A stretch of 64,000 bases of DNA from Elusimicrobia bacterium RIFOXYA2_FULL_47_53 (lineage in GTDB: Bacteria > Elusimicrobiota > Endomicrobiia > Endomicrobiales > XYA2-FULL-47-53): contig MGVE01000020.1 of NCBI GenBank assembly GCA_001800315.1, positions 186,001-250,000 on the forward strand, given 5' to 3'. Both the position numbers and the translations under genes were made by a program. This document shows, piece after piece, positions 1-64,000 of this stretch (position 1 is its first letter; every line of letters starts with the position of its first letter). Below the pieces are notes generated by a model that had not been told where the DNA came from, searched no databases, and was given only the letters and a program-made list of their open reading frames with translations.

Positions 1-102
1 AAGGAAGCCATAAAGTGCTCCAACTGCGGAAAAGAATATCCGGCCGGCTCAAGGAAACTGAGGTTCTGTATCAACTGCGGCAAGACGCTCAAGTGGGAAT
101 AA
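1..102 (+). CDS. C-terminal fragment of a zinc-ribbon protein
   Basis: The window opens inside a gene; 33 codons remain before the TAA. The tail carries two CxxC knuckles (CSNC and CINC, 13 residues apart), the usual four-cysteine zinc ribbon found at the end of many small bacterial regulatory or membrane proteins. The rest of the protein lies outside the window, so its role cannot be told. The next gene starts 4 bases downstream, so it probably belongs to the same operon. Confidence 0.6.
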   Translation, partial: KEAIKCSNCGKEYPAGSRKLRFCINCGKTLKWE

Positions 103-106
103 AATA

Positions 107-1318
107 ATGAAATATATATTAAAGCCTATATTGTATTTACTCTGCCTTATGTTTCTTGTGTCCGCGGCTGTATTTGCCGAGATACCAAAAAATATGAGCT
201 TTCAAGGCAAGCTGACTGACTCGGCGGGCAATGAACTCTCGGGCGATTATGATTTCCGTTTCAGCATATACACGCTCTCTTCCGGCGGCGCTTCGCTTTG
301 GAGCGAGGATCAGGTTAATGTGTCGGTTGTCGGAGGACTGTACAATGTTACGCTTGGCGTGAACACCGCCCTGAATCTTCCTTTTGATTCCGCGTATTAC
401 CTTGAAGTGGCGGTCAAAAAATCAGGAACGGCCTCCTTTGACAATCCCATGACTCCGCGGCACCTGCTAACCGCAAGCCCGTATGCTTTAGGTGTCACGG
501 GAATTGACAAAGGCGACTGGAAACAGCTTGTGTCAAGCGGTACAACCACATTACACTCGCACGCGGGGGCAGGATTGGGAGATATGACAATGGCGGTCTA
601 CGATTCGGACAGTGACAATATTGTTAACGATGCGGAAAGTGTGCGCTTGTTAAGAGTATCCGCATCCACCGGTATAATTACTGGAATAATTCCGAACTCA
701 GTTAAGGTTACTACCGGGAGCATTATTACATCTGCCGGGGCCGCGAATACTACGACATTCCTTCGCGGAGATGCGCGCTGGGAAGTCCCAGCGTTTACTG
801 GTAATATTAATACAACTCAAATTAATGCTGGTATAATACCCGATTCCGTCAAGATAACAACAGGAAATGTGGCGGCGTCTGGCACCCCAAGCGGGACAAC
901 ATTCCTTAGAGGCGATGGCCAATGGGGTTCGCCCGCGGGTTCGTCTTTTCCTTCGGTGGTTTTTGCATATGAAACGGCATCTGATGCTTTGACTGGAACT
1001 CCAACAAATATTTTCTCAGCTCAGATAACGCCGACCTCGGCGTCAAACAGGGTTAAAGCCACAGTTTGTGTTCAGATAAATAATGTAGGCGATACCGGTG
1101 TTTGCACGCATACAGTTATATTAAGGAGAGGAATAACAGATTTGATTTCTTTTTACGCCGGGACTTCAGACAATGCAGAGAAACCCACCATATCGTTTAC
1201 TTTTGTTGATTCGCCCGGCACAACAAGCGCTACCGTATATTACATACGGGCGCTTACGGATAGCGCCTCTGCCGAGGCAGTTAATAAAACGATAACTCTT
1301 GAGGAAGTTGGGCCATGA
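107..1318 (+). CDS. Secreted tail-fibre-like surface protein
   Basis: A 403-residue protein with a Sec signal peptide (about residues 1-25, ending near VFAEIP). Residues ~28-130 form a domain (MSFQGKLTDSAGN ... PRHLLTASPYALG) that is shared almost motif for motif with the next gene and recurs at the N-terminus of many bacterial repetitive surface proteins. The middle has two copies of a phage-tail-fibre-like unit: 'IPxSVKxTTG' followed by 'TTFLRGDxxW' (TTFLRGDARW and TTFLRGDGQW). The last ~120 residues look like a beta-rich tip domain ending at VGP. No catalytic motif is visible. I infer a trimeric or fibrous extracellular protein; its binding partner is unknown. It is the first complete gene of the envelope operon running to 13788. 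Confidence 0.6.
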   Translation: MKYILKPILYLLCLMFLVSAAVFAEIPKNMSFQGKLTDSAGNELSGDYDFRFSIYTLSSGGASLWSEDQVNVSVVGGLYNVTLGVNTALNLPFDSAYYLEVAVKKSGTASFDNPMTPRHLLTASPYALGVTGIDKGDWKQLVSSGTTTLHSHAGAGLGDMTMAVYDSDSDNIVNDAESVRLLRVSASTGIITGIIPNSVKVTTGSIITSAGAANTTTFLRGDARWEVPAFTGNINTTQINAGIIPDSVKITTGNVAASGTPSGTTFLRGDGQWGSPAGSSFPSVVFAYETASDALTGTPTNIFSAQITPTSASNRVKATVCVQINNVGDTGVCTHTVILRRGITDLISFYAGTSDNAEKPTISFTFVDSPGTTSATVYYIRALTDSASAEAVNKTITLEEVGP

Positions 1319-1379
1319 TATTTTGTATTGAGCGTTGGGGTGCGAATAGTCAAATACATTAAGCTTTTGGGAGACAAAA

Positions 1380-3632
1380 ATGGGTAAAACCAAATTTATT
1401 GCGGCATTGTTTGTTCTGCTTATTCCTGTAATCGCAGGGGCGGCGACGCCAAAAATGATAAGTTTTCAGGGCAAACTTACCGATTCCAGCAATAACGCGT
1501 TAAACGGTTCGTACGATTTTATTTTTACAATTTATGACAATGCAACTGCCGGCACCGCTCAGTGGACTGAAACTCAGACAGGCATTACCGTAACTAACGG
1601 TTTGTACAGCGTTGACCTTGGCGCTGTTAATGCCATCACCAGCTCCTTTGATGCCCCTTACTGGCTGGATGTCCAGGTGAGGCCTACCGGCGGAGGAACC
1701 TATGAGCCGTTGTCTCCACGCCACCGCTTAACAAGCAGCCCCTACGCTTTTATGAGCGATTACGCGTTAAATGTCAGCTCCGCGAATAATTACTGGCTGC
1801 AGCTTACATCCGGAGGCGCCACAAACCTGCATACTCATGCTTCCGGTACTCCGACCGCTCACGCGGCAACTCACGCGGCCGGCGCCGGTGACGCGGTGAC
1901 AATAAGTACCAGTCAGATTGTGAACGGTTCAATCACTTCAACAAAAATAGCAAATGTCAACGCAAGTGTTTTTAATCTCAATCTAAGTACTTTTACTTTG
2001 GGTTATTTGTCGGCTACGAGAGTACATGGCGGCCAATATTTTGGAGACGGATCGCAGTTGAGCGGAATTGTGGCGACGGTTGCCGATGGTTCAATAACAA
2101 CAGCCAAGCTGGCGGCAAATGCCGTGAATGGCGAGAAGATATCGCCTACGGTGATAGCATCCACGCATATGGCCGGCCATGATAACCATAGCGTCAACTA
2201 CGATATTGAAGTTTCAAGCTCCGGATATGCGGCGGTATCTGGTTCCGCGAGGAATCTGGCAAGCGGCACATATTTCAACGATGTAAAAGTTTCAACAGCG
2301 ATATATGCTGACAGCGCGGGCAGCGCGACGGTTGCCGATGGTTCAATAACAACAGCCAAGCTGGCGGCAAATGCCGTGAATGGCGAGAAGATATCGCCTA
2401 CGGTGATAGCATCCACGCATATGGCCGGCCATGATAACCATAGCGTCAACTACGATATTGAAGTTTCAAGCTCCGGATATGCGGCGGTATCTGGTTCCGC
2501 GAGGAATCTGGCAAGCGGCACATATTTCAACGATGTAAAAGTTTCAACAGCGATATATGCTGACAGCGCGGGCAGCGCGACGGTTGCCGATGGTTCAATA
2601 ACAACAGCCAAGCTGGCGGCAAACGCCGTGAATGGCGAGAAGATATCGCCTACGGTGATAGCATCCACGCATATGGCGGGCAATAACAACGATAGTATCG
2701 TTTATGATATTAAAGTTACAACTGCGATGTCTGTTCGCGATGAGGGGATAGTTCCGGCTAAAATGGCGAATTCGGACAGTCATTTTAACTTAAACCTGAC
2801 GACATTTACCTTTAAACATGCGAATGTATTGGGGATATTAAATTCGGCAAATGCCAATATTGGTCTTTTAGAGGGTAGCTCCGGACACGCAAAATTAGAA
2901 GTGGTGGGAACTGGCGATCATATGATAATAAATAACCCGGCCGCCGGAGCCAATAAGACATTGTGGCTTATTAAATCCACAGGTGATTATCTGGAGTTTG
3001 TGGCCCCTAATGATGGATGGACAACATGGCCGGCGGCAATGAAGATCAGCAGGGACGGAATACTCACACCAACTTACGGCCTGATAGCATCTACCATAAC
3101 TGCCTACAACGGCATAATAGCTTCTACTGTTGTGGTAACAGGTGCCAATGAAAACGGATACAGTCTTACGCTTTCTTCGGGAATAAGCGCTCCAAATGGA
3201 AGGATAACAGCTGAATATTTCACTGGCGATGGTTCAAGGCTCTCCGGAACAAAAAATATCGCAGTTTGGTATAAGGTATATGCGGATACTTCTACCGATC
3301 AGTTGGTTGGCGAGCAGGTAATATTTACCGCACCGCGGGCAATCACAATAACAGCCATTAAAATTGAACCTGCCGGTGATTTGTCTGGCCACCCCGTAAA
3401 TTATGCGACCGTTGCTGTTAACAGGTATAATTCTGATGGGACGGGTGGTGTGTCGGTAGCAACTGTTGCCACTTCCGGTACAAGCTGGACTAAATTTGAT
3501 GTAATAACTCCAGGGAGTTTGAGCAATACAAGTTTGGCGGCAGGGCAGAAAATTACGGTCGCTATTACAAAAGATGGTGGCGGTGTCGTAGTTCCGATAA
3601 TGGCCTTGCAAGTAGAATATACAGCTGATTGA
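1380..3632 (+). CDS. Secreted repeat-containing tail-fibre-like protein
   Basis: A 750-residue paralogue of the preceding gene. It has a signal peptide (~1-21), then the same N-terminal domain (MISFQGKLTDSSNN ... PRHRLTSSPYAF, ~25-125), then an 'HAATHAAGAGD' motif like those of phage tail fibres, then 'ITTAKLAANAVNGEKI' repeats. Residues ~232-432 are encoded by two identical 84-codon units plus a partial third. A 'GDGSxLSG' motif occurs twice, at the end of the shaft-like segments. The C-terminal ~120 residues are beta-rich and carry no sorting domain. GGGAG lies 5 bases before the ATG. I infer a surface fibre whose shaft length can change with repeat number. Confidence 0.6.
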   Translation: MGKTKFIAALFVLLIPVIAGAATPKMISFQGKLTDSSNNALNGSYDFIFTIYDNATAGTAQWTETQTGITVTNGLYSVDLGAVNAITSSFDAPYWLDVQVRPTGGGTYEPLSPRHRLTSSPYAFMSDYALNVSSANNYWLQLTSGGATNLHTHASGTPTAHAATHAAGAGDAVTISTSQIVNGSITSTKIANVNASVFNLNLSTFTLGYLSATRVHGGQYFGDGSQLSGIVATVADGSITTAKLAANAVNGEKISPTVIASTHMAGHDNHSVNYDIEVSSSGYAAVSGSARNLASGTYFNDVKVSTAIYADSAGSATVADGSITTAKLAANAVNGEKISPTVIASTHMAGHDNHSVNYDIEVSSSGYAAVSGSARNLASGTYFNDVKVSTAIYADSAGSATVADGSITTAKLAANAVNGEKISPTVIASTHMAGNNNDSIVYDIKVTTAMSVRDEGIVPAKMANSDSHFNLNLTTFTFKHANVLGILNSANANIGLLEGSSGHAKLEVVGTGDHMIINNPAAGANKTLWLIKSTGDYLEFVAPNDGWTTWPAAMKISRDGILTPTYGLIASTITAYNGIIASTVVVTGANENGYSLTLSSGISAPNGRITAEYFTGDGSRLSGTKNIAVWYKVYADTSTDQLVGEQVIFTAPRAITITAIKIEPAGDLSGHPVNYATVAVNRYNSDGTGGVSVATVATSGTSWTKFDVITPGSLSNTSLAAGQKITVAITKDGGGVVVPIMALQVEYTAD
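2073..2677 (+). repeat. 252-bp in-frame tandem repeat, 2.4 copies
   Basis: Copies start at 2073, 2325 and 2577. Copies one and two look identical at every base when read side by side. The third matches for about 100 bases (one visible T-to-C change) and then diverges after 2677. The unit is 84 codons, so copy gain or loss keeps the reading frame. Identical third-codon positions mean either recent duplication or ongoing gene conversion. Confidence 0.9.
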
Positions 3633-3652
3633 TTAAACTAAAACAGGTTGAT

Positions 3653-4870
3653 ATGAAAAAAATACTATTAATTATTCCACTGTTTATCGCCTCTGCCGCC
3701 TGGGGAAATAATTCCTCGGGGAGCGCTTATTCGTCCAAATTTGACCTGCACTCAAACGGCGGCGGTTCCGCCGCTTCTACTTCCTATAAAAATACCGCGT
3801 CTATCGGTCAGAGCGCCATAGGCAGTTCCTGGAGTTCAAACTACAAGAATTCGGCGGGTTTTCTAACGGCTTTTACCATAGTTATTGATGTGGTTATCAA
3901 TTTCCTGGATGAGTCTCCGTCTTCTTCCGAGTATCAGGATACCACGGATGTCACCTGCAAGGTCACCGTTGAGACGAGCGCCGGGAATAACCTTTCAAGC
4001 GTAAAATACAGACTTTCAAATTCGGGATCTGACGAGACCAGCTTCCTGGCATGGCAGTCGGACGCGAGCGTTGATTCCACCCCCAGCGCGACAAAAGTAA
4101 GGTATAAGATAGCTATTCCCAACGCCGGCGCGCAAACTTTTACGGACTCGGAAAATAATTTTATTCAGTGGCGGGCGAAAAATACGGGAGGCATTGAGGC
4201 TTTCTCCGCCAAATACAGGGTAAAGATAAGCACAAACGACGCTCCTGAAATAACAATAATTCAGCCCGACGAAAAGGGCGGTTTCGCCTCCGCGTCTCCG
4301 CAGATTGAGGCCGAAATAAAAGACAAATACTGGGGCGTGGACCCTGATACAATTGAGATAAAGCTTGATAACGGCAACGATGTAAATGTTTCGCTGACAA
4401 AGGTTTCGGAAGCTCCGACATTATTTTCGCTTTCAAAGGACCTGCTTTCATTTAAATACAACAAGACGCCACTTACGCCCGAGGCAACCTACAAACTGAC
4501 AATTTCAGCTTCGGACAAATCCGGCAAAGCCAGCTCCCAAACCGTGACATTTGTCGTCAAGGCCGGCGCGATAGCGGACCTGGTGCCGTATCCGTCGCCG
4601 TTTGACCCGAAAAAACAGCCGATAAAAATAAGGTATGTCTTAAACAAGGAAGCCGAGGTTTCCGTGAATGTCTATGACATGAGCGGCAGGCTTGTGAAAA
4701 CCGTGACTGACAATCAGCTTAAAAGCGCGGGAATAAACGAAGATGAATGGGCGGGCGCGAATTATGCCGGAGAAGGACTTGCCAACGGCGTGTATTTCTG
4801 CGAGATTACCGCGAAAGACGCGGACGGCGAGCACAGAAGATACTCAACGCTTGCCATATTCGGTAAGTAA
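3653..4870 (+). CDS. Exported protein with FlgD-type Ig C-terminal domain
   Basis: I place the start at the ATG at 3653 (405 residues), because it opens directly into a signal peptide (MKKILLIIPLFIASAAWG); a TTG at 3629 would add 8 residues in front. After a Ser/Gly/Asn-rich segment, residues ~75-190 and ~190-300 look like Ig-type beta-sandwiches. The last ~90 residues (PYPSPFDPKKQPIKI ... VNVYDMSGRLVK ... GLANGVYF) match the FlgD Ig-like fold used as a C-terminal sorting or anchoring domain in many Gram-negative secreted proteins. It has no catalytic motif. It probably ends up on the cell surface or outside. It sits 20 bases after the fibre gene and 16 before the PorV-like gene. Confidence 0.65.
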   Translation: MKKILLIIPLFIASAAWGNNSSGSAYSSKFDLHSNGGGSAASTSYKNTASIGQSAIGSSWSSNYKNSAGFLTAFTIVIDVVINFLDESPSSSEYQDTTDVTCKVTVETSAGNNLSSVKYRLSNSGSDETSFLAWQSDASVDSTPSATKVRYKIAIPNAGAQTFTDSENNFIQWRAKNTGGIEAFSAKYRVKISTNDAPEITIIQPDEKGGFASASPQIEAEIKDKYWGVDPDTIEIKLDNGNDVNVSLTKVSEAPTLFSLSKDLLSFKYNKTPLTPEATYKLTISASDKSGKASSQTVTFVVKAGAIADLVPYPSPFDPKKQPIKIRYVLNKEAEVSVNVYDMSGRLVKTVTDNQLKSAGINEDEWAGANYAGEGLANGVYFCEITAKDADGEHRRYSTLAIFGK

Positions 4871-4886
4871 GGGGCCTGTTACAGCA

Positions 4887-5930
4887 ATGATTAAAAAAGT
4901 ACTTATCACACTATTTGCCGCGGGAGCATTCAGCGCGGCCGCATACGGCGGAACCGACCCGGCAGCGTTTTTAAATATCGGCGTGGGCGCCAGGGCCATG
5001 GGTATGGGCGGCGCCTATACTTCCGTCAGCGACGAGCCGTCGGCTATCTACTGGAACCCCGCGGGCCTCTCCAGGGTAAACCGTATCAGTCTTACGGCCA
5101 TGGGACAGTCGCTGGGAGCCGTAAAGTGGGAAACTTTAAGGGACATAACGCCTTCTTATCAGTTCGTAGGGCTTACCTTCCCTTTTAAACAGTTCGGTTT
5201 TATAAACTGGATAGGCACCGACAATACTTTTGGCGCGGGTATGATAAGCAACAGCCTTACGGATGTAACCTATACGACGCTTGACGCTTCCGGGAAGATC
5301 GTAAGAGATACTTTTGACGACCTTGAGAAAGCTTACTATCTCTCCTACGGATTTTCGCTGTTGGGCATGGAGAGTATATCCGTCGGAGGCACATTTAAAT
5401 ATATTTCGCAGGAGTTTACAAAAATAGAAGGCGCCAAAGCGACTGGTTACGATTTTGAAGCCGGCATGCTTTATGACTGGAACAACTATACCACGCTTGG
5501 TATTGTAATGCAGAGAGGCGTCATACTGAATTGGGAGAACGGCGCAAAAGACACCGGAACTCTGACGACGAAATTCGGGCTTTCGCGAATTTTCCTGTTT
5601 ACCGATTCGCTTTCGCTGCTGGGCAGCGCGGATCTGGTTCAGCGCCAGAACCAGCCCCTTTTCGGGCACTTCGGCACGGAGCTGGGTTATGATCGGAATG
5701 TTTCCGGGAGCATAGTCGGCATAGAGGGCATATACCTGAGGTTTGGAGTGGACGGCGCGGCTCTTGAAAACCGATACGATTATATGACAAAAATTAACAA
5801 TAACTTAAATTATACGGCGGGACTCGGGCTTAGAATGTTCTATATGGGTTTTGCCATGCAGCTGGATTATGTGATGGGTTCTTACAGGCTCGGAGATAAA
5901 AACAGGTTCTCGGTCAGTATTTATTTTTAG
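4887..5930 (+). CDS. PorV/PorQ-family outer-membrane barrel protein
   Basis: 347 residues from the ATG at 4887; an in-frame upstream start at 4743 would run 48 residues back through the previous gene and has no signal peptide. The protein begins with a signal peptide (~1-21) followed by the family hallmark 'FLNIGVGARAMGMGGAYTSV' and 'AIYWNPAGLS', then alternating beta-strand-like segments and a C-terminus of RFSVSIYF, the usual aromatic-ended last strand of a barrel. PorV in type IX secretion helps hand C-terminally tagged cargo to the surface; family members in other phyla are uncharacterised. Its place between a FlgD-Ig protein and the regulators suggests a role in surface delivery of the operon's fibres (inference). 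Confidence 0.75.
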   Translation: MIKKVLITLFAAGAFSAAAYGGTDPAAFLNIGVGARAMGMGGAYTSVSDEPSAIYWNPAGLSRVNRISLTAMGQSLGAVKWETLRDITPSYQFVGLTFPFKQFGFINWIGTDNTFGAGMISNSLTDVTYTTLDASGKIVRDTFDDLEKAYYLSYGFSLLGMESISVGGTFKYISQEFTKIEGAKATGYDFEAGMLYDWNNYTTLGIVMQRGVILNWENGAKDTGTLTTKFGLSRIFLFTDSLSLLGSADLVQRQNQPLFGHFGTELGYDRNVSGSIVGIEGIYLRFGVDGAALENRYDYMTKINNNLNYTAGLGLRMFYMGFAMQLDYVMGSYRLGDKNRFSVSIYF

Positions 5931-5941
5931 AGGGTATTATT

Positions 5942-6805
5942 ATGAAAACTGCAAGGAGAAAAGTAACGCGGTTCCTGCTGCCTTTGCTGGCCGCGGTTCT
6001 GCTGCCGCTTGTTCCTGCCGGCCTCTCGGCCGAGAAAAAAGATGTCACCGATCCCGTAATGAGGGAAATAATAAACACCTTCAGTGCGAGGATGCCGAAA
6101 TTTATTGACAAGCACGGGCAGAATATTTTTGTTGCCGACGGCGCGGTTACGCGGGGCACGCTTATGCAGGCTCTCTATGAATACGACAAGACTTTAAAGA
6201 TTGGTAAAAGGGATTTTGTTTCGCGCGCCGAATACGAAGAGCTGCAAAACAGGCTCACGCTGCTTGAAAAATCGGCCCGCGGCGGTTCCTCCGCTCAGAG
6301 CATAGATATGACACAGCTGATAAACGACCTTGTTCCGAACATGCCGTATATTCTGGACAATTCCCTGTCAAATTCAAAGGTGTTTCAGGGGCTCAAGCAG
6401 TCTGTGGCTGCCAACAGCGGCGCTTCCCGCTCCGTTCCGGAAGGGGATTTTGTTGCCAGGGATGAATTCAGTCAGCTGTCAAACAAGCTTTCGCTGGTTG
6501 AGAGAAATATTGCCTCGCTTTCAATGGGCGGCACCAGAGGCGGTTCGGAAGATCCCGCGCTCAGGGGAATTATTGTTAAAACCCAGCAGGAAGTCGCAGA
6601 CCTGCGCAGAAAAGTTGAATCATCCGACGACAGGCAGGATTCCTCAAGCCGTATAGCGAAATTGGAAAGAAGAATAAGCAGCCTGGAGAGCGGCAGGGGC
6701 GCGGGAGGCGCGGCGGAATACGCCGATGCCGGCGGTTCTTCGTCTTCGCTCACAAAGATCAGCCTGGGCCTAAGCATGGTAGCGGCATTTTTTATAGCAA
6801 GATAA
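5942..6805 (+). CDS. Periplasmic coiled-coil protein, function unknown
   Basis: 287 residues. It starts with a basic stretch and a signal peptide (~10-32). It then has two related blocks, RAEYEELQNRLTLLEKSARGG and ARDEFSQLSNKLSLVERNIAS, each a short coiled coil preceded by a conserved segment. A third heptad-rich stretch follows (VADLRRKVES ... IAKLERRISSLES). The C-terminus is a short hydrophobic run (ISLGLSMVAAFFIAR), possibly a membrane tail. I do not recognise the family. Its position between the PorV-like barrel and the FHA membrane protein would suit a structural or tethering role. Confidence 0.5.
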   Translation: MKTARRKVTRFLLPLLAAVLLPLVPAGLSAEKKDVTDPVMREIINTFSARMPKFIDKHGQNIFVADGAVTRGTLMQALYEYDKTLKIGKRDFVSRAEYEELQNRLTLLEKSARGGSSAQSIDMTQLINDLVPNMPYILDNSLSNSKVFQGLKQSVAANSGASRSVPEGDFVARDEFSQLSNKLSLVERNIASLSMGGTRGGSEDPALRGIIVKTQQEVADLRRKVESSDDRQDSSSRIAKLERRISSLESGRGAGGAAEYADAGGSSSSLTKISLGLSMVAAFFIAR

Positions 6806-6829
6806 GTCCTTCAGTGAGGAGAGCAGATA

Positions 6830-9067
6830 ATGCCTAAAGTAATCTTAAAAAGAAAAGCAGAGGTTATCGCCGAGATCAGCCTGTTGCGCAAAAAAAAGAT
6901 CAGTGTCGGTTCGTCCAGGGACAACGATATTGTGATAAGCGACAAGAATATTTCGGAACATCACTGCACCATAGAGATCAAAGACGGTACTTATGAGTTG
7001 AAGGACAATAACACGCTGACCGGAACAAAGGTCAACGGCAGGTCGGTAACAATTTTTGAACTTCGTCCGGGCAATATAATCAGCCTCGGGACGCATTCTC
7101 TTACCATAAGGCCCGAGTCCGGCAGGCAGGGACAGAAAACAACCGACTCCGGGTTATCCGACGGCCCCAAGATGTACCTTCTCGGCATTTACGGTAAATA
7201 TGAAGGCAAGAAGTACGAAATTATCCAGGGCGATACATATATAGGAAGGGAAGATTCAAACCCCAGGGGCATGGTAAACGATATAGCCCTGAAAGAAGAT
7301 ATGACGGTTTCAAAAGGCCATGCTAAAATAAACTGCGCGGCCGAAAAGTGCACGCTCACAGACATAGGAAGCACGGGCGGCGTCGCGGTTAACGGAATTA
7401 AGGTGGGCCAGCTCAATGATATCACGATTTCTTCCGGCGATGAAATAGCGATAGGCAGAACTATTTTCAGGTTTGTCATCGGAGACACCGCCGATTATTC
7501 ATCGTCAAAAAAGTATGGCGTTTTTATGATGAAGATGCAGCGCCTTATTTCGTTCGTGGCGCTTTTTGGAATCCTCGGGGTCTCGGTTTTCTATATTTAT
7601 AAAGGTATCAGCGGGCTCTCAACGCTTTCCGCCAGTCCTGCCAAATTGAATATTGATTTTATGCAGGGATGGTCTGCCGACGGTAATATGCCGCATGAGG
7701 CGCTTGTGCCGTACGATGTGACCTCATCACCCGCGATGGCAGACATTAACAGGGACGGAACGGTTGATGTGGTCTCGGTGAACGCGACCGGCAAGCTGTA
7801 CGCCTGGGACGGCAAAAACGGCAGAAGCCTCTGGGATTCGGTTGACATTCAGGCTCCAGGCAGCGCTTCGCCCGTGATAAGCGACATGAATAACGACGGT
7901 TTTCAGGACATTACCGTGGTCTCCGGAAACTCCATGATCTATGTAATAGACGGCCAGTCAGGGGTGGTTGTTTATAAAGATATGCTCGGAGGCACGATAA
8001 AGGATCTCTCTCCCGCGGTGGCGGACCTTAATCTTGACGGAAGAAACGACATTGTGGTCTGCTCCGAAGAGGGTTCGGTGTATTTTATTTACTCGCCCGG
8101 GTTTGAAACTCAGACGGAAAAATATACCGATACCGTAGAGGCCCCTGTTTACGCTTCGCCGGTTATTGTCGCCACAAGAAAGATTTCTCCGCTTGCCGTG
8201 ATAAGTTCTTACAATAGCAAGGTATACATTATTGACGGCAGGAACAGAGAGAAGAAAACCATAGACCTCTCGGAGCGTACCGGCAAGGCGCATCTTTTGG
8301 CCGCCGCGCCCGGAGTGGGCGATTTAAACGGTGACGGAACCCCCGATATTGTCGTGCAGTCAACTCTTCCTCAGTATATTTCGGCGATAGATATTTCTCA
8401 GTTTGATGTTAAATGGACATATTTTGTTGATCCTGTCCCTCCCGGAGGACTTAAGCATAACGCTTCGCCCGTTGTCACCGATGTTACCGGAGACGGCCTG
8501 GGCGATGTTGTGGCTGTTTCCGCCAACGGAACGGTTTATGCTCTCAAGGGAAAAACGGGGTATCCTGCCGGCGAACTTTTGTGGAAGCTGGAAGTTCCCG
8601 AATCAGGAAGAATGCTGAGCTCGCCGGCCCTATACGACTTCAATAAAAACGGATCTCTTGACATTGCTTTCGCGGGAGAGAGCGGAACCATATATCTGGT
8701 TGAGACCGGAAACGATAAGCGCGGCAACAGATTGCTTGCCATGACAAGAGCGAGCAATTCGTCTATTACCTCAAGCCTCTCCATCGGCGACGCCGACGGA
8801 GACGGCCTGTTGGAGTTTGCCATAAGCGATGTAACGGATTCGGTGCATCTGCTTAAGACAAATGCCAGGGTTTTTAAAAACCGGGTGCCGTGGCCGATGT
8901 TCCTGTCCGGCCCCGGAAGAACCGGTATGCCCGCGGATACGGAAAGTAAGCAGCCTTTTGCTATTATGCTTATTTCCGGCATAGCGGCGGCCCTGACTGC
9001 CCTGGCTGTAAAATTTCTTGCAAAGAAAAAAGTTTTGATGAAACGCCCGAAAGTGGTTTATTTATGA
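6830..9067 (+). CDS. Twin FHA / transmembrane / beta-propeller protein
   Basis: 745 residues with an unusual layout. Residues ~5-95 and ~115-220 are two FHA domains; the motifs GSSRDNDIVI, SEHHC and N-G, then IGREDSNP, SKGHAKI and VNG are visible. FHA domains bind phosphothreonine peptides. A membrane helix follows (~238-258). Residues ~290-700 contain seven FG-GAP/VCBS-like calcium loops (for example DINRDGTVD, DMNNDGFQD, DLNGDGTPD, DADGDGLLE), consistent with a seven-bladed propeller. A second membrane helix (~710-733) and a short basic tail end it. The likely topology is FHA domains in the cytoplasm and propeller in the periplasm. It overlaps the PP2C gene by 4 bases (ATGA), so the two are probably made together. 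Confidence 0.75.
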   Translation: MPKVILKRKAEVIAEISLLRKKKISVGSSRDNDIVISDKNISEHHCTIEIKDGTYELKDNNTLTGTKVNGRSVTIFELRPGNIISLGTHSLTIRPESGRQGQKTTDSGLSDGPKMYLLGIYGKYEGKKYEIIQGDTYIGREDSNPRGMVNDIALKEDMTVSKGHAKINCAAEKCTLTDIGSTGGVAVNGIKVGQLNDITISSGDEIAIGRTIFRFVIGDTADYSSSKKYGVFMMKMQRLISFVALFGILGVSVFYIYKGISGLSTLSASPAKLNIDFMQGWSADGNMPHEALVPYDVTSSPAMADINRDGTVDVVSVNATGKLYAWDGKNGRSLWDSVDIQAPGSASPVISDMNNDGFQDITVVSGNSMIYVIDGQSGVVVYKDMLGGTIKDLSPAVADLNLDGRNDIVVCSEEGSVYFIYSPGFETQTEKYTDTVEAPVYASPVIVATRKISPLAVISSYNSKVYIIDGRNREKKTIDLSERTGKAHLLAAAPGVGDLNGDGTPDIVVQSTLPQYISAIDISQFDVKWTYFVDPVPPGGLKHNASPVVTDVTGDGLGDVVAVSANGTVYALKGKTGYPAGELLWKLEVPESGRMLSSPALYDFNKNGSLDIAFAGESGTIYLVETGNDKRGNRLLAMTRASNSSITSSLSIGDADGDGLLEFAISDVTDSVHLLKTNARVFKNRVPWPMFLSGPGRTGMPADTESKQPFAIMLISGIAAALTALAVKFLAKKKVLMKRPKVVYL

Positions 9068-10488
9068 GAATAGATTTTTTCGCTAAGACCGATGTAGGCA
9101 GGGTGAGGAAAGAGAACCAGGACTATTTCGGTTACCTGGAAGAGAGCGGTTTTTTTATTGTCTGCGACGGAATGGGCGGCGGAGCCGCCGGAGACTTCGC
9201 GAGCCGCGCCGCGGTTGAGGTGGCCCTCAAAGCCTTTGAAAAACTATCCATAGACGAGATATCCGAAGTCCTTGGAGATTCGGCCAAAGGGGTTCCCGGC
9301 GAAGCTCTCAGGCCCCTGGCGTGCATACGCCTTGCCAACAGGGCGCTTTTTAATTTCTCGGATAAATTTCACAGACTCAGCGGGATGGGAACTACGATCG
9401 TCGCGGTTCTCTATAATAAAGATACAAATATCCTGCATATGTTCCATGTCGGAGACAGCCGGGTTTACCGCTTAAGGCGAGGCCTTTTGGACCAGCTCAC
9501 AAAGGACCACTCCAAGGTCACTGAGCTTATTGAACAGGGCAAAATGCGCGAGGAGGATGTAAAGACGGCGGAAATCCAGAGCATGATAACCAGGGCGCTG
9601 GGAATACACGAAAAAGTCAAAATTGATTACAGGGCGGAGTTTGTTTTGCCCGACGACAATATAATGCTGTGCAGTGACGGCCTTGTCAGTGAGCTTGAAG
9701 ACGGAGATATCAAAGACATAATGCTGGCCAACAAAGACAGCGTCAGGGAAAGCACCGAGAGGCTGATTTCTTCGGCAAACGAGGCCGGCGGCAAAGATAA
9801 CGATACCGTTATTACGATGAGATTTCTCCCTGATGATAAAGCCCAGGCCGCCTCGCAGTATTCCGGCGATATGGTGGGGAATGTCGTAACCGTACCCGAG
9901 GAGACGCAAAAGCAGTCGGCGGTTGAGGACAAAATTCTTAAAAGTATTATATCGGCTGCCAGGGTAAAGGTTCCGAAATCAGCCAGAGAAAAGAGCATAA
10001 TCTCTAATCCATTATATCTTGGTTCGGCGCTTGCGCTGATAATTTTCGCAGTTGTTCTTTCCTTGTCCAAGCTCGGCACAAAACAGCCGGATACGGAACT
10101 GCTGGACCTGACCGGAAAGGTGGCGGGGATTGCGCTTGAGGTTCGCGCTCCAAAGAAGGAATATATTTCGGCTTTCAAAGCCGCCGAGGACAGAATTGAT
10201 AGGCTGGAGATGATTCAGGACTGGTACTCAAAGAAAGACGAATTAACCGTGCCCATGAAAAATGTGACCGTGATCATTAAGCAGGGCGGGGTGGAAAAAC
10301 TGCGGGTTAATACGAACGGGAAGGACTTTATTGAAATAAAACTTAACAGCGGTTCGTACGAATTTGTTGTTGAATACGACGGATACAAGGTTGTAAAAGA
10401 TTCCCTGGAGTTTAAGGAATCGGTGGGCATAAATGTAGAGATGAGTGATGTTTTAAAGCCCATTCTGCTTGTGATGCTGCCGGAATAA
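9064..10488 (+). CDS. Membrane PP2C-type Ser/Thr phosphatase with PEGA-like tail
   Basis: 474 residues. The N-terminal ~255 residues are a PP2C/PrpC phosphatase: GRVRKENQDYF, VCDGMGGG, HVGDSRVYRL, SDGLVSEL and GGKDNDTVI supply the metal-binding aspartates. A linker and one membrane helix (~318-338) follow. The remaining ~130 residues end in a PEGA-like beta-domain (KNVTVIIKQGG ... LNSGSYEFVVEYDGYKVVKD) that should lie in the periplasm. PP2C enzymes remove phosphate from Thr/Ser and usually oppose a Hanks-type kinase; none is in this window. Translational overlap with the FHA protein suggests the phosphatase acts on that protein or its ligands (inference). Confidence 0.85.
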   Translation: MRIDFFAKTDVGRVRKENQDYFGYLEESGFFIVCDGMGGGAAGDFASRAAVEVALKAFEKLSIDEISEVLGDSAKGVPGEALRPLACIRLANRALFNFSDKFHRLSGMGTTIVAVLYNKDTNILHMFHVGDSRVYRLRRGLLDQLTKDHSKVTELIEQGKMREEDVKTAEIQSMITRALGIHEKVKIDYRAEFVLPDDNIMLCSDGLVSELEDGDIKDIMLANKDSVRESTERLISSANEAGGKDNDTVITMRFLPDDKAQAASQYSGDMVGNVVTVPEETQKQSAVEDKILKSIISAARVKVPKSAREKSIISNPLYLGSALALIIFAVVLSLSKLGTKQPDTELLDLTGKVAGIALEVRAPKKEYISAFKAAEDRIDRLEMIQDWYSKKDELTVPMKNVTVIIKQGGVEKLRVNTNGKDFIEIKLNSGSYEFVVEYDGYKVVKDSLEFKESVGINVEMSDVLKPILLVMLPE

Positions 10489-10515
10489 AAATATCAGCGC
10501 AATAGGGAGAGAAAA

Positions 10516-11268
10516 GTGACAGGCAAAGGTTTAAAAATAATGATAATTGAAGATAATAAGTCTTTTCTTGAGACAATTCAGGATTTGCTTGAGACAAAAG
10601 ATTTTCAGGTGGCCGCTTACACCGAGGGCAGGAACATCGCGCAAAATATTGCCAAAGAAAAGCCGGACCTGCTTATGTTAGACATAAACCTTCCCGGCGA
10701 GGACGGATTCAGCATATGCAGGCAGATAAAGTCAGCTCCTGAGACAAGGGCGCTGCCGATTATTCTGATGACCGGCGACGCGACGATAGATATAGACAAG
10801 GGGTTCGCGCTCGGAGCCGATGACTGTATATTCAAGCCTTTTGATATTGACGATGTTATCGCCAGAATAAAAAAACTCGCCCGCAGGGATCCCAGGGTAC
10901 TCTTAGTTGAGGATGACAGAAAGATCTGCGAAATGGTAACCGCCATGCTCGCGGAAAAACATTATGACGCCAAGGCTGTCAACGACGGCAGGGACATTAT
11001 TAATGTCGTTAAGGGTTTCTCGCCGGACCTGATTTTGTTAGACATTTCGCTGCAGATCCCCCCGGACGGAATAGAAATATGCAGGCTGCTAAAATCGGAC
11101 AGCGAGACGAGGAAAACGCCGGTTGTAATGCTGACGGCCAATGAAGACGCAGACTCCATAGAGAAGTGTTTCGCTTTCGGCGCCGATGACTACCTGTTTA
11201 AGCCGTTTAAGACGCAGGATCTGTTGCTGAGGATAAAAAAATACATTGAATACTCTAAGAATGTATAG
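10516..11268 (+). CDS. Double-receiver response regulator
   Basis: 250 residues starting with GTG, with GGGAG 7-11 bases upstream. It contains two complete receiver domains and nothing else. REC1 (~5-122) has acidic EDN, phospho-acceptor LDINLP, MTGD and a KPF lysine. REC2 (~130-245) has EDD, LDISLQ, LTAN and KPF. There is no DNA-binding or enzymatic output, so it should work by protein-protein contact or as a phosphate relay. It is embedded between the PP2C gene and the PorV-like/TPR gene, and no histidine kinase lies in the operon. Confidence 0.85.
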   Translation: MTGKGLKIMIIEDNKSFLETIQDLLETKDFQVAAYTEGRNIAQNIAKEKPDLLMLDINLPGEDGFSICRQIKSAPETRALPIILMTGDATIDIDKGFALGADDCIFKPFDIDDVIARIKKLARRDPRVLLVEDDRKICEMVTAMLAEKHYDAKAVNDGRDIINVVKGFSPDLILLDISLQIPPDGIEICRLLKSDSETRKTPVVMLTANEDADSIEKCFAFGADDYLFKPFKTQDLLLRIKKYIEYSKNV

Positions 11269-11278
11269 CGGAGGCCAG

Positions 11279-13402
11279 ATGCGCGGTTTAAGCAAATCAT
11301 CAATTTCAGCCGTTGCGGCTGTTTTATTTTTTTCGGTCTCGTGTTTGGCCGGAACTTTTAATAACACATCCGAATTTTTGAGAATCGTGCCCGATCCGCA
11401 GTCTGTCGCCATGGGCGAGACGATCATGGCTTTTCCCGAGTCGCCTATGGGCATGGTGTCAAACCCCGCGGGCATGTCTATTGTGCGCCGTCCGGAGTTT
11501 TCTTTCAGCGAAACGCTTATGTGGGAGGGAATGCGCCATTATTTCCTCGGAGCCGTGATGCCCACGCAAATGGGAAATATTGGCGCCGGTGTAGCGCATA
11601 TGGCGTACGGCGATATCCCAGGGTTTGATAATAATGGCGATCCTTATGATATATCTTCTTCCTACGCCACCACATTTCTTCTGAATTATTCTATCCCCGT
11701 GAACAGGCATGTTCCGGTTCTCGTTGAATACGGAAGCGTGGGCTTTAATTTTAAATTTATTCAGGATAAACTTTCGGAATATCCGCTGGAGGGCATGGCT
11801 TTTGACCTGTCTGCCGTCGTTAAGATGCCTTTTGTGAAAAGTTTCAGCGCGAGTTTCCTCTATAAAAACATGGGCAGTTCCATGAAATTCGTCAATGACA
11901 CTTACCAGCTGCCGGCTTCGCTCAATTACGGGGTAAGATATGACCTGCCATGGATGACGCTGGTGGCGGACTCCTCAAACGACGCGGAGTCCAGCCTCTC
12001 CTCGTACTCCGCCGGATTTACTGTTTATCCCGCGCATTCCATAAGGCTTATGAGCGGCTGGAGAGAGTCCGCCGATTCCCTTAATTCCGGGTTTCGCTTC
12101 GGGCTTGGTTTTGATTTTGAATCTTTTACGGTCAATTACGCCATGCTGCCTTCAAACGATGCCGCTATTTCTCATCAGGCCGCCATTGAAATACCGCTCG
12201 GTCCCATTCCTCAGCAGGAAGCGGCATACAAGCGCAGCCTCGGATACTATTTTGAGAAGGCGAAGGAAAAATACTACCGCAGGGATTATATAGCCGCCAG
12301 GCAGATAATAGAAGATATTCTGGCGGTTTATCCGGGGCACAGGCCTTCAATAGAGTATCTGGAAAAAATAGGCGAAAAACTTGACGCTATTGACAGGTCA
12401 AAGACCCCTGAGGCCAATGCCCTGCTGGCCCGCGCCGATGCCGAGCTGGAGGCTGAGAATATTCCCGAGGCGAAAAAAAACTATGACAAAGTCCTTGAAA
12501 TATTCCCGGGCCATCCCGCGGCGCTTGACGGCCTTGCCAGAATAGACCAGATAATGGGCGGCTACAACGACGAAAAGGGTTTTAAGGACAGAGCCGAGGC
12601 AAAACGGCTTTTTCAGAAGGCTCTGGTGCTCTATAGAAAGGACCGGCTTGTTGAGTCCTGGGATATTTTCCTGAATATCCTTGAGCTGGACCCTTTTAAC
12701 GCCGAGGCAAGAGAATATGTAAAGGATATCAATAACCGCTTTACGACTTTGACAAAATGGGAAACAAAAAATATTTTTAAGTCCGGAGTCAGGTTGTACA
12801 AAAAAAACAGGTTCGCGGAAAGCATAAAGTATTTCAACGCTGTGCTGGCCGCCGACTCTAAGAACGCCCAGGCTCAGGAGTATATAGCCAGGGCCCAGGA
12901 AGGGGTCTCGCAGCTGCCTCCCATGGATCCGGCGGAGTCGGTGAAATATGAAAAAGAGCTTCTGGCAGTTAAAGAAAAAGCCAATAAAAAGTATTTGAAA
13001 GGCGACTACCAGGCCTCTTTGAACCTGTTCGCCGAAGCCATGAAAATAGCCGAGGAAAGACAGCTTGAGGTTTATGTTCCGGGCCTGAATAATTCAATGG
13101 CAAAGGTAAGGTCGGTGCTGTCCGACCAGCTTTGCGTTGCCGCGGATACGAGTTTTCAGAAAGACAAACTGGAGGATGCCGCAAAATCCTACGAGAAAGC
13201 TCTGGAGCTTAATCCGGACAACTCCACGGCTAAAGCGGGCCTGGATAAGGTTTCCATAAAACTCTCAAAATATTATTATGACCGCGGCATGGAAGCGTAT
13301 TCCAAGAGTGAAAGCGATAAGGCCAGGGAGTATTTTGAAAAATCCCTCAAACTTTATCCTGGCAACGAAGAGTCTAAGCGCATGTACGAAAAACTAAAAT
13401 GA
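11279..13402 (+). CDS. PorV-like barrel fused to TPR repeats
   Basis: I choose the ATG at 11279 (707 residues) because GGAGG stands 4 bases before it and the signal peptide begins there; an ATG at 11246 would overlap the receiver gene by 23 bases. Residues ~30-310 resemble the PorV/PorQ family (FLRIVPDPQSVAMGET, MGMVSNPAGMS, repeated amphipathic strands). From ~320 to the end there are TPR-like helical pairs (for example YYRRDYIAARQIIEDILAVYP, FAESIKYFNAVLAADSKNAQ, AKSYEKALELNPDN, AREYFEKSLKLYPGN). The order suggests a barrel with a periplasmic TPR scaffold. It is the largest envelope component of the operon and probably a platform for partners (inference). Confidence 0.7.
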   Translation: MRGLSKSSISAVAAVLFFSVSCLAGTFNNTSEFLRIVPDPQSVAMGETIMAFPESPMGMVSNPAGMSIVRRPEFSFSETLMWEGMRHYFLGAVMPTQMGNIGAGVAHMAYGDIPGFDNNGDPYDISSSYATTFLLNYSIPVNRHVPVLVEYGSVGFNFKFIQDKLSEYPLEGMAFDLSAVVKMPFVKSFSASFLYKNMGSSMKFVNDTYQLPASLNYGVRYDLPWMTLVADSSNDAESSLSSYSAGFTVYPAHSIRLMSGWRESADSLNSGFRFGLGFDFESFTVNYAMLPSNDAAISHQAAIEIPLGPIPQQEAAYKRSLGYYFEKAKEKYYRRDYIAARQIIEDILAVYPGHRPSIEYLEKIGEKLDAIDRSKTPEANALLARADAELEAENIPEAKKNYDKVLEIFPGHPAALDGLARIDQIMGGYNDEKGFKDRAEAKRLFQKALVLYRKDRLVESWDIFLNILELDPFNAEAREYVKDINNRFTTLTKWETKNIFKSGVRLYKKNRFAESIKYFNAVLAADSKNAQAQEYIARAQEGVSQLPPMDPAESVKYEKELLAVKEKANKKYLKGDYQASLNLFAEAMKIAEERQLEVYVPGLNNSMAKVRSVLSDQLCVAADTSFQKDKLEDAAKSYEKALELNPDNSTAKAGLDKVSIKLSKYYYDRGMEAYSKSESDKAREYFEKSLKLYPGNEESKRMYEKLK

Positions 13403-13788
13403 GTAAAGGATTGTCTATGAGAAAATTCATGAAAGATTTTTTTGGCAGGTCAGTGCTCGCGGCCTGGGTTTTGCTCGCGGCGGCCTCAGGCCTGTACGCC
13501 GAAATAAAGGCTTATCCCGTTCCCTGGATCCCCGAGGACGGCAAGGTCAGGACGGGGAATGTTGATGACGGAATTACATTTTCCGGCCTGCCGGCCAGCG
13601 GCGAAATACTAATTTACACTTCCGTGGGAAACCTTGTCAGAAAAGTTGAGCTTGCCTCGCCGGCGGGAGGGAAGCTGAGCCTGTTCGGCAAAGATGACGG
13701 CTTCGCGCCTGTTCCGAGCGGCGTATATGTCTGGAAAGTAAAAGCTCCGAACATTTTAAAGACGGGCAAGATAGTCGTAGTAAGATAA
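13399..13788 (+). CDS. Mini secreted FlgD-type Ig (sorting-like) domain protein
   Basis: 129 residues; its ATG overlaps the stop of the previous gene by 4 bases. An alternative start 6 codons in (MRKFMKDF) begins nearer the signal peptide, which ends near LYAEIK. What remains (~95 residues) is a single domain: KAYPVPWIPEDGK, GEILIYTSVGNLVRKV, VPSGVYVWKVKA, KTGKIVVVR. This is the same fold signature seen at the C-terminus of the proteins at 3653-4870 and 56917-60600, here with no cargo attached. It could be a decoy, a plug or a structural subunit of the export machinery; the function is unknown. Confidence 0.6.
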   Translation: MSKGLSMRKFMKDFFGRSVLAAWVLLAAASGLYAEIKAYPVPWIPEDGKVRTGNVDDGITFSGLPASGEILIYTSVGNLVRKVELASPAGGKLSLFGKDDGFAPVPSGVYVWKVKAPNILKTGKIVVVR

Positions 13789-13860
13789 CACAGAAATATT
13801 TTCGCTAAGTTTGAGGCCGCGGCGGATTGTCCACGGCCGGGTTTGCCGAAACTGTACGGA

Positions 13861-13883
13861 AAACCACGGGTTCGTGGTTTTTT
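13861..13883 (+). terminator. Rho-independent terminator of the envelope operon
   Basis: An 8-bp perfect stem (AAACCACG at 13861-13868 with CGTGGTTT at 13873-13880, GGTT loop) runs straight into a T tract. It follows the last envelope gene by about 70 bases and ends 18 bases before the next start codon. Confidence 0.85.
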
Positions 13884-13901
13884 AATTTTTAGGATACGGT
13901 C

Positions 13902-15188
13902 ATGAACTATCTCCAGCAAAATTTTATTTATCTTTCGCAGATCATAGGCCTGCCGGTCGTCGTCTCCGGCGACGGCGCCAGAGTCGGCTATGTCTCAGAC
14001 CTGGTGGCCGGCCTGAGGGAGATGTATCCGAAGATAACCGCGGTCAAAATAAGAAAAAAAATGAGCGCGGAACATTTTTATGTGCTCTGGAAAGATGTCG
14101 TCAAAGTTGCCGAAAACAAAGCTTTGGTTATAACTTCCATGCCCGAAGCAAATGTCGCGCTTGGCGAGAACGAGATTTGCCTGAGAGAAACATTCTGGGA
14201 TAAGCAGATAGTTGATATTTCCGGATCAAAGGTGGTGCGCGTAAACGACCTGCATCTTTTGCGCGAGGATCCAAACTTCTGGGTTGTCCACATGGATATA
14301 GGTTTTAAGGGGTTGGTGCGCCGGCTGGGCTGGGCGCCCTTCGTTGAATATATTTCAAAATGGCTTTTCGCCTATGAGCTCAAAGAAAGATTTATTTCCT
14401 GGAAATATGTCCAGCCCGTAACCATGGCGCGCGCCGGCGAGTCCTTGTCGCTGAAAGTCCCGCACTCTAAAATGGCCGAGCTTCATCCGGCAGAACTCGC
14501 GGATATTCTTATTGATATCGGTACCGACGAAAGAATCGCGATATTAAAGGCGCTCGGCAATACTATGGCGGCCAGCGCTCTCAAGGAACTGCCCTTGAAA
14601 CTCAGGATCCAGACAGCGGAACTGCTCAAACATGACCAGCTGGCAAGCATAATAAATGAAATGCCCCCCGATGAAGCCGTGGACATACTTAATAAACTGC
14701 CGAGAAAAAAAGTCAGCTATATTCTAAACGCTCTTCAGCCCGACAAAGTTGCCCAGCTCAAAAATCTTCTAAGTTACTCTGAAAAGGTCGCCGGAAGCCT
14801 TATGAACACGGAATATGTTTCCGTGAGGTCATCGGTGACCGTAAACCAGGTCTGGGAAAAGATCAGGGCCGAACTCAAGAAGAAAGAATCTATTTATTAT
14901 GTGTATGTTTTAGACGATAATGACACGCTTATCGGAGTATTGACTTTAAGGCAGCTTCTGACAGCCCAGCACGACAAAATGGTTTCCGAGGTGATGCGCA
15001 AGAGGGTCGCCAAGGTCAGGGTTGACGATGATGTTAAGGATGTGGCGCAGCATTTTCTTAAATATGATTTTACCGTGCTGCCGGTTGTGGACAAACACAA
15101 CAAAATTCAGGGCACAATTACCATTAAGGACGCGTTTGAGTCGGTTTATCCGAGAATAAGAGAAGAAGCCGAGCAGGAACTGGCGTAA
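13902..15188 (+). CDS. Soluble MgtE_N-CBS protein with PRC-barrel-like N-terminus
   Basis: 428 residues. The first ~170 residues hold PRC-barrel-like segments (GLPVVVSGDGARVGYVSDL; IVDISGSKVVRVNDLHLL). From ~188 to 290 there is an MgtE intracellular N domain (KMAELHPAELADILIDIG, DEAVDILNKLP), and from ~296 to 420 a CBS pair beginning with AGSLMNTEYV. In the Mg2+ channel MgtE these two domains form the cytosolic Mg2+ sensor gating the pore, but the MgtE membrane domain is absent here and the protein ends after CBS. The NRAMP gene starts 3 bases later, so this is probably its regulatory subunit (inference). AGGA precedes the ATG. Confidence 0.8.
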   Translation: MNYLQQNFIYLSQIIGLPVVVSGDGARVGYVSDLVAGLREMYPKITAVKIRKKMSAEHFYVLWKDVVKVAENKALVITSMPEANVALGENEICLRETFWDKQIVDISGSKVVRVNDLHLLREDPNFWVVHMDIGFKGLVRRLGWAPFVEYISKWLFAYELKERFISWKYVQPVTMARAGESLSLKVPHSKMAELHPAELADILIDIGTDERIAILKALGNTMAASALKELPLKLRIQTAELLKHDQLASIINEMPPDEAVDILNKLPRKKVSYILNALQPDKVAQLKNLLSYSEKVAGSLMNTEYVSVRSSVTVNQVWEKIRAELKKKESIYYVYVLDDNDTLIGVLTLRQLLTAQHDKMVSEVMRKRVAKVRVDDDVKDVAQHFLKYDFTVLPVVDKHNKIQGTITIKDAFESVYPRIREEAEQELA

Positions 15189-15191
15189 ATC

Positions 15192-16442
15192 ATGAATATA
15201 ATAAAAAAAATAAAAGAAAATTCTTTCGTAAGGAATATTATAATTTTCCTTTCAGTGATGGGGCCCGGCGTTATAACCGCGAATGTGGACAACGACGCCG
15301 GCGGCATAACGACCTATTCTCTGGCGGGGGCGAATTACGGTTATACGCTCCTGTGGAGCCTTGTTCCCATAACTTTCGCCCTGATAATTATTCAGGAGAT
15401 GTGCAACAGGATGGGCGTTGTAACCGGCAAAGGGCTTTCGGACCTGATAAGGGAAAAATTCGGCGTTAAGATGACATTCTATATCATGCTGCTGATATTG
15501 GTTACGAATTTCGGCAACATAATGTCGGAATTTGCCGGTGTTGCCGCCAGCGCGGAATTGTTCGGTATAAGCAAGTTTATCGCTATACCGATGAGCGCTT
15601 TTATAGTTTGGTACATGGTCGTAAAAGGCACCTACAGAAGCGTTGAAAAAATATTTCTCGTGGCCTGCGTGTTTTATGTCAGCTATCTTATCACCGGCTT
15701 TCTGGTTAATCCGCCCTGGCACCAGATCTACCGCGAATTCGTCAGGCCCAGTATAAGCTTTGAAACCGGTTATCTTATGATGCTGGTGGCGGTAATCGGC
15801 ACCACCATAGCTCCGTGGATGCAGTTTTACCAGCAGTCGTCGGTGGCGGAAAAGGGAATAAAAATAGAGGATTATAAATACTCCCGCATGGATGTTATCG
15901 TGGGCAGTATAGGCGTTAATGTCGTGGCCTTTTTCATTATAGTGGTTTGCGGCACGGTGCTTTTTCAGGGCAGCGGATTTACTCCGATACAGACGGCCGG
16001 AGACGCCGCCCGGGTTCTAAAGCCGCTTGCCGGAGACTACAGTTCCTATCTTTTCGCGTTCGGCCTTCTCAATGCCTCGCTTTTCGCGGCCTCAATACTC
16101 CCTCTTTCCACGGCTTACAGTGTTTCTGAAAGCTTCGGGTGGGAGACGGGCGTCAACAAAAATTTCGCCGAGGCGCCTCAGTTTTACATACTTTACTCTC
16201 TTCTGATTGTGCTGGGCGCGAGCGTGGTGCTTTTTCCGATTCCGCTTATAAAGATCATGTGGCTTACGCAGTTCATTAACGGCCTTGTTCTGCCGTTCGT
16301 GCTGGCCGCGATGTTAATTATTATCAATGATAAAAAGATTATGGGCGAATACTCCAACACAAGGCTTTTCAACTACCTGACCATCGCCTGCATAGGCGGC
16401 ATTTCTCTCCTTTCGTTCCTGCTCGTCATTGGCTCTATATAA
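15192..16442 (+). CDS. Atypical NRAMP-family divalent metal transporter
   Basis: 416 residues with about 11 hydrophobic helices. The helix-1 region reads GPGVITANVDNDAGGITTYS, where classical NRAMP Mn/Fe transporters have a DPGN motif; the Asn is Gly here. The helix-6 region reads GTTIAPWMQFYQQS, where the classical metal-binding MPH is replaced by APW. Loss of the helix-6 methionine is the feature associated with NRAMP-related transporters that carry Mg2+. With the MgtE-type sensor gene 3 bases upstream, Mg2+ (or Mg2+/Mn2+) is the best guess for substrate; classical Mn2+ or Fe2+ transport is less likely. A terminator follows, so the two genes form their own unit. Confidence 0.8.
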   Translation: MNIIKKIKENSFVRNIIIFLSVMGPGVITANVDNDAGGITTYSLAGANYGYTLLWSLVPITFALIIIQEMCNRMGVVTGKGLSDLIREKFGVKMTFYIMLLILVTNFGNIMSEFAGVAASAELFGISKFIAIPMSAFIVWYMVVKGTYRSVEKIFLVACVFYVSYLITGFLVNPPWHQIYREFVRPSISFETGYLMMLVAVIGTTIAPWMQFYQQSSVAEKGIKIEDYKYSRMDVIVGSIGVNVVAFFIIVVCGTVLFQGSGFTPIQTAGDAARVLKPLAGDYSSYLFAFGLLNASLFAASILPLSTAYSVSESFGWETGVNKNFAEAPQFYILYSLLIVLGASVVLFPIPLIKIMWLTQFINGLVLPFVLAAMLIIINDKKIMGEYSNTRLFNYLTIACIGGISLLSFLLVIGSI

Positions 16443-16451
16443 ACAGGTTTG

Positions 16452-16484
16452 CGCGGCCCCCTTTAGAGCCGCGGTTTATATTTG
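16452..16484 (+). terminator. Probable terminator after the NRAMP gene
   Basis: A 6-bp GC stem (CGCGGC at 16452-16457 with GCCGCG at 16468-16473) is followed by a T-rich run (GTTTATATTTG). The stem is short and the T tract is broken, so confidence is moderate. Confidence 0.5.
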
Positions 16485-16503
16485 AGCCCATATTTGCTAA
16501 AAT
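16475..16503 (+). promoter_or_regulatory. Possible promoter for the tilS operon
   Basis: A TAAAAT -10-like box (16498-16503) lies 9 bases before the tilS ATG, with a weak TTTATA -35-like box 17 bases upstream (16475-16480). If real, the transcript would be almost leaderless. The -35 match is poor. Confidence 0.3.
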
Positions 16504-16512
16504 ACCTGCATT

Positions 16513-17487
16513 ATGAATCCCTGGGATAGTTTTATTCAAAGCGTCAACAAATACGGCTCCGTCTCCGCTTTTGACAGGGTTTTGGCCTGTGTTTCCGGAG
16601 GCCCTGATTCGGTTGCCATGCTCCACCTGCTCTGGAGGCTTAAAAAAACCCTGAGGTTTGAACTCGGTGTCGTGTACATTGACCACGGCTTGAGAAAAGA
16701 ATCAATAAAAGAAGAAAAATTTGTCTCGGAGCTTTCAGAGCTGCTGAACCTTCCTTATTTTACGGCACGGATACCTGTCAGAAAGCATTCCGGAGCCAAA
16801 AAAATATCTATTGAGGCCGCGGCCCGCGAATTAAGATACGGGGAGTTTGAGAAAATATGCCGGGCCCACGGCTACGACAAAATAGCCACAGGGCACAACG
16901 CCAATGATAACGCGGAGACGCTTATCATGTGGCTGCTGCGCGGAACCGGCCCGGACGGGCTTTCAGGCATTCCTCAAAGGCGCGGCTGCGGGCCGAAGCT
17001 GGAGATAATAAGGCCGATACTCGCGCTTTCGCGCCGGGAAATAATCGCCTATCTTAAAAGCCAGAAGCTGAAATTTGTGACGGACAAATCCAACTTCAGC
17101 ATGGATTACACCCGAAACAAAATAAGGCACAATATCCTGCCCGCGCTTGAGAAGATAAACAAAAAGGTTGTGGAGCATATTCTTAACCTGACAAGAATGG
17201 AAGCCGAAAGGAATGAGTTTTTTAACGAGTTCGTGAGGGGCGCGAAAGAGCGTTCTGTTGTTGTAAAATCAAGCAGAATTGAGCTTGATTTGAAGCGTTT
17301 TATTGGATATAATAAAGCCGTTCAATCTCATATAGTTAAGGATTTCTTGCCCGAAAAAAAATCCGTTTCTGCTGTTGAACGCGTTCTCAACTGGGCGATA
17401 TTCTCGCCGGAAAAAGAACTCGGTTTTTCCCGCTCCTGGCGTCTGCGAAAGGCCAAAAACAAGATTATCTTAGAGCGCGGCAAATAA
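16513..17487 (+). CDS. tilS: tRNA(Ile)-lysidine synthase
   Basis: 324 residues. The PP-loop CVSGGPDSVAML (~30-41) is the ATP-pyrophosphatase signature of TilS, and YIDHGLR and ATGHNANDNAETL are the family's other conserved blocks. TilS adds lysine to the wobble C34 of the tRNA that reads AUA. The protein is a short form, lacking most of the C-terminal tRNA-binding domain of the E. coli enzyme, as is common in many phyla. It heads the train tilS-hpt-ftsH, an arrangement also found in Bacillus. Confidence 0.92.
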   Translation: MNPWDSFIQSVNKYGSVSAFDRVLACVSGGPDSVAMLHLLWRLKKTLRFELGVVYIDHGLRKESIKEEKFVSELSELLNLPYFTARIPVRKHSGAKKISIEAAARELRYGEFEKICRAHGYDKIATGHNANDNAETLIMWLLRGTGPDGLSGIPQRRGCGPKLEIIRPILALSRREIIAYLKSQKLKFVTDKSNFSMDYTRNKIRHNILPALEKINKKVVEHILNLTRMEAERNEFFNEFVRGAKERSVVVKSSRIELDLKRFIGYNKAVQSHIVKDFLPEKKSVSAVERVLNWAIFSPEKELGFSRSWRLRKAKNKIILERGK

Positions 17488-17506
17488 ATATAAGGGATTT
17501 AAGCCT

Positions 17507-18061
17507 TTGGATAAATCAGCGATTGACCCTCATATTGAGAGGATACTTTTATCAAATTCCGAGATAATTTCCAGGGTGAAGGAGATAGCCGCCCAGGTTT
17601 CCGGCGATTATCGCGGCAAACAGCTGACTATAGTAACCGTTCTTAAGGGAAGTGTTTTTTTCGCGGCGGACCTGCTGAGATTTCTGACCATAGACAGGGA
17701 TATTGATTTCGTGTGCACTTCATCCTATATAGGCGCCAATTCAGTCAGCAAAGTGCAGCTTGTGGCGGACCTTTCGTCCAATCCGAAGGGCAAGAACATT
17801 CTTCTTGTTGAGGATATCGCCGATACCGGGTTAACACTGAATTACCTGCGCGACAATCTTAAGGAAAGGGGCGCCGCGAGCGTCGCGGTCTGCGTTTTGT
17901 TGGATAAACCGGCGGCGCGCAAGGTTGCCGTTGAAATAGCGTACCGCGGTTTTACGATAGAAGATTTTTTCGTGGTGGGTTACGGCCTGGACTACGAGGA
18001 AAAGTTTCGTGAGTTGCCTTATATAGGCGTTTTAAAACAGTCGGTCTACAATAATAAATAA
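17507..18061 (+). CDS. hpt: Hypoxanthine phosphoribosyltransferase
   Basis: 184 residues starting with TTG; AAGGG stands about 10 bases upstream, and no ATG or GTG fits better. The PRPP-binding loop is ILLVEDIADTGLTL, and LKGSVFFAADLLR and VDFVCTSSY-like segments match the family. It salvages hypoxanthine/guanine to IMP/GMP using PRPP. Its place between tilS and ftsH is a conserved bacterial gene order. Confidence 0.93.
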   Translation: MDKSAIDPHIERILLSNSEIISRVKEIAAQVSGDYRGKQLTIVTVLKGSVFFAADLLRFLTIDRDIDFVCTSSYIGANSVSKVQLVADLSSNPKGKNILLVEDIADTGLTLNYLRDNLKERGAASVAVCVLLDKPAARKVAVEIAYRGFTIEDFFVVGYGLDYEEKFRELPYIGVLKQSVYNNK

Positions 18062-18082
18062 AAGGTTCGCAGTTCAGGCGAG

Positions 18083-18098
18083 TCCGCCGCGAGGCGGA
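18083..18098 (+). other. GNRA-capped hairpin upstream of ftsH
   Basis: A perfect 6-bp stem (TCCGCC/GGCGGA) closed by a GCGA tetraloop lies immediately before the AAAGGA ribosome-binding site of ftsH. There is no T tract, so it is not a terminator. It may stabilise or process the mRNA between hpt and ftsH. Confidence 0.45.
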
Positions 18099-18112
18099 AA
18101 GGACAGTGTTAA

Positions 18113-19951
18113 ATGAAAGATAAAAATAAGTGGGGCCTTTTGGCCTGGGTTTTCATATTCCTGCTTTTGCTGTATTTCATACAATCCGTCAGGCAGATTA
18201 ATGTGGAGCAGGAGCTTCCGTATTCCACATTCAAAAAGTATATTAAAGCCGGAGAAATAATCAAGGTTACGGTGGCCCCGGAACTTATTAAGGGCCAGTA
18301 CAAGGCCGCCGACGGCAAAGTGGTAAATTTTAAAACTGTGCCGATGCCGGACCCCAAACTTGTTGAGGATATGGAGCAGTACAATGTTTCCCAGTTCTCG
18401 GGTAATCTTGAGCGCGGCTGGCTTATGCCGTTTCTTATGAACTGGGGCCCGATGGTGCTTCTCATACTCTTCTGGCTCTGGATGATAAAGGGCATGCAGG
18501 GCGGCGGCAAGCAGGTAATGGCATTCGGGAGAAGCAAGGCGAAACTGCAGACAGCCAAAAAGACTAAAATAACCTTTGCCGATGTCGCGGGTTGTGATGA
18601 AGCCAAGGAAGAGCTCAAAGAGATAGTTGAATTTTTAAAAGACCCGGCCAAGTTCCAGAAGCTGGGCGGCAAAATTCCCAAGGGAGTGCTTGTTTACGGA
18701 TCTCCCGGAACCGGGAAAACTCTTCTTGCCAAAGCCGTAGCGGGCGAGGCGGGAGTGCCGTTTTTCTCATCAAGCGGCTCGGAGTTTGTGGAGATGTTCG
18801 TAGGCGTGGGCGCTTCAAGAGTAAGAGACCTTTTTGAACAGGGCCGGCGCAGCGCGCCGTGCCTTCTGTTTATTGACGAAATAGACGCTGTCGGCAGGCA
18901 CCGCTTCGCCGGCATAGGCGGCGGCCACGACGAAAGAGAACAGACCTTAAACCAGCTCCTTGTGGAGATGGACGGTTTTGACACCAAAGAAGGAGTCATT
19001 CTCATCGCCGCGACGAACAGGCCGGATGTGCTGGACCCCGCGCTTCTCCGCCCCGGGCGTTTTGACAGACAGATAGCCGTTCCAATGCCTGACTTGAAAG
19101 GCCGCGACGAAATATTGAAAGTTCACGCGAAAAGCATAAAGCTCGCCGATGAGGTAAACTTAAATGTAATCGCGAGAAGGACTCCGGGTTTTGTCGGAGC
19201 CGATATAGCCAACCTCGTCAATGAGGCCGCGCTTCTTGCCGCGAGAAAAGAGAGGCAGTCCGTCGGCATGGACGATCTGGAAGAGGCCATTGACCGCGTT
19301 ATCGCCGGCCCGCAGAGAAAATCCAGGATGATATCCGACCGCGAGAAAAAAATAATTGCCTACCACGAGTCGGGGCACGCGCTGGTGGCAAAAATTACCC
19401 CGGGGAGCGACCCGGTACACAAGGTTTCCATTATACCGCGCGGCCCGGCCCTTGGGTACACGCTGCAGCTTCCTTTGGAGGACAAATACCTTACGACCCG
19501 CCAGGAGATACAGGGTAAGCTCGCGGTCCTTCTGGGCGGACGCGTCGCCGAGGAAATGATTTTTAACGAGATAACGACCGGAGCCCAGAACGACCTCTCC
19601 AAGGCCACGAGCATCGCGCATAAGATGGTCGTGGAATTTGGGATGAGCGAGAAAATAGGCGCTCTCTCGCTGAGCCAGCCCTCCGAGGAGGTTTTCCTGG
19701 GGCGGGACTTTAACAGGGAACCCAAATATTCAAATAAAACCGCTGAAATAATAGACGAAGAAGTCAAAAGGATCGTGACTGAGGCCAAGACGAGCGCCGA
19801 AAAGATTCTGCGCGACAACGCCGCGAAGCTCAAAGCGCTTGCCGAAAAACTCATAGAAAAGGAAATTCTGGACGCCGACGAGGTGGACCGCCTGTTAAAC
19901 CCGGAGGCCGCCAATGAAACAAAGCCCGAGGAGCAGGAGAAAAAAGCCTAA
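18113..19951 (+). CDS. ftsH: ATP-dependent zinc metalloprotease FtsH
   Basis: 612 residues. Two membrane helices (~8-26 and ~104-122) flank a small periplasmic domain. The AAA module has Walker A GSPGTGKT, Walker B LLFIDEID and the second region of homology ending in RPGRFDRQI. The protease domain has the zinc motif HESGH and the third ligand region [11 protein letters not shown]. FtsH is a hexameric inner-membrane protease that degrades misfolded membrane proteins and regulators. Full length and intact. Confidence 0.97.
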
Positions 19952-19980
19952 GCGGAATAATCTCATAAACGGGATATAAA

Positions 19981-20541
19981 ATGGATACTAAGAAAATTGA
20001 AAAAGCCGTAAGGATGATTCTGGAAGCCGCGGGAGAAGACCCCTCAAGGGAAGGGTTGAAAAATACGCCTAAAAGAGTGGCGGAGTTTTATCAGGAAGCG
20101 CTCTCGGGGCTTAAGATTAAACCCCGGGATATCCTGACGGTATATTACGAGCAGGAAAATCACGAAGAGATAGTACTGGTAAAGGACATCCCGATCTATT
20201 CGCTGTGCGAGCACCATCTTCTGCCTTTCTTCGGCAAGGTGCATGTGGCTTATATCCCCAAGAAAAGCAGGATACTGGGTATATCAAAACTTGTCAGGGT
20301 GGTGGAGATGTTTTCTCACAGGCTCCAACTGCAGGAGCGCCTGACAAAACAGATAGCCGACACTATTATGGAAGCGGCAAGGCCGTACGGGGCCATGGTA
20401 GTTATAGAGTGCGAACACCTTTGCATGACCATGCGGGGAGTAAAAAAGCCCGGAGCGAAAATGATAACCTCGGCAATGCGGGGAATATTTTTAAAAGACG
20501 CGAGGAGCCGCGCCGAGGCGCTTTCTTTAGTAAAATCCTGA
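19981..20541 (+). CDS. folE: GTP cyclohydrolase I
   Basis: 186 residues with the zinc-binding pair CEHHLLPF and [10 protein letters not shown], plus SRILGISKL and [10 protein letters not shown]. It makes 7,8-dihydroneopterin triphosphate from GTP, the first step of folate synthesis. Its TGA shares one base with the ATG of folP (TGATG), so the two are translationally coupled. No folB or folK is in the window. Confidence 0.96.
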
Positions 20542-21743
20542 TGAAAGTAATAGAGCTGTCCGTAAGTAATTTCAGCGAAGCGGCAAAGGCCATAGCCTTG
20601 ACGGGCGCCGAGCCCTATTCGGTAAACATAATGGCGGCCAAGGCCGTTCATAAGGTTTTTCTGGCCCGCGGCATTGATAACAGGGCCGCGAATATTTTAA
20701 AGCAGGATATGCTTTCGCTGGGCGGCGAGGTGGCCGTGAGCAGGCAGGTCGGAGCCATGAAAACCGGAACTTCCGACGCGGTTGTCATGGGAACTCTCAA
20801 ACAGATAGCTCTGCTCTGCGGCAAATTGCGTTCACAGCCTTTTGGGTTGGCGGAACTTTCCCTGGAACTTTTAAGGCTGACAGAGATAAAAAGCGGAAAT
20901 AAGTATTTTTTATGCCGAAACCATAAGATAAAGATTTCGGCGGATGCCCGGCTTATGGGCGTGCTTAATGTTACGCCGGATTCGTTCTCGGACGGCGGCA
21001 AGTATTTTGATTTAGAAACGGCCTGCGCCCGCGGCGCCGAGCTTGTTAAATACGGCGCGCTTATAGTTGATATAGGCGGAGAATCTTCCAGGCCGGGTGC
21101 CAGACCGGTTTCGGCAAAAGACGAGGCGGCCCGGATACTGCCCGTAATCAAAACGCTTGCCGGAAAAATAAAAGCCCCGCTGTCGGTTGACACATACAAA
21201 CCGGAAACGGCCAGAGCCGCGCTTAAGGCCGGAGCCTCAATAATTAACGATATATCCGGCCTCGGGTACGGCGGCAGAAAAATGGCAAGGCTCATTGCTT
21301 CTGAAAAGGCGGGGCTTGTAATAATGCACATGAAGGGAAAGCCTTCCGATATGCAGAAAGCGCCGAAATACGACGATCTTGTATCGGAGATATATGATTT
21401 TTTTGAAGAGAGGTCCTCTCTCGCCCTTGAATGCGGCGTGAGAAAAGAAAGTATAATGCTTGATCCCGGAATAGGTTTTGGAAAGACCGCCGAGCATAAT
21501 CTGGAGCTATTAAAGCGTCTTAAAGAGTTTAAGTCGCTCGGATTTCCGCTGGTTGTGGGAACATCGCGTAAATCTTTTCTTGGTAAGGTTTTAGGCCTGG
21601 AAAACCCGCTTGAACGGTTACAGGGGAGCGTCGCGAGCGCCCTTTGGGCTTCGGATCACGGGGCGGATTTCCTGAGAGTTCACGATGTCATGGAAACCGC
21701 GCAGGCGCTTAAAATATACGGGGCGATAAAGGCCTCGGCGTGA
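20541..21743 (+). CDS. folP: Dihydropteroate synthase with N-terminal extension
   Basis: 400 residues from the ATG that overlaps the folE stop; an open frame extends upstream to 20205 but only as out-of-frame folE. The C-terminal ~270 residues carry the DHPS signatures GVLNVTPDSFSDGG, GGESSRPGA, INDISG and LDPGIGFGKT. The first ~130 residues (NIMAAKAVHKVFLARGIDNR, AANILKQDMLSLGGEVAVSR, VVMGTLKQ) are an additional domain seen in long-form DHPS proteins of several anaerobic lineages; its role is not known to me. The enzyme joins pABA to the pterin; pABA would come from pabB/pabC at 54061-56305. Confidence 0.93.
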   Translation: MKVIELSVSNFSEAAKAIALTGAEPYSVNIMAAKAVHKVFLARGIDNRAANILKQDMLSLGGEVAVSRQVGAMKTGTSDAVVMGTLKQIALLCGKLRSQPFGLAELSLELLRLTEIKSGNKYFLCRNHKIKISADARLMGVLNVTPDSFSDGGKYFDLETACARGAELVKYGALIVDIGGESSRPGARPVSAKDEAARILPVIKTLAGKIKAPLSVDTYKPETARAALKAGASIINDISGLGYGGRKMARLIASEKAGLVIMHMKGKPSDMQKAPKYDDLVSEIYDFFEERSSLALECGVRKESIMLDPGIGFGKTAEHNLELLKRLKEFKSLGFPLVVGTSRKSFLGKVLGLENPLERLQGSVASALWASDHGADFLRVHDVMETAQALKIYGAIKASA

Positions 21744-21753
21744 GAGGGTAAAG

Positions 21754-22548
21754 TTGGAATTTATTAAATATGTATGGTTCGCCTATCTTGTCAATATCAT
21801 TGATATACTGGTGGTCGCCTACATTCTCTTCAGGCTGCTTCAGCTTATCAAGGGTACCCGCGCGGTTCAGATAATTCTCGGCATTTTAACGCTCGTGGCG
21901 CTGACTTTTATAGCGCGCGAAGTTTTATTTTTAAGAACGCTTTCATGGATGTTAGACAAGTTCTGGCTCGCCGCCGTGGTAATTCTTGCCGTGGCCTTTC
22001 AGCCTGAGATCCGCTCGGCCCTGGCTCAGCTCGGCAGCCACCGCTGGGGCAGAATACTCGTTTCGTCGGAACTGGGTTTTATAGACGAAATAGTTGAGGC
22101 CGCCGTAAAATGCAGGAAGCTGAACATAGGCGCGCTTATAGTTTTAGAACAGGAAACAGGATTAAGAAGCTATGTGGAAAGCGGCACAATACTAAACGCG
22201 CAAGTGTCCTGGGAGCTTCTGGTGTCCATATTTAATAACAAATCTCCGATGCACGACGGCGCGGTCATAATTAAAAATGCCAGGATTACGGCTGCCGGCT
22301 GCGTGCTGCCTATAAGCCACGAACAGGGGATATCAAAGATTCTCGGAACCAGGCACCGCGCGGCGCTGGGCCTTAGCGAAATATCAGACGCTATGATAAT
22401 AGTCGTTTCGGAAGAGAGCGGCGACATATCGCTTGCTTCCGACGGCAGGCTGGAAACGGGGGTTGAGCCCGAGGACCTTAAAAAGAGGTTATGGCTCTCC
22501 CAGAAAAGGCATGCCGAGAGCATTCTTAAGAAAAAGAGCGCCGGCTGA
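21754..22548 (+). CDS. cdaA: Diadenylate cyclase CdaA
   Basis: 264 residues starting with TTG after GAGAGGG. Three N-terminal hydrophobic helices (~5-75) precede the DAC domain, whose catalytic motifs MHDGAVII and GTRHRAALG are intact. It makes c-di-AMP from two ATP at the membrane. The order cdaA-cdaR-glmM is widely conserved, and CdaR and GlmM bind and modulate CdaA; here the cdaR position holds only a 35-codon ORF (next entry). Confidence 0.95.
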   Translation: MEFIKYVWFAYLVNIIDILVVAYILFRLLQLIKGTRAVQIILGILTLVALTFIAREVLFLRTLSWMLDKFWLAAVVILAVAFQPEIRSALAQLGSHRWGRILVSSELGFIDEIVEAAVKCRKLNIGALIVLEQETGLRSYVESGTILNAQVSWELLVSIFNNKSPMHDGAVIIKNARITAAGCVLPISHEQGISKILGTRHRAALGLSEISDAMIIVVSEESGDISLASDGRLETGVEPEDLKKRLWLSQKRHAESILKKKSAG

Positions 22549-22553
22549 AAATT

Positions 22554-22661
22554 ATGAAGAAATTACGCGAATTGCTCAGGGAACTGAAAAACGACTGGCC
22601 GATACGGCTTTTAGCGCTGCTGCTCGCGTTTTTTCTCTGGTTTTACCTCTATAACCGCTAA
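22554..22661 (+). CDS. 35-residue CdaR/YbbR N-terminal remnant (TM only)
   Basis: A short ORF fills the space between cdaA and glmM: ATG 5 bases after the cdaA stop, TAA at 22659-22661. The peptide is a charged amphipathic start (MKKLRELLRELKNDWPIRLL) running into one membrane helix (ALLLAFFLWFYLY) and NR. This 'NxWxLKLLALLLAFxLWFYV' pattern is the N-terminus of CdaR/YbbR proteins, which continue into extracytoplasmic YbbR domains. Here nothing follows; the next 15 bases are the glmM ribosome-binding site and spacer. It is either a degenerated cdaR or a functional micro-regulator of CdaA. No YbbR-coding sequence is visible in any frame before glmM. Confidence 0.7.
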   Translation: MKKLRELLRELKNDWPIRLLALLLAFFLWFYLYNR

Positions 22662-22676
22662 AGGAAAATTCAATAA

Positions 22677-24023
22677 ATGCATAAGAAACTGTTTGGCACA
22701 GACGGTATCCGCGGCGTGGCCGGCAGGTATCCGTTAGACTCAAAAACAATAATACGAACGGCTCAGGCGGCGGCGCTGGAGCTTAAAAATACCACGCCGA
22801 GCCGGCTGGTCCTGTTAGGGCGCGATACGCGCCGTTCCGGGAAAAATATCTCGCAGGCCCTGATAAAGGGATTTTTGTCCTGCGGCATTGACGCCTGGGA
22901 TCTGGGAGTAATACCAACGCCCGGCGTCGCCTGGCTGGCGCGAAAATATCCCGTGATGGCCGGCGTCGTGATATCTGCTTCGCACAATCCGTACCGGGAC
23001 AATGGAATAAAATTCTTTTCGCATAACGGCACAAAGCTTTCCGACTCGGTTGAAAGCCTTATAGAGCAGAGAATAGTATCGGATAAGCCGCTTGCCGCGG
23101 GCCTGTCCGGCGGAAAAACAAAAACGCTTTTCACTCCCGCGGAGTATTATGAAAATATGCTCCGCCTGTCGGCGGCGCGTTCCGGCCTCGCGGGCCTTAA
23201 AATTGTTTTAGATTGCGCTAACGGCGCCTGCTCTAATATCGCCCCTTCGCTTTTTTCCGGGCTTGGCGCCCGGGTCTGGGTTATCAATGCCTCTCCCAGC
23301 GGGGTCAACATAAATCTCAACAGCGGATCCCTTCACCCCGAAAAGCTTTCGGCGGAAGTCAGGCGCAGAAAGGCCGATATCGGCATTGCGTTTGACGGAG
23401 ACGGCGACAGGGCCATGTTTGTGGATGAAACCGGTGTTGTCCGCGACGGCGATTATATTCTGGCTCTGCTGGCCCTGCATTTCAAGCGCCTGGGTAAACT
23501 CAGAAAAAACACTTTGGTTACGACCGTTATGGCGAACCTGGGCCTGGTCAGGTGCATGGCCGCGAGCGGCATTAAACTTGTGACGACTTCGGTCGGCGAC
23601 CGCTATGTGTTTGAAGGCATGCTCAGCTCCGGAGCCGTTTTAGGCGGAGAGCAGTCCGGTCATCTGATATTTTCCGAGCTGCTGCCTACGGGCGACGGAA
23701 TGCAGAGCGCCCTGCAGGTCCTGTCGGTTATGAAAGAGACAGGCCAAAAGCTCTCAAAACTCACATCCGTAATGAAAAAATATCCGCAGATATTAATAAA
23801 CACTTTCGTGGACGCTAAAATTCCTCTTGAGAAACTTCCCGAAACCTCACGCTCCATTAAAGCGTTTGAAAAAAAACTCGGCGGCGAGGGAAGAGTTCTT
23901 GTGCGCTATTCCGGCACCGAGAACCTTATAAGGGTTATGATTGAAGGCAGGGACAAAAAAGAAATTAAGTCCATGGCGCGGGCTATATCAGATACCGCGA
24001 AAAAGGAAATAGCAGGCAGATGA
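22677..24023 (+). CDS. glmM: Phosphoglucosamine mutase
   Basis: 448 residues. LFGTDGIRG opens the protein, the phosphoserine loop is [16 protein letters not shown], the metal loop is [11 protein letters not shown] and the phosphate-binding loop is [13 protein letters not shown]. It converts glucosamine-6-P to glucosamine-1-P for UDP-GlcNAc and peptidoglycan synthesis, and in other bacteria it inhibits CdaA directly. AAAGGA precedes the ATG. It overlaps pdxJ by 4 bases. Confidence 0.97.
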
Positions 24024-24736
24024 TTAAACTCGGAGTCAACATTGATCATATAGCGACTCTGCGCCAGGCAAGGCGCGAGGCCGAGCCCGACCCGGTGGCC
24101 GCGGCCGCGATTTGCGAGCTCGCCGGAGCCGACAGTATTACCGCGCACCTGCGCGAAGACAGGCGCCACATTCAGGACAGGGATATGTTTCTGCTGCGCC
24201 AGACGGTAAAAACCAAGCTTAACATGGAGATGGCCGCCGAGAAGGAAATAATAAAGATAGCGCTGAAAATCCGGCCCGACGATGTCTGCCTTGTGCCGGA
24301 AAAAAGAGCCGAGCTTACGACCGAGGGCGGCCTTGATGTCGTTTCTCAGAAAAATAAATTAAAAGAAGCGGTTAAACGGCTTCATGGCGCCGGAATAAGG
24401 GTAAGCCTTTTCATTGACCCGCGGGAGGAGCAGGTAATAGCCTCAGCTTTCGCGGGAGCCGATTGCGTTGAACTTCATACCGGCAAATACGCTTTGGAGC
24501 GCGCCAAGCCGCATGGGAAACCGGCCGCTGAATTAAAGCGGCTTGAGCTTGCCTCGCGAACCGCTTTGGAAAACGGGCTTATCTTAAACGCGGGCCACGG
24601 CCTGGATTACAGAAATGTGCTTCCGGTAGCCAATATTAACGGCATGAACGAACTCAATATCGGATTTTCAATAATCGCCAGAGCTGTTATAGTCGGGCTT
24701 GACCGGGCCGTGCGGGAAATGAAAGATTTGTTGTAA
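24020..24736 (+). CDS. pdxJ: Pyridoxine 5'-phosphate synthase
   Basis: 238 residues, starting inside the glmM stop (ATGA). The conserved start [16 protein letters not shown], the block [24 protein letters not shown] and LNAGHGLDY are all typical. PdxJ condenses 1-deoxyxylulose 5-P with aminoacetone 3-P to make vitamin B6, so the cell should use the DXP-dependent B6 route; pdxA is not in the window. Confidence 0.97.
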
Positions 24737-24750
24737 GCCGGATATTATAC

Positions 24751-24764
24751 CGCGCCGCGGCGCG
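24751..24764. other. 14-bp perfect palindrome upstream of glmS
   Basis: CGCGCCGCGGCGCG lies in the 62-base pdxJ-glmS gap, just after a TATTAT -10-like box. It could be an operator or a small hairpin. The gap is too short for a glmS ribozyme. Confidence 0.35.
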
Positions 24765-24798
24765 CTGAAAGCGAAAAGAACACAGTTAAGGAGACGAT

Positions 24799-26628
24799 AT
24801 GTGCGGAATAGTCGGATATATAGGCAGTAAAAACGCCGGTGATGTAATAATTGACGGGTTAAGCCGCCTGGAGTACCGCGGTTATGATTCCGCCGGCATT
24901 GCCGTTATTTCTGAAGGGAAAATAGACATAAGGCGCAGCGTAGGCAAGCTAAAACAGCTTGTGTACCAGCTTTCAAAAAATGAGCTGAAAGGCGCTACCG
25001 GCATAGGCCACACCCGCTGGGCGACCCACGGCAAACCCAGCGAAGAAAACGCGCACCCGCATACCGACTGCAGCGGAAAAATTGTCGTGGTGCATAACGG
25101 GATTATAGAAAATTATCTTGAACTTAAAAAAAGGCTTGTTTCAGAAGGCCATAAATTTAAATCCGAGACCGATACCGAGGTGCTCGCTCATCTGGTGGAA
25201 GAAAGCTACAAGGGGGATATTTTTAAAGCCGTAGTGGCGGCGCTTTCCCAGGTCAGAGGCACCTACGCCCTTGGCGTGATATGTTCGGACAACCCGGGCG
25301 AGATTATAGCGGCGCGCCAGGACGCCCCGCTTATAGCCGGAATCGGCGATAACGAAAACTTTATTGCTTCCGACATACCGGCGCTTTTGCCGTACACGAG
25401 AAAGATGATTTTCCTTGAAGAGGGTGACATAATCAGGCTCTCGGCCTCAAAGATTGAGGTTCTCAACAGGAAGGGCGAAGAGCAGAAAAGAAAAATCCAG
25501 AATATTGCCTGGGACGCGGTTCAGGCGGAGAAGGGCGGTTTCAAGCACTTTATGCTCAAGGAAATATTTGAGCAGCCCCAGACTATTCAGGACACTTTCC
25601 GCGGCCGCATGAATCCCGAGACAGGAAAAATAGAGCTCGGGGAACTTAATATTCCAGTTGAGGCCGTAAACAACCTTTCTAAAATAAACATTGTGGCCTG
25701 CGGCACCTCTTATCACGCGGGCCTCGTCGGCAAATTTCTTTTTGAGAACCTCGCCAAAATTCCGGTGGAGGTGGATATCGCCTCGGAATTCCGTTACCGC
25801 GAACCGATAATAGACAAGAACGCCATAACCATAATTATCTCGCAGTCCGGAGAGACAGCCGACACGCTGGCGGCGCTTAAACTGGTTAAATCCGGAAATT
25901 GCAGGACCCTGGCGATATGCAATGTCATGGGCTCCACCGCGAGCCGCGAAGCCGACGACACGCTCTACACCAGATGCGGCCCTGAAATCGGCGTGGCTTC
26001 AACCAAGGCCTTTACCGGCCAGCTGACCGCCCTCTACCTGCTGGCTATAGACTGGGCAAGCAAAAGAAAAGCTATTTCAAAAGAAAAAGCCGAGGCTGTT
26101 ATTAAAGAACTCTGGGAGATACCGGGCCGGCTTAATGAAGTTTTGAAGGCCAGCGAAGATATTCACGCGCTGGCGAAAGAGTTTTCGGGAAAAAGAGACT
26201 TTCTTTTCCTCGGAAGAAATGTGAATTACCCGATAGCGCTGGAGGGAGCGCTAAAGCTTAAGGAAATTTCCTATATACACGCCGAGGGTTACCCTGCCGG
26301 TGAAATGAAGCACGGCCCCATCGCTCTAATTGACGAGAATATGCCGGTAATGGTTATAGCCACGGAAAGCAAGGTCTACGAAAAGATTTTAGGCAATATT
26401 GAGGAAGCCAAGGCGCGCGGCGGAACGGTTTTGGCCATAGCCTCGGAAGGCGACACCCAGATAAAAGCCAAGACAACAAGGCAGATCTTCGTGCCCCGGG
26501 TGGACGAGATTTTCTCTCCTATATTAAATGTGGTGCCCACCCAGCTGTTTTCGTATTATGTAGCGGTTGTCCTCGGATGCGATGTTGACCAGCCGAGAAA
26601 CCTCGCAAAGTCAGTGACGGTAGAGTAG
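24799..26628 (+). CDS. glmS: Glutamine-fructose-6-phosphate aminotransferase (isomerising)
   Basis: 609 residues, the standard length. Cys2 after the initiator Met (MCGIVGYIG) is the glutaminase nucleophile; GHTRWATHG and HNGIIENY complete the N-terminal domain. Two SIS domains follow (CGTSYHAG, SQSGETADT; GRNVNYPIALEGALKLKE, HAEGYPAGEMKHG). The end NLAKSVTVE is canonical. It supplies glucosamine-6-P, upstream of GlmM. AAGGAGA precedes the ATG. Confidence 0.97.
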   Translation: MCGIVGYIGSKNAGDVIIDGLSRLEYRGYDSAGIAVISEGKIDIRRSVGKLKQLVYQLSKNELKGATGIGHTRWATHGKPSEENAHPHTDCSGKIVVVHNGIIENYLELKKRLVSEGHKFKSETDTEVLAHLVEESYKGDIFKAVVAALSQVRGTYALGVICSDNPGEIIAARQDAPLIAGIGDNENFIASDIPALLPYTRKMIFLEEGDIIRLSASKIEVLNRKGEEQKRKIQNIAWDAVQAEKGGFKHFMLKEIFEQPQTIQDTFRGRMNPETGKIELGELNIPVEAVNNLSKINIVACGTSYHAGLVGKFLFENLAKIPVEVDIASEFRYREPIIDKNAITIIISQSGETADTLAALKLVKSGNCRTLAICNVMGSTASREADDTLYTRCGPEIGVASTKAFTGQLTALYLLAIDWASKRKAISKEKAEAVIKELWEIPGRLNEVLKASEDIHALAKEFSGKRDFLFLGRNVNYPIALEGALKLKEISYIHAEGYPAGEMKHGPIALIDENMPVMVIATESKVYEKILGNIEEAKARGGTVLAIASEGDTQIKAKTTRQIFVPRVDEIFSPILNVVPTQLFSYYVAVVLGCDVDQPRNLAKSVTVE

Positions 26629-26721
26629 CTCGGAGCGGTTCTTCACGCGGGACGCAGACGCTAACATTTCACCGGCTTTGCGGCGCCTTTCGTGGTAGAG
26701 CGAGTCTTAACGGGATTAAAT

Positions 26722-27063
26722 ATGCAGATAGGCATAGACATAGTTGAAATCAGAAGAATAGGGAAACTTATCAAGAATAAAAGATTTCTTGACAGAGTTT
26801 ATACCCGCGAGGAAATAAAATACTGCATGGCGCGCGTGAACCGCGCCCAGCATTTCGCGGTTCGCTTCGCGACAAAAGAAGCGGTATGGAAAGCTCTGGG
26901 CCAGCGCGGCATAGCCCATAAAGATATAGGCGTTAAGAACAACCCCGACGGCAAGCCCGTTGTGATGATAAAAGGCAGGAGAAACAAGGCTGTTGATATT
27001 TCGCTTTCGCATTCTGACGCCTACGCGGTTGCGGTGGCCATAGTTAACAAACGCGGGAAGTAA
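26722..27063 (+). CDS. acpS: Holo-ACP synthase
   Basis: 113 residues from the ATG at 26722; an in-frame GTG at 26692 adds 10 residues that do not match the family. MQIGIDIVEIRRI and RFATKEAVWKALGQ are the two AcpS signatures, with SLSHSDAYAVAV near the end. It transfers 4'-phosphopantetheine from CoA to acyl carrier protein. It lies just ahead of nnrD, a common pairing. The 93-base gap before it shows no clear promoter. Confidence 0.93.
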   Translation: MQIGIDIVEIRRIGKLIKNKRFLDRVYTREEIKYCMARVNRAQHFAVRFATKEAVWKALGQRGIAHKDIGVKNNPDGKPVVMIKGRRNKAVDISLSHSDAYAVAVAIVNKRGK

Positions 27064-27082
27064 TACATACCGAGAGCCGTAA

Positions 27083-27961
27083 ATGAAAATAAATAAAATT
27101 ACAGCACGGTTGGTCAGCTCTTTAATAAAACCCAGGAATAAGAACGCTCATAAAAATGACTTCGGCCATGTGCTGGTTATAGCCGGTTCTAAGACAATGA
27201 GCGGCGCCGCTGTGCTCGCGGCCGGCGGGGCCTTAAGAGCCGGAGCCGGCCTTGTGACCGCCGCGGTCCCCGCTGAGATCTTTGATGCTACCGCCAGAAG
27301 AATAATGCCTGAAGCGATGATTGCGCAAAGAAGCGGTTTTGAAAGCCTTAGAAAATATATATCCAAAAGAAAAATATCGTCTATCGCGCTCGGCCCGGGC
27401 CTGGGCCTGAACGAATCAGCAAAATCCCTGGTGTTAAAAATATTAAAATACATAGATTTGCCTGTCGTGCTGGACGCGGATGCCATCAGTTGCGTGGCAA
27501 AAACCGCAAGAACGGGAATCGTATTTCCTGTTCTTAAAAAAGCCAGGGCAAAGCTTGTGCTGACGCCTCACGCTGGAGAGTTTTCAAGGCTGACAGGTTT
27601 TTCAACCGCGGAGATAGCTAAAAACCGAGCCGCGCTGGCCAAAGACTTCGCTGAAAAGAATAATGTGACGCTTGTGCTTAAGGGAAACGCTTCGCTTGTC
27701 ACCGACGGCAAAATTGTCCGCGTCAACACAACCGGTAATCCCGGCATGGCAACGGCGGGAGCGGGTGATGTCCTTACCGGTATTATAGCGGCGCTGATAA
27801 AACAGGTGAAAGAGCCCTTGCTGCCGAATGCCGCCGCCGCGGGGGTTTTTCTCCACGGGCTGGCCGGAGATATCGCGGCGCGCGAAAAAACCGAGCTGGC
27901 TTTAACGGCAGGAGATATCGCGGAGGCTTTTCCCCGGGCTGCGCGGAAGGTTACGAGGTAA
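27083..27961 (+). CDS. nnrD: ADP-dependent NAD(P)H-hydrate dehydratase
   Basis: 292 residues. HKNDFGHVLVIAGS, GAALAAGGALRAGAGLVT-like and LGPGLG segments, and the C-terminal NTTGNPGMATAGAGDVLTG are diagnostic of the YjeF C-terminal (ribokinase-like) family. It repairs hydrated NAD(P)H using ADP. The N-terminal epimerase (NnrE) that is often fused in front is absent here. Confidence 0.92.
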   Translation: MKINKITARLVSSLIKPRNKNAHKNDFGHVLVIAGSKTMSGAAVLAAGGALRAGAGLVTAAVPAEIFDATARRIMPEAMIAQRSGFESLRKYISKRKISSIALGPGLGLNESAKSLVLKILKYIDLPVVLDADAISCVAKTARTGIVFPVLKKARAKLVLTPHAGEFSRLTGFSTAEIAKNRAALAKDFAEKNNVTLVLKGNASLVTDGKIVRVNTTGNPGMATAGAGDVLTGIIAALIKQVKEPLLPNAAAAGVFLHGLAGDIAAREKTELALTAGDIAEAFPRAARKVTR

Positions 27962-27963
27962 TT

Positions 27964-29127
27964 ATGATAAGCAAAACACAACTGCAGAATACTCTGGTTA
28001 AGGTCAGGCGGCACATACACTCAAATCCCGAGCTCGGCAATCAGGAGTTTTCCACGACAGCTTACCTGGCTAAAATATTTAAGGATTTCGGCATTAAAAC
28101 ATACAGGCCGTCAAAGACCGGCCTTGTCGCGCAAATCAACGGAACCGCGAAATCTTCCGGGAAAAATAAATGTCTCGGCATAAGAGCCGATATTGACGCT
28201 TTGCCTATTCAGGAGAATACTAAAAAGCCGTACTCATCAAAAAAACCCGGGGTTATGCATGCCTGCGGCCATGATGCCAATTCCGCGATAGCGCTCGGCG
28301 CGGCGCTTTTGCTCAACGGCAGGAAAAGCGAATTTTCCGGGCAGGCAAAATTTATTTTTCAGCCCAACGAAGAAACCGCGGGCGGCGCTACGGGAATGAT
28401 AGATTCCGGCGTTTTGAAAAATCCGTCCGTTGACGCTATTATAGGAATACATGTAAACCCGTGGCTGGCTGCCGGCACGGTGGGCCTTAAGCCCGGAGAG
28501 ATGATGGCCTCGGTAGATAAATTTACGGTTGAGATCTTAGGCCGCGGCACTCACGGCGCCTATCCCCACAAGGGGCAGGACACTATTTTAATAGCGGCTC
28601 AATTCATAAACCTGCTTCAATCTGTAGTTTCGCGCGAAATTGACCCGGTAGAGCCTGTTGTTATATCCGTCGGCTCCATATCCGGGGGAAATATGTTTAA
28701 TGTTCTTGCCGACCGCGTGGAGTTATGCGGCACCGTAAGAACCCTTAACGAGGCCGTTCATAAAAATGTCAGAAAACTTATTGAGAGAAAATTGTCGCAT
28801 GTGACAAAGGCCTACGGCGCGAAATATACTTTTAAATACGATGTGCTGGGTCACCCGCTTAAGAATGACCCTGTGATTCTGGAGCTTTGCAGAAAGTCCG
28901 CGGTGAAAGTTTTGGGCGCCGGGAAAGTTAAGGTGCTGAATAAGCCGTCCATGGGCGGCGAGGATTTTTCGGAATATTTAAGGCTTGTGCCCGGGTGTTT
29001 TATTTTCTTCGGCAGCGCCTGCGCCGAACCCTATCCGTGGCACAGCGAATTTTTTGACATTGACGAGAGAATGCTTTCCTCAGCCTCAGCCGTTGTTTCT
29101 GGCATAGCTCTGGATTACCTCGGTTAA
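27964..29127 (+). CDS. M20-family amidohydrolase (hippurate/N-acyl amino acid type)
   Basis: 387 residues, 2 bases after nnrD. IRADIDALPIQE, HACGHDANSAIALGAA, FQPNEETAGGA, GIHVNPW and PSMGGEDFSEYL give the metal ligands and catalytic residues of the M20D amidohydrolases, with the dimerisation domain between them. It should release an amino acid from an N-acyl or N-acetyl conjugate; the exact substrate (for example N-acetyl-diaminopimelate or an acyl amino acid) cannot be decided from sequence. Confidence 0.88.
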   Translation: MISKTQLQNTLVKVRRHIHSNPELGNQEFSTTAYLAKIFKDFGIKTYRPSKTGLVAQINGTAKSSGKNKCLGIRADIDALPIQENTKKPYSSKKPGVMHACGHDANSAIALGAALLLNGRKSEFSGQAKFIFQPNEETAGGATGMIDSGVLKNPSVDAIIGIHVNPWLAAGTVGLKPGEMMASVDKFTVEILGRGTHGAYPHKGQDTILIAAQFINLLQSVVSREIDPVEPVVISVGSISGGNMFNVLADRVELCGTVRTLNEAVHKNVRKLIERKLSHVTKAYGAKYTFKYDVLGHPLKNDPVILELCRKSAVKVLGAGKVKVLNKPSMGGEDFSEYLRLVPGCFIFFGSACAEPYPWHSEFFDIDERMLSSASAVVSGIALDYLG

Positions 29128-29152
29128 AGGTTTTGGTATTAAAGGTACGGCA

Positions 29153-30142
29153 TTGAAAATAAAAGAAATCGGAGAATTCGGTTTAATAGACAGGCTCTTA
29201 AAGGGCATTTCCCGCGGCAAAGAATCAAGGGGCCTTTTTATCGGTCCGGGGGATGATGCCTTCGCGGCTGTTTTACCGCCGAGGAGCCTTCTGGTGGGTA
29301 CCAAGGATCTGCTCGTAGAGGGCGTGCATTTTAAACGCTCCTGGGCCTCTCCCGAAAAAATAGGCTACAAGTCTATGGCGGTAAACTTAAGCGACCTTGC
29401 GGCCATGGGAGCCGTTAAACCGCTCTTTGCTCTTGTCGGCATAGCATTGCCGTCATCAGCCGAAGTTAAGTTTGTGGAAGGCCTTTACTCTGGCATGAGG
29501 AGGGCCGCCTCAAAGTACGGTTTTGCCATAGCGGGCGGCGACACGGTTTCGTCAAAAGAAGGCGTGGTTATTTCCATAACAATGCTCGGTTCCGCTAAAG
29601 CCTCGGGCCTGGTGCGGCGCGGCGGAGCGAGGCCCGGAGACCTTATAATCGCGACCGGTACTTTCGGCGACTCGGGAGCCGGGTTGTGGCTTCTTTCAAA
29701 AGGCATAAAGCCTCTTAAGCCCGAAGAAAAATATCTGATAGAGAAGCATCTGGCCCCGCATCCGCTCTTTAGCGAGGCCGCGGCGCTTTCAAAATACGCG
29801 ACAAGCCTGATTGACTCGTCCGACGGACTGGACAAGTCCGTTAATTTTATCGCGAAGGGTTCCGGTGCCGGCGCGAGAATTGACATTGAAAAAATACCGC
29901 TCTCCCGCCAGCTTTTAAAAGTTTCGGCGGCAAGAAAAAACCTCTCGCCGGTAAATCAGGCGCTTACGGGAGCCGAGGAATACGAGCTTGTCGCGACGGT
30001 TCCGCCGGATAAGCTTAAGGCCCTTAAAAGCCTTGTCAGGGTAACGGTGATCGGCAGAATAACAAAAGGCGAGAAGGTGGAGTATTATTATAATGGCAGG
30101 CAATACGGTTTTTCACAAAAAGGTTTTGAGCATTTTAAATAA
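29153..30142 (+). CDS. thiL: Thiamine-monophosphate kinase
   Basis: 329 residues starting with TTG, with AAAGG about 9 bases upstream. GEFGLIDRL, GPGDDAFAA, GTKDLLVEGVHFKR, KSMAVNLSDLAAMGA, IAGGDTVSS and LIDSSDGL are the ThiL conserved blocks. It makes thiamine pyrophosphate from thiamine phosphate. Its last 50 bases overlap tsaE, and this thiL-tsaE-tsaB run looks transcribed as one. Confidence 0.95.
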   Translation: MKIKEIGEFGLIDRLLKGISRGKESRGLFIGPGDDAFAAVLPPRSLLVGTKDLLVEGVHFKRSWASPEKIGYKSMAVNLSDLAAMGAVKPLFALVGIALPSSAEVKFVEGLYSGMRRAASKYGFAIAGGDTVSSKEGVVISITMLGSAKASGLVRRGGARPGDLIIATGTFGDSGAGLWLLSKGIKPLKPEEKYLIEKHLAPHPLFSEAAALSKYATSLIDSSDGLDKSVNFIAKGSGAGARIDIEKIPLSRQLLKVSAARKNLSPVNQALTGAEEYELVATVPPDKLKALKSLVRVTVIGRITKGEKVEYYYNGRQYGFSQKGFEHFK

Positions 30143-30572
30143 GCCGCTCATAAGCCGCAGCGAAGCTGAAACAAAAAAAGCCGCGAAAAAGTTCAGCGGC
30201 ATTATCAAGCCCGGAGACCTGGTTCTTTTAAAAGGCGGCCTTGGAAGCGGTAAAACTGTTTTCGCCCGCGGTTTGGCGCGGGCTATGGGTTTTAAGGGGG
30301 CGGTCAGGAGCCCGAGCTTTACCATAGCTAACCGTTATAAATGCGCGAAGGGTGTAAACCTCTACCACCTTGACCTCTACAGGCTTGAAGGCTCTGATTT
30401 TGACAGTTTCGGCCTTGAAGAATATATCTGCTCCGAAGGAATATGTGCCGTTGAATGGGGGCAGAAAATAATGATCCCGCCGCGAATGCCGTATTGGGAT
30501 GTGCGGATTACTCCGCGCGGTGAGAAGGAAAGATGCATAATAATAAAGAGAAAAAATCAAAAGAAGAAATAA
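30093..30572 (+). CDS. tsaE: tRNA t6A threonylcarbamoyl synthesis ATPase TsaE
   Basis: 159 residues from ATG at 30093, which overlaps thiL by 50 bases; a TTG at 30126 (LSILNK) is an alternative start that would shorten the overlap. The P-loop GGLGSGKTVFARGLA and the blocks SPSFTIANRY, LYHLDLYRLE and VEWGQKI are typical. TsaE drives the TsaB-TsaD complex that adds t6A to A37 of ANN-decoding tRNAs. Confidence 0.93.
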   Translation: MAGNTVFHKKVLSILNKPLISRSEAETKKAAKKFSGIIKPGDLVLLKGGLGSGKTVFARGLARAMGFKGAVRSPSFTIANRYKCAKGVNLYHLDLYRLEGSDFDSFGLEEYICSEGICAVEWGQKIMIPPRMPYWDVRITPRGEKERCIIIKRKNQKKK

Positions 30573-31228
30573 TTCTCGCCGTTGAAACCTCCGGCAGGGC
30601 CCTGAGCGCCGCGGTAAGTGTTAACGGTTGCCTTGTCTCGGAAATAACGCTTAACTGCGGGCTGGTGCATTCCGAGAAGTTGATTGAAATAGCTGATCTG
30701 GTTTTGTCTAAGGCAGGTTATAAGATATCCGATGTCACCAAAATTGCCGCCTGCGTGGGCCCCGGGAGTTTTACCGGCATCCGCGTCGGCCTGACCTTTG
30801 CCAGGACGGCCGCGCAGTCGCTTAAAGTGCCTTTAGTGGGTATTGACGCGATAAAAATTCTTGCCGCGGCGGCTCCTGAAACCGGCTGTCTGGTTTATCC
30901 GGTGATAGACGCGCTGAGAAACGAGGTTTATGTTCCGGCCTTAAAGTCCGGGAAGCCGTGTCTGTCCTCAATTGAAGATTCCGCCTCAGCGCTTAAGGCT
31001 TTAAATAAAAATATTCTGCTGTTAGGGGGCGGCGCCGGGGTTTACCGGGATTTTTTAAAGAAAAGACTCGGCAAAAAAGTGTTTTTTGCTCCGGAAAATA
31101 TGAGCAGGCCTTTGGCCGGAACCCTTGCTGTTATCGCTCACGGCTTGCGCGGCGAATACTTTGAGAAGGTTCTGCCCCTCTACATCAGAAGGTCCTGGGC
31201 CGAGGAAAGGCAGAAAAGCGGAAAATAA
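30533..31228 (+). CDS. tsaB: tRNA t6A synthesis protein TsaB
   Basis: 231 residues; overlaps tsaE by 40 bases. LAVETSGRALSAAV, LVHSEKLIEIADLVL and CVGPGSFTGIRVGLTFART are the family signature (a non-catalytic ASKHA fold). It is the scaffold for TsaD and TsaE. The TsaD and RimI genes that often follow are not here. Confidence 0.93.
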   Translation: MHNNKEKKSKEEIILAVETSGRALSAAVSVNGCLVSEITLNCGLVHSEKLIEIADLVLSKAGYKISDVTKIAACVGPGSFTGIRVGLTFARTAAQSLKVPLVGIDAIKILAAAAPETGCLVYPVIDALRNEVYVPALKSGKPCLSSIEDSASALKALNKNILLLGGGAGVYRDFLKKRLGKKVFFAPENMSRPLAGTLAVIAHGLRGEYFEKVLPLYIRRSWAEERQKSGK

Positions 31229-31283
31229 GTTATTATGCTCCAGGGCATCCGGCCCGGAAGCAATTTATAGCGGAGGATTAAGT

Positions 31284-32090
31284 ATGGATTTTGGAATGAA
31301 AAACAGGATGTCAAGGCTGTTCAAAAAAGACGGGCACTGCTTCTTTATGCCCATTGATCACGGTTATTTCCAGGGGCCGACCACCTGTCTTGAAAAACCC
31401 GCGGAGACTATAAAGCCCATACTGAAATACTCGGACGCGCTTTTTGTAACCAGGGGTGTTTTGCGCGCCAGCATAGATACTTCAATAGATATACCCATAA
31501 TACTCAGGGTTTCAGGCGGCACCAGCATGGCCGGCAAGGACCTGGCCCACGAGGGCCTTACGACATCTATTGAGGAAATAATAAGGCTTAACGCCTCGGC
31601 GGTTGGAGTTTCAATTTTTGTCGGAAGCGATTACGAGCACGAGACGCTTATGAACCTTTCAAAAATTATTAATGACTGCGAGGATTACGGCATACCCGTT
31701 ATGGCTGTTACGGCGGTCGGCAGGGAAGTCGGGAAAATGGAGCCGCGTTACCTGGCTCTCAGCTGCCGCATAGCCGCCGAGCTTGGCGCCCGGGTCGTGA
31801 AAACCTACTGGTGCGAAAAAGACTTTGACAAAGTCGTAAGCGGCTGTCCGGTTCCGGTTGTTATGGCGGGCGGGCCTAAGTGCGAAACCGAAAAGGAAGT
31901 GTTTGATTTTGTTTACGACGGCATGACAAAAGGCTCGGTGGGAATAAATCTGGGGCGCAATATCTGGCAGAATCCGAACCCTGCCGCCGTGGCAAAGGCT
32001 CTTTACGCCATTGTGCACGAGAAAGCCACCTCAAAAGAGGCTTTTGAAATATTTAATGAAGAGAAAAGCAGGCAAGCTAAAAAGAAGTGA
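31284..32090 (+). CDS. Class I (DhnA/LsrF-type) aldolase family protein
   Basis: 268 residues from the ATG at 31284, which has GGAGG 7 bases upstream; the longer open frame back to 31125 overlaps tsaB in another phase. FFMPIDHGYFQGPT, VTRGVLR, SGGTSMAG, ARVVKTYWCEKDF (the Schiff-base lysine region) and VVMAGGPK are characteristic of the DhnA family. The family includes class I fructose-bisphosphate aldolase, LsrF (AI-2 degradation) and ADH synthase of the alternative aromatic pathway. Which reaction this one performs cannot be settled; the zinc dehydrogenase next door suggests a sugar-phosphate or keto-sugar pathway. Confidence 0.8.
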   Translation: MDFGMKNRMSRLFKKDGHCFFMPIDHGYFQGPTTCLEKPAETIKPILKYSDALFVTRGVLRASIDTSIDIPIILRVSGGTSMAGKDLAHEGLTTSIEEIIRLNASAVGVSIFVGSDYEHETLMNLSKIINDCEDYGIPVMAVTAVGREVGKMEPRYLALSCRIAAELGARVVKTYWCEKDFDKVVSGCPVPVVMAGGPKCETEKEVFDFVYDGMTKGSVGINLGRNIWQNPNPAAVAKALYAIVHEKATSKEAFEIFNEEKSRQAKKK

Positions 32091-32142
32091 GCAGCCCCCG
32101 AACTGAAAGTGTAAGGGTTATATTTATTTCCCGAGGTATACC

Positions 32143-33168
32143 ATGCGCGTAGCGATGTACTATAACAACAGCGATATCAGAGTTGAGGAGATGCCCAGGC
32201 CTTCCGCCGGACCCGGCGAGATTGTGGTAAAAGTCGCCGCCAGCGGAGTCTGCGGCAGCGATGTTATGGAGTGGTACAGAATTAAGAAGGCGCCCCTGGT
32301 ACTCGGCCACGAGATAACGGGCGACATAGTTGAGACAGGTGAGGGCGTCGTTGAGCATAAGACAGGCGACAGAGTTTTTGTGTCTCATCACATACCCTGC
32401 AATACCTGTTCTTACTGCCTTGCGGGCCATCATACGACCTGCGAGACCCTACATTCAACAAATTATTTTCCGGGCGGCTTTTCCGAGTATATACGGGTGC
32501 CGAAACTAAACACCCAGCTGGGAGTTTTTAAGCTTCCGGATGAACTGACATATAACGACGGAGTTTTTATTGAGCCGCTGGCCTGCGTCCTGCGCGGGCA
32601 GAGAGTCGCGGGTGTAAAGCCGGGCGCGAGCGTGCTGATTCTGGGAGGCGGCATTTCGGGCCTTCTGCATCTTCTGCTGGCGAAGGCTACCGGAGCCGGA
32701 AGGATAATTGTCACGGATGTGGATCCGGACAGGCTTGAGTACGCCAGAGAGCTTGGCGCTGAAACAGTTATTATCGCGAGGGAAAATGTCCCCGAAAAAG
32801 TTAAACAGGCTAACGGAGGAAGGGGCGCGGAATTCGTGTTTGTATGCACCGGGGCAGAGAGCGCTTTTACGCAGGCGCTGAATTCCGTGGACAAAGGCGG
32901 CACGGTTCAGTTTTTCGCGCCGACGAACCCGGGGGTGAATCTTTCCGTTCCGGTAAATGATTTCTGGAGGAATGAAATAACACTCTGCACTTCTTACGCC
33001 AACAGCCCGTACGACGCGGAAGTCGCCATTGAACTTATAAGGTCAAAGAGAATACCGGTTTCCAGGCTTGTCACTCATGTGCTGCCTCTGAAGGATACGG
33101 CGCGGGGTTTTAGGCTGGTCAGTGAGGCGAAGAAATCAATAAAAGTTATCGTGGAGCCGCAGAAGTAG
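32143..33168 (+). CDS. Zinc-dependent medium-chain dehydrogenase
   Basis: 341 residues. ASGVCGSDVMEW and LGHEITGDIVETG hold the catalytic zinc ligands (Cys, His, Glu). The structural zinc motif is CNTCSYCLAGHHTTC. The nucleotide-binding motif is LGGGISGLLHLLLAKATG with VTDVDPDR behind it, suggesting an NAD(H) preference. It resembles sorbitol/threonine dehydrogenases. It follows the DhnA-type aldolase by 52 bases and is probably its pathway partner. A terminator hairpin overlaps its 3' end. Confidence 0.85.
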   Translation: MRVAMYYNNSDIRVEEMPRPSAGPGEIVVKVAASGVCGSDVMEWYRIKKAPLVLGHEITGDIVETGEGVVEHKTGDRVFVSHHIPCNTCSYCLAGHHTTCETLHSTNYFPGGFSEYIRVPKLNTQLGVFKLPDELTYNDGVFIEPLACVLRGQRVAGVKPGASVLILGGGISGLLHLLLAKATGAGRIIVTDVDPDRLEYARELGAETVIIARENVPEKVKQANGGRGAEFVFVCTGAESAFTQALNSVDKGGTVQFFAPTNPGVNLSVPVNDFWRNEITLCTSYANSPYDAEVAIELIRSKRIPVSRLVTHVLPLKDTARGFRLVSEAKKSIKVIVEPQK

Positions 33169-33190
33169 AGGCGGCGGCTCTTTGTTGTGT
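33154..33190 (+). terminator. Terminator overlapping the dehydrogenase 3' end
   Basis: A 7-bp GC-rich stem (GAGCCGC at 33154-33160 with GCGGCTC at 33174-33180) leads into TTTGTTGTGTT. The stop codon (33166-33168) lies in the loop. The site separates this gene train from the convergent minus-strand operon. Confidence 0.65.
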
Positions 33191-34033
33191 TCAGTAATTT
33201 TCCGCGGCTTCCAGTATATAGACTACCACTCGTTTATGCATAAATTCTTTTTCTTCCTCGGCGTTGTTCACGCCTAAGTCAACCCGCTTGCCTTTTATGG
33301 CGGAGCCGGTGTCTCCGGCGAAGCCGTAGCCAAACCCCGGGACATACACCCTTGTTTTAAGCGGTATAACCGCCGGATCAACCGCCACTACACCTCGCTG
33401 CATTTTTCGCCCGAGAAAAGTTATTGTGCCGTCGCGCCAGGCAAGCGGATCCCCCGGATAGTAGGCCGTGGCTACCATTTTCATTTTCCTGCACCGCGAA
33501 AGATCGTAAACCTTTTCTTCTGGACCGTCCTGATTCAAAAGCGCGAGGAGATAAACAGTTTCCTTTAGAGTCCTCTCTTTCACGACAGTCCTTTCTTTTT
33601 CAAGGGAATCGTGATAAATAACTTTTTCATCGCGGATTATGCGTTTGGCTTTAACTTTCCTGAGCTCAACCGGCCTTAGGTTGTTTGTAAACTTTTTCTT
33701 CCAGATTATATGATATTCCGGCTTGTCCTCAACTTTTTCTATTTTCTCGCTCACGCGGATTATCCTCACCGAAAGTTTCGTTGAAAAAAAACCCGTCACC
33801 GGAGGCAGTATTATGTCGTTTGGGCCAAGCGCGACTTTTTCTTTTTCAAGGGCCGCGATAATATCTTCGCGGGAGTTGGCGCCGGCCTGAAGCATTATTT
33901 CCTTTCCGTCAATAAGCGCGCAGGTATGTTTAGCCATGTTGACATAAAGCTTAAGCCCCGCGGCCGCTATTAAAACCGCGGCAGCCGTTAAGAGCAGTAT
34001 ATTCCAATGAGAGTGTTTTTCAGCTGTTTTCAT
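33191..34033 (-). CDS. YabE-like exported protein with DUF348 and 3D domain
   Basis: 280 residues. An N-terminal membrane anchor (~10-30) is followed by a DUF348-like segment (ALIDGKEIMLQAGANSREDI ... LGPNDIILPP), a long basic beta-rich middle that may be a degenerate G5-like domain, and a C-terminal 3D domain (MVATAYYPGD, VVAVDPAVIPLKTRVYVPG, GFAGDTGSAIKGKRVDL) with its three aspartates. 3D-domain proteins are linked to peptidoglycan hydrolysis (MltA-like). B. subtilis YabE lies in the same place, right after metS and tatD. The gene overlaps the radical SAM gene by 14 bases. Confidence 0.8.
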   Translation of the reverse strand: MKTAEKHSHWNILLLTAAAVLIAAAGLKLYVNMAKHTCALIDGKEIMLQAGANSREDIIAALEKEKVALGPNDIILPPVTGFFSTKLSVRIIRVSEKIEKVEDKPEYHIIWKKKFTNNLRPVELRKVKAKRIIRDEKVIYHDSLEKERTVVKERTLKETVYLLALLNQDGPEEKVYDLSRCRKMKMVATAYYPGDPLAWRDGTITFLGRKMQRGVVAVDPAVIPLKTRVYVPGFGYGFAGDTGSAIKGKRVDLGVNNAEEEKEFMHKRVVVYILEAAENY

Positions 34034-34625
34034 AGCTGTCCAGGTAGGGCCTTAAACGGAAATTTACTCCGAGTTTTTCGGCTATCTTGGCGCAGCCGGC
34101 AGTATCTGTGCCGGGCAGGGTAATGCAGGTAAGAGTCACCTCTTTTATGTGTTTTTTGCATTTCCCGGCAAAATTTAGGACAGCCTTGTAGGATTTCAGC
34201 CCGAAAGCCGGCCTGTGAAGTTTCCTGTAATCGGAGGGGTTTGCGGCGTTTAAGCTGATGGAGACGGCATCCACCAGTCCCTCAAGCTCTGGGGTGATAT
34301 CTCTCTTATAAACAAGGTTTGCGTGGCCGGAGGTGTTGACGCGGACTTTGCCGCCTTTTGATTTTATCCAGGCCGCTATGATTTTAAGTTCTTCAAGCCT
34401 CAGCAGAGGCTCTCCGTAACCGCAGAAAACTATTTCAGAGTATTTTTTAGGGTTCTTGATTTCCCTGATAACCTGCTCGGTTGTCGGCTCTTTCTTCAGC
34501 CTCAGGTTGTTGCCGCGAAACTTGCCCGCCCATTTGTTCTTGATGCAAAAGGTGCAGGACGCGGTGCAGCGGTTTGTCATATTAATGTAGAGGCTCTTGC
34601 CGTATTTATAAGCTATTGATGACAT
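34020..34625 (-). CDS. TatD-associated radical SAM protein
   Basis: 201 residues from the ATG at 34625, 1 base after the tatD stop; a longer frame upstream overlaps tatD in another phase. The iron-sulfur motif is CTASCTFC (CxxxCxxC) and CGYGEPLLRLEEL is the SAM-binding GGE-like strand, followed by RVNTSGHA and VDAVSISLNA. It belongs to a small radical SAM group known to travel with tatD; the reaction is not known to me. It sits in the middle of an otherwise Bacillus-like gene order. Confidence 0.82.
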   Translation of the reverse strand: MSSIAYKYGKSLYINMTNRCTASCTFCIKNKWAGKFRGNNLRLKKEPTTEQVIREIKNPKKYSEIVFCGYGEPLLRLEELKIIAAWIKSKGGKVRVNTSGHANLVYKRDITPELEGLVDAVSISLNAANPSDYRKLHRPAFGLKSYKAVLNFAGKCKKHIKEVTLTCITLPGTDTAGCAKIAEKLGVNFRLRPYLDSYENS

Positions 34626-34626
34626 G

Positions 34627-35391
34627 TTATATCCCGAATAATTTTGAGGCGTTTCGCGAAACAACCGCTGCCGCCAGCTCAAATGGAATGTCCCTCAAAG
34701 AGGCTATCTCCCTGATAATATGCTCAAGATAAGCCGGTTCGTTTCTCTGGCCTCTGAATTTCTGAGGGGGAAGATAGGGGGAATCGGTTTCAACAACAAT
34801 TCTGTCTAAAGATATCTGCCTGACTATGTCTTTTAAGGCCGCGGCTTTGGGGTAAGTTACGGGGCCGTCAATGCCCAGGTAAAATCCCATGTCAAGAAGC
34901 GCCAGGGCGTCATTTAAGTCACCGGAGAAACAATGTATAACCCCGCGGCAGTTGTTCGCGCCGGAGGATTTTAAAGTATCAATCAGCTCCTTGTAGGCGT
35001 CCCTGCAGTGCACCACGAGCGGTTTGTTGATTTCTCTTGCTATGTTAATATGGCTGATAAATACTTTCTTCTGGGTTTCCCTGGGAGAATTTTCGTAGTA
35101 AAAATCAAAGCCCGTTTCGCCTATGCCGGTCACCTCGGGCGCGGCCGCAAGGTGTTTAAGATCAGCGAGGTTTTTCTCATTGGCCAGTTTGGCGTCCTGC
35201 GGATGAATTCCGAGAACACAGCGCATAAAGCCGTTGGCGCGGCAGAACTCAACGGCTTTCTCCCATTGGCCGGGCATGCAGGCCACTTCAATTATGGCTG
35301 AAACGCCGGCAGCGCGGGCTCTTGTCAGGGCATCAGCCCTGTCGGAGTCAAACCTGCTGTCCAGCAAATGGCAGTGAGTGTCTGTGTGCAT
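34627..35391 (-). CDS. tatD: TatD-family metal-dependent hydrolase
   Basis: 254 residues. DTHCHLLD, GIGETGFDFYY, VVHCRDAY, VIHCFSGD and ETDSPYLPP supply the metal ligands of the amidohydrolase fold. TatD proteins are 3'-5' DNases acting in DNA repair or turnover. The ATG shares one base with the metG stop (TAATG), so translation is coupled, as in other metG-tatD pairs. Confidence 0.93.
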   Translation of the reverse strand: MHTDTHCHLLDSRFDSDRADALTRARAAGVSAIIEVACMPGQWEKAVEFCRANGFMRCVLGIHPQDAKLANEKNLADLKHLAAAPEVTGIGETGFDFYYENSPRETQKKVFISHINIAREINKPLVVHCRDAYKELIDTLKSSGANNCRGVIHCFSGDLNDALALLDMGFYLGIDGPVTYPKAAALKDIVRQISLDRIVVETDSPYLPPQKFRGQRNEPAYLEHIIREIASLRDIPFELAAAVVSRNASKLFGI

Positions 35392-36956
35392 TATTTTTTT
35401 TCTAAGCGCGGGAAAAGAATTCCGCCCTTTTGAGTGGCTGTGCCCGGGCGGGGAGAAAGAATATTTTTTGATTTATTTCTGTCGGCGGACGACAGGTATT
35501 CCCGCGCGACGGATTCAATGTCTTCGGATTCGCCGAGCTGGGCCCAGATACTTTTGCATATATTGGGCATAAAGGGAAGAGCATATACTGTCAGCGCTTT
35601 AAGATTGGCGGCCATATTAAAAAGCACCGCGGGCAGTTCCGGGTTGTTTTCCTTTGCCATTTTCCACGGGGCCGTCTGCTGAATGTACTGGTTGGCGGAA
35701 TTTAACGACATCTGAAGCGCGGCGATATATCTGTGGAACTCAAGATTTTCAAGCAGCAGCTCTGAGCTTCCCATCTGGGAAAGAATGGTGTCCGCGCAGG
35801 CGGGCGCTGTGGAAGCGGCAGCCGGTTCGGGAATTAGTTTAGCGGAAAATTTTTCCAGCATATCAAGAGTTCGGTTCACGAGGTTGCCGAGATTATTAGC
35901 CAGATCCGTGTTGTATTTGTCTTTTAAGGCCTGCCAGGATATGTCGCCGTCGGCTCCGAAAGGGAAAAGCGAAAGCACGAGGTATCTTGCGGCATCGGCG
36001 CCGAACATCGCGGATAGTTCCTGCGGCCTTATGACATTGCCGATGCTCTTGGACATCTTCTGCCCGTCAATGGTAAAAAAACCGTGGGCGAAAACTTTCT
36101 TAGGCAGGGGCAGTCCGGCGCCCAGCAGCATAGCCGGCCATATTACGCTGTGAAACCATAGAATATCTTTTGCCATCAGCTGGCAGTCGGCAGGCCAGAG
36201 TTTTTTAAACAGCTCGGAGTTATCCTCAAAACCTATCGCGGTTATATAATTTAAAAGCGCGTCAACCCAGACATAAGCTGTCTGCTTTTCGTCAAAGGGA
36301 AGCGGTATGCCCCATTTTAAGTCGGAGCGGGACATGCTTATGTCCTCAAGCTTGTTTGCTTTAAGCTTGCCGGCTATCTCGTTTCGGCGCTCAACGGGGT
36401 AAATCGCTATATGGCCGGGATTTGATTCGTCTGTTATCCTTGCAAGCAGTTCATCCTGAAAAGCGGAAAGTTTGAAGAAGTAGTTCTCCTCGGAATGCTC
36501 TTCGGGCCTGGTTTTGTGGTCGGGGCAGCATTTTTGTTCGTCAAGATCGGCTTCGCCAAGGTATTTCTCGCAGCCGACGCAGTAAAGCCCGGAGTAATTC
36601 CCTTTGTAAATAAGGCCCTTGTCAAAAAGTTTCTGTAAAAAGCTTTTTACGGCGCTTTCATGCTTTGGATCGGTAGTGCGAATAAATCCGCTGAAGGAGA
36701 TTCCCAGTTCCTCCCAGGCTTTTCTAAACTCCGAGGAGATATGGTCGGCGAACTCTTTGGGCGATGTGCCCGCCTTTTGGGCCGCCTGCTCAATTTTAGA
36801 GCCGTGCTCGTCGGTGCCGGTGAGAAAATATACATCCTCGCCGCGCAGGCGGTGGTAGCGGGAGAGCACATCGGCGGCAACGGTAGTATAGGCGTGGCCT
36901 ATATGCGGCGTATCGTTGACATAATAAATTGGCGTGGTTATGTAGTATTTTTTCAT
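35391..36956 (-). CDS. metG: Methionyl-tRNA synthetase
   Basis: 521 residues. TTPIYYVNDTPHIGHAYTT holds the HIGH motif, TGTDEHGSKI follows, CVGCEKYL is the zinc knuckle, and KMSKSIGNVI is the KMSKS loop. The anticodon-binding domain runs to ~490. The C-terminal tRNA-binding/dimerisation domain of longer MetRS forms is absent, so the enzyme is probably a monomer or relies on a separate protein. Confidence 0.97.
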   Translation of the reverse strand: MKKYYITTPIYYVNDTPHIGHAYTTVAADVLSRYHRLRGEDVYFLTGTDEHGSKIEQAAQKAGTSPKEFADHISSEFRKAWEELGISFSGFIRTTDPKHESAVKSFLQKLFDKGLIYKGNYSGLYCVGCEKYLGEADLDEQKCCPDHKTRPEEHSEENYFFKLSAFQDELLARITDESNPGHIAIYPVERRNEIAGKLKANKLEDISMSRSDLKWGIPLPFDEKQTAYVWVDALLNYITAIGFEDNSELFKKLWPADCQLMAKDILWFHSVIWPAMLLGAGLPLPKKVFAHGFFTIDGQKMSKSIGNVIRPQELSAMFGADAARYLVLSLFPFGADGDISWQALKDKYNTDLANNLGNLVNRTLDMLEKFSAKLIPEPAAASTAPACADTILSQMGSSELLLENLEFHRYIAALQMSLNSANQYIQQTAPWKMAKENNPELPAVLFNMAANLKALTVYALPFMPNICKSIWAQLGESEDIESVAREYLSSADRNKSKNILSPRPGTATQKGGILFPRLEKK

Positions 36957-36971
36957 TTTATTAAAAAATGG

Positions 36972-37784
36972 CTATATGCCCATTTTATCCAGTATGGTAT
37001 GGGAAAGCTGGTCGGCGCTGAATATCTTTATCTGTTTGTCGGGCATTTCCACTCCGACCTCTTCCTTGAGGCAGTTGAGAGACACCACGGTGCCCTGTCC
37101 GGCCGGGGTATGGACTTTACTGCCGACTTTGGGCATTTTCTTTTTTGAGTGTTTGTAGCATTCCTGCTCATAGGCCAGGCAGCACATAAGCCTGCCGCAG
37201 AGGCCGGAGAGCTTTGCCGTGTTAAGCGAAAGATCCTGCTCCTTGGCCATATCTATCGTAACCGAAGAAAATTCTTTAAGGAAAGATTTACAGCAGAGTT
37301 TCCTGCCGCAGGTGCCTATGCCGCCAATCATTTTCGCTTCGTCCCGGACGCCTATCTGCACCATCTGGATTCTTGTCTTGAGTATGTGTCCCAGGTCCTT
37401 AATGAGTTCCCTGAAATCCACGCGCGTCTCGGAAGTGTAGTAAATAAACAGTTTGGAACGGTCAAAGGTGTACTGAACGCAGGTAAGCTTCATGGGAAGC
37501 TCGTGGTCCTCTATTTTATTAAGCACTATTCTCTGGGCCTGATGGTTCTTATCCTCGTTCTCTTTCTCCCTGGCGTGGTCTTCTTTTGTCATCTTGCGGA
37601 TAATTTTTCCGATACTGTCTTTGGGCTTCTCTACCATGCGTTCCCGCTCGTAAACCAGGCCCACTTCCTGCCCGTGCTCGGTTTCTAATATAACTGTGTC
37701 TCCCGCGGCGACATCAAGATGTCCCGTCTCTCCCAGAATTTTATCGCGCATTCTTCTTACTATAAGTCCGGCTACTATCGGCAT
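36972..37784 (-). CDS. ricT: PSP1-domain protein RicT (YaaT)
   Basis: 270 residues. The PSP1 domain shows the cysteine clusters GTCGRKLCCKSFL and LSGLCGRLMCCLAYE. In B. subtilis RicT (YaaT) works with RicA and RicF in an Fe-S-containing complex that promotes mRNA maturation by RNase Y. The position between holB and metG is the same as in Firmicutes. No ricA or ricF is seen here. Confidence 0.9.
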   Translation of the reverse strand: MPIVAGLIVRRMRDKILGETGHLDVAAGDTVILETEHGQEVGLVYERERMVEKPKDSIGKIIRKMTKEDHAREKENEDKNHQAQRIVLNKIEDHELPMKLTCVQYTFDRSKLFIYYTSETRVDFRELIKDLGHILKTRIQMVQIGVRDEAKMIGGIGTCGRKLCCKSFLKEFSSVTIDMAKEQDLSLNTAKLSGLCGRLMCCLAYEQECYKHSKKKMPKVGSKVHTPAGQGTVVSLNCLKEEVGVEMPDKQIKIFSADQLSHTILDKMGI

Positions 37785-37796
37785 AATTACCCCTGT

Positions 37797-38744
37797 TTAG
37801 TCGCTGCTTTTTGATAGTTTAAGGAAAAGCGAGTCCATTACCAGCTGAGGGTTCGCGTTCTTTTCCAGAAACTTCTGTGAAGCTATTATATTTTCCAGCG
37901 TTTTGAAATGTTTTTTAGGATTAGAGCGGAAGTCCCGCTTTACGGCCAGCAGCAGCTCATTTAAAAACTCGCCCGCGTTTTTGGAATACTGCTGGCTTTT
38001 AAACAGCAGCTGCGCCGAACTCAGGGTTCCCGACGAGATGCTTTTCCACACCTCCAGGGCCTCAATGGACTGGCCCGCGAGCTTTACATAAGCTTCGGAA
38101 ATTGAACCTTCGGATAAAGCCGCAATCTCTCTGGCCGTTTCCGGTTCAACCGAAGACTTTTCAATAAGAAGTTTAGCTATATCGTTTTCGGGAATGGGTC
38201 CGAAAAGCACTATCTGCGTCCTTGAAACTATGGTCGGCGGCAGGTTTTCTTTGTGCTTTGCCAGCAGTATGATAACCGTCCAGGCCGGCGGCTCCTCAAG
38301 AGTTTTCAAAAGGCAGTTCGCCGCGTCAATGGATATTTTCTCAGCGGGCTCAACTATAAATACTTTCCACCTGCCTTCAACGGGTTTCAGGTTAACTTCT
38401 TTCTGGAGAGCCCTTATGGTGTCAATCTTTATAACTTTCTGCTTATCCAAGTCCTTATTTTCCAGCCGGGCCTGGTATTCAAAATCTATGAGCTGAACAT
38501 CGGGATGGTTGAGCTTTGATATTTTCCCGCAGGAAAGGCAGTGGTCGCAGGGGCCCGGCAGGCTGTCTTTGCCGCCTGTGCGCGATTCGCAGTTTAAATA
38601 TTTTGCCAGTTCAAGGGCTGTTTTCTTTCTGCCGACTCCGTGAGGGCCTATAAAGAGATAAGCATGCGGAGTGCGCCCCGACTTCATCTGCCCGGTGAGT
38701 ATGTCTTTGGCTTTTTTCTGTCCCAAAATATCCGAAAAGCTCAT
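37797..38744 (-). CDS. holB: DNA polymerase III subunit delta'
   Basis: 315 residues. The AAA fold starts with LFIGPHGVGRKKTALELA, in which the P-loop lysine is shifted or replaced (GVGRKK), as expected for the non-hydrolysing delta' subunit. A four-cysteine zinc site follows (CES ... CDHCLSC), then CLLKTLEEPP and SRTQIV. It is part of the clamp loader that places the sliding clamp on DNA. It overlaps tmk by 4 bases. Confidence 0.88.
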   Translation of the reverse strand: MSFSDILGQKKAKDILTGQMKSGRTPHAYLFIGPHGVGRKKTALELAKYLNCESRTGGKDSLPGPCDHCLSCGKISKLNHPDVQLIDFEYQARLENKDLDKQKVIKIDTIRALQKEVNLKPVEGRWKVFIVEPAEKISIDAANCLLKTLEEPPAWTVIILLAKHKENLPPTIVSRTQIVLFGPIPENDIAKLLIEKSSVEPETAREIAALSEGSISEAYVKLAGQSIEALEVWKSISSGTLSSAQLLFKSQQYSKNAGEFLNELLLAVKRDFRSNPKKHFKTLENIIASQKFLEKNANPQLVMDSLFLKLSKSSD

Positions 38745-39388
38745 AGTTTCAGCGCTTTTTTGACTATCTGCCTTATTTTGTCCTGGGTATCCTCAACTGT
38801 TTCGGCTGTCCTGACCACCTTGATTCTTTTTGGCTCAAGCTTCGCTATTTTTAAATAAGCTGCCCTGACAGTTCTGTGGAAATCAAAGTTCTCCCGCTCT
38901 ATCCTGTCGGAGGCCTCAAAGGATTCTTTTTTAATGCCCCTGGCAAGAGCGAGGCCCCGCTCAACCGGAGTGTCAAGCACTATGGTGAGGTCGGGGGAAA
39001 TACCGCAGGTCGCTATGGAGTTTAGTTTTTTTATCGTCGGTATGTCCAACTTTCGGCCGTAACCCTGATAGGCGAGCGTGGCGTCGGTGTACCTGTCACA
39101 GATAACGGTTTTGCCGTTATTAAGAGCCGGGATAATAAGTTCCTGCGTGTGCTGGGCCCTGCTCGCCTCGTAAAGCATAAGCTCGGCCAGGGGGGTAATG
39201 GAGTTTTTTGGATTGAGCAGAACCTGCCTGATGTCTTCGGCAAGTTTTGTGCCGCCCGGCTCTCTTGTGCGTACGACGCTAAAGCCGCAACCGTGCAGGT
39301 AACGGGACAGCAGTTCGCAGTGAGTGCTTTTCCCGCCGCCTTCCGGTCCTTCAAATGTTATAAAAAAACCTTTCTTGTTTTTTTTCAT
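38741..39388 (-). CDS. tmk: Thymidylate kinase
   Basis: 215 residues. FITFEGPEGGGKSTHCELL is the P-loop, RTREPGGTKLAEDIR the conserved DRX/REPGGT block and VICDRYTDATLAYQG the catalytic loop. It makes dTDP from dTMP. It leads the operon tmk-holB-ricT-metG-tatD-radical SAM-yabE and its promoter overlaps the upstream terminator. Confidence 0.96.
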   Translation of the reverse strand: MKKNKKGFFITFEGPEGGGKSTHCELLSRYLHGCGFSVVRTREPGGTKLAEDIRQVLLNPKNSITPLAELMLYEASRAQHTQELIIPALNNGKTVICDRYTDATLAYQGYGRKLDIPTIKKLNSIATCGISPDLTIVLDTPVERGLALARGIKKESFEASDRIERENFDFHRTVRAAYLKIAKLEPKRIKVVRTAETVEDTQDKIRQIVKKALKL

Positions 39389-39455
39389 AAAAAATTGTTA
39401 AGTTTTTAACCGCTGCCGGCCGGCATCGCCGAAAAGCAACGCTTCAGCGAAGAAG

Positions 39456-39484
39456 ATTCTAACAAAAAAAACCCCCTAAGTCAA
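39456..39484 (-). promoter_or_regulatory. Sigma-70 promoter of the tmk operon, inside the pilin terminator
   Basis: On the minus strand TTGACT (39484-39479) and TAGAAT (39461-39456) are 17 bases apart. The -35 box sits in the loop of the terminator hairpin and the terminator T run forms the spacer. Transcription would start near 39449, about 60 bases before the tmk ATG. Confidence 0.65.
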
Positions 39485-39496
39485 AAAAGGGGTTTT
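39464..39496 (-). terminator. Terminator of the minor-pilin operon
   Basis: An 8-bp stem (AAAACCCC at 39468-39475 with GGGGTTTT at 39489-39496) read on the minus strand ends in eight T residues. It begins 20 bases after the stop of the last pilin gene. Confidence 0.85.
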
Positions 39497-39515
39497 AATG
39501 CCTGTCCTTGGGCCG

Positions 39516-40790
39516 TTACCAGGTTGTCTGCACTTCTTTCCAGGATATCTGGCGGGCTGTAGCGTTGGAAACCCTGACACTTGAAGAAACCGCAAGGTCG
39601 TAATAGATTTTAAAGGTGTTAAAGCTGACCTCGCCTATTATTTTTGCCGAACCCACAAGGGTAGCGTTTCCTCCCGCGCTGTTTAAGTTGCCTCCGCAGT
39701 AGAGAAAGCCGTGCATCCCGCAGTTTGTAACACCGTAAGTGGCGGAACCCTCCCCGGGATAATTATAGCTCGGATTAATTTCTTTTTGTTTTACATATTC
39801 AAGGTCCGCCTGTGGGGGGACATTCGCGGTAAAGCTGACGCCGTCACCCTTAAAATCAACATTTCCTTCGCCTATCATGGCCTGGAGCTGTACGAATGAG
39901 CCGGTCTGTCCGTCTAAAGTGCCGTCAGTATAAATTACACAGGTTGAAGATCTGAATTTGTAGCCTCCGAATAAGCGAATGCCGCCATTATTTTGTGACG
40001 CGAGGAAATATCCGCTTCCGGTTGGAGATGATACGGCAAGCTGGGCGCCGGTGGCTTTCTTAATAGTGCCTCCGCCGCAGCTTGTTGGGATGCTGGATTT
40101 TTTGGCTATGTCCCTGTAAAAAGGAAGGTCTATTTGAGTGCCTGTTCCAAGGTCTTCAAAAGCCCAGAATTCCTTTCCGTCGGAATTTGGGGCCGTGGGG
40201 TCCGAGTCCCTCGGATCAATCTGGCCTATGGAATATTTTCTCGGATACCAGCTGGACAGGCCGGTTATATCCGTAAACGATACTATCGGGCCCCAGTGAA
40301 CATCCAGATTCGGTTTCCAGGAGAGGCCGCCGTCAATGTTCATGGCGGAATCTACCACTGCTTTTGACATTACTATTTCAATGCATCGGACCGCGCTGTT
40401 CGTGGGGTCTCTTCCCTTGGACCTTATTGTAATTTCCCCGGGGTCGGGGCCCGCAAAAATATCTACTTTGTACTGGCCGGAGAGTTTTGTGCCGGCGGAA
40501 TCGGAATAAATGTCGTAGGTAACATCATCATCGTAGCCCGAAATCGGGGTGCCGTAGATAACGGATTCCCAGTTCGCGGTATTTTCCGCGAGTTTCCATT
40601 TGCCGCGGTCGGCGCCGGCTTCGGCCGCGTGGAAGGCGCGGGAGGTCTTGCTCTGTTTCGCGGTCCACCGGGACTCGCTTTGAACCATGAAAACCAGGGC
40701 GGGGATAATAATCATAAATATTATCATTATGCCCATGATTATCATAAGGGTCTGTCCGCTGCTGGATGATTTTTTAAAATTTTCGTTCAT
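39516..40790 (-). CDS. PilX-like minor pilin / pilus assembly protein
   Basis: 424 residues. The N-terminus SSSSGQTLMIIMGIMIIFMI is a pilin-like hydrophobic helix but lacks the classical G-FTLIE cleavage motif, as in PilX proteins; SRAFHAAEAGADRG is the PilX-type block right after it. The rest is a large beta-rich domain with no recognised motif. Third gene of a V-W-X-like minor pilin set, so it probably primes or tips a type IV pilus or pseudopilus. Confidence 0.65.
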   Translation of the reverse strand: MNENFKKSSSSGQTLMIIMGIMIIFMIIIPALVFMVQSESRWTAKQSKTSRAFHAAEAGADRGKWKLAENTANWESVIYGTPISGYDDDVTYDIYSDSAGTKLSGQYKVDIFAGPDPGEITIRSKGRDPTNSAVRCIEIVMSKAVVDSAMNIDGGLSWKPNLDVHWGPIVSFTDITGLSSWYPRKYSIGQIDPRDSDPTAPNSDGKEFWAFEDLGTGTQIDLPFYRDIAKKSSIPTSCGGGTIKKATGAQLAVSSPTGSGYFLASQNNGGIRLFGGYKFRSSTCVIYTDGTLDGQTGSFVQLQAMIGEGNVDFKGDGVSFTANVPPQADLEYVKQKEINPSYNYPGEGSATYGVTNCGMHGFLYCGGNLNSAGGNATLVGSAKIIGEVSFNTFKIYYDLAVSSSVRVSNATARQISWKEVQTTW

Positions 40791-40803
40791 AGTGTCCCGG
40801 CCT

Positions 40804-41328
40804 TTAGTTCATTATTCTGACTTTTTCCACCGACAACTGCAGGGTTTTCGCGGCGCCTTCATAAGTGGCTTTTTCAAAACAGAGCGAAACCGAAAGTATT
40901 GAATTGTCGTCAAGCCTCGGATAGGTGAATATAAGGTTCCTCAGGTTGTCGGCCACTTTATTTTCGTGCCAGACAGAGGAGCCCTCGTCTTTCCTGGCCA
41001 TAAAGAACTTGTCGTTAATCTGATAGAAGCGGTAGGCCTTTCCGTTGATGTGGGTAAATTCAACCATGGAGCAGGGCGGATGGCTGGAGTTGTATCTTGT
41101 TATGGTCACGGTGTCGGCCTGGCCCTGCCGTAGCGTCCTGTTCATAAGGTCAATGCAGACTCTGGCGTCTCTTTGAATTTCGCCCTTCGCGGTAGCCAGC
41201 CTTGAAAATTTTAAGCCGTTTATCATAAAGGTCCCTATCACCGAGGACAATATGCCTAAAATTGCCACGGAAATAAGGAGTTCTACAAGGGTGACGCCTC
41301 TGGAATTATTTTTATTCATAGTAATCAT
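40804..41328 (-). CDS. PilW/GspJ-like minor prepilin
   Basis: 174 residues. SRG/VTLVELLISVAILGIL is a prepilin peptidase site plus N-terminal helix with the conserved Glu5; processing should fall after the Gly. The start overlaps the previous stop by 4 bases; an ATG 3 codons in is an alternative. The globular part (RDARVCIDLMNRTLRQGQAD) looks like PilW/GspJ. It should be inserted in the inner membrane and built into a pilus tip complex. Confidence 0.72.
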   Translation of the reverse strand: MITMNKNNSRGVTLVELLISVAILGILSSVIGTFMINGLKFSRLATAKGEIQRDARVCIDLMNRTLRQGQADTVTITRYNSSHPPCSMVEFTHINGKAYRFYQINDKFFMARKDEGSSVWHENKVADNLRNLIFTYPRLDDNSILSVSLCFEKATYEGAAKTLQLSVEKVRIMN

Positions 41329-43853
41329 GGCCAGGTAAAGTTTATTCCCGGCGCGGTCGCGCCCGAGGTAACCGGGTTGCCGAGCGACTGTTTTTTTGAG
41401 TAGGCAGTGGTTCCGCCTCCCATGGTACTGTACCAGGCGTAAACATTGTAGGTATGGCCGCCCCTGACTTCAAGCTCGTAGGTTCCGTCCGACTTGCTGA
41501 CAGTTCCATAGTAGAGGCTTCCGCTTGCTATCAGGGCATTGTTAATATCGGGAGGATCCGTAGTGATAGTGGATGTGGTGGCAATAATAAGCACCCCGGT
41601 TTCTATCGCGGCGCTGTTGTTGGTGACGGTTCCCGCGAGTTTTCCAAAAGCCGATGTCACCGTGTAAGAGCTGAAAAAACCGCTCGTATCGGTCCACTTT
41701 GTGGAACCTGCCGCGACCGTAACGATTCTTTGCGAGGGGCTGGAAATCTCCCCGGAATCAAGGGTCGGGACTATGGTGTAGTTATTTTTGGATGTGGAAC
41801 AGTTGCTGAGGTAAAAGCGGCCGTCAGCCTGGGTAAAAGTTATCCCGGACTCATTGCCGTTGTTGTCATAGGCTACTATGTATATATCGGGCAGAGGATC
41901 GCCGGAATTGGAAAGAACCCTGCCGGCAATAATTCCTCCCGGAGCTATGTCAAAATTTGTATTGCTTGTAATCTGGCCCTGATTCACCGGAACGGTGCTT
42001 ATGTACTGGCTCGTGTAGCTGGAGTTAAGGTTGCCTGGATTAGCGGTAATGTTGTAAAGGCCCGGGTCAAGCGCTATGGTATAGCCGCCCCAGGCGTTAG
42101 AGTAGGTAAAATATACACCCGCCTCAACTTTTATTCCCGAAACTCCTACGCCTCCCGAGCGGACATATCCCGTTACAAGCCCCGTGCTCGCCTCGCTTGA
42201 AAGTATTGTGTAGTAGCGGTCCGCGAGAGGCCACGCCGGAGTAGTCGTGCTGTTTGAGACACCGACAGTCTGTCCGTTGTTTAAGAGGGTTACATTGCCT
42301 ACTTGCCGAAAGGATTTGTAGCCATACATTCCGCTGTAATACATTCCCAAATTCCATGTTCCCGTGGCAACATTGGGCAGATAAAAGTACCCGGTGGTAG
42401 AGGCGGTGACGGGGCTGGAGGTAGAGTCGTCCGATGTTATTATCGCGCTTGCCGCGGGGGATCCGCTCGTAGGTGTGGAGATAGAAATACTGTTTTTAGG
42501 ATAATAGTCCGGGCTTGCCCCAATACTAATATTCTTGTGAAAATCATTGCTGTTATTATATGTGTCAAACGCGTTTCCAAGAATTTGCGAGTATGTGTTA
42601 GGGCAGGAGTATCTTATGTGCGTTTTGCCATCGTCAAGACCGTTGCCGTCCTTGATTGGAGAAGTTTCAAAATAAGTAAACCCGGAAGGGCCGGGATTAT
42701 CCCCGGCTGGCTGGGTCCAGCCCACCATATCAGAGTACCAGGCACTAATTGTCCCGGGTTTCTTTGTCAGCAAGAATATCGCGCCTCTCTCGTCTTCTTT
42801 TATCCTGTCCCCATCATCATAATACGCGTCCGCGTCAATTAAAAAGGCGCCGGTGTTAACGGTGCTTGTATTCGCGACAAGGTAATAATGGTAAGGTAAT
42901 ATTGTGTTGTTGGCTACGGTCAGGTTAGAGGATGGCGCGAGAAGGCTTGCGGGATCGCCTTCTTTTACGGTGTATAAATAGAAATGGTTTGCGTCCACAG
43001 TCCACTGAAATGTCGTGGGGTTGTAAAGCTCTACCCACTCAAAATCATCGCCCGCCGCGGTCTCGGAACTGGAGACTATCTTTGATATAACGATATGGTC
43101 GTTGACAAACACATAGCCCGTGACATTCCCGACGGCCATTTTGGTAAGGTATATATCGCAGTTAACCGCGCCCGAGACATTAAGAGAAGGGGAAGTGTTT
43201 ACCCAGTAGCCGTCTTTAGACGCCCTGACCTGATAAGTTCCCGTGGGAACTTTTATTGAGTACGCGCCGGATGCGTCTGTCGTAGAATTCCAGTTCAGGT
43301 TATCTACTACCTCAACACTCGCCTGGCTAAGGAGCGCGGAAGTTCCCTGCTCCTTAATAAGCCCCGAAATTACTCCGTCCAGTGGTTTGCGGTTCGGGTC
43401 ATTCCTCAGGTTTGCCAGAGAGAAAGATTTTTGATTGCCTTCCTCATTCCATAAAACAGTTATTGTAATTTTCTTTATACCGGTATCTCCCGCGTCGGGA
43501 AGCGCCTCAACAAGATCGCCGGAAGCGTTTTCCACGGCGCGCTGGATAAGCACCCTTCTTTCATAGCTGATATCACCGACTAAAACTCCCTTTTCGGGGG
43601 GATAATAAGTGTTATCGTACCCATAAGATAGCATGTCGCTCATGGTCGTTGCGCTAAGGCGTGAGTAAGGGACATTTTTTAAAAATTCTATTTTTTCCTG
43701 GGCGAGGTTTGCGGCGACGGTGCGGGTGCGGTTTATTAATATGCCTTTCCCGAGCTTAAAATACACAAGGGTGACTGAGGTAAAGAATATGCCTATGATG
43801 GCGACGCTTATCACCATTTCCATAAGGCTGAAACCGTTCGGTTTTTTGCGCAT
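41325..43853 (-). CDS. Giant prepilin with carboxypeptidase-regulatory-like and lamin-tail domains
   Basis: 842 residues from the ATG at 43853 (a TTG at 43877 adds 8). PNG/FSLMEMVISVAIIGIF is a perfect type III signal with Glu5. After a PilV/GspI-like part (~40-160) come several beta-sandwich repeats of the carboxypeptidase-regulatory type (ISGLIKEQGTSALLSQASVE, GYVRSGGVGVSGIKVEAGVY, GRVLSNSGDPLPDIYIVAYD, GKLAGTVTNNSAAIETGVLI). Between the first and second of them, ~255-420, lies a lamin-tail-like domain (IVISKIVSSSE ... DFEWVELYNPT). Ordinary minor pilins are 130-250 residues, so this one would carry a long stalk or adhesive arm outward. Confidence 0.75.
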   Translation of the reverse strand: MRKKPNGFSLMEMVISVAIIGIFFTSVTLVYFKLGKGILINRTRTVAANLAQEKIEFLKNVPYSRLSATTMSDMLSYGYDNTYYPPEKGVLVGDISYERRVLIQRAVENASGDLVEALPDAGDTGIKKITITVLWNEEGNQKSFSLANLRNDPNRKPLDGVISGLIKEQGTSALLSQASVEVVDNLNWNSTTDASGAYSIKVPTGTYQVRASKDGYWVNTSPSLNVSGAVNCDIYLTKMAVGNVTGYVFVNDHIVISKIVSSSETAAGDDFEWVELYNPTTFQWTVDANHFYLYTVKEGDPASLLAPSSNLTVANNTILPYHYYLVANTSTVNTGAFLIDADAYYDDGDRIKEDERGAIFLLTKKPGTISAWYSDMVGWTQPAGDNPGPSGFTYFETSPIKDGNGLDDGKTHIRYSCPNTYSQILGNAFDTYNNSNDFHKNISIGASPDYYPKNSISISTPTSGSPAASAIITSDDSTSSPVTASTTGYFYLPNVATGTWNLGMYYSGMYGYKSFRQVGNVTLLNNGQTVGVSNSTTTPAWPLADRYYTILSSEASTGLVTGYVRSGGVGVSGIKVEAGVYFTYSNAWGGYTIALDPGLYNITANPGNLNSSYTSQYISTVPVNQGQITSNTNFDIAPGGIIAGRVLSNSGDPLPDIYIVAYDNNGNESGITFTQADGRFYLSNCSTSKNNYTIVPTLDSGEISSPSQRIVTVAAGSTKWTDTSGFFSSYTVTSAFGKLAGTVTNNSAAIETGVLIIATTSTITTDPPDINNALIASGSLYYGTVSKSDGTYELEVRGGHTYNVYAWYSTMGGGTTAYSKKQSLGNPVTSGATAPGINFTWP

Positions 43854-43918
43854 AAAGTTATCCGGGTTGGAAAACAAAACACAAACAAAATTCTATTGGA
43901 TTTGAATATTCCCTTATA

Positions 43919-43947
43919 AATATAACAGGTATTTGTCTTTTTGTCAA
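43919..43947 (-). promoter_or_regulatory. Sigma-70 promoter of the pilin operon
   Basis: On the minus strand a perfect TTGACA (43947-43942) is 17 bases from TATATT (43924-43919). It lies about 65 bases upstream of the first pilin ATG. Confidence 0.75.
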
Positions 43948-43953
43948 GGCAGC

Positions 43954-43983
43954 TTGAAAGCATATCAATATTTTTGTTATAAT
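43954..43983 (+). promoter_or_regulatory. Sigma-70 promoter giving a near-leaderless mRNA
   Basis: TTGAAA (43954-43959), an 18-base spacer and a perfect TATAAT (43978-43983). The ATG of the next gene is only 11 bases after the -10 box, so the 5' leader would be about 4-6 bases. Its -35 is 6 bases from the -35 of the divergent pilin promoter. Confidence 0.7.
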
Positions 43984-43994
43984 ACAGTTTCATC

Positions 43995-45650
43995 ATGGCT
44001 AAAAAACGCCCGTTTTTCAGTTTGCATATTGTCCTGTCCTGCTTTCTTCTCCTTTCGGCCGCGGCGCACAAGAACGCCTACTGCCAGGAAACCGGAAAGA
44101 AATACCTCATTATACTGGGAGACTGGGGCAATGGCGGGCCGCCCGTCCAGATAACGGCTCTGCTCGGCAAAACGCCGGGCCTGAGGCTTGCCGCCGCGTG
44201 GCCCGGTTCTCTGAAACCCACAGCGGAGGTTACAGAGCTTGTCAAATCCGGAACCCTGGATCCGGTGCTTTCTCTTGAGAGCGAACCGGTCTTTCCTTTG
44301 CTTTACTCTCTTAAAATTTCATCGCCGGCGCCTTTTTCGTTCAGCAGGCCGGAAGATATTGACGCTGTGATATACAGGGCGCAGTACGATTTTTCGCATA
44401 ATTGGAACTGGCAGAACAAGAGCCTGTTTCTGCGTTCGGGGATGTTTTCAAACAGCCTCACCGACATTTTCAGAAGGCTCGGTATTTCCTGGGTCAATAT
44501 GTCGTCCAGCCAGGATACGCCTCAGGGCATATACAACGCCGGAGGCCTGCTTGTGGCATCCTGCGGTGAAGAGGCCTTCACTACGCCTCAGGAATGCTTT
44601 GAATATGTGAAATCCGGCGGCAATACCGTTGTCGTTCTTGTTTTTGCCCGGCCCAATTATTTAAGCGCCGGGTTTCTTTCGGAGCTTTGGGGGCTGATCA
44701 GCGCCGATTCAAGCATTGAAACCGTGACGCCCTTAATGCTTTACTCGGGAGCCGTTAAAGGCTTTGCCGTCAATCCCGGCGCCCCGGCGGATTCCGACAC
44801 AAGCCGTTATACGGCAAACCCGGAAGTATTTTGCAGGATTTCAACGATTAGAAACGATATTGAAAATTATAAAAATTCCGGACAGGCCGAGCCGGCGGCG
44901 CTTGAGGGCCTTCGCGGCGAAATATACCAGCTTTATCATTTTGAGTTTATCTCCAACATTGTTTCCGAGGTAAAGCCGGAGGATGAGCAGTTTTTCAGGG
45001 CCAGAGCCTACAATATCTACACGCTTATGGGACAGCAGGTCCCGGAAATAATAAACCAGCCCATGGGTTCGGTTTTCGCGCCGGCAGCGGCGAGCAGTTC
45101 CACTTTTTCGTCAACCATTTCGTCGGACACCCTTACATTCCGCAATGTTATTGAAAGCGGCTCCTCTGCCGCCATTGAGAGCTTAAATATTTCGGTTGAG
45201 CAGGAAGATATTGTCTTTTCGGCGGTTGTCTCCAGTTCCGCGAGGCACGCGCGCGGGCTGGATATATATTTTGACTTAAACAACAAGCGCGGCGCGGGCC
45301 TGATGACATTCCTGCCGGGCCTCTCGTTTTTGTTTGAGCCGGAAGACGCCTGGGAGTTCGCTCTGCGGATAGAAAACAATGAGGCGGCCCTTTACAGGTT
45401 CGGCAGAGCCAAACCTGTTTTAGTTCAGCGGTTCAGGGCCTCAAGGAACTTTTCAGTAAAAATACCGAGGACTGTATTAAGGGGCAATCCGGTCAGATGG
45501 GGCTATCAGGCCGTGCTGTTTTCCAGGGCGGCGCAGAATGACGAGTTGACGCTTCACGACCTGCTCAAGCCCGTTGCCTCAATAAGCGCGGATAAATTGC
45601 TCAGCCAGCCGGCTACGCAGGTACCGATGGCGAGGATCTCCGCGCGCTAA
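43995..45650 (+). CDS. Exported protein, possibly carbohydrate-related, unknown function
   Basis: 551 residues with an N-terminal signal peptide (~8-30, ending near AYCQE). The body begins YLIILGDWGNGGPPVQITAL and contains aromatic-rich stretches (YDFSHNWNWQNKSLFL) that recall polysaccharide-acting enzymes, but I cannot find a catalytic motif. The C-terminal ~160 residues (GLDIYFDLNNKRGAGLMTFLPG ... DAWEFALRIENNEAALY) resemble the glucodextranase C-terminal / DOMON-like beta-sandwich found next to GH57 domains. No ribosome-binding site precedes the ATG, in line with a near-leaderless transcript. Followed by two response regulators. Confidence 0.5.
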   Translation: MAKKRPFFSLHIVLSCFLLLSAAAHKNAYCQETGKKYLIILGDWGNGGPPVQITALLGKTPGLRLAAAWPGSLKPTAEVTELVKSGTLDPVLSLESEPVFPLLYSLKISSPAPFSFSRPEDIDAVIYRAQYDFSHNWNWQNKSLFLRSGMFSNSLTDIFRRLGISWVNMSSSQDTPQGIYNAGGLLVASCGEEAFTTPQECFEYVKSGGNTVVVLVFARPNYLSAGFLSELWGLISADSSIETVTPLMLYSGAVKGFAVNPGAPADSDTSRYTANPEVFCRISTIRNDIENYKNSGQAEPAALEGLRGEIYQLYHFEFISNIVSEVKPEDEQFFRARAYNIYTLMGQQVPEIINQPMGSVFAPAAASSSTFSSTISSDTLTFRNVIESGSSAAIESLNISVEQEDIVFSAVVSSSARHARGLDIYFDLNNKRGAGLMTFLPGLSFLFEPEDAWEFALRIENNEAALYRFGRAKPVLVQRFRASRNFSVKIPRTVLRGNPVRWGYQAVLFSRAAQNDELTLHDLLKPVASISADKLLSQPATQVPMARISAR

Positions 45651-45673
45651 AGCAGCGGATTAACGGAGTCAAT

Positions 45674-46342
45674 ATGGCAAAACTTCTTTTTGTCACCGAC
45701 AACACAAAAATTTTCACGGCCATCAGGGAATCTTTCGCGAAATACGGCTATTTTCTTGATGTCGCGATATCAGCCGACGAAGCCGTAAGCCGCATCAGGG
45801 CGGGGAAACCGGACGCCGTCATTCTTGGTCACTCCGGCGTTTCAAAGGATGTTTTCTCGGGCATGGTTAAAAGAAGCGGCATAAACTCTCTGCCGATAGC
45901 GGAGTTCAGCGCGGAGGAGCTGGCGGCCCTGGACATTAAGGCGATGACGGACAAAATATCGTCGGCTCTTTCCAAGAAAAAAGTTCTCATCGCCGAAGAC
46001 GACAGGCAGATGTCTCAGATCTTTCAGTCATTGCTCGCGGCCAGCGGTTTTGAGGTCAGGGCGGCTTTTGACGGCGCCGAGACGCTTTCCGAGATTAAGT
46101 CCTGGAAGCCTAACCTTGTGGTTTTAGATATCATGCTCCCCGTTATAGACGGATTCCATATCTGCCAGATGCTCAACGAGGACCCTTCATTTGAAATCAG
46201 GCCCAAAGTTTTGATAATATCTGGCAGAGGCAGCGACTGGGACCAGAACCTCGGCGCGGCCTGCGGGGCGGAAGAGTATCTTGTCAAGCCCGTGAACAAC
46301 GCGGTATTTATAAATAAAGTTAAAGAGATTACCGGCAGATAA
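45674..46342 (+). CDS. Response regulator with pseudo-receiver plus receiver
   Basis: 222 residues. The first ~110 residues have a receiver-like fold start (KLLFVTDNTKIFTAI) but the phospho-acceptor region reads AVILGHSG with no Asp, so this half is probably a pseudo-receiver. The second half (~112-222) is a normal receiver: IAEDDRQM, LVVLDIMLPVIDGFH, IISGRG and YLVKPV. There is no output domain. It is followed 10 bases later by the diguanylate cyclase. Confidence 0.8.
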   Translation: MAKLLFVTDNTKIFTAIRESFAKYGYFLDVAISADEAVSRIRAGKPDAVILGHSGVSKDVFSGMVKRSGINSLPIAEFSAEELAALDIKAMTDKISSALSKKKVLIAEDDRQMSQIFQSLLAASGFEVRAAFDGAETLSEIKSWKPNLVVLDIMLPVIDGFHICQMLNEDPSFEIRPKVLIISGRGSDWDQNLGAACGAEEYLVKPVNNAVFINKVKEITGR

Positions 46343-46352
46343 TGAGGCTAAT

Positions 46353-47270
46353 ATGTGCGCGAAAATTCTTATAGTTGACGACGATCAGGAAATACAGGAA
46401 CTTCTTAAATTTACCCTTGAAGACGAGCACCACCAGGTAATCTCGGCTGAGGACGGGGAGGCCGGCGTGCGCATGGCGACAGGGGAACACCCCGACCTGA
46501 TAATTCTTGATGTGAATATGCCCAAGCTTTCGGGTTTTGAGGTGCTTGAGAAAATCCGGGAGAACGGTTCCACCTGCCTGACTCCCGTCATAATGCTGAC
46601 CTCCCAGGCAAAAACCAAAGACAGGATAACCGGTATAAAACTCGGAGCTGACGAGTATTTGAATAAGCCCTTTGAGCCTTTTGAAATAGTAGCCCGCGTT
46701 GAAGGGCTTTTGAAGAGAACCAGGGAGTCTCTGGCCGCGAACCCGCTCACGGGATTTCCGGGCAACCCTTCCATAGAAACCGAGATAAAAAGACGGCTTG
46801 AGGCCCGGGAAGTTTTTTCCGTGGTTTATTCCGATATTGACAATTTCAAGGCTTTTAACGACAAGTATGGTTTTGAAAAAGGCGACAATATAATCAGGTT
46901 GCTCTCGGTAATAATCAGAAGCGCCATTACGGAGTTCGGCGATAAAAATGATTTTCTGGGGCATATCGGCGGGGACGATTTCGTTATAGTCTCAACTGAG
47001 ACCGGAGCCAGAACTCTCTGTGAAAAAATTATTCAGAACTTTGACGCCTTTGTTCCCAATCAGTACGACGAGGAGTCCATGGCCAAAGGTTTTATAATGG
47101 GGGTCAACCGCTCCGGCGCTGAAGAGAAGTTTCCTCTGATGACGGTATCGCTTGGCGTCGCGGTCGTGGAACCGGGAAAGTATAAGCATTATTCGCAGGT
47201 GGTTGAACGGGCAAAAGAACTTCTTAAGAAGGCAAAGCTTGATAGTTCCAGCGTCTATGTCGTAGGATAA
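46353..47270 (+). CDS. Response regulator diguanylate cyclase (REC-GGDEF)
   Basis: 305 residues. Receiver (~1-120): LIVDDDQE, LIILDVNMPKLSG, MLTS, NKPF. GGDEF domain (~135-300): NPLTGFPGN, YSDIDNFKAFNDKYG and the active loop GGDDF, a conservative variant of GGDEF. The usual inhibitory RxxD upstream of the active loop is DKND here, so feedback inhibition by c-di-GMP is probably lost. Phosphorylation of the receiver should switch on c-di-GMP synthesis. It ends 10 bases from the convergent LysM gene. Confidence 0.88.
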   Translation: MCAKILIVDDDQEIQELLKFTLEDEHHQVISAEDGEAGVRMATGEHPDLIILDVNMPKLSGFEVLEKIRENGSTCLTPVIMLTSQAKTKDRITGIKLGADEYLNKPFEPFEIVARVEGLLKRTRESLAANPLTGFPGNPSIETEIKRRLEAREVFSVVYSDIDNFKAFNDKYGFEKGDNIIRLLSVIIRSAITEFGDKNDFLGHIGGDDFVIVSTETGARTLCEKIIQNFDAFVPNQYDEESMAKGFIMGVNRSGAEEKFPLMTVSLGVAVVEPGKYKHYSQVVERAKELLKKAKLDSSSVYVVG

Positions 47271-47280
47271 AAAGGGTTGG

Positions 47281-48822
47281 TTATTTAATAATAAATATCA
47301 GGACGCCGGCTATTACGGCGGCCGTTAGAGTGCCGAGGGCAATTGAAACAAGAGATTGCCCTTTTTCTTTTGCTTTAGTAGTGGTAATTTGGGCTTTCCT
47401 GTTTTTAGCGGCCACTTTAACCTTGGTTATGGTAAGCTCTTTTTTTGTTATGTTTCCGGAACGATCCTGGGCGATGAAAGTCAGCAGGTTGATTCCTCCC
47501 CTGGGTATAAGGGCGGAAATAAATTTTCCGTTGTCGTCAATGTCCACATTTTTTTCGTTTATCTTAAGCTTAACCCAGGGTTCTGATTTTCCTTCAATGT
47601 TGACAAACTCCGTGTCAACCTCGTCGTTATCCTGCGGGGCGTAGATCTCAAGAAGCGGCGGGGTTGTGTCAATAACAAACTGTATGGGGCTGCAGAACTG
47701 GCCCTCAAAGCCAAGCTCGTCTACATAGGCAAACCTGTAAAAATAAATCCCGTCGGAAAGCTTGTATTTCTGAAAATCTACATTTACGCGGTCCTGGATT
47801 TTATCTATCTCATCAAGCACCATGGAAGTGAACGCGGACGAAGTCGCTATCTGAAGATGGTATTTGTTTATTATCTGGCTTATCATTTTGGCGCTGTTTT
47901 TTTCTTCTCCGTTTTTGGAGGCGCCGTTTTTCGCTGATCCGGGATCGGCCGAGTCCTGCGAGGGGCCTGCCTGCGTTGTCCCTGCAGGGGTTTTAATGTT
48001 TAACTCAAGCGAGGTCGCCGTGGCCCTGGCGGAGGCTTTAATGTTGGTGCCGGGTATTTCGCTGGTGGCTGAAAGGTTCATGTCCGGCATCGGCGGCAAA
48101 GCTCTGGGCAGTGAAGGCGGCTGGCTGAATTTAACTTCGGTTCCGAAACCTTTTGTGACAGTGACGGTTCTGCCCTGGGCCTTTACATCCACCGCGCCCT
48201 CGTAAACTTCCACGAGAGTGGTTTTATCCTCTTTAACTTTTGTCTTAAAGTCGGGAGCCGGGCCCCTGGGCACTATTTTGGGGTCTACGGCGGTATCGCT
48301 GGTGAGAACCCTTGTTTTGGAGGCTCTCACGCCGCCGGAAAGCAGGTCAATTTCTTCCCTGGACTGCTCGGGCCTCAGGATGATCAGCGAGTTCTCGTCA
48401 AGCTGGAGTATCTCGCCGGAGGAAAATTTTACTTTTGCCTTGGAAAGCTGAAGAGTCCTTAAGCCGTCCTCGTTATACAGCTCCATCTGCTCCCAGGCAT
48501 TTTTCCAGTCGGCCTCGGTTCTCCTGCGGAACTTCACTTCGTTTAAAAGGTAAATAAGCCTGGCGGTCCTTAAGTTTTCCTTTATCAGAAGAATGGGTAC
48601 CCTTAGTTTCATGCCGGGAAGAATTACATTCGGGTCGGACGAGGGAAGCTTGTTGTATTTCAGTATCTCCGGCCACAGCTGAGGGTTTTTGAGGTAATAA
48701 TTAGCCACGCTCCAGAGGGTATCGCCTTCCTTTACGACGATTTCCTGCAGCACATCGGCTCCGGCCTTCAGGAAGAAGCCGCATATCAGGATTATTGATA
48801 AAGCTTTAATTATATTTTTCAT
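47281..48822 (-). CDS. LysM / FecR-like envelope protein
   Basis: 513 residues from the ATG at 48822, 2 bases after the histidine kinase stop; the frame stays open upstream but only as out-of-frame kinase. A signal peptide (~5-22) is followed by LysM (~25-75; VKEGDTLWSVANYYLKN, ILPGMKLRVP), a FecR-like region (~115-235; LQLDENSLIILRP, VEVYEGAVDVKAQGRTVTVTKGFGTEVKF), a low-complexity linker, an Ig-like domain (~390-470) and a C-terminal membrane helix. LysM binds peptidoglycan; FecR-like domains are often in envelope signalling or polymer export. Probably a wall-anchored partner of the kinase operon. Confidence 0.75.
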   Translation of the reverse strand: MKNIIKALSIILICGFFLKAGADVLQEIVVKEGDTLWSVANYYLKNPQLWPEILKYNKLPSSDPNVILPGMKLRVPILLIKENLRTARLIYLLNEVKFRRRTEADWKNAWEQMELYNEDGLRTLQLSKAKVKFSSGEILQLDENSLIILRPEQSREEIDLLSGGVRASKTRVLTSDTAVDPKIVPRGPAPDFKTKVKEDKTTLVEVYEGAVDVKAQGRTVTVTKGFGTEVKFSQPPSLPRALPPMPDMNLSATSEIPGTNIKASARATATSLELNIKTPAGTTQAGPSQDSADPGSAKNGASKNGEEKNSAKMISQIINKYHLQIATSSAFTSMVLDEIDKIQDRVNVDFQKYKLSDGIYFYRFAYVDELGFEGQFCSPIQFVIDTTPPLLEIYAPQDNDEVDTEFVNIEGKSEPWVKLKINEKNVDIDDNGKFISALIPRGGINLLTFIAQDRSGNITKKELTITKVKVAAKNRKAQITTTKAKEKGQSLVSIALGTLTAAVIAGVLIFIIK

Positions 48823-48824
48823 AT

Positions 48825-50978
48825 TCACTGTTTTGTTTTCAGAGACTGCGCGAGCAGGTCGTTTACCGTGAGGCTTCTCGGCAGGGTGAAAATAAAGCTT
48901 GAGCCTTTCCCTATCGCCGACTCGGCCCAAATTTTTCCGAAGTGCGCTTCAACCACATGCTTGCAGATCGTAAGGCCAAGGCCGGTGCCGCCCTTCCTCT
49001 GTCCGGCTACCTGCTGGAACTTGTCAAATATTTTAGTGACATATTCCGCGGGAATTCCTTCTCCCGTATCAACAATTGAGGTCTTGACAAGCTCCTGCGT
49101 GTATTCAAACTTAATTGTGATTGTACCATTCTCCGGAGTAAACTTCAAGGAATTTCCCACAAGATTTGTAAATACTCTCTCAATTAAGTCCGGGTCGACC
49201 GCGATTCTTGGAAGGCCGTCCTGGGTCTCCAGCTTAAGTTGAATATTTTTTTTCAGCGCCTGGCCTTCCGCCAGCTCTATGGTCCTTCTGGCGATAACCG
49301 AAAGATCTATCTCCGCGAGGCTTAAGACCATACGGCCGGATTCCAGCTTGGCTATGTCAAGAATGTCGTTTATAAGCCCCATGAGGCGGGTGGAGGCCCT
49401 GTCCATGGTCTCAAGCATTTTTTTCTGCTGTTCGTTCAGCGGCCCGGCCACGCCGTCTATAAGGAATCTTAAAAAGCCTCTTACGGAAGTCATGGGGTTT
49501 CTTAAATCGTGCGTGATTGAATGCAGGAAGTCGTCTTTCATCTGATTTAACTCTTTTTCAAGGGTAATGTTTCTGAGCACGGTTACTACGCCCACTTCCT
49601 GCAGTTTGTCGCGGGATATAACCTGCTGGGCTGAAAGCTGAAAGAACCTGTTCAGCTCTCCCACGGAAAGATCCACTTCCCTGGAAAATTCGGCCTTGGG
49701 GTTGTCAACGATATTTTTAAATATTTCTACAAGGCTGGGGTTGCTTACGAAATCAAAGATGGATTTGCCGTGCCATTCGTTCTCCGGTATGCCCAGGGTT
49801 TCCAGGGCTTTGCTGTTGGCGAGCTGAAGGCAGCCTTTTTTGTCGGTCATGAGTATGCCGTCGGCGATGGAAAATATCACCGCTTCGGTTTTTGACTTTT
49901 CCTCCACTATCTTGTCAACCTGCATTTTGTCGTATCGGGAGAGTTCGCTTGTCATCTCGTTAAAGGTTTCCGCGAGGTCCTGAATCTCGTCCTTGGTTTT
50001 GACATCAACCCGGACGCTGAAATCTTTGCTGGCGATATGCTTGGCGGCCTTGGTCAGCGTAACAAGGGGCTTAACCAGCCCTCCCGCTAAAAAGGCGGCA
50101 AGCACGGAGGCGCCCGCCATGCTCAATATAATCAGCAGCAGAGATTGTTTCCTCATTCTGCGGACCGAAACGAAAGCCTCGTTTTTATCCTGCTGCATGA
50201 CAACGCCCCAGCCGAGGCTTTTAATCGGCGCGTACGCTCCCACCATTTCCTTTTTTTTCTGGGGATCGGTAAATTCGCTTGAGCCGACCGATACCGCTTT
50301 TATCACCTGCCGCACAATGGGGAGATAGGCCGCGGAGGTTTTCTTTTTGGCGAGCTCAGTTTTGGGGTGGGCAATGATTTCTCCGGAGTCATTAACCAGA
50401 AAGGCGTGGCCCGTGGCGGAGATTTTAGTTTTGGTTATCTTGTCCCAGAGGTTTTTAAGCGATATCGTGGTATACAGGCAATGCCCCGGGCCCAGCGGAT
50501 AGATTACATTTATCCTCGGATCCTCCTCAAAATAATACGAAGGGCTTATTGACGAGCGGGCCGGGTCTTTCCAGAACTTTATAAAGGCCTCGTCGTCCTT
50601 CCTGCTGAGCAGTTTCGGGTCTTTCTCAAGCGCCGGGTTGTACGCCTTGAGCAGTTCCTGCCCCTTCCTGTCAACAATGGAGACCGAGACGAAGTTTTCG
50701 TTGGTGTCAAGAAGGGACTGTATGACCGACTGGCGGTCCGCCCAGGACATGTTGGCGACCATTGTCTTGGAAACAAAAAGAATTTCGTTGTCAAGGTTTT
50801 CAAGATAAACTTTAATGTGGTCGGCCAGGGAAGCCGCGATGTTTGTATGCAGTTCAAGAATTGCGACCTGCATGCCTTCCCTGTTAATGGCCATCGTCCG
50901 CACGCCGACAATAGCGGCCGGGATGACCGCGAGCAGCGTTAACAATATGGTGAATTTCGGGAAAAGCCTTAAGCGCAT
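48825..50978 (-). CDS. Membrane histidine kinase (Cache-HAMP-PAS-HisKA-HATPase)
   Basis: 717 residues. Membrane helix 1 (~8-30), an extracytoplasmic Cache-like domain (~35-275, with FVSVSIVDRKGQ and INVIYPLGPGH), helix 2 (~278-300), HAMP (~300-352), PAS (~365-470), HisKA with the phospho-acceptor His in LHSITHDLRNPMTSV (~489), and HATPase with NLVGNSLKFTPENG, DTGEGIPAEY and GGTGLGLTICKHVV. It senses a small ligand outside the cytoplasm. No response regulator is adjacent in its operon, but two receivers lie beyond the LysM gene on the opposite strand at 45674-47270. Confidence 0.92.
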   Translation of the reverse strand: MRLRLFPKFTILLTLLAVIPAAIVGVRTMAINREGMQVAILELHTNIAASLADHIKVYLENLDNEILFVSKTMVANMSWADRQSVIQSLLDTNENFVSVSIVDRKGQELLKAYNPALEKDPKLLSRKDDEAFIKFWKDPARSSISPSYYFEEDPRINVIYPLGPGHCLYTTISLKNLWDKITKTKISATGHAFLVNDSGEIIAHPKTELAKKKTSAAYLPIVRQVIKAVSVGSSEFTDPQKKKEMVGAYAPIKSLGWGVVMQQDKNEAFVSVRRMRKQSLLLIILSMAGASVLAAFLAGGLVKPLVTLTKAAKHIASKDFSVRVDVKTKDEIQDLAETFNEMTSELSRYDKMQVDKIVEEKSKTEAVIFSIADGILMTDKKGCLQLANSKALETLGIPENEWHGKSIFDFVSNPSLVEIFKNIVDNPKAEFSREVDLSVGELNRFFQLSAQQVISRDKLQEVGVVTVLRNITLEKELNQMKDDFLHSITHDLRNPMTSVRGFLRFLIDGVAGPLNEQQKKMLETMDRASTRLMGLINDILDIAKLESGRMVLSLAEIDLSVIARRTIELAEGQALKKNIQLKLETQDGLPRIAVDPDLIERVFTNLVGNSLKFTPENGTITIKFEYTQELVKTSIVDTGEGIPAEYVTKIFDKFQQVAGQRKGGTGLGLTICKHVVEAHFGKIWAESAIGKGSSFIFTLPRSLTVNDLLAQSLKTKQ

Positions 50979-50979
50979 T

Positions 50980-52143
50980 CTAATCTATCCTTATGCCGGC
51001 AAGCTTCGTAAGATAAGGCTTTGTGTAATTTTTAAAATTTTCTTTTTCTTTTTCGCTTATGCTTTGAGCGGGAGGGAACTTAATCGCCATAAAATTAATG
51101 TAACTCCCGTTTTTTGATATTCTGAAATCCAGGTGCGGGCCCGTGGAGAGGCCGGTGGAGCCGACAAATCCTATAACCTGGCCCTGGCTGACTCTTGTGC
51201 CGGCGCGGACTCCTTTCTTAAATCCTTTAAGATGGCCGTAGTCCGAAACAAAACCGTTGGTGTGCCGTACCCGCAGGAGGTTGCCGAACCCGCCTTTGCG
51301 CGCCGCGAATATTACCGTGCCGTCGGCGACCGATGAAACCGGAGTGCCGCTCGGCGCAGCGTAATCAATTCCCAGGTGCGGCCTGAAATACCGCAGTATG
51401 GGGTGAAATCTTTTTCTGGTAAAATAGGAGCTTATTCTTGCATATTGAAGCGGAGCTTTCAAAAAAGCCCTTCTGAGCGATTTGCCGTCAGGCGAATAAT
51501 AGTTTTCATCGCCCTTCGGCGAGGCGTAGAGCACGGCCGTGTAAAGCTGGCCGGAAGCGATATACTGCGCCGCGAGAATTTTGCCCTTGATCACCTGTCC
51601 GTCATCGGTTACGAATTTTTCCCAGACGAGTTTGTAGGTGTCGTTTACCCTGGGTTCGGTCAGGAAATCAATCTGCCAGGCGAATTTTTCGGCAAAGTCG
51701 TTTATCAGCTCCGGGCTAAGGCCGCGGGAAACCATCGCCTCCCACAAAGAAGACTTGATTTTACCCGAGGCCGTATCAACGACTTTGTTGCCCTCTCGTT
51801 CTTTCTTCAGGGCCGCTGTGGCCCCGGCGGGAAGTTTTTCAACCGAATAATAGTTCAGGCCGGAGGGATAGTATCTGAAATATTCCCATTTCCCCGAGGC
51901 GTCGGCGCTAAACTCAAAATAATCTCCGGGCCTGCAGCTGCGCGGATCAAATACTTTTTTGATGGCTGATATTATTTCAATGCTTTGCGAGGGGTCCAGC
52001 CCCGAATCTCTGAGGCTTTCAATAAGAGTGTCCCCCGGATTAATGGTGTATTTCTTTACGCTTTTGTCCGCTTCGGCCGGCTTGCCGGAACATGCCTGCA
52101 AAAATAACGCTAAAATTAATACGAAAACCGCTGAGCGAGGCAA
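50980..52143 (-). CDS. M23-family peptidoglycan endopeptidase lipoprotein
   Basis: 387 residues starting with TTG, with CGGAG 7 bases upstream. The signal ends in a lipobox (LFLQAC). A LysM-like segment (YTINPGDTLIESLRDSG) and a long beta domain precede the LytM/M23 domain (~250-350): RPHLGIDYAAPSGTPV holds the first His and Asp, DYGHLKGF follows, and GPHLDFRI supplies the last His (HxD rather than HxH, a variant also common in Bacteroidetes M23 proteins). It should cut peptide cross-links and be lipid-anchored. It leads the operon with the kinase and LysM protein. Confidence 0.88.
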   Translation of the reverse strand: MPRSAVFVLILALFLQACSGKPAEADKSVKKYTINPGDTLIESLRDSGLDPSQSIEIISAIKKVFDPRSCRPGDYFEFSADASGKWEYFRYYPSGLNYYSVEKLPAGATAALKKEREGNKVVDTASGKIKSSLWEAMVSRGLSPELINDFAEKFAWQIDFLTEPRVNDTYKLVWEKFVTDDGQVIKGKILAAQYIASGQLYTAVLYASPKGDENYYSPDGKSLRRAFLKAPLQYARISSYFTRKRFHPILRYFRPHLGIDYAAPSGTPVSSVADGTVIFAARKGGFGNLLRVRHTNGFVSDYGHLKGFKKGVRAGTRVSQGQVIGFVGSTGLSTGPHLDFRISKNGSYINFMAIKFPPAQSISEKEKENFKNYTKPYLTKLAGIRID

Positions 52144-52235
52144 AATATTCTCCGCTGTAAAAATGACCTAAAATTTATTGCAAAAACCGTTAATAATGAA
52201 AACATTTTAGCAGATTTTGCGGATTTTGACAATTT

Positions 52236-52264
52236 TTGACAATTAATAATATTTATTATAGAAT
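52236..52264 (+). promoter_or_regulatory. Strong sigma-70 promoter for the DUF1015 operon
   Basis: TTGACA (52236-52241), 17-base spacer, TAGAAT (52259-52264). A second TTGACA lies 10 bases further upstream (52226-52231). The surrounding 168-base divergent gap is very AT-rich. I saw only a weak candidate for the opposite (M23) promoter. Confidence 0.75.
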
Positions 52265-52311
52265 AACAAAATCGTTAAAACGCAATCTCTTCCGAAAGGC
52301 GGGCAAAAAAC

Positions 52312-53520
52312 ATGGCAATTATAAAACCATTTCACGGCATTCGCTACAAAGGCGGCAATATCTCAAAGTTTATCTGCCCGCCGTACGATGTTATTTCTCC
52401 TAAAGAAAAAGAGCTTCTTAAGAAAAGAGCGGCCGGCAACATGGTGCGCCTGGAGCTCCCGGACGCGAAGGGTGCGGTCAATAAGTACGCTATGTCTGGC
52501 AGAATTTTCAACCAGTGGCTCGCCGACGGGGTGCTCCTTGAGGATAAAGAGCCGGCCTATTATTTTTACGAGCAGAAGTTTACCGATCACGGCAGAAAGA
52601 TGGTTCGCCGCGGTTTTTTCGCCGCCCTCAAGATTGAAAATCCGCACGCCGGCGCCGTCAAGCCGCACGAAAAAACTCTTTCAAAACCCAAGGCTGACCG
52701 CCTAAGCCTTTTGCGCGCCGTCAAGGCGAACTTAAGCCCCATTTTCGGGCTGTTTAACGACAAGGGCGGCAGGCTTGTCGCTCTGGGCGCTAAAATAGCA
52801 AGAACAAAACCCGACGCTGTGGCGAAAGATTCGGATAATGTCTATCATAAACTCTGGAAAGTGAGCGGAGCCGCGGAAGTAAAACTTGTTTCCTTAGGCC
52901 TTTCAAAAGAGAATGTTTTCATAGCCGACGGGCACCACAGGTACGAAACCTCCTGGAATTATTCGCTGGAAGCGCGGAAGAAAAGCAAATGCTCCTCGGA
53001 GTGCGAGTGCGGGTTTGTCATGATTTTCCTGTGTCCCATGCAGGACAAGGGGCTCTCTATATGGCCGACCCACAGAGTAGTGGAGCCGCCGAGCGATTTT
53101 GAAAGCGAGCTGTCAAAATATTTTAACATTACGCAGGGAAATTACAGCAAACTTTCCCGCAAGTCTCCTCAGCCGCTGATGGTTTACTATAAAGGCAGGA
53201 GCCGGATAATTTCGGTTAAGAGCCGCGCCGTTCTTGATAAGGCCATGCCGGGCAAATGCAGGGCCTACAAAGAACTCGGCGTGAGCATCCTTCATTCTAT
53301 TCTTCTAAAGAACATAGACCCGCATACCATTACCTATGTAAAAGACGAGAAGGAAGCTATCGCGCTGGCAAAGAAAACAAACAGAATGGCTGTCATAGTG
53401 CCCGCGACTCCCATAGAGGCTATAAGAGACATCGCTTCGGCGGGCCAGACTATGCCGCAGAAATCAACTTATTTTTATCCTAAAGTCGGATCGGGCCTTG
53501 TCATACATTCGGTGAGATAA
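52312..53520 (+). CDS. DUF1015 family protein
   Basis: 402 residues. IKPFHGIRYKGGNISKF, ICPPYDVISPKE and FIADGHHRYETSW are the family signatures; the family is related to ParB/SbnI-type fold proteins, some of which phosphorylate free serine. The role in this organism is unknown. The stop shares one base with the ATG of cvpA. Next genes are folate-related, but I see no direct link. Confidence 0.82.
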   Translation: MAIIKPFHGIRYKGGNISKFICPPYDVISPKEKELLKKRAAGNMVRLELPDAKGAVNKYAMSGRIFNQWLADGVLLEDKEPAYYFYEQKFTDHGRKMVRRGFFAALKIENPHAGAVKPHEKTLSKPKADRLSLLRAVKANLSPIFGLFNDKGGRLVALGAKIARTKPDAVAKDSDNVYHKLWKVSGAAEVKLVSLGLSKENVFIADGHHRYETSWNYSLEARKKSKCSSECECGFVMIFLCPMQDKGLSIWPTHRVVEPPSDFESELSKYFNITQGNYSKLSRKSPQPLMVYYKGRSRIISVKSRAVLDKAMPGKCRAYKELGVSILHSILLKNIDPHTITYVKDEKEAIALAKKTNRMAVIVPATPIEAIRDIASAGQTMPQKSTYFYPKVGSGLVIHSVR

Positions 53521-54041
53521 TGTTTAACTATTTTGACCTCTTATCAATAATCCTTATCGTTTTCGGAGCGTTTTTCGGGTTTCAGACCGGAATAATAGCG
53601 AGCATTTTCTACATCGCCAGCGGATTCGCCGGCATGTGGGCCGCCGACAGGTTCGCGGAAGGTTCCGGCATAGGCTTTTATCTCATTTTCGCGGCCGGCG
53701 CCGGCGTTCTAATAATGATTGGATTTATAGCTGGCAAACTCTTAAAAGCATTCCTGCTGGGCACAGTTGACAGGGTAATAGGGCTTGTTCTCGGCATTAT
53801 GCTCGGCTGCGTAATTGTAGGGGTCGTGGTATTGCCGGTTTCCCGCCACATGCCGGCCGCTGTCAGAAAAGCGGCTTTCAGCTCGTTTTCAGGGGCTAAA
53901 ATAATCCCGTTTATCCAGAAACTCTACCCGAGGGTCAAGGATTTTGATGTAAGAGATATTGAAGTGGCGCTTCCCATGCCCAAGCTTCCCGAAAAAATTG
54001 ATTTAAAGCTTCCCTTAAGCTCCTCCGGCAAGAAAAAGTAA
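53520..54041 (+). CDS. CvpA-family membrane protein
   Basis: 173 residues with four hydrophobic segments (for example LSIILIVFGAFFGFQTGIIA, LIMIGFIAGKLLK, VIGLVLGIMLGCVIVGVVVL) typical of the colicin V production family. Members take part in envelope homeostasis; the biochemical function is poorly known. The start overlaps the DUF1015 stop (TAATG). Confidence 0.75.
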   Translation: MFNYFDLLSIILIVFGAFFGFQTGIIASIFYIASGFAGMWAADRFAEGSGIGFYLIFAAGAGVLIMIGFIAGKLLKAFLLGTVDRVIGLVLGIMLGCVIVGVVVLPVSRHMPAAVRKAAFSSFSGAKIIPFIQKLYPRVKDFDVRDIEVALPMPKLPEKIDLKLPLSSSGKKK

Positions 54042-54060
54042 AGTTTAGGGCGCGCACATT

Positions 54061-55422
54061 ATGATCTTCAAATTGCAGAATCCGCCCCCGGCAAACGATA
54101 TATGGCGCGCCGTTCAAAAACGGCTGCGCCGTTCTTTTTTTATTGACAGCGCGCAGGGCTCAAATAACGCCCGCTGGAGTTATATCTCGCTCTGCGAGCC
54201 CTCGGCGGTATTTAAATCAAAAGGCGGCAGAGTTTTTATAGAGCAAAACGGAGTTAAGCGCAGTTACTTATCCGGCAACCCCGCGGCGGAACTCAAAAAA
54301 CTGGTTTCAAAGAGGCGCAGGCTTCAGAAGGGCCTGCCGTTTCCCTTTACCGGCGGGGCCGTGGGATATTTTTCGTACGATTTCGCCAGGCATTTTGAAA
54401 TTCTTCCGTTGCGGGCCCGAAAAGACAGCGAAGTATTTGACAGCTATTTTATCTTTTGCGATGATTTTATTGTTTATGACTCAAAAAATGACGAGGCCTT
54501 TATAGTCGCCTCAAGGCCGTCTGATTATCTGCCTCTTGTTGCGCGGCCCGAAGTCAAGGGGCCGGGAGCCTTGAGGGCCTCAAAACCCTCTTCAAATTTT
54601 TCCAAAAAGAAATTTGAAGCTATGGTAAAAAGGGCCAAGGGATATATTTCATCGGGGGACGCCTATCAGGTCAACCTGGCGCAGAGATATTCCTGTACCT
54701 TCAAAGGTTCTGTCCCCGCACTTTACGAGAAACTCATAAAGCTTAACCCTTCTCCTTACAGCTTCTATTTTAACACGCCGGAGATTTCTCTCGTCTCCTG
54801 TTCGCCCGAACTGCTTTTCAGCAAAAGGGGCGCTCTGGCTCAAACAAGGCCTATAGCCGGGACAAGGCCCAGGGGGGACAGCCTTAAAACAGACAAAAAA
54901 ATATCCGGAGAACTGCTTTTAGACCCCAAAGAGCGGGCCGAACATATCATGCTTGTGGACCTGGAAAGAAATGACATGGGCAGGGTATGCGCGCCCAAAA
55001 GCATAAAGGTTAACGAGAGGATGGTTCTTGAAAAATATTCGCATGTCATTCACATAGTTTCAAATATAAAAGGAAAACTGAGAAAAAATAAAGATGCCTT
55101 TGATGTGCTCAGAGCGCTTTTCCCGGGTGGAACAATTACCGGCTGCCCCAAGATTCGTTCAATGGAAATAATTGAGGAACTGGAAAACCTGCGCCGCGGC
55201 CCCTACTGCGGTTCTGCCGGCTGGCTGGGTTATAACGGCGATGCCCAGCTCAATATCCTTATAAGGACCATAATACTCAGGCCGCAAAGAGGAAGGCATG
55301 GATTTAAGGCGGATTTTTACGCCGGCGCGGGCATAGTGGCCGATTCCGTGCCGTCAAGAGAATACGAGGAGACCGTGCATAAAGCCAGGGCCATGGCGCA
55401 CGCGCTCGGAGTAACAATATGA
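54061..55422 (+). CDS. pabB: Aminodeoxychorismate synthase component I
   Basis: 453 residues. The chorismate-binding C-terminal domain shows [62 protein letters not shown] and GSAGWLGY. The PIAGTRPRG block (with Lys replaced by Ala before the Gly, as in PabB) favours aminodeoxychorismate over anthranilate synthesis. It needs a glutaminase partner (PabA), which is not in the window. With pabC it makes pABA for FolP. Confidence 0.88.
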
Positions 55423-55444
55423 CTCAATTTAACAGGAAAATAAA

Positions 55445-56305
55445 ATGAGAGTATTTTTTAACGGAAGAATCGTTGACCAATCCAAGGCAAAGGTCTCTGT
55501 GTTTGACCGCGGATTTATGTACGGTGACGGGATATACGAAACGCTCCTGGCCCGAAACGGAAAAATATTCCGTCCGGAAGAGCATTTAAAGAGATTTTTT
55601 CTTTCAGCCAAAGGGATCGGACTGAAACTTCCCTTGAGCGCTGACGAATTTAAAAAAGCGGCCGAGAAGGTTTTAGAAGTGAACTCGCTGGAATCGGCGA
55701 GGGTAAAAATAATGGCCAGCCGCGGCCAGGCTTCGCCGGGATATTTTGATAAGAAAAGGCCCAAACCGACCATTGTCGTCTCGGCATCATTTTTTAAGTT
55801 CTGGCCGCGCGGCATCTACGAACGGGGAGTGAAGGTTTCGCTAAGCAAGGTCCGCCGCAATTCAATACAAAGCCTTAACCCGGCCATTAAATCCTGCAAC
55901 TGCCTTAACCAGATACTGGCCGCCAACGCTGCCGCGGGCAGCGGAGCTTTTGAGGCGATAATGCTTAATGTTGACGGTTTTGTGGCTGAGGGCACTATCA
56001 GCAACATATTTATCGTGAAAAACGGCATGCTCCTGACGCCGGGCCTTAAAAGCGGCATACTGGGCGGGGTTACGAGAAGCGCGGTTCTTGAGCTGGCAGT
56101 TTTAAACGGGATGGCCGCTCGCGAGTCAATGATACGCCCTTCAGAAATTGATGACGCCGACGAATGTTTTATTACTTCCACAACCCTTGAGATAGTGCCG
56201 GTCGTCAAAATCGGATCAAAAAAAATAGGCGCGGGCGTGCCCGGTCCGGTGACTAAAAGGCTCGGCGGGCTTTTAAAAGATTTGATTGACCGGGAAACGA
56301 GTTGA
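55445..56305 (+). CDS. pabC: Aminotransferase class IV, likely aminodeoxychorismate lyase
   Basis: 286 residues. FDRGFMYGDGIYETLLA opens the fold type IV PLP enzyme, IKSCNCLNQILA holds the Schiff-base lysine, and EGTISNIFIVK is the cofactor-phosphate block. The family covers aminodeoxychorismate lyase, branched-chain and D-amino acid aminotransferases; the lysine context and the position 22 bases after pabB make PabC the best call. Confidence 0.8.
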   Translation: MRVFFNGRIVDQSKAKVSVFDRGFMYGDGIYETLLARNGKIFRPEEHLKRFFLSAKGIGLKLPLSADEFKKAAEKVLEVNSLESARVKIMASRGQASPGYFDKKRPKPTIVVSASFFKFWPRGIYERGVKVSLSKVRRNSIQSLNPAIKSCNCLNQILAANAAAGSGAFEAIMLNVDGFVAEGTISNIFIVKNGMLLTPGLKSGILGGVTRSAVLELAVLNGMAARESMIRPSEIDDADECFITSTTLEIVPVVKIGSKKIGAGVPGPVTKRLGGLLKDLIDRETS

Positions 56306-56379
56306 CACATTAACCCATGCCAGCCGCGTGTTGATTTTTTGAAAAAGGCCGGGAAAATATATCAGTTAAGGAATGTATT

Positions 56380-56880
56380 ATGAAACGAGTGTGTGCCTGG
56401 TGTGGCGCCGCGTTGGGCAATGAAGATACAGCGGATTCAAAAGTTGTAACCCACGGAATTTGCGCGCCGTGTTTGCGGGCTATGTATGGAGATTCGGTTT
56501 CTGAAACACTGCGTTCCTTTTTAAATAAATTTGAGTTCCCGGTATTGCAGGTTGATAAAGACGGCAGGATTATGCTGACTAACGATAAAGTAAACGCAAT
56601 GCTTCGCAAGAGCCCAGAAGAAGTGGATGGCAAACTTGGCGGGGATGTCATAGAGTGCGTTTATTCAAAAGAGCCTGGCGGCTGCGGAAAGACTGTTCAC
56701 TGCAAAGGTTGTGCCATAAGAAACACGGTCATGGCCTCACACGATACCGGCGAATCGTTTTCAAATATTGACGCTTATCAGGATATTCAGACAAACGAAG
56801 GCGTTAAGAGGGTGCATTTTAAAATTTCAACCGAAAAAATACTTGATGTCGTGCTTCTTAAGGTTGAACCCGCGGAGTGA
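56380..56880 (+). CDS. Cys-rich PAS-domain protein
   Basis: 166 residues. It begins with a zinc-finger-like segment (CAWCGAALG ... HGICAPC). The rest is one PAS domain (FLNKFEFPVLQVDKDGRIM ... NAMLRKSPEEVDGKLGGDVIEC) with an inserted cysteine cluster, C-x9-C-x5-C-x2-C (CVYSKEPGGCGKTVHCKGC). Such PAS proteins occur in several anaerobic Gram-negative groups; the cysteines may bind metal or act as a redox switch. No output domain is present, so it would act on a partner. AAGGA precedes the ATG. Confidence 0.75.
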   Translation: MKRVCAWCGAALGNEDTADSKVVTHGICAPCLRAMYGDSVSETLRSFLNKFEFPVLQVDKDGRIMLTNDKVNAMLRKSPEEVDGKLGGDVIECVYSKEPGGCGKTVHCKGCAIRNTVMASHDTGESFSNIDAYQDIQTNEGVKRVHFKISTEKILDVVLLKVEPAE

Positions 56881-56907
56881 AGGGGAATTTCCTGCGGGTT
56901 TTGCATT
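56867..56907. terminator. Possible terminator between convergent genes
   Basis: A 7-bp stem (AACCCGC at 56867-56873 with GCGGGTT at 56894-56900) overlaps the end of the PAS gene and is followed by TTGCATTCC. The T run is poor. Confidence 0.35.
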
Positions 56908-56916
56908 CCGGCAGGT

Positions 56917-59900
56917 TTATCTGATGACGGCAAACCTGATAATTTTTTTAGCGCTTTGTCCGGCAATATTTATAAAGTAGACTCCGCTCGCGGCCGTATT
57001 GCCCGAATCATTTTTTCCGTCCCAGTAGGCCCTTCCGTCAGCCGTCCCGTAATCCAGCCTTTTGACAAGCTCTCCCGCCAGATTATAAATGCTTATCTCA
57101 GCGGTATCCGTAAGATTCTCAATGGTCAGCCTGCCCAAAGACGGAGTGAAGGGAACCGGGTAGGCGAAAACTTTGCTTAAATCGCTCGCCGGCGCCATTT
57201 GAACTATGGCGAATTTTGAAAGATGCCGAATGATTCCCGTGATTTGCCTTATTTCCTTATTTAAGGTTGACGGAATAACCCGCCATCTCAAAGTTTCGTT
57301 GTCGTAATACGCTATGACGAGCTTGTTTTCGTCAAGTCCCGAGATGTCGGCTTCGCGATAGGAAAGGGTAATGGATATTTCTTTGCCGGGCTGCAAATTT
57401 TTGTTGTTTGTAATCTCAATCCCCACGCCGCTTAGTTTAATTGTCTCTCTGCTGGAGGGCGGCACCTGCGCTTCGGAAAGCGTAACGGCGACATCTTCGC
57501 CGAATGTTCCGGCGGGTAGGGTAAGCGTCAGCTCGCCGTAGCTTGATTGAAGCTTCAGTACCGTTTCGCGATCGCGCAAAACATCGGCAGTTATCGTCGT
57601 GGCGGCCGCGGTTGAGGTGGCTGTGGTTGTATTGTCCTGCGCCGGTTCATCCACGAAGCCCGCGGCAGCGCCCGTATCCGGTTTGTAGTTATACGCTTCC
57701 ATCTCCCAGAGCGAGTATCCCCAGACAGTGCCCCGTTTGATGCCCGTCATGCGCGCGTATCTTGCCGCGGCCTCCGGAAAATTTATGTCCTCAACTCCGC
57801 CCGCGCTTGCCGTGCTCTGAAAGACAGAACTCCAGTTCGCGTTATCGGTGGACAATTCCAGTTTAAATTCAGAAGCGTACGCGGCTTCCCATCTTAACAC
57901 AAATTCGCTTATTTTTGTCTCCGCGCCAAGGTCAATTTTCAGCCATTCATTATCGGTGGTCGCGGAAGACCAGCGCGTTGAAGGTTTGCCGTCAAAGGCT
58001 TTTAAGGCTTCCAGTCCGGCCGCCTCGGTGGAAGCCGACGCGGTTTTTCCGAAAGCGAGGTTTGAAACCGGTAATATTTCTTTAAGTGTGTATCCGGCGC
58101 CGGGGCCGGTAAGGCAGTCAAGCCTTAAAAATCTCGCGAAAGCCGCGGCCTGGCAAACTACGGCGTACTGGCCTCCCGTCGCGGAGGCCGTTGAATAAAT
58201 CTCCGACCAGTTTGCGCCGTCGGAAGAGGCGCTGATTTTGAACGATGAGGCGTAATCCGCTCCCCAGTTAAAAGCTATCTTGCTCAGCAGAGTCTCCTGC
58301 CCGTAGTCAACGGAAACCCATTGCGTCCCTCCTGCCGAGGAAGACCAGGCGGTTGCCGTGTCCCCGTCAAAAGCCTTTTCGGGGGAGGAATCGGCGTTTA
58401 AGAAAGAAGAGGCGTCACAGCCGTTATCGCCGAAAATTCTGACGCCCCAGAGCGAATAGCCCCGCGAGGGAACGGATTTTTCAGTGCAGTAAACCCGCGC
58501 GTATCTCGCGTTTATTTTTGGCGAGAAAGAGTGAAGGGCCGCTCCCGCGGTTCCGGTAGTCACGGAAACCGCGTCAACCCAGTTCGCGTTGTCGGAGGAA
58601 TACTGGAATTTGTAGGATTTCGCGCAGGCGGAGCTCCAGTAAAGCTCGGCTGAGGAAACGGCGTAAAGGCGTCCCAAGTCAACGCTTATCCATTGAGGCG
58701 AAGCGGATAAATCTGATTCCCAGGCAGTCATAAGGTCGTCGTCAAAAGCGTTGGCGGCCGCGCTGGAGCCGTAGACGCTGGAAGCCGCGCAGGTTTTGCC
58801 CTGCGCCAGGTTCTCGGCGGGAGGCGCAGAGTATCCGGTCATGCCGATGCGGTATAGCGCGGCCTTCACATACTCGCTGTTCATGGCATGCTGCCAGACA
58901 AACCCCGTGCGGTAATTCTCCAGGGCCATCACTATGGGCCCGTAATCAAAACCGGCGTTGCCCGACGAGAGGTAATACGGCGCGTTGGGGGTTGAGCCGA
59001 TGTTGTAGGTCTGGCAGAAGCCGTACCTGTCGGACCAGGCGGAGCCCGGATTTTCCGGGAAGCCGTTTTTATAGAACCTGAAATACATGTGTTTCATCGC
59101 GTTTAACACTTCCGTCGGCGCGAAGGGCATGGAGGCGGCAACCGCGAAAGGGTTAATATCTCCGTTATTGTGTTCAGCGGAATAGTCGTCACTGCGTGTG
59201 GCCGCCGTCATTCCCCAGGAGTCGTAGTCGTAGGTGTTGTATTCTCCCGGGTCGGCGGTCCAGAGATCAATACAGTCCTGCCTGTTGGTGAGCGTCGCGT
59301 CCCGCGCGTACTGGAAATCGTTTCTGCCGAGCGGGGTCCTGGTGTTTCTTCCGTCAAAGAAAAGGTTGAACCACTGGTAGTAATAAAGAGGGTGATGCAG
59401 GTTGGTTGAGGCGTTTTTAAAGCCCTCTATCATTGTATTGTTGCGCAAAGAGGCGCGGGGCGCGCCGGCTCCAACAAGGAAGGCTATCATCTGCTCGGAA
59501 TACTCGGGGTAAGTGAAATCGCCGAATTTGTTCCAGTCCAGAGCTTCAAATATCTGGCGGGACAGGAGGTCAATTTCCGTTCCCTTGAAATATTCCTGGG
59601 CGAATACCATTCCCATCATCAGGTTGCCGTTGTCAAAAACAGAACGGATAGGATCCTGCGCGGGAATAGGGTTTTGGGGGTTTAACCGTTCAACATAATG
59701 CCAGTAGGTTTCATGCGGATCGCTGTACGGGGAATCGCCTTTTTTCATAATCTGAACCGCTTCAAGTATGGCTTTTACGCGGTTGTACGCCTCGTCGTAA
59801 GTCATCCAGCCCCGCGAAACGCCGACGCAGTAAACAATTATCTGGAAACCAAGTCCGGAGATGTTGGCATCGGTCATAAAGGCTCCGTCGTTGTAGGGCC

Positions 59901-60600
59901 CCCACGCGGAAGCCAGGTAATGCGGCGCCTCAACATTCTCGTAGAACCACTGAAATGCTTTGTACTCCACCATGTTGATAAAGGCCTCGTCCGTCATGCC
60001 GACATCGCCTATTGCGTAATCAACCTTTTGTATTTCAATGCCGCTTACACACGGGAAATCCACTCCGCCCGGGTATGAGGAAGTAAAGCGTATCCGCAGG
60101 GTACCCTCGTTTACCGTGATGTTGCTTATGGTTCTGTCAACCGCTATGTCTTTTCCGCCCGCCTCTGCGAAAATATCAAAATCGCTGAGCGCCCAGGTGC
60201 CGCTGCTTGTTCCCACATCCTGCAGGTACACCCTGAATTTTCTCTGCCCGGAGGCGGTCCAGTAGGTTTCGGCAAACTTGAAGGTTATGTTGTAAACGCC
60301 GACAGGAAGGTCAAACTTGTATTCAATCTCTCCCCAGCGGTTGGACCGGTAAAGTTCATCGTCCTCCGTGCCCGCTATCGCTCCGGCGACCGAGGCGGAG
60401 CTTCCCGCCGAGGAATAGCCCTGAACCGTTGAGGCGGAATACGCCTCGTCGGCTCCGAAAACATTGCTGAGAGAATCGGTGAACTCTCCTCCGCCGCAGT
60501 TAACGCGCCTGGCGCTTCCAGCGGCATAAGGTAAAGCCCGGGCCTCGCCCGCGAGAGCAAATAGACTTAATAAAATAAAACCGAAATTTCTTACGCTCAT
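56917..60600 (-). CDS. Large secreted glycoamylase-like protein with malectin, discoidin and FlgD-type domains
   Basis: 1227 residues. Signal peptide (~1-22); malectin-like domain (~30-195; RVNCGGGEFTD, DVGTSSG); catalytic region (~200-650) whose end, GFDYGPIVMALENYRTGFVW, matches the Glycoamylase-like (PF10091, GH144-related) family. Then come three F5/8-type discoidin repeats (ENLAQGKTCAASS, NADSSPEKAFDGDTATAWSS, NLAFGKTASAST), a beta-rich domain (~1035-1140) and a FlgD-type C-terminal Ig domain (YPVPFTPSLGRLTIENL ... GVYFINI). It should act on extracellular glucans and be delivered by the same route as the protein at 3653-4870. No ribosome-binding site is visible. Confidence 0.78.
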   Translation of the reverse strand: MSVRNFGFILLSLFALAGEARALPYAAGSARRVNCGGGEFTDSLSNVFGADEAYSASTVQGYSSAGSSASVAGAIAGTEDDELYRSNRWGEIEYKFDLPVGVYNITFKFAETYWTASGQRKFRVYLQDVGTSSGTWALSDFDIFAEAGGKDIAVDRTISNITVNEGTLRIRFTSSYPGGVDFPCVSGIEIQKVDYAIGDVGMTDEAFINMVEYKAFQWFYENVEAPHYLASAWGPYNDGAFMTDANISGLGFQIIVYCVGVSRGWMTYDEAYNRVKAILEAVQIMKKGDSPYSDPHETYWHYVERLNPQNPIPAQDPIRSVFDNGNLMMGMVFAQEYFKGTEIDLLSRQIFEALDWNKFGDFTYPEYSEQMIAFLVGAGAPRASLRNNTMIEGFKNASTNLHHPLYYYQWFNLFFDGRNTRTPLGRNDFQYARDATLTNRQDCIDLWTADPGEYNTYDYDSWGMTAATRSDDYSAEHNNGDINPFAVAASMPFAPTEVLNAMKHMYFRFYKNGFPENPGSAWSDRYGFCQTYNIGSTPNAPYYLSSGNAGFDYGPIVMALENYRTGFVWQHAMNSEYVKAALYRIGMTGYSAPPAENLAQGKTCAASSVYGSSAAANAFDDDLMTAWESDLSASPQWISVDLGRLYAVSSAELYWSSACAKSYKFQYSSDNANWVDAVSVTTGTAGAALHSFSPKINARYARVYCTEKSVPSRGYSLWGVRIFGDNGCDASSFLNADSSPEKAFDGDTATAWSSSAGGTQWVSVDYGQETLLSKIAFNWGADYASSFKISASSDGANWSEIYSTASATGGQYAVVCQAAAFARFLRLDCLTGPGAGYTLKEILPVSNLAFGKTASASTEAAGLEALKAFDGKPSTRWSSATTDNEWLKIDLGAETKISEFVLRWEAAYASEFKLELSTDNANWSSVFQSTASAGGVEDINFPEAAARYARMTGIKRGTVWGYSLWEMEAYNYKPDTGAAAGFVDEPAQDNTTTATSTAAATTITADVLRDRETVLKLQSSYGELTLTLPAGTFGEDVAVTLSEAQVPPSSRETIKLSGVGIEITNNKNLQPGKEISITLSYREADISGLDENKLVIAYYDNETLRWRVIPSTLNKEIRQITGIIRHLSKFAIVQMAPASDLSKVFAYPVPFTPSLGRLTIENLTDTAEISIYNLAGELVKRLDYGTADGRAYWDGKNDSGNTAASGVYFINIAGQSAKKIIRFAVIR

Positions 60601-60607
60601 ATAGTTG

Positions 60608-60639
60608 GAGCCGGTTGAAAACTGTTCTTCAATCGGCTC
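60608..60639 (-). repeat. 12-bp inverted repeat in the leader of the glycoamylase-like gene
   Basis: GAGCCGGTTGAA (60608-60619) and TTCAATCGGCTC (60628-60639) are complementary except at one position, with an 8-base loop. It ends 7 bases before the ATG on the minus strand, where a ribosome-binding site would be expected. Confidence 0.7.
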
Positions 60640-60647
60640 GCATTAGG

Positions 60648-60656
60648 ATTATATCA
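60648..60656 (-). promoter_or_regulatory. Extended -10 promoter for the glycoamylase-like gene
   Basis: On the minus strand TGATATAAT gives a perfect -10 with the TGn extension. The -35 region is poor (CAGGCA). Transcription would begin near 60641, just before the inverted repeat. Confidence 0.55.
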
Positions 60657-60707
60657 AAAAATTTTGAATATGCCTGCAGGAAGCCGGCAGTAATGGCTCC
60701 TCCGCAC

Positions 60708-60737
60708 TTGATTTTTATACGGCTTTACTGGTACAAT
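60708..60737 (+). promoter_or_regulatory. Possible promoter for the UbiA gene
   Basis: TTGATT (60708-60713), 18-base spacer, TACAAT (60732-60737), with the GTG start 38 bases after. The 175-base divergent gap holds this, the -10 for the opposite gene and the inverted repeat. Confidence 0.5.
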
Positions 60738-60775
60738 TCCCGTGGCAGTACAAAATATTAAAATCGGGAGTTCAT

Positions 60776-61669
60776 GTGACTACATTCAAAGCAATGCTTG
60801 GCACGATGAGGGTTCCATTCTTAATTCTGGCGCCGGTTTGCGTGTTTGTCGGCGTGGGAACTGCCTACTGGCAGACTAATGATATAAGCCTTGCTCAGGT
60901 AATTCTGGTTCTGATCGGAGCGCTTTCGGCCCATATTTGCGTTAATGTGTTTAACGAGTATTTTGATTTCAAAAGCGGGCTTGATAATATTACCCGCCGC
61001 ACTCCGTTTAGCGGCGGAAGCGGCACACTGCCCTCACAGCCGGGCATGGAGAAAAAAATCCTTGCGCTTGCCGTGGCGAGTTTAACGGTTACCGCCGCTG
61101 TCGGAATATATTTTGTGTGGCTGCGCGGCTGGCAGCTCCTGCCCCTCGGGGCCTTCGGCCTTCTATTGCTGGTAACCTATACGATCTGGTGGGTATATAA
61201 TCCCATAACATGCCTGATAGCTCCGGGCCTGGGCTTTGGCGTTTTGATGGTCATGGGGACTCATTTTTCGTTAACGGGTTCCTACAGCTGGACGGCGTTT
61301 ACGGCCTCGCTGGTCCCAACTTTTCTGGTCAGCAATTTATTGCTGTTAAACCAATTTCCCGACGCTGAAGCCGATAAAAGTATCGGGCGCAGGCATTACC
61401 CGATTACCATCGGCAGGAAAAACAGCAGCAGGCTATACGGAATCCTGCTGCTGCTTACCTATATATCCGTCCTCGCGGGAGTGTTTTCAGGCCTGTTGCC
61501 GCGCTTTGGCCTGCTCGCGCTTTTGTCGGCGGTGCTGGCGTGGAAAGCTTACAGGGGCGCCCGAGAAAATTCCGAAAATATCCCCGCTCTGACGCCCTCA
61601 ATGGGAATGAATGTGGTTATCAATCTGGTGACGCCGGTTTTACTCGGCATAGGACTCTTTATAGGATAG
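60776..61669 (+). CDS. UbiA-family prenyltransferase (MenA-like)
   Basis: 297 residues starting with GTG, with CGGGAG 5 bases upstream. About nine membrane helices. The first prenyl-diphosphate motif is NVFNEYFDFKSGLD and the second is DAEADKSIGRR. The N-terminus (FKAMLGTMRVPFLILAPVCVFVG) and GGSGTLPS resemble 1,4-dihydroxy-2-naphthoate prenyltransferases (MenA), but no other menaquinone gene is nearby, so the acceptor is unproven. Confidence 0.82.
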   Translation: MTTFKAMLGTMRVPFLILAPVCVFVGVGTAYWQTNDISLAQVILVLIGALSAHICVNVFNEYFDFKSGLDNITRRTPFSGGSGTLPSQPGMEKKILALAVASLTVTAAVGIYFVWLRGWQLLPLGAFGLLLLVTYTIWWVYNPITCLIAPGLGFGVLMVMGTHFSLTGSYSWTAFTASLVPTFLVSNLLLLNQFPDAEADKSIGRRHYPITIGRKNSSRLYGILLLLTYISVLAGVFSGLLPRFGLLALLSAVLAWKAYRGARENSENIPALTPSMGMNVVINLVTPVLLGIGLFIG

Positions 61670-61670
61670 G

Positions 61671-61699
61671 TTGACAAAAACGCGGTTTCCTGATATAAT
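61671..61699 (+). promoter_or_regulatory. Perfect-consensus sigma-70 promoter
   Basis: TTGACA (61671-61676), a 17-base spacer and TATAAT (61694-61699): exact match in both boxes and optimal spacing. The -35 begins 1 base after the UbiA stop codon. Transcription should start near 61706. Confidence 0.88.
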
Positions 61700-61708
61700 T
61701 ATCCCGTC

Positions 61709-61801
61709 ATGAATAGAAGACCGATAAACATAAACGCAAAACATCACATGTCCATCCGCCTCGCAGTATGGTGCGCGGTACATGGGAGGGGTGCGTTTTA
61801 A
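61709..61801 (+). CDS. Possible 30-residue leader peptide
   Basis: An ATG 9 bases after the -10 box opens a 30-codon frame ending at TAA 61799-61801. The peptide has an early HH pair and a later W-C-A-V-H stretch. It would be translated leaderlessly, since there is no room for a ribosome-binding site. It could be an attenuation peptide read before the terminator, or chance: the same bases also form the hairpin of the leader. Confidence 0.3.
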   Translation: MNRRPININAKHHMSIRLAVWCAVHGRGAF

Positions 61802-61835
61802 TTTATTGAGTCTTTAGAGTAATAATCAAAATTAG

Positions 61836-61874
61836 AACCACCACCCAAAAGGGCAGGTGGTTTTTTTATTTTTT
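61836..61874 (+). terminator. Intrinsic terminator ahead of the small ORF
   Basis: AACCACC (61836-61842) pairs with GGTGGTT (61856-61862), with CCC/GGG and an AAAA loop inside, followed by a long T tract (TTTTTTTATTTTTT). It stands 3 bases before the AAAGGAGG of the next ORF, so it must be read through for that ORF to be expressed from the 61671 promoter. Confidence 0.88.
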
Positions 61875-61888
61875 CAAAAGGAGGATTT

Positions 61889-62065
61889 ATGTTATTAGAA
61901 TTTAACCCGGCAGTATATGTGAATGTAGAGGCGGAAAAACGAATGCTGTGGGAAGTCGTAAAAAGAATGGAAGAGATTGATTCGCGGGCAGGAAAAACGC
62001 TCAGGGAAGCGGAACCTGCGGAAGGCATAACAGGGCCCATAAGGCCAAAAGGAGGAATAACATGA
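61889..62065 (+). CDS. 58-residue protein of unknown function
   Basis: The ATG follows a perfect AAAGGAGG with 4 bases between, and the TGA overlaps the methyltransferase ATG by 4 bases, which argues strongly for real translation. The peptide (MLLEFNPAVYVNVEAEKRML ... EGITGPIRPKGGIT) has a central amphipathic helix and no membrane segment or Cys. I do not recognise it. The coupled arrangement suggests a partner or regulator of the methyltransferase. Confidence 0.65.
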   Translation: MLLEFNPAVYVNVEAEKRMLWEVVKRMEEIDSRAGKTLREAEPAEGITGPIRPKGGIT

Positions 62066-62856
62066 GATACACATTCGGAACAAACGATATAGCGGCGCAA
62101 AGGCTGGAAAAGATAGGAGAGATATTCAATCCGCACTCTTCGCGCTTTATAAGGAAGTACGCCTCAAAACCCGTTGTCTCGGCGCTGGACCTGGGCTGCG
62201 GGCCGGGTTTCACGACGCATATGTTGTTTATGACGCTTAATTCCAGGGAAGTCTACGGCTTAGACCGGTCTGAGGAGTTTCTTGAGCGCGCCGCGGAGCG
62301 GTTTGGCCACAGTGTCTTCATTAAGCACGACCTGGCGGGAACTTCTCTGCCGCTGAAAGCCGAGGTTATGTACTCGCGCTTTATTCTCGCGCACTTAAGC
62401 GACCCGGTCGCGACGGTTAACAGGTGGTCGGAGGATCTTTGCGAGAACGGGCTTCTGTTCCTTGAAGAGGTTGAGGATATTAAGACCGACAACGCGGTCT
62501 TTAAAAGGTATCTTGAAATAAACAGGGGTCTTGTCGCCTCGCAGGGGGCGAACCTCTACGCCGGCGAACTGCTCTCAAAGGGGAAATACTCCCGCGAGAC
62601 GGTTGCCAACGAGAGTTTTGAGCTCCCGATAACCAACTCGCAGGCCGCGGCGCTGTTCTATCCTAACGCCGTTAATGTCTGGGAAAAAGAGAACTATGTT
62701 TTAAACACAGTCTCCCCGGAGGAAAGAAGGGCGATAGCCGGCGCGCTTTCAAAAATACTAAGCGCGCGCGACAATAATTCGGGTATTTCCTGGAAACTGC
62801 GCAGGATAGTGCTTAAAAACAGCAAAGAAGACCCGTACTTCGGGATGTTTATATGA
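62062..62856 (+). CDS. Class I SAM-dependent methyltransferase
   Basis: 264 residues, with AAAGGAGG upstream inside the small ORF. Motif I is ALDLGCGPGFTTHML, the acidic end of strand 2 is GLDRSEEFLERA, and YSRFILAHLSDPVATVNRW and NGLLFLEEVEDI complete a Rossmann methyltransferase of the UbiE/trans-aconitate type. The C-terminal ~90 residues are family-specific. Substrate unknown; a small metabolite is more likely than RNA. Confidence 0.82.
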   Translation: MRYTFGTNDIAAQRLEKIGEIFNPHSSRFIRKYASKPVVSALDLGCGPGFTTHMLFMTLNSREVYGLDRSEEFLERAAERFGHSVFIKHDLAGTSLPLKAEVMYSRFILAHLSDPVATVNRWSEDLCENGLLFLEEVEDIKTDNAVFKRYLEINRGLVASQGANLYAGELLSKGKYSRETVANESFELPITNSQAAALFYPNAVNVWEKENYVLNTVSPEERRAIAGALSKILSARDNNSGISWKLRRIVLKNSKEDPYFGMFI

Positions 62857-62865
62857 TACGCGGAG

Positions 62866-62900
62866 CCGGAACGGCAAGTTTTTATGAACTGCCGTTCCGG
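62866..62900. repeat. 11-bp perfect inverted repeat before the hisG promoter
   Basis: CCGGAACGGCA (62866-62876) and TGCCGTTCCGG (62890-62900) are perfectly complementary, and a further AGTT/AACT pairing with one bulged A is possible. No T tract follows on either strand. It lies 10 bases after the methyltransferase stop and 7 bases before the hisG -35. Confidence 0.75.
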
Positions 62901-62907
62901 ACAAAAA

Positions 62908-62936
62908 TTGATAATATACTGAAAAAATAGTAGAAT
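62908..62936 (+). promoter_or_regulatory. Sigma-70 promoter of hisG
   Basis: TTGATA (62908-62913), 17-base spacer, TAGAAT (62931-62936). The predicted leader is ~38 bases with AGAGGA 5 bases before the ATG. Confidence 0.72.
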
Positions 62937-62980
62937 AGGCCTTCCGACAGGCTTACAATATTGAAACAAAAGAGGATAAA

Positions 62981-63856
62981 ATGAAAAAACTAAAACTGGG
63001 TTTTCCCAAGGGAAGCCTTCAGGAATCAACGCTTGAACTGTTTAAGAAAGCCGGTATAAAGATAAACGCCACGAGCCGCTCGTATTTCCCGACTTCGGAC
63101 GACGATGAACTGGAAATAATGATGGTGCGTTCGCAGGAAATGGCGAAGTATGTGGAAGACGGCGTTTTTGACGCCGGCCTGACAGGGTTTGACTGGATCT
63201 GCGAAAGCGGCGCGAAAGTTAAGGAAGTCTGCGAACTGCTTTACGCCAAGTCAGGCTTTCGTCCGGTACGCTGGGTGCTTGCCGTGCCTAACGACTCTAA
63301 GGTGCGCTCCATAAAGGACCTTAAGGGCAAAAGGGTGGCAACCGAACTTATCAACTATGTGAAAAAATATTTCGCACGGAAAAAAGTCAAAGCCGAGATA
63401 GAATTTTCCTGGGGAGCGACCGAAGCCAAAACACCGGCTCTTGTGGACGCCATAGTGGAGCTTACCGAGACAGGTTCATCGCTTCGCGCGAATAATTTAA
63501 GAATAGTGGAAGATGTCTTAACTTCAACGACCCGCCTTATAGCCAATTCCAAAGCCTGGAACGACCCCTGGAAAAGAGAGAAAATAGAGAATCTTGCCAT
63601 ACTTCTTCAGGGAGCGCTTGCCGCCGAGGGCATGGTGGGCCTTAAGATGAATGTGGACCAGAAAAACCTTGAGAAAGTAAAAAAAATTCTGCCCGCGCTC
63701 AAAAAACCCACGCTCTCCCGCCTTGACGGGCTACCCGGCTGGGTGGCTCTTGAAGTTATTATTGAAGAAAAAATAGTCAAAAAAATCCTCCCGGGCCTTA
63801 AGCGCGCCGGCGCCGAGGGCATAATAGAATACCCGCTTAATAAAATAATATATTAA
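62981..63856 (+). CDS. hisG: ATP phosphoribosyltransferase, long form
   Basis: 291 residues. [20 protein letters not shown] opens the protein; [32 protein letters not shown] and the catalytic-domain block [19 protein letters not shown] follow. The C-terminal ~75 residues ([40 protein letters not shown]) form the ACT-like histidine-binding domain, so it is the self-contained, feedback-inhibited HisG that needs no HisZ. It catalyses the first step of histidine synthesis. No other his gene follows before the window ends. Confidence 0.95.
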
Positions 63857-63867
63857 TACCAAAAGTT

Positions 63868-63899
63868 GTTCATTGGCTCATTAGTTCAATAGTTCATTC
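63868..63899 (+). repeat. Four imperfect 8-bp direct repeats
   Basis: GTTCATTG, GCTCATTA, GTTCAATA and GTTCATTC stand head to tail, with consensus GTTCATTA, between hisG and the last gene. Confidence 0.7.
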
Positions 63900-63912
63900 G
63901 TTGGGGGCGGAT

Positions 63913-64000
63913 GTGGTAAAAATAAACCGTTTTGAGGATTTAGTAGCTTGGCAGGAAGCGAGAAAATTGACGAACATGGTATACTGGTCTTGTTCAGGGA
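63913..64000 (+). CDS. Four-helix-bundle (S23/IVP-type) protein, 5' part
   Basis: A GTG start after GGGGGCGG opens VVKINRFEDLVAWQEARKLT, the characteristic opening of the 23S rRNA intervening-sequence / four-helix-bundle family (F-x-DL-x-W-Q-x-A). The window ends after 29 codons. Members are spread through genomes of many candidate phyla and are related to the Avd proteins of diversity-generating retroelements, but most are lone genes of unknown role. Confidence 0.75.
   Translation, partial: MVKINRFEDLVAWQEARKLTNMVYWSCSG

Follow-up and report, generated by a model that had tools for sequence, protein, structure and literature searches.

A conserved operon in Elusimicrobiota suggests that phosphorylation controls a surface fibre system not described before

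Organization of the operon

The window, the whole stretch of 64,000 nucleotides that was analysed, derives from a host of the Elusimicrobiota (Endomicrobiales), bacteria that have received little study. It opens on the last codons of a gene for a transmembrane Ser/Thr kinase that carries PEGA repeats, followed by ten plus-strand open reading frames (ORFs) that an earlier note had recognized, all of which are present where it placed them. The kinase gene, missed in that first reading, is the true first gene of the operon; it lies almost wholly outside the window and ends at base 102, 4 bases ahead of gene 1. From the kinase to gene 10, signalling genes are interleaved with genes for MAT/tail-fibre-like, FlgD-Ig and PorV-family proteins, in the following order (window positions; negative numbers lie upstream):

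-3107 to 102, plus strand: Ser/Thr kinase gene, 1069 aa (G000:C20:182893-186102 region; locus L071:10894-14103)
1 to 102, plus strand: last codons of the kinase (zinc ribbon)
107 to 1318, plus strand: gene 1, secreted MAT-like fibre protein, 403 aa, with signal peptide and FQGKLTD N-domain
1380 to 3632, plus strand: gene 2, secreted MAT/tail-fibre-like protein, 750 aa
2073 to 2695, plus strand: fibre-shaft tandem repeat in gene 2, in frame, 252-bp (84-aa) unit, 2.5 copies, 98% alike
3653 to 4870 (ORF open from 3629), plus strand: gene 3, secreted protein with C-terminal FlgD-Ig / T9SS type A tail
4887 to 5930 (ORF open from 4743), plus strand: gene 4, PorV/PorQ-family outer-membrane barrel
5942 to 6805, plus strand: gene 5, signal peptide, N-terminal motif TRGxLxxALYEYDK, coiled coil, hydrophobic C-terminal end (FIAR)
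6830 to 9067, plus strand: gene 6, FHA1-FHA2-TM(231-267)-BamB-like propeller-TM(708-737)
9064 to 10488, plus strand: gene 7, PP2C phosphatase-TM(311-340)-periplasmic tail
10516 to 11268, plus strand: gene 8, two receiver (REC) domains, no output domain
11279 to 13402 (ORF open from 11246), plus strand: gene 9, PorV-family barrel fused to a TPR superhelix (PorV-TPR)
13399 to 13788, plus strand: gene 10, small secreted FlgD-Ig-like protein
13858 to 13883, plus strand: intrinsic terminator, 11-pair stem and T tail

The distances between consecutive ORFs from gene 1 to gene 10 are 61, -4, -128, 11, 24, -4, 27, -23 and -4 bases. The tight packing with small overlaps described initially was borne out, but the two larger overlaps disappear with better starts: the 128-base overlap of genes 3 and 4 is a start-codon artefact, the preferred start of gene 4 being at 4887 (signal peptide MIKKVLIT...) and that of gene 9 at 11279, preceded by GGAGG, while 3653 is the likelier start of gene 3. 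The terminator previously placed at 13861 is real, and an mgtE-like gene lies 113 bases downstream of gene 10. The ten genes and the upstream kinase almost certainly constitute a co-functional operon.

Signalling proteins

The kinase consists of a Ser/Thr kinase domain, a TM segment, two PEGA repeats, a CarboxypepD_reg-like domain and the zinc ribbon, and matches the Pkinase (5.3e-40), PEGA (3.5e-24) and PknB-type (7.4e-65) profiles; its catalytic Lys, YRDVSPGN and DFG motifs are intact. Because this kinase heads the operon, phosphothreonine control is better supported than the earlier note had stated. The gene 7 phosphatase, which shares the single-pass membrane topology of the kinase, matches PP2C Stp1 (NF033484, 2.2e-63) and presents the motifs DGMGG, GDSR, SDGL and DN. 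The PEGA domain initially assigned to it was dropped, since Pfam detects none there, and the sole match of its periplasmic tail is a weak one to CarboxypepD_reg (0.03).

In gene 6, two TM segments flank a propeller recognized by FG-GAP/PQQ profiles. The AF2 model of the protein (mean pLDDT 85.4) has BamB as its best PDB matches (E 1.7e-15), a match that is generic for eight-bladed propellers. The pThr-site residues of FHA2 are invariant in 34/34 sequences, and the Arg of FHA1 is missing in all 34/34. Domain matches thus confirm the FHA-TM-propeller protein, the membrane PP2C and the double receiver of the first reading, and the kinase, FHA protein and PP2C very probably form a writer/reader/eraser module. 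The phosphorelay control proposed alongside is not supported: the receivers lack an output domain, and no histidine kinase is encoded within the operon. Gene 8 counterparts carry a single receiver in family f6 and are split into two separate genes in genome G062.

Fibre-like, FlgD-Ig and barrel proteins

The two secreted proteins previously described as tail-fibre-like retain this description. Both match the Bdello_MAT_N model (NCBIfam NF053851) under its cut-off of 60 bits (gene 1, 4.6e-7; gene 2, 5.6e-10), as do proteins of relatives, and gene 2 also matches PHROG tail fibre profiles (3.5e-8 and 4.5e-8). Two FlgD-Ig proteins had been claimed as well; gene 3 is clearly one (FlgD_ig 2.2e-10), and its tail exceeds the TIGR04183 T9SS cut-off (29.4 bits against 23), the tail region also matching the PorU model weakly. 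Gene 10 gives only weak matches (FlgD_ig 0.0071, TIGR04183 0.0012), and its homologues adjoin PorV-TPR genes in other loci. Further T9SS-type tails occur in several proteins elsewhere in the genome.

The assignment of two PorV-like barrels, one with TPRs, stands on matches to NF033709: gene 4 scores 59.7 bits (3.5e-16), under the cut-off of 90, and gene 9 scores 93.1 bits (2.4e-26), over it. The AF2 model of gene 9 (mean pLDDT 82.6) has a FadL/PorV-like fold and finds as its best PDB match the T9SS translocon protein PorV (6h3i_F, 6.5e-11), ahead of FadL; a sequence-profile search of the PDB returned TPR matches only, the barrel being recognized by fold alone. The coiled-coil protein encoded by gene 5 varies from about 260 to 810 aa among relatives, with its N-terminal motif and hydrophobic C-terminal end both conserved.

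Conservation and separability

More than 30 relatives keep the gene order, as does a single genome from another class. The arrangement from the kinase through FHA, PP2C and REC to PorV-TPR recurs, across 36-60% identity, in further families of this taxonomic order as well as in the divergent G062. The co-location test set at the outset is thereby passed, and chance clustering is ruled out. The scan of contigs for operon homologues relied on clade-specific motifs, so that homologues may also exist in other phyla.

In loci read from the kinase to the FHA gene, the MAT, FlgD-Ig and PorV genes are gained or lost as one set, being present or absent together. This trio changes five times on the tree, as forced by the starred branches, while kinase, FHA and PP2C remain, and in complete genomes with no PorV gene at the locus no orthologue was found elsewhere in the genome. 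The PorV, FlgD-Ig and fibre proteins are thus likely to act together. The separability of the trio rules out that the dedicated export machine envisaged at first is a single, indivisible one; the signalling genes persist in several lineages in its absence, and therefore probably serve another role too.

Relation to known systems

In the T9SS, which is assigned to Bacteroidota (PMC4793230), SprA/Sov and PorV handle tail-bearing cargo (6h3i). The operon shares with it PorV-fold barrels and a T9SS-type C-terminal tail, and the genome encodes a SprA-like protein; it differs in lying outside Bacteroidota, in the fusion of PorV to TPRs and in its linked Hanks-type kinase. Of the core genes, for which a search elsewhere in the genome had been proposed, SprA has a candidate: one SprA-like ORF per genome, matching in three collinear segments (E 6.6e-49; 166 bits, below the curated cut-off of 200), and found in 38/59 relatives. 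GldL gave no match in these genomes in a search that was positive in the control Paludibacter bin G294, and GldM gave none in a search run without a positive control. A canonical T9SS is ruled out because neither GldL nor GldM was found. Within the T9SS, PorE/PG1058 links periplasm and outer membrane through TPR, beta-propeller, CRD and peptidoglycan-binding domains (PMC5053529); a weak CRD-like match, TPRs and a propeller likewise occur in the operon, a likeness for which no homology is claimed, but there they belong to separate proteins and are linked with FHA, PP2C/kinase and a PorV barrel.

A parallel in logic is the T6SS threonine phosphorylation pathway (PpkA-PppA-Fha), in which outer-membrane factors feed the kinase (PMC12607579). 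Here too, genes for a membrane Ser/Thr kinase, a PP2C and an FHA protein lie together, with motifs intact, beside a surface-active assembly; unlike in that pathway, the FHA protein crosses the membrane and ends in the periplasm with a propeller and a second TM segment, the PorV/fibre set is the presumed client, and profile searches found no T6SS structural genes among the operon genes. In outline, the kinase-FHA-phosphatase logic would resemble that of the T6SS, applied to a PorV-based fibre system. The fibre proteins recall the mosaic adhesive trimer (MAT) fibres of Bdellovibrio, whose surface anchor is also unknown (PMC10769870): a signal peptide is followed by a related N-domain and a tail-fibre-like shaft. 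Here, however, scores fall below the cut-off and rest on the N-domain, Pfam found no S74 domain in the relatives scanned, and the genes are linked to PorV and a kinase.

The mycobacterial FhaA-FhaB-PstP-PknA-PknB cluster also joins kinase, FHA and PP2C in one envelope-linked operon, but is not known to include outer-membrane barrels or fibres, or a propeller on its FHA proteins. Literature searches on PorV+FHA, Elusimicrobia+T9SS, Elusimicrobia+FHA and PEGA+FHA returned no description of such a system, in line with the initial view that the combination had not been described.

A proposed mechanism and its alternatives

The structure of the operon and the linkage of its genes are directly observed; that it serves the PorV-assisted display of adhesive fibres under phosphothreonine control is an inference, in which we place roughly even confidence. 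The gene 4 and PorV-TPR barrels would assist in moving the FlgD-Ig-tailed gene 3 protein or in anchoring it, with the SprA-like translocon encoded elsewhere as their probable partner, and the gene 3 protein would help to keep the MAT-like fibres of genes 1 and 2 on the cell surface. The periplasmic PEGA domains of the kinase could sense the envelope, leading it to phosphorylate a threonine on itself, the FHA protein or a partner; this phosphothreonine would be bound by FHA2 of gene 6, so that cytoplasm and BamB-like periplasmic propeller would be coupled through the inner membrane, and the propeller could in turn dock on the TPR region of PorV-TPR. PP2C would reset the switch, and the receiver could provide a second input. 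Taken singly, PorV-dependent export falls just short of an even chance and some different path to the surface may serve the fibres, while phospho-control of fibre assembly is plausible but slightly more tentative. The full combination, in which kinase, FHA-propeller and PP2C would gate SprA/PorV-based, GldLM-independent export building MAT-type fibres outside Bacteroidota, with PorV-TPR and propeller as the trans-periplasmic link, is unlikely to hold in every part.

The signalling genes and PorV-TPR could instead mainly monitor the envelope (growth, division and outer-membrane protein insertion, with the propeller replacing BamB), the fibre trio being merely a co-regulated output; their persistence in several lineages lacking the trio favours such a switch, which nevertheless leans towards the unlikely. 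Endomicrobiaceae are reported to lack BamBCD (PMC11257099) and the propeller is BamB-like, but through the generic match noted above; downstream neighbours in family f6 appear, from their sequences, to have envelope or housekeeping functions (EnvC-like, CtpA-like, GalT-like, GlgA-like), but the trio sits within the operon, between kinase and FHA gene, over deep divergence, and some reduced genomes lose the signalling module altogether.

A T9SS that is complete though divergent, and under Hanks-type regulation of its own, would account for the SprA-like protein, the PorV-family barrels and the several T9SS-type tails, but is improbable given the controlled GldL search, even though a highly divergent homologous motor may exist. 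Moreover, the SprA-like gene is not tied to the operon: it stays in genomes with no FlgD-Ig or full PorV-TPR (such as G006) and was not found in G044, which carries the full operon. That FHA, PP2C and kinase simply share a transcript with surface genes and act on unrelated targets is very improbable. Such cassettes are used generally, as another, phylum-wide CHASE2-kinase/PP2C/FHA cassette indicates. Of the genomes sampled, that of the window alone has PorV adjoining the CHASE2 cassette, which also rules out a general association of these cassettes with PorV. In the operon, however, the order is kept over wide divergence, the trio is all-or-none and the FHA-propeller architecture goes with this one locus.

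Significance and losses in endosymbionts

According to the main comparative study of Endomicrobiaceae, pilins are the only appendages that they encode (PMC11257099); a second surface structure may be encoded by this conserved operon. The operon also places PorV-type proteins in a regulatory setting outside Bacteroidota, and offers PorV with the FlgD-Ig protein as candidate partners for MAT-type fibres. Reduced genomes in genus g7, among whose members are named flagellate endosymbionts, show decay of the operon; this fits a role outside a host cell, and the losses, in a lineage that took up life inside protist cells, provide a natural series for testing function.

Organization of the operon

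The ten plus-strand genes that an earlier note had read as a surface-fibre operon are all present in the window, tightly packed (intergenic gaps of at most 61 bases, with several short overlaps) and followed at the 3' end by a stem-loop of 11 pairs with a T tail (13858-13883). The operon is cut by the window edge: directly upstream, ending at window base 102, lies the gene of a Ser/Thr protein kinase, which is probably the first of the operon since no larger same-strand gene was found close 5' of it. The start codons of genes 3, 4 and 9 should be relocated to 3653, 4887 and 11279, respectively. Upstream of the operon, a tyrosine-recombinase-like integrase followed by an AbiEi/AbiEii-like toxin-antitoxin pair (L071 3768-6499, plus strand; window about -10233 to -7502) could, from its sequence, be a mobile element.

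Genes 1 and 2 encode secreted, fibre-like proteins whose N-domains match the Bdellovibrio MAT model under its cut-off. Gene 2 also matches phage tail-fibre families, and carries 2.5 tandem copies of a 252-bp in-frame unit (84 residues; window 2073-2695; 98% DNA identity), a sign that the fibre shaft recently changed in length and that its length possibly varies. The proteins encoded at this place in many relatives share a conserved C-terminal domain, matching tail-fibre profiles in some, that is absent from the window's copies. Gene 3 ends C-terminally in a FlgD-Ig/T9SS-type tail, gene 4 encodes a PorV/PorQ-family barrel, and gene 5 a secreted coiled-coil protein of highly variable length that keeps its N-terminal motif and final residues (FIAR). 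Gene 9 fuses a PorV-family barrel to a TPR superhelix (PorV-TPR); fold comparison of its model places the T9SS translocon PorV (6h3i_F) as the nearest solved barrel, with FadL behind. Gene 10 encodes a small FlgD-Ig-like protein. A second conserved cluster (L031, L033, L035, L036, L038, L067-L069) holds another PorV-TPR gene and receivers, mostly with a small FlgD-Ig protein.

The 1069-aa kinase carries a single TM, a pair of PEGA repeats and, at its C terminus, a zinc ribbon. Gene 6 has the architecture FHA-FHA-TM-propeller-TM (AF2 model, mean pLDDT 85), the closest structural match of the propeller being BamB. Its FHA2 retains G-R, S-K-G-H and N in 34/34 sequences, while the Arg of FHA1 is replaced by S, N or K in all 34, which makes FHA2 the likely phosphothreonine binder. 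Gene 7 encodes a membrane-bound PP2C in which the metal-binding motifs are present, and gene 8 two receivers (REC) without an output domain.

A separable fibre trio and persistent signalling genes

Named relatives place the host in the order Endomicrobiales of the Elusimicrobiota. Among 294 genomes of the phylum, the full-length FHA-propeller occurs in Endomicrobiales families f1, f2, f5 and f6; outside that class a single genome, G062, has it. The order kept around it is kinase, MAT, FlgD-Ig, PorV, coiled coil, FHA-propeller, PP2C, REC, PorV-TPR; in G062 it is kinase end, FlgD-Ig, PorV, coiled coil, FHA-propeller (apparently split by a frameshift), PP2C, REC, REC, FHA-GAF-cyclase, the fibre gene being absent from the locus. 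The continuation of the operon in G062 (L143 655-3074, minus strand), which encodes two single receivers plus an FHA-GAF-guanylate/adenylate cyclase protein, suggests a possible output through a cyclic nucleotide. An Endomicrobiaceae-type operon contig within a Bacteroidota bin (L100, JAQUWU010000065.1, titled Paludibacter sp.) is probably binning contamination.

At Endomicrobiales loci readable from kinase to FHA, MAT, FlgD-Ig and PorV are present or absent together. Mapping their presence onto the FHA tree takes five changes, each required by starred branches, and complete genomes without PorV at the locus have no PorV orthologue elsewhere; these observations tie the three to one job. Where the trio is missing, the kinase, FHA-propeller and PP2C remain, and thus probably also serve something else. 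In genus g7, among whose named members are candidate flagellate endosymbionts (Endomicrobiellum), four genomes keep the signalling genes and PorV-TPR without the trio; others have stop codons in FHA or adjoining genes (G026, G030, G045, G169) or no operon genes at all. This gradient of loss fits a surface function useful outside the host cell.

From the observed anatomy, motifs, linkage and topology (the last by hydropathy and model), a mechanism can be proposed in which the kinase would sense the envelope via its PEGA domains and make phosphothreonine, to be read by FHA2 of gene 6; the propeller would relay this state into the periplasm, perhaps onto the TPRs of PorV-TPR, PP2C would reset the switch, and PorV would assist in delivering the gene 3 protein and the fibres to the surface or keeping them there. 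The chief rival reading is a switch for the envelope in general, of which the trio is one output; the persistence of the signalling genes without the trio is consistent with it.

Relationship to type IX secretion

Of the T9SS core genes that the earlier note proposed to look for, sprA has a candidate, an ORF of some 1770 aa with similarity to the SprA model in three segments (166 bits, under the cut-off of 200):

L146 5173-10479 (G000:C1, the window's own genome), minus strand: SprA-like match

Searches for the motor proteins GldL and GldM gave no match, the GldL search alone having a working positive control. A SprA-like protein occurs in 38 of 59 relatives, only loosely tied to the operon: reduced genome G006 keeps the gene (G006:C6), which may have another role there since FlgD-Ig and PorV-TPR have no match, and G044 has the operon with no SprA match, possibly through fragmentation. 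Given the sub-threshold match, the GldL/GldM result and this loose tie, the genome is described as holding "T9SS-like parts" rather than "a T9SS". Several proteins carry T9SS-type tails. FlgD-Ig matches also lie inside open frames of 17,343 aa (G000:C6 around 90218-90442) and 24,396 aa (G004:C22 around 72011); these giant proteins are probably surface proteins.

Known systems and a second cassette

Every domain of the operon is already known, and no description of their combination was found in the literature searched; the main comparative paper on Endomicrobiaceae lists pilins as the only appendages (PMC11257099). The proposed kinase/FHA/PP2C scheme follows the same logic as PpkA-PppA-Fha of the T6SS (PMC12607579), and the domain set recalls PorE/PG1058, in which one T9SS scaffold protein carries TPR, propeller and CRD (PMC5053529). 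A second cassette, of CHASE2-Ser/Thr kinase, PP2C and FHA, is conserved across the phylum:

L144 (G000:C7) 3992-8075, plus strand: CHASE2-kinase/PP2C/FHA cassette of the window's own genome

This copy adjoins a PorV and a giant FlgD-Ig gene on the opposite strand, an arrangement absent from the rest of the genomes sampled. There the cassette has no PorV neighbour, so a link to PorV, as in the window operon, is not shared by kinase/PP2C/FHA cassettes at large.
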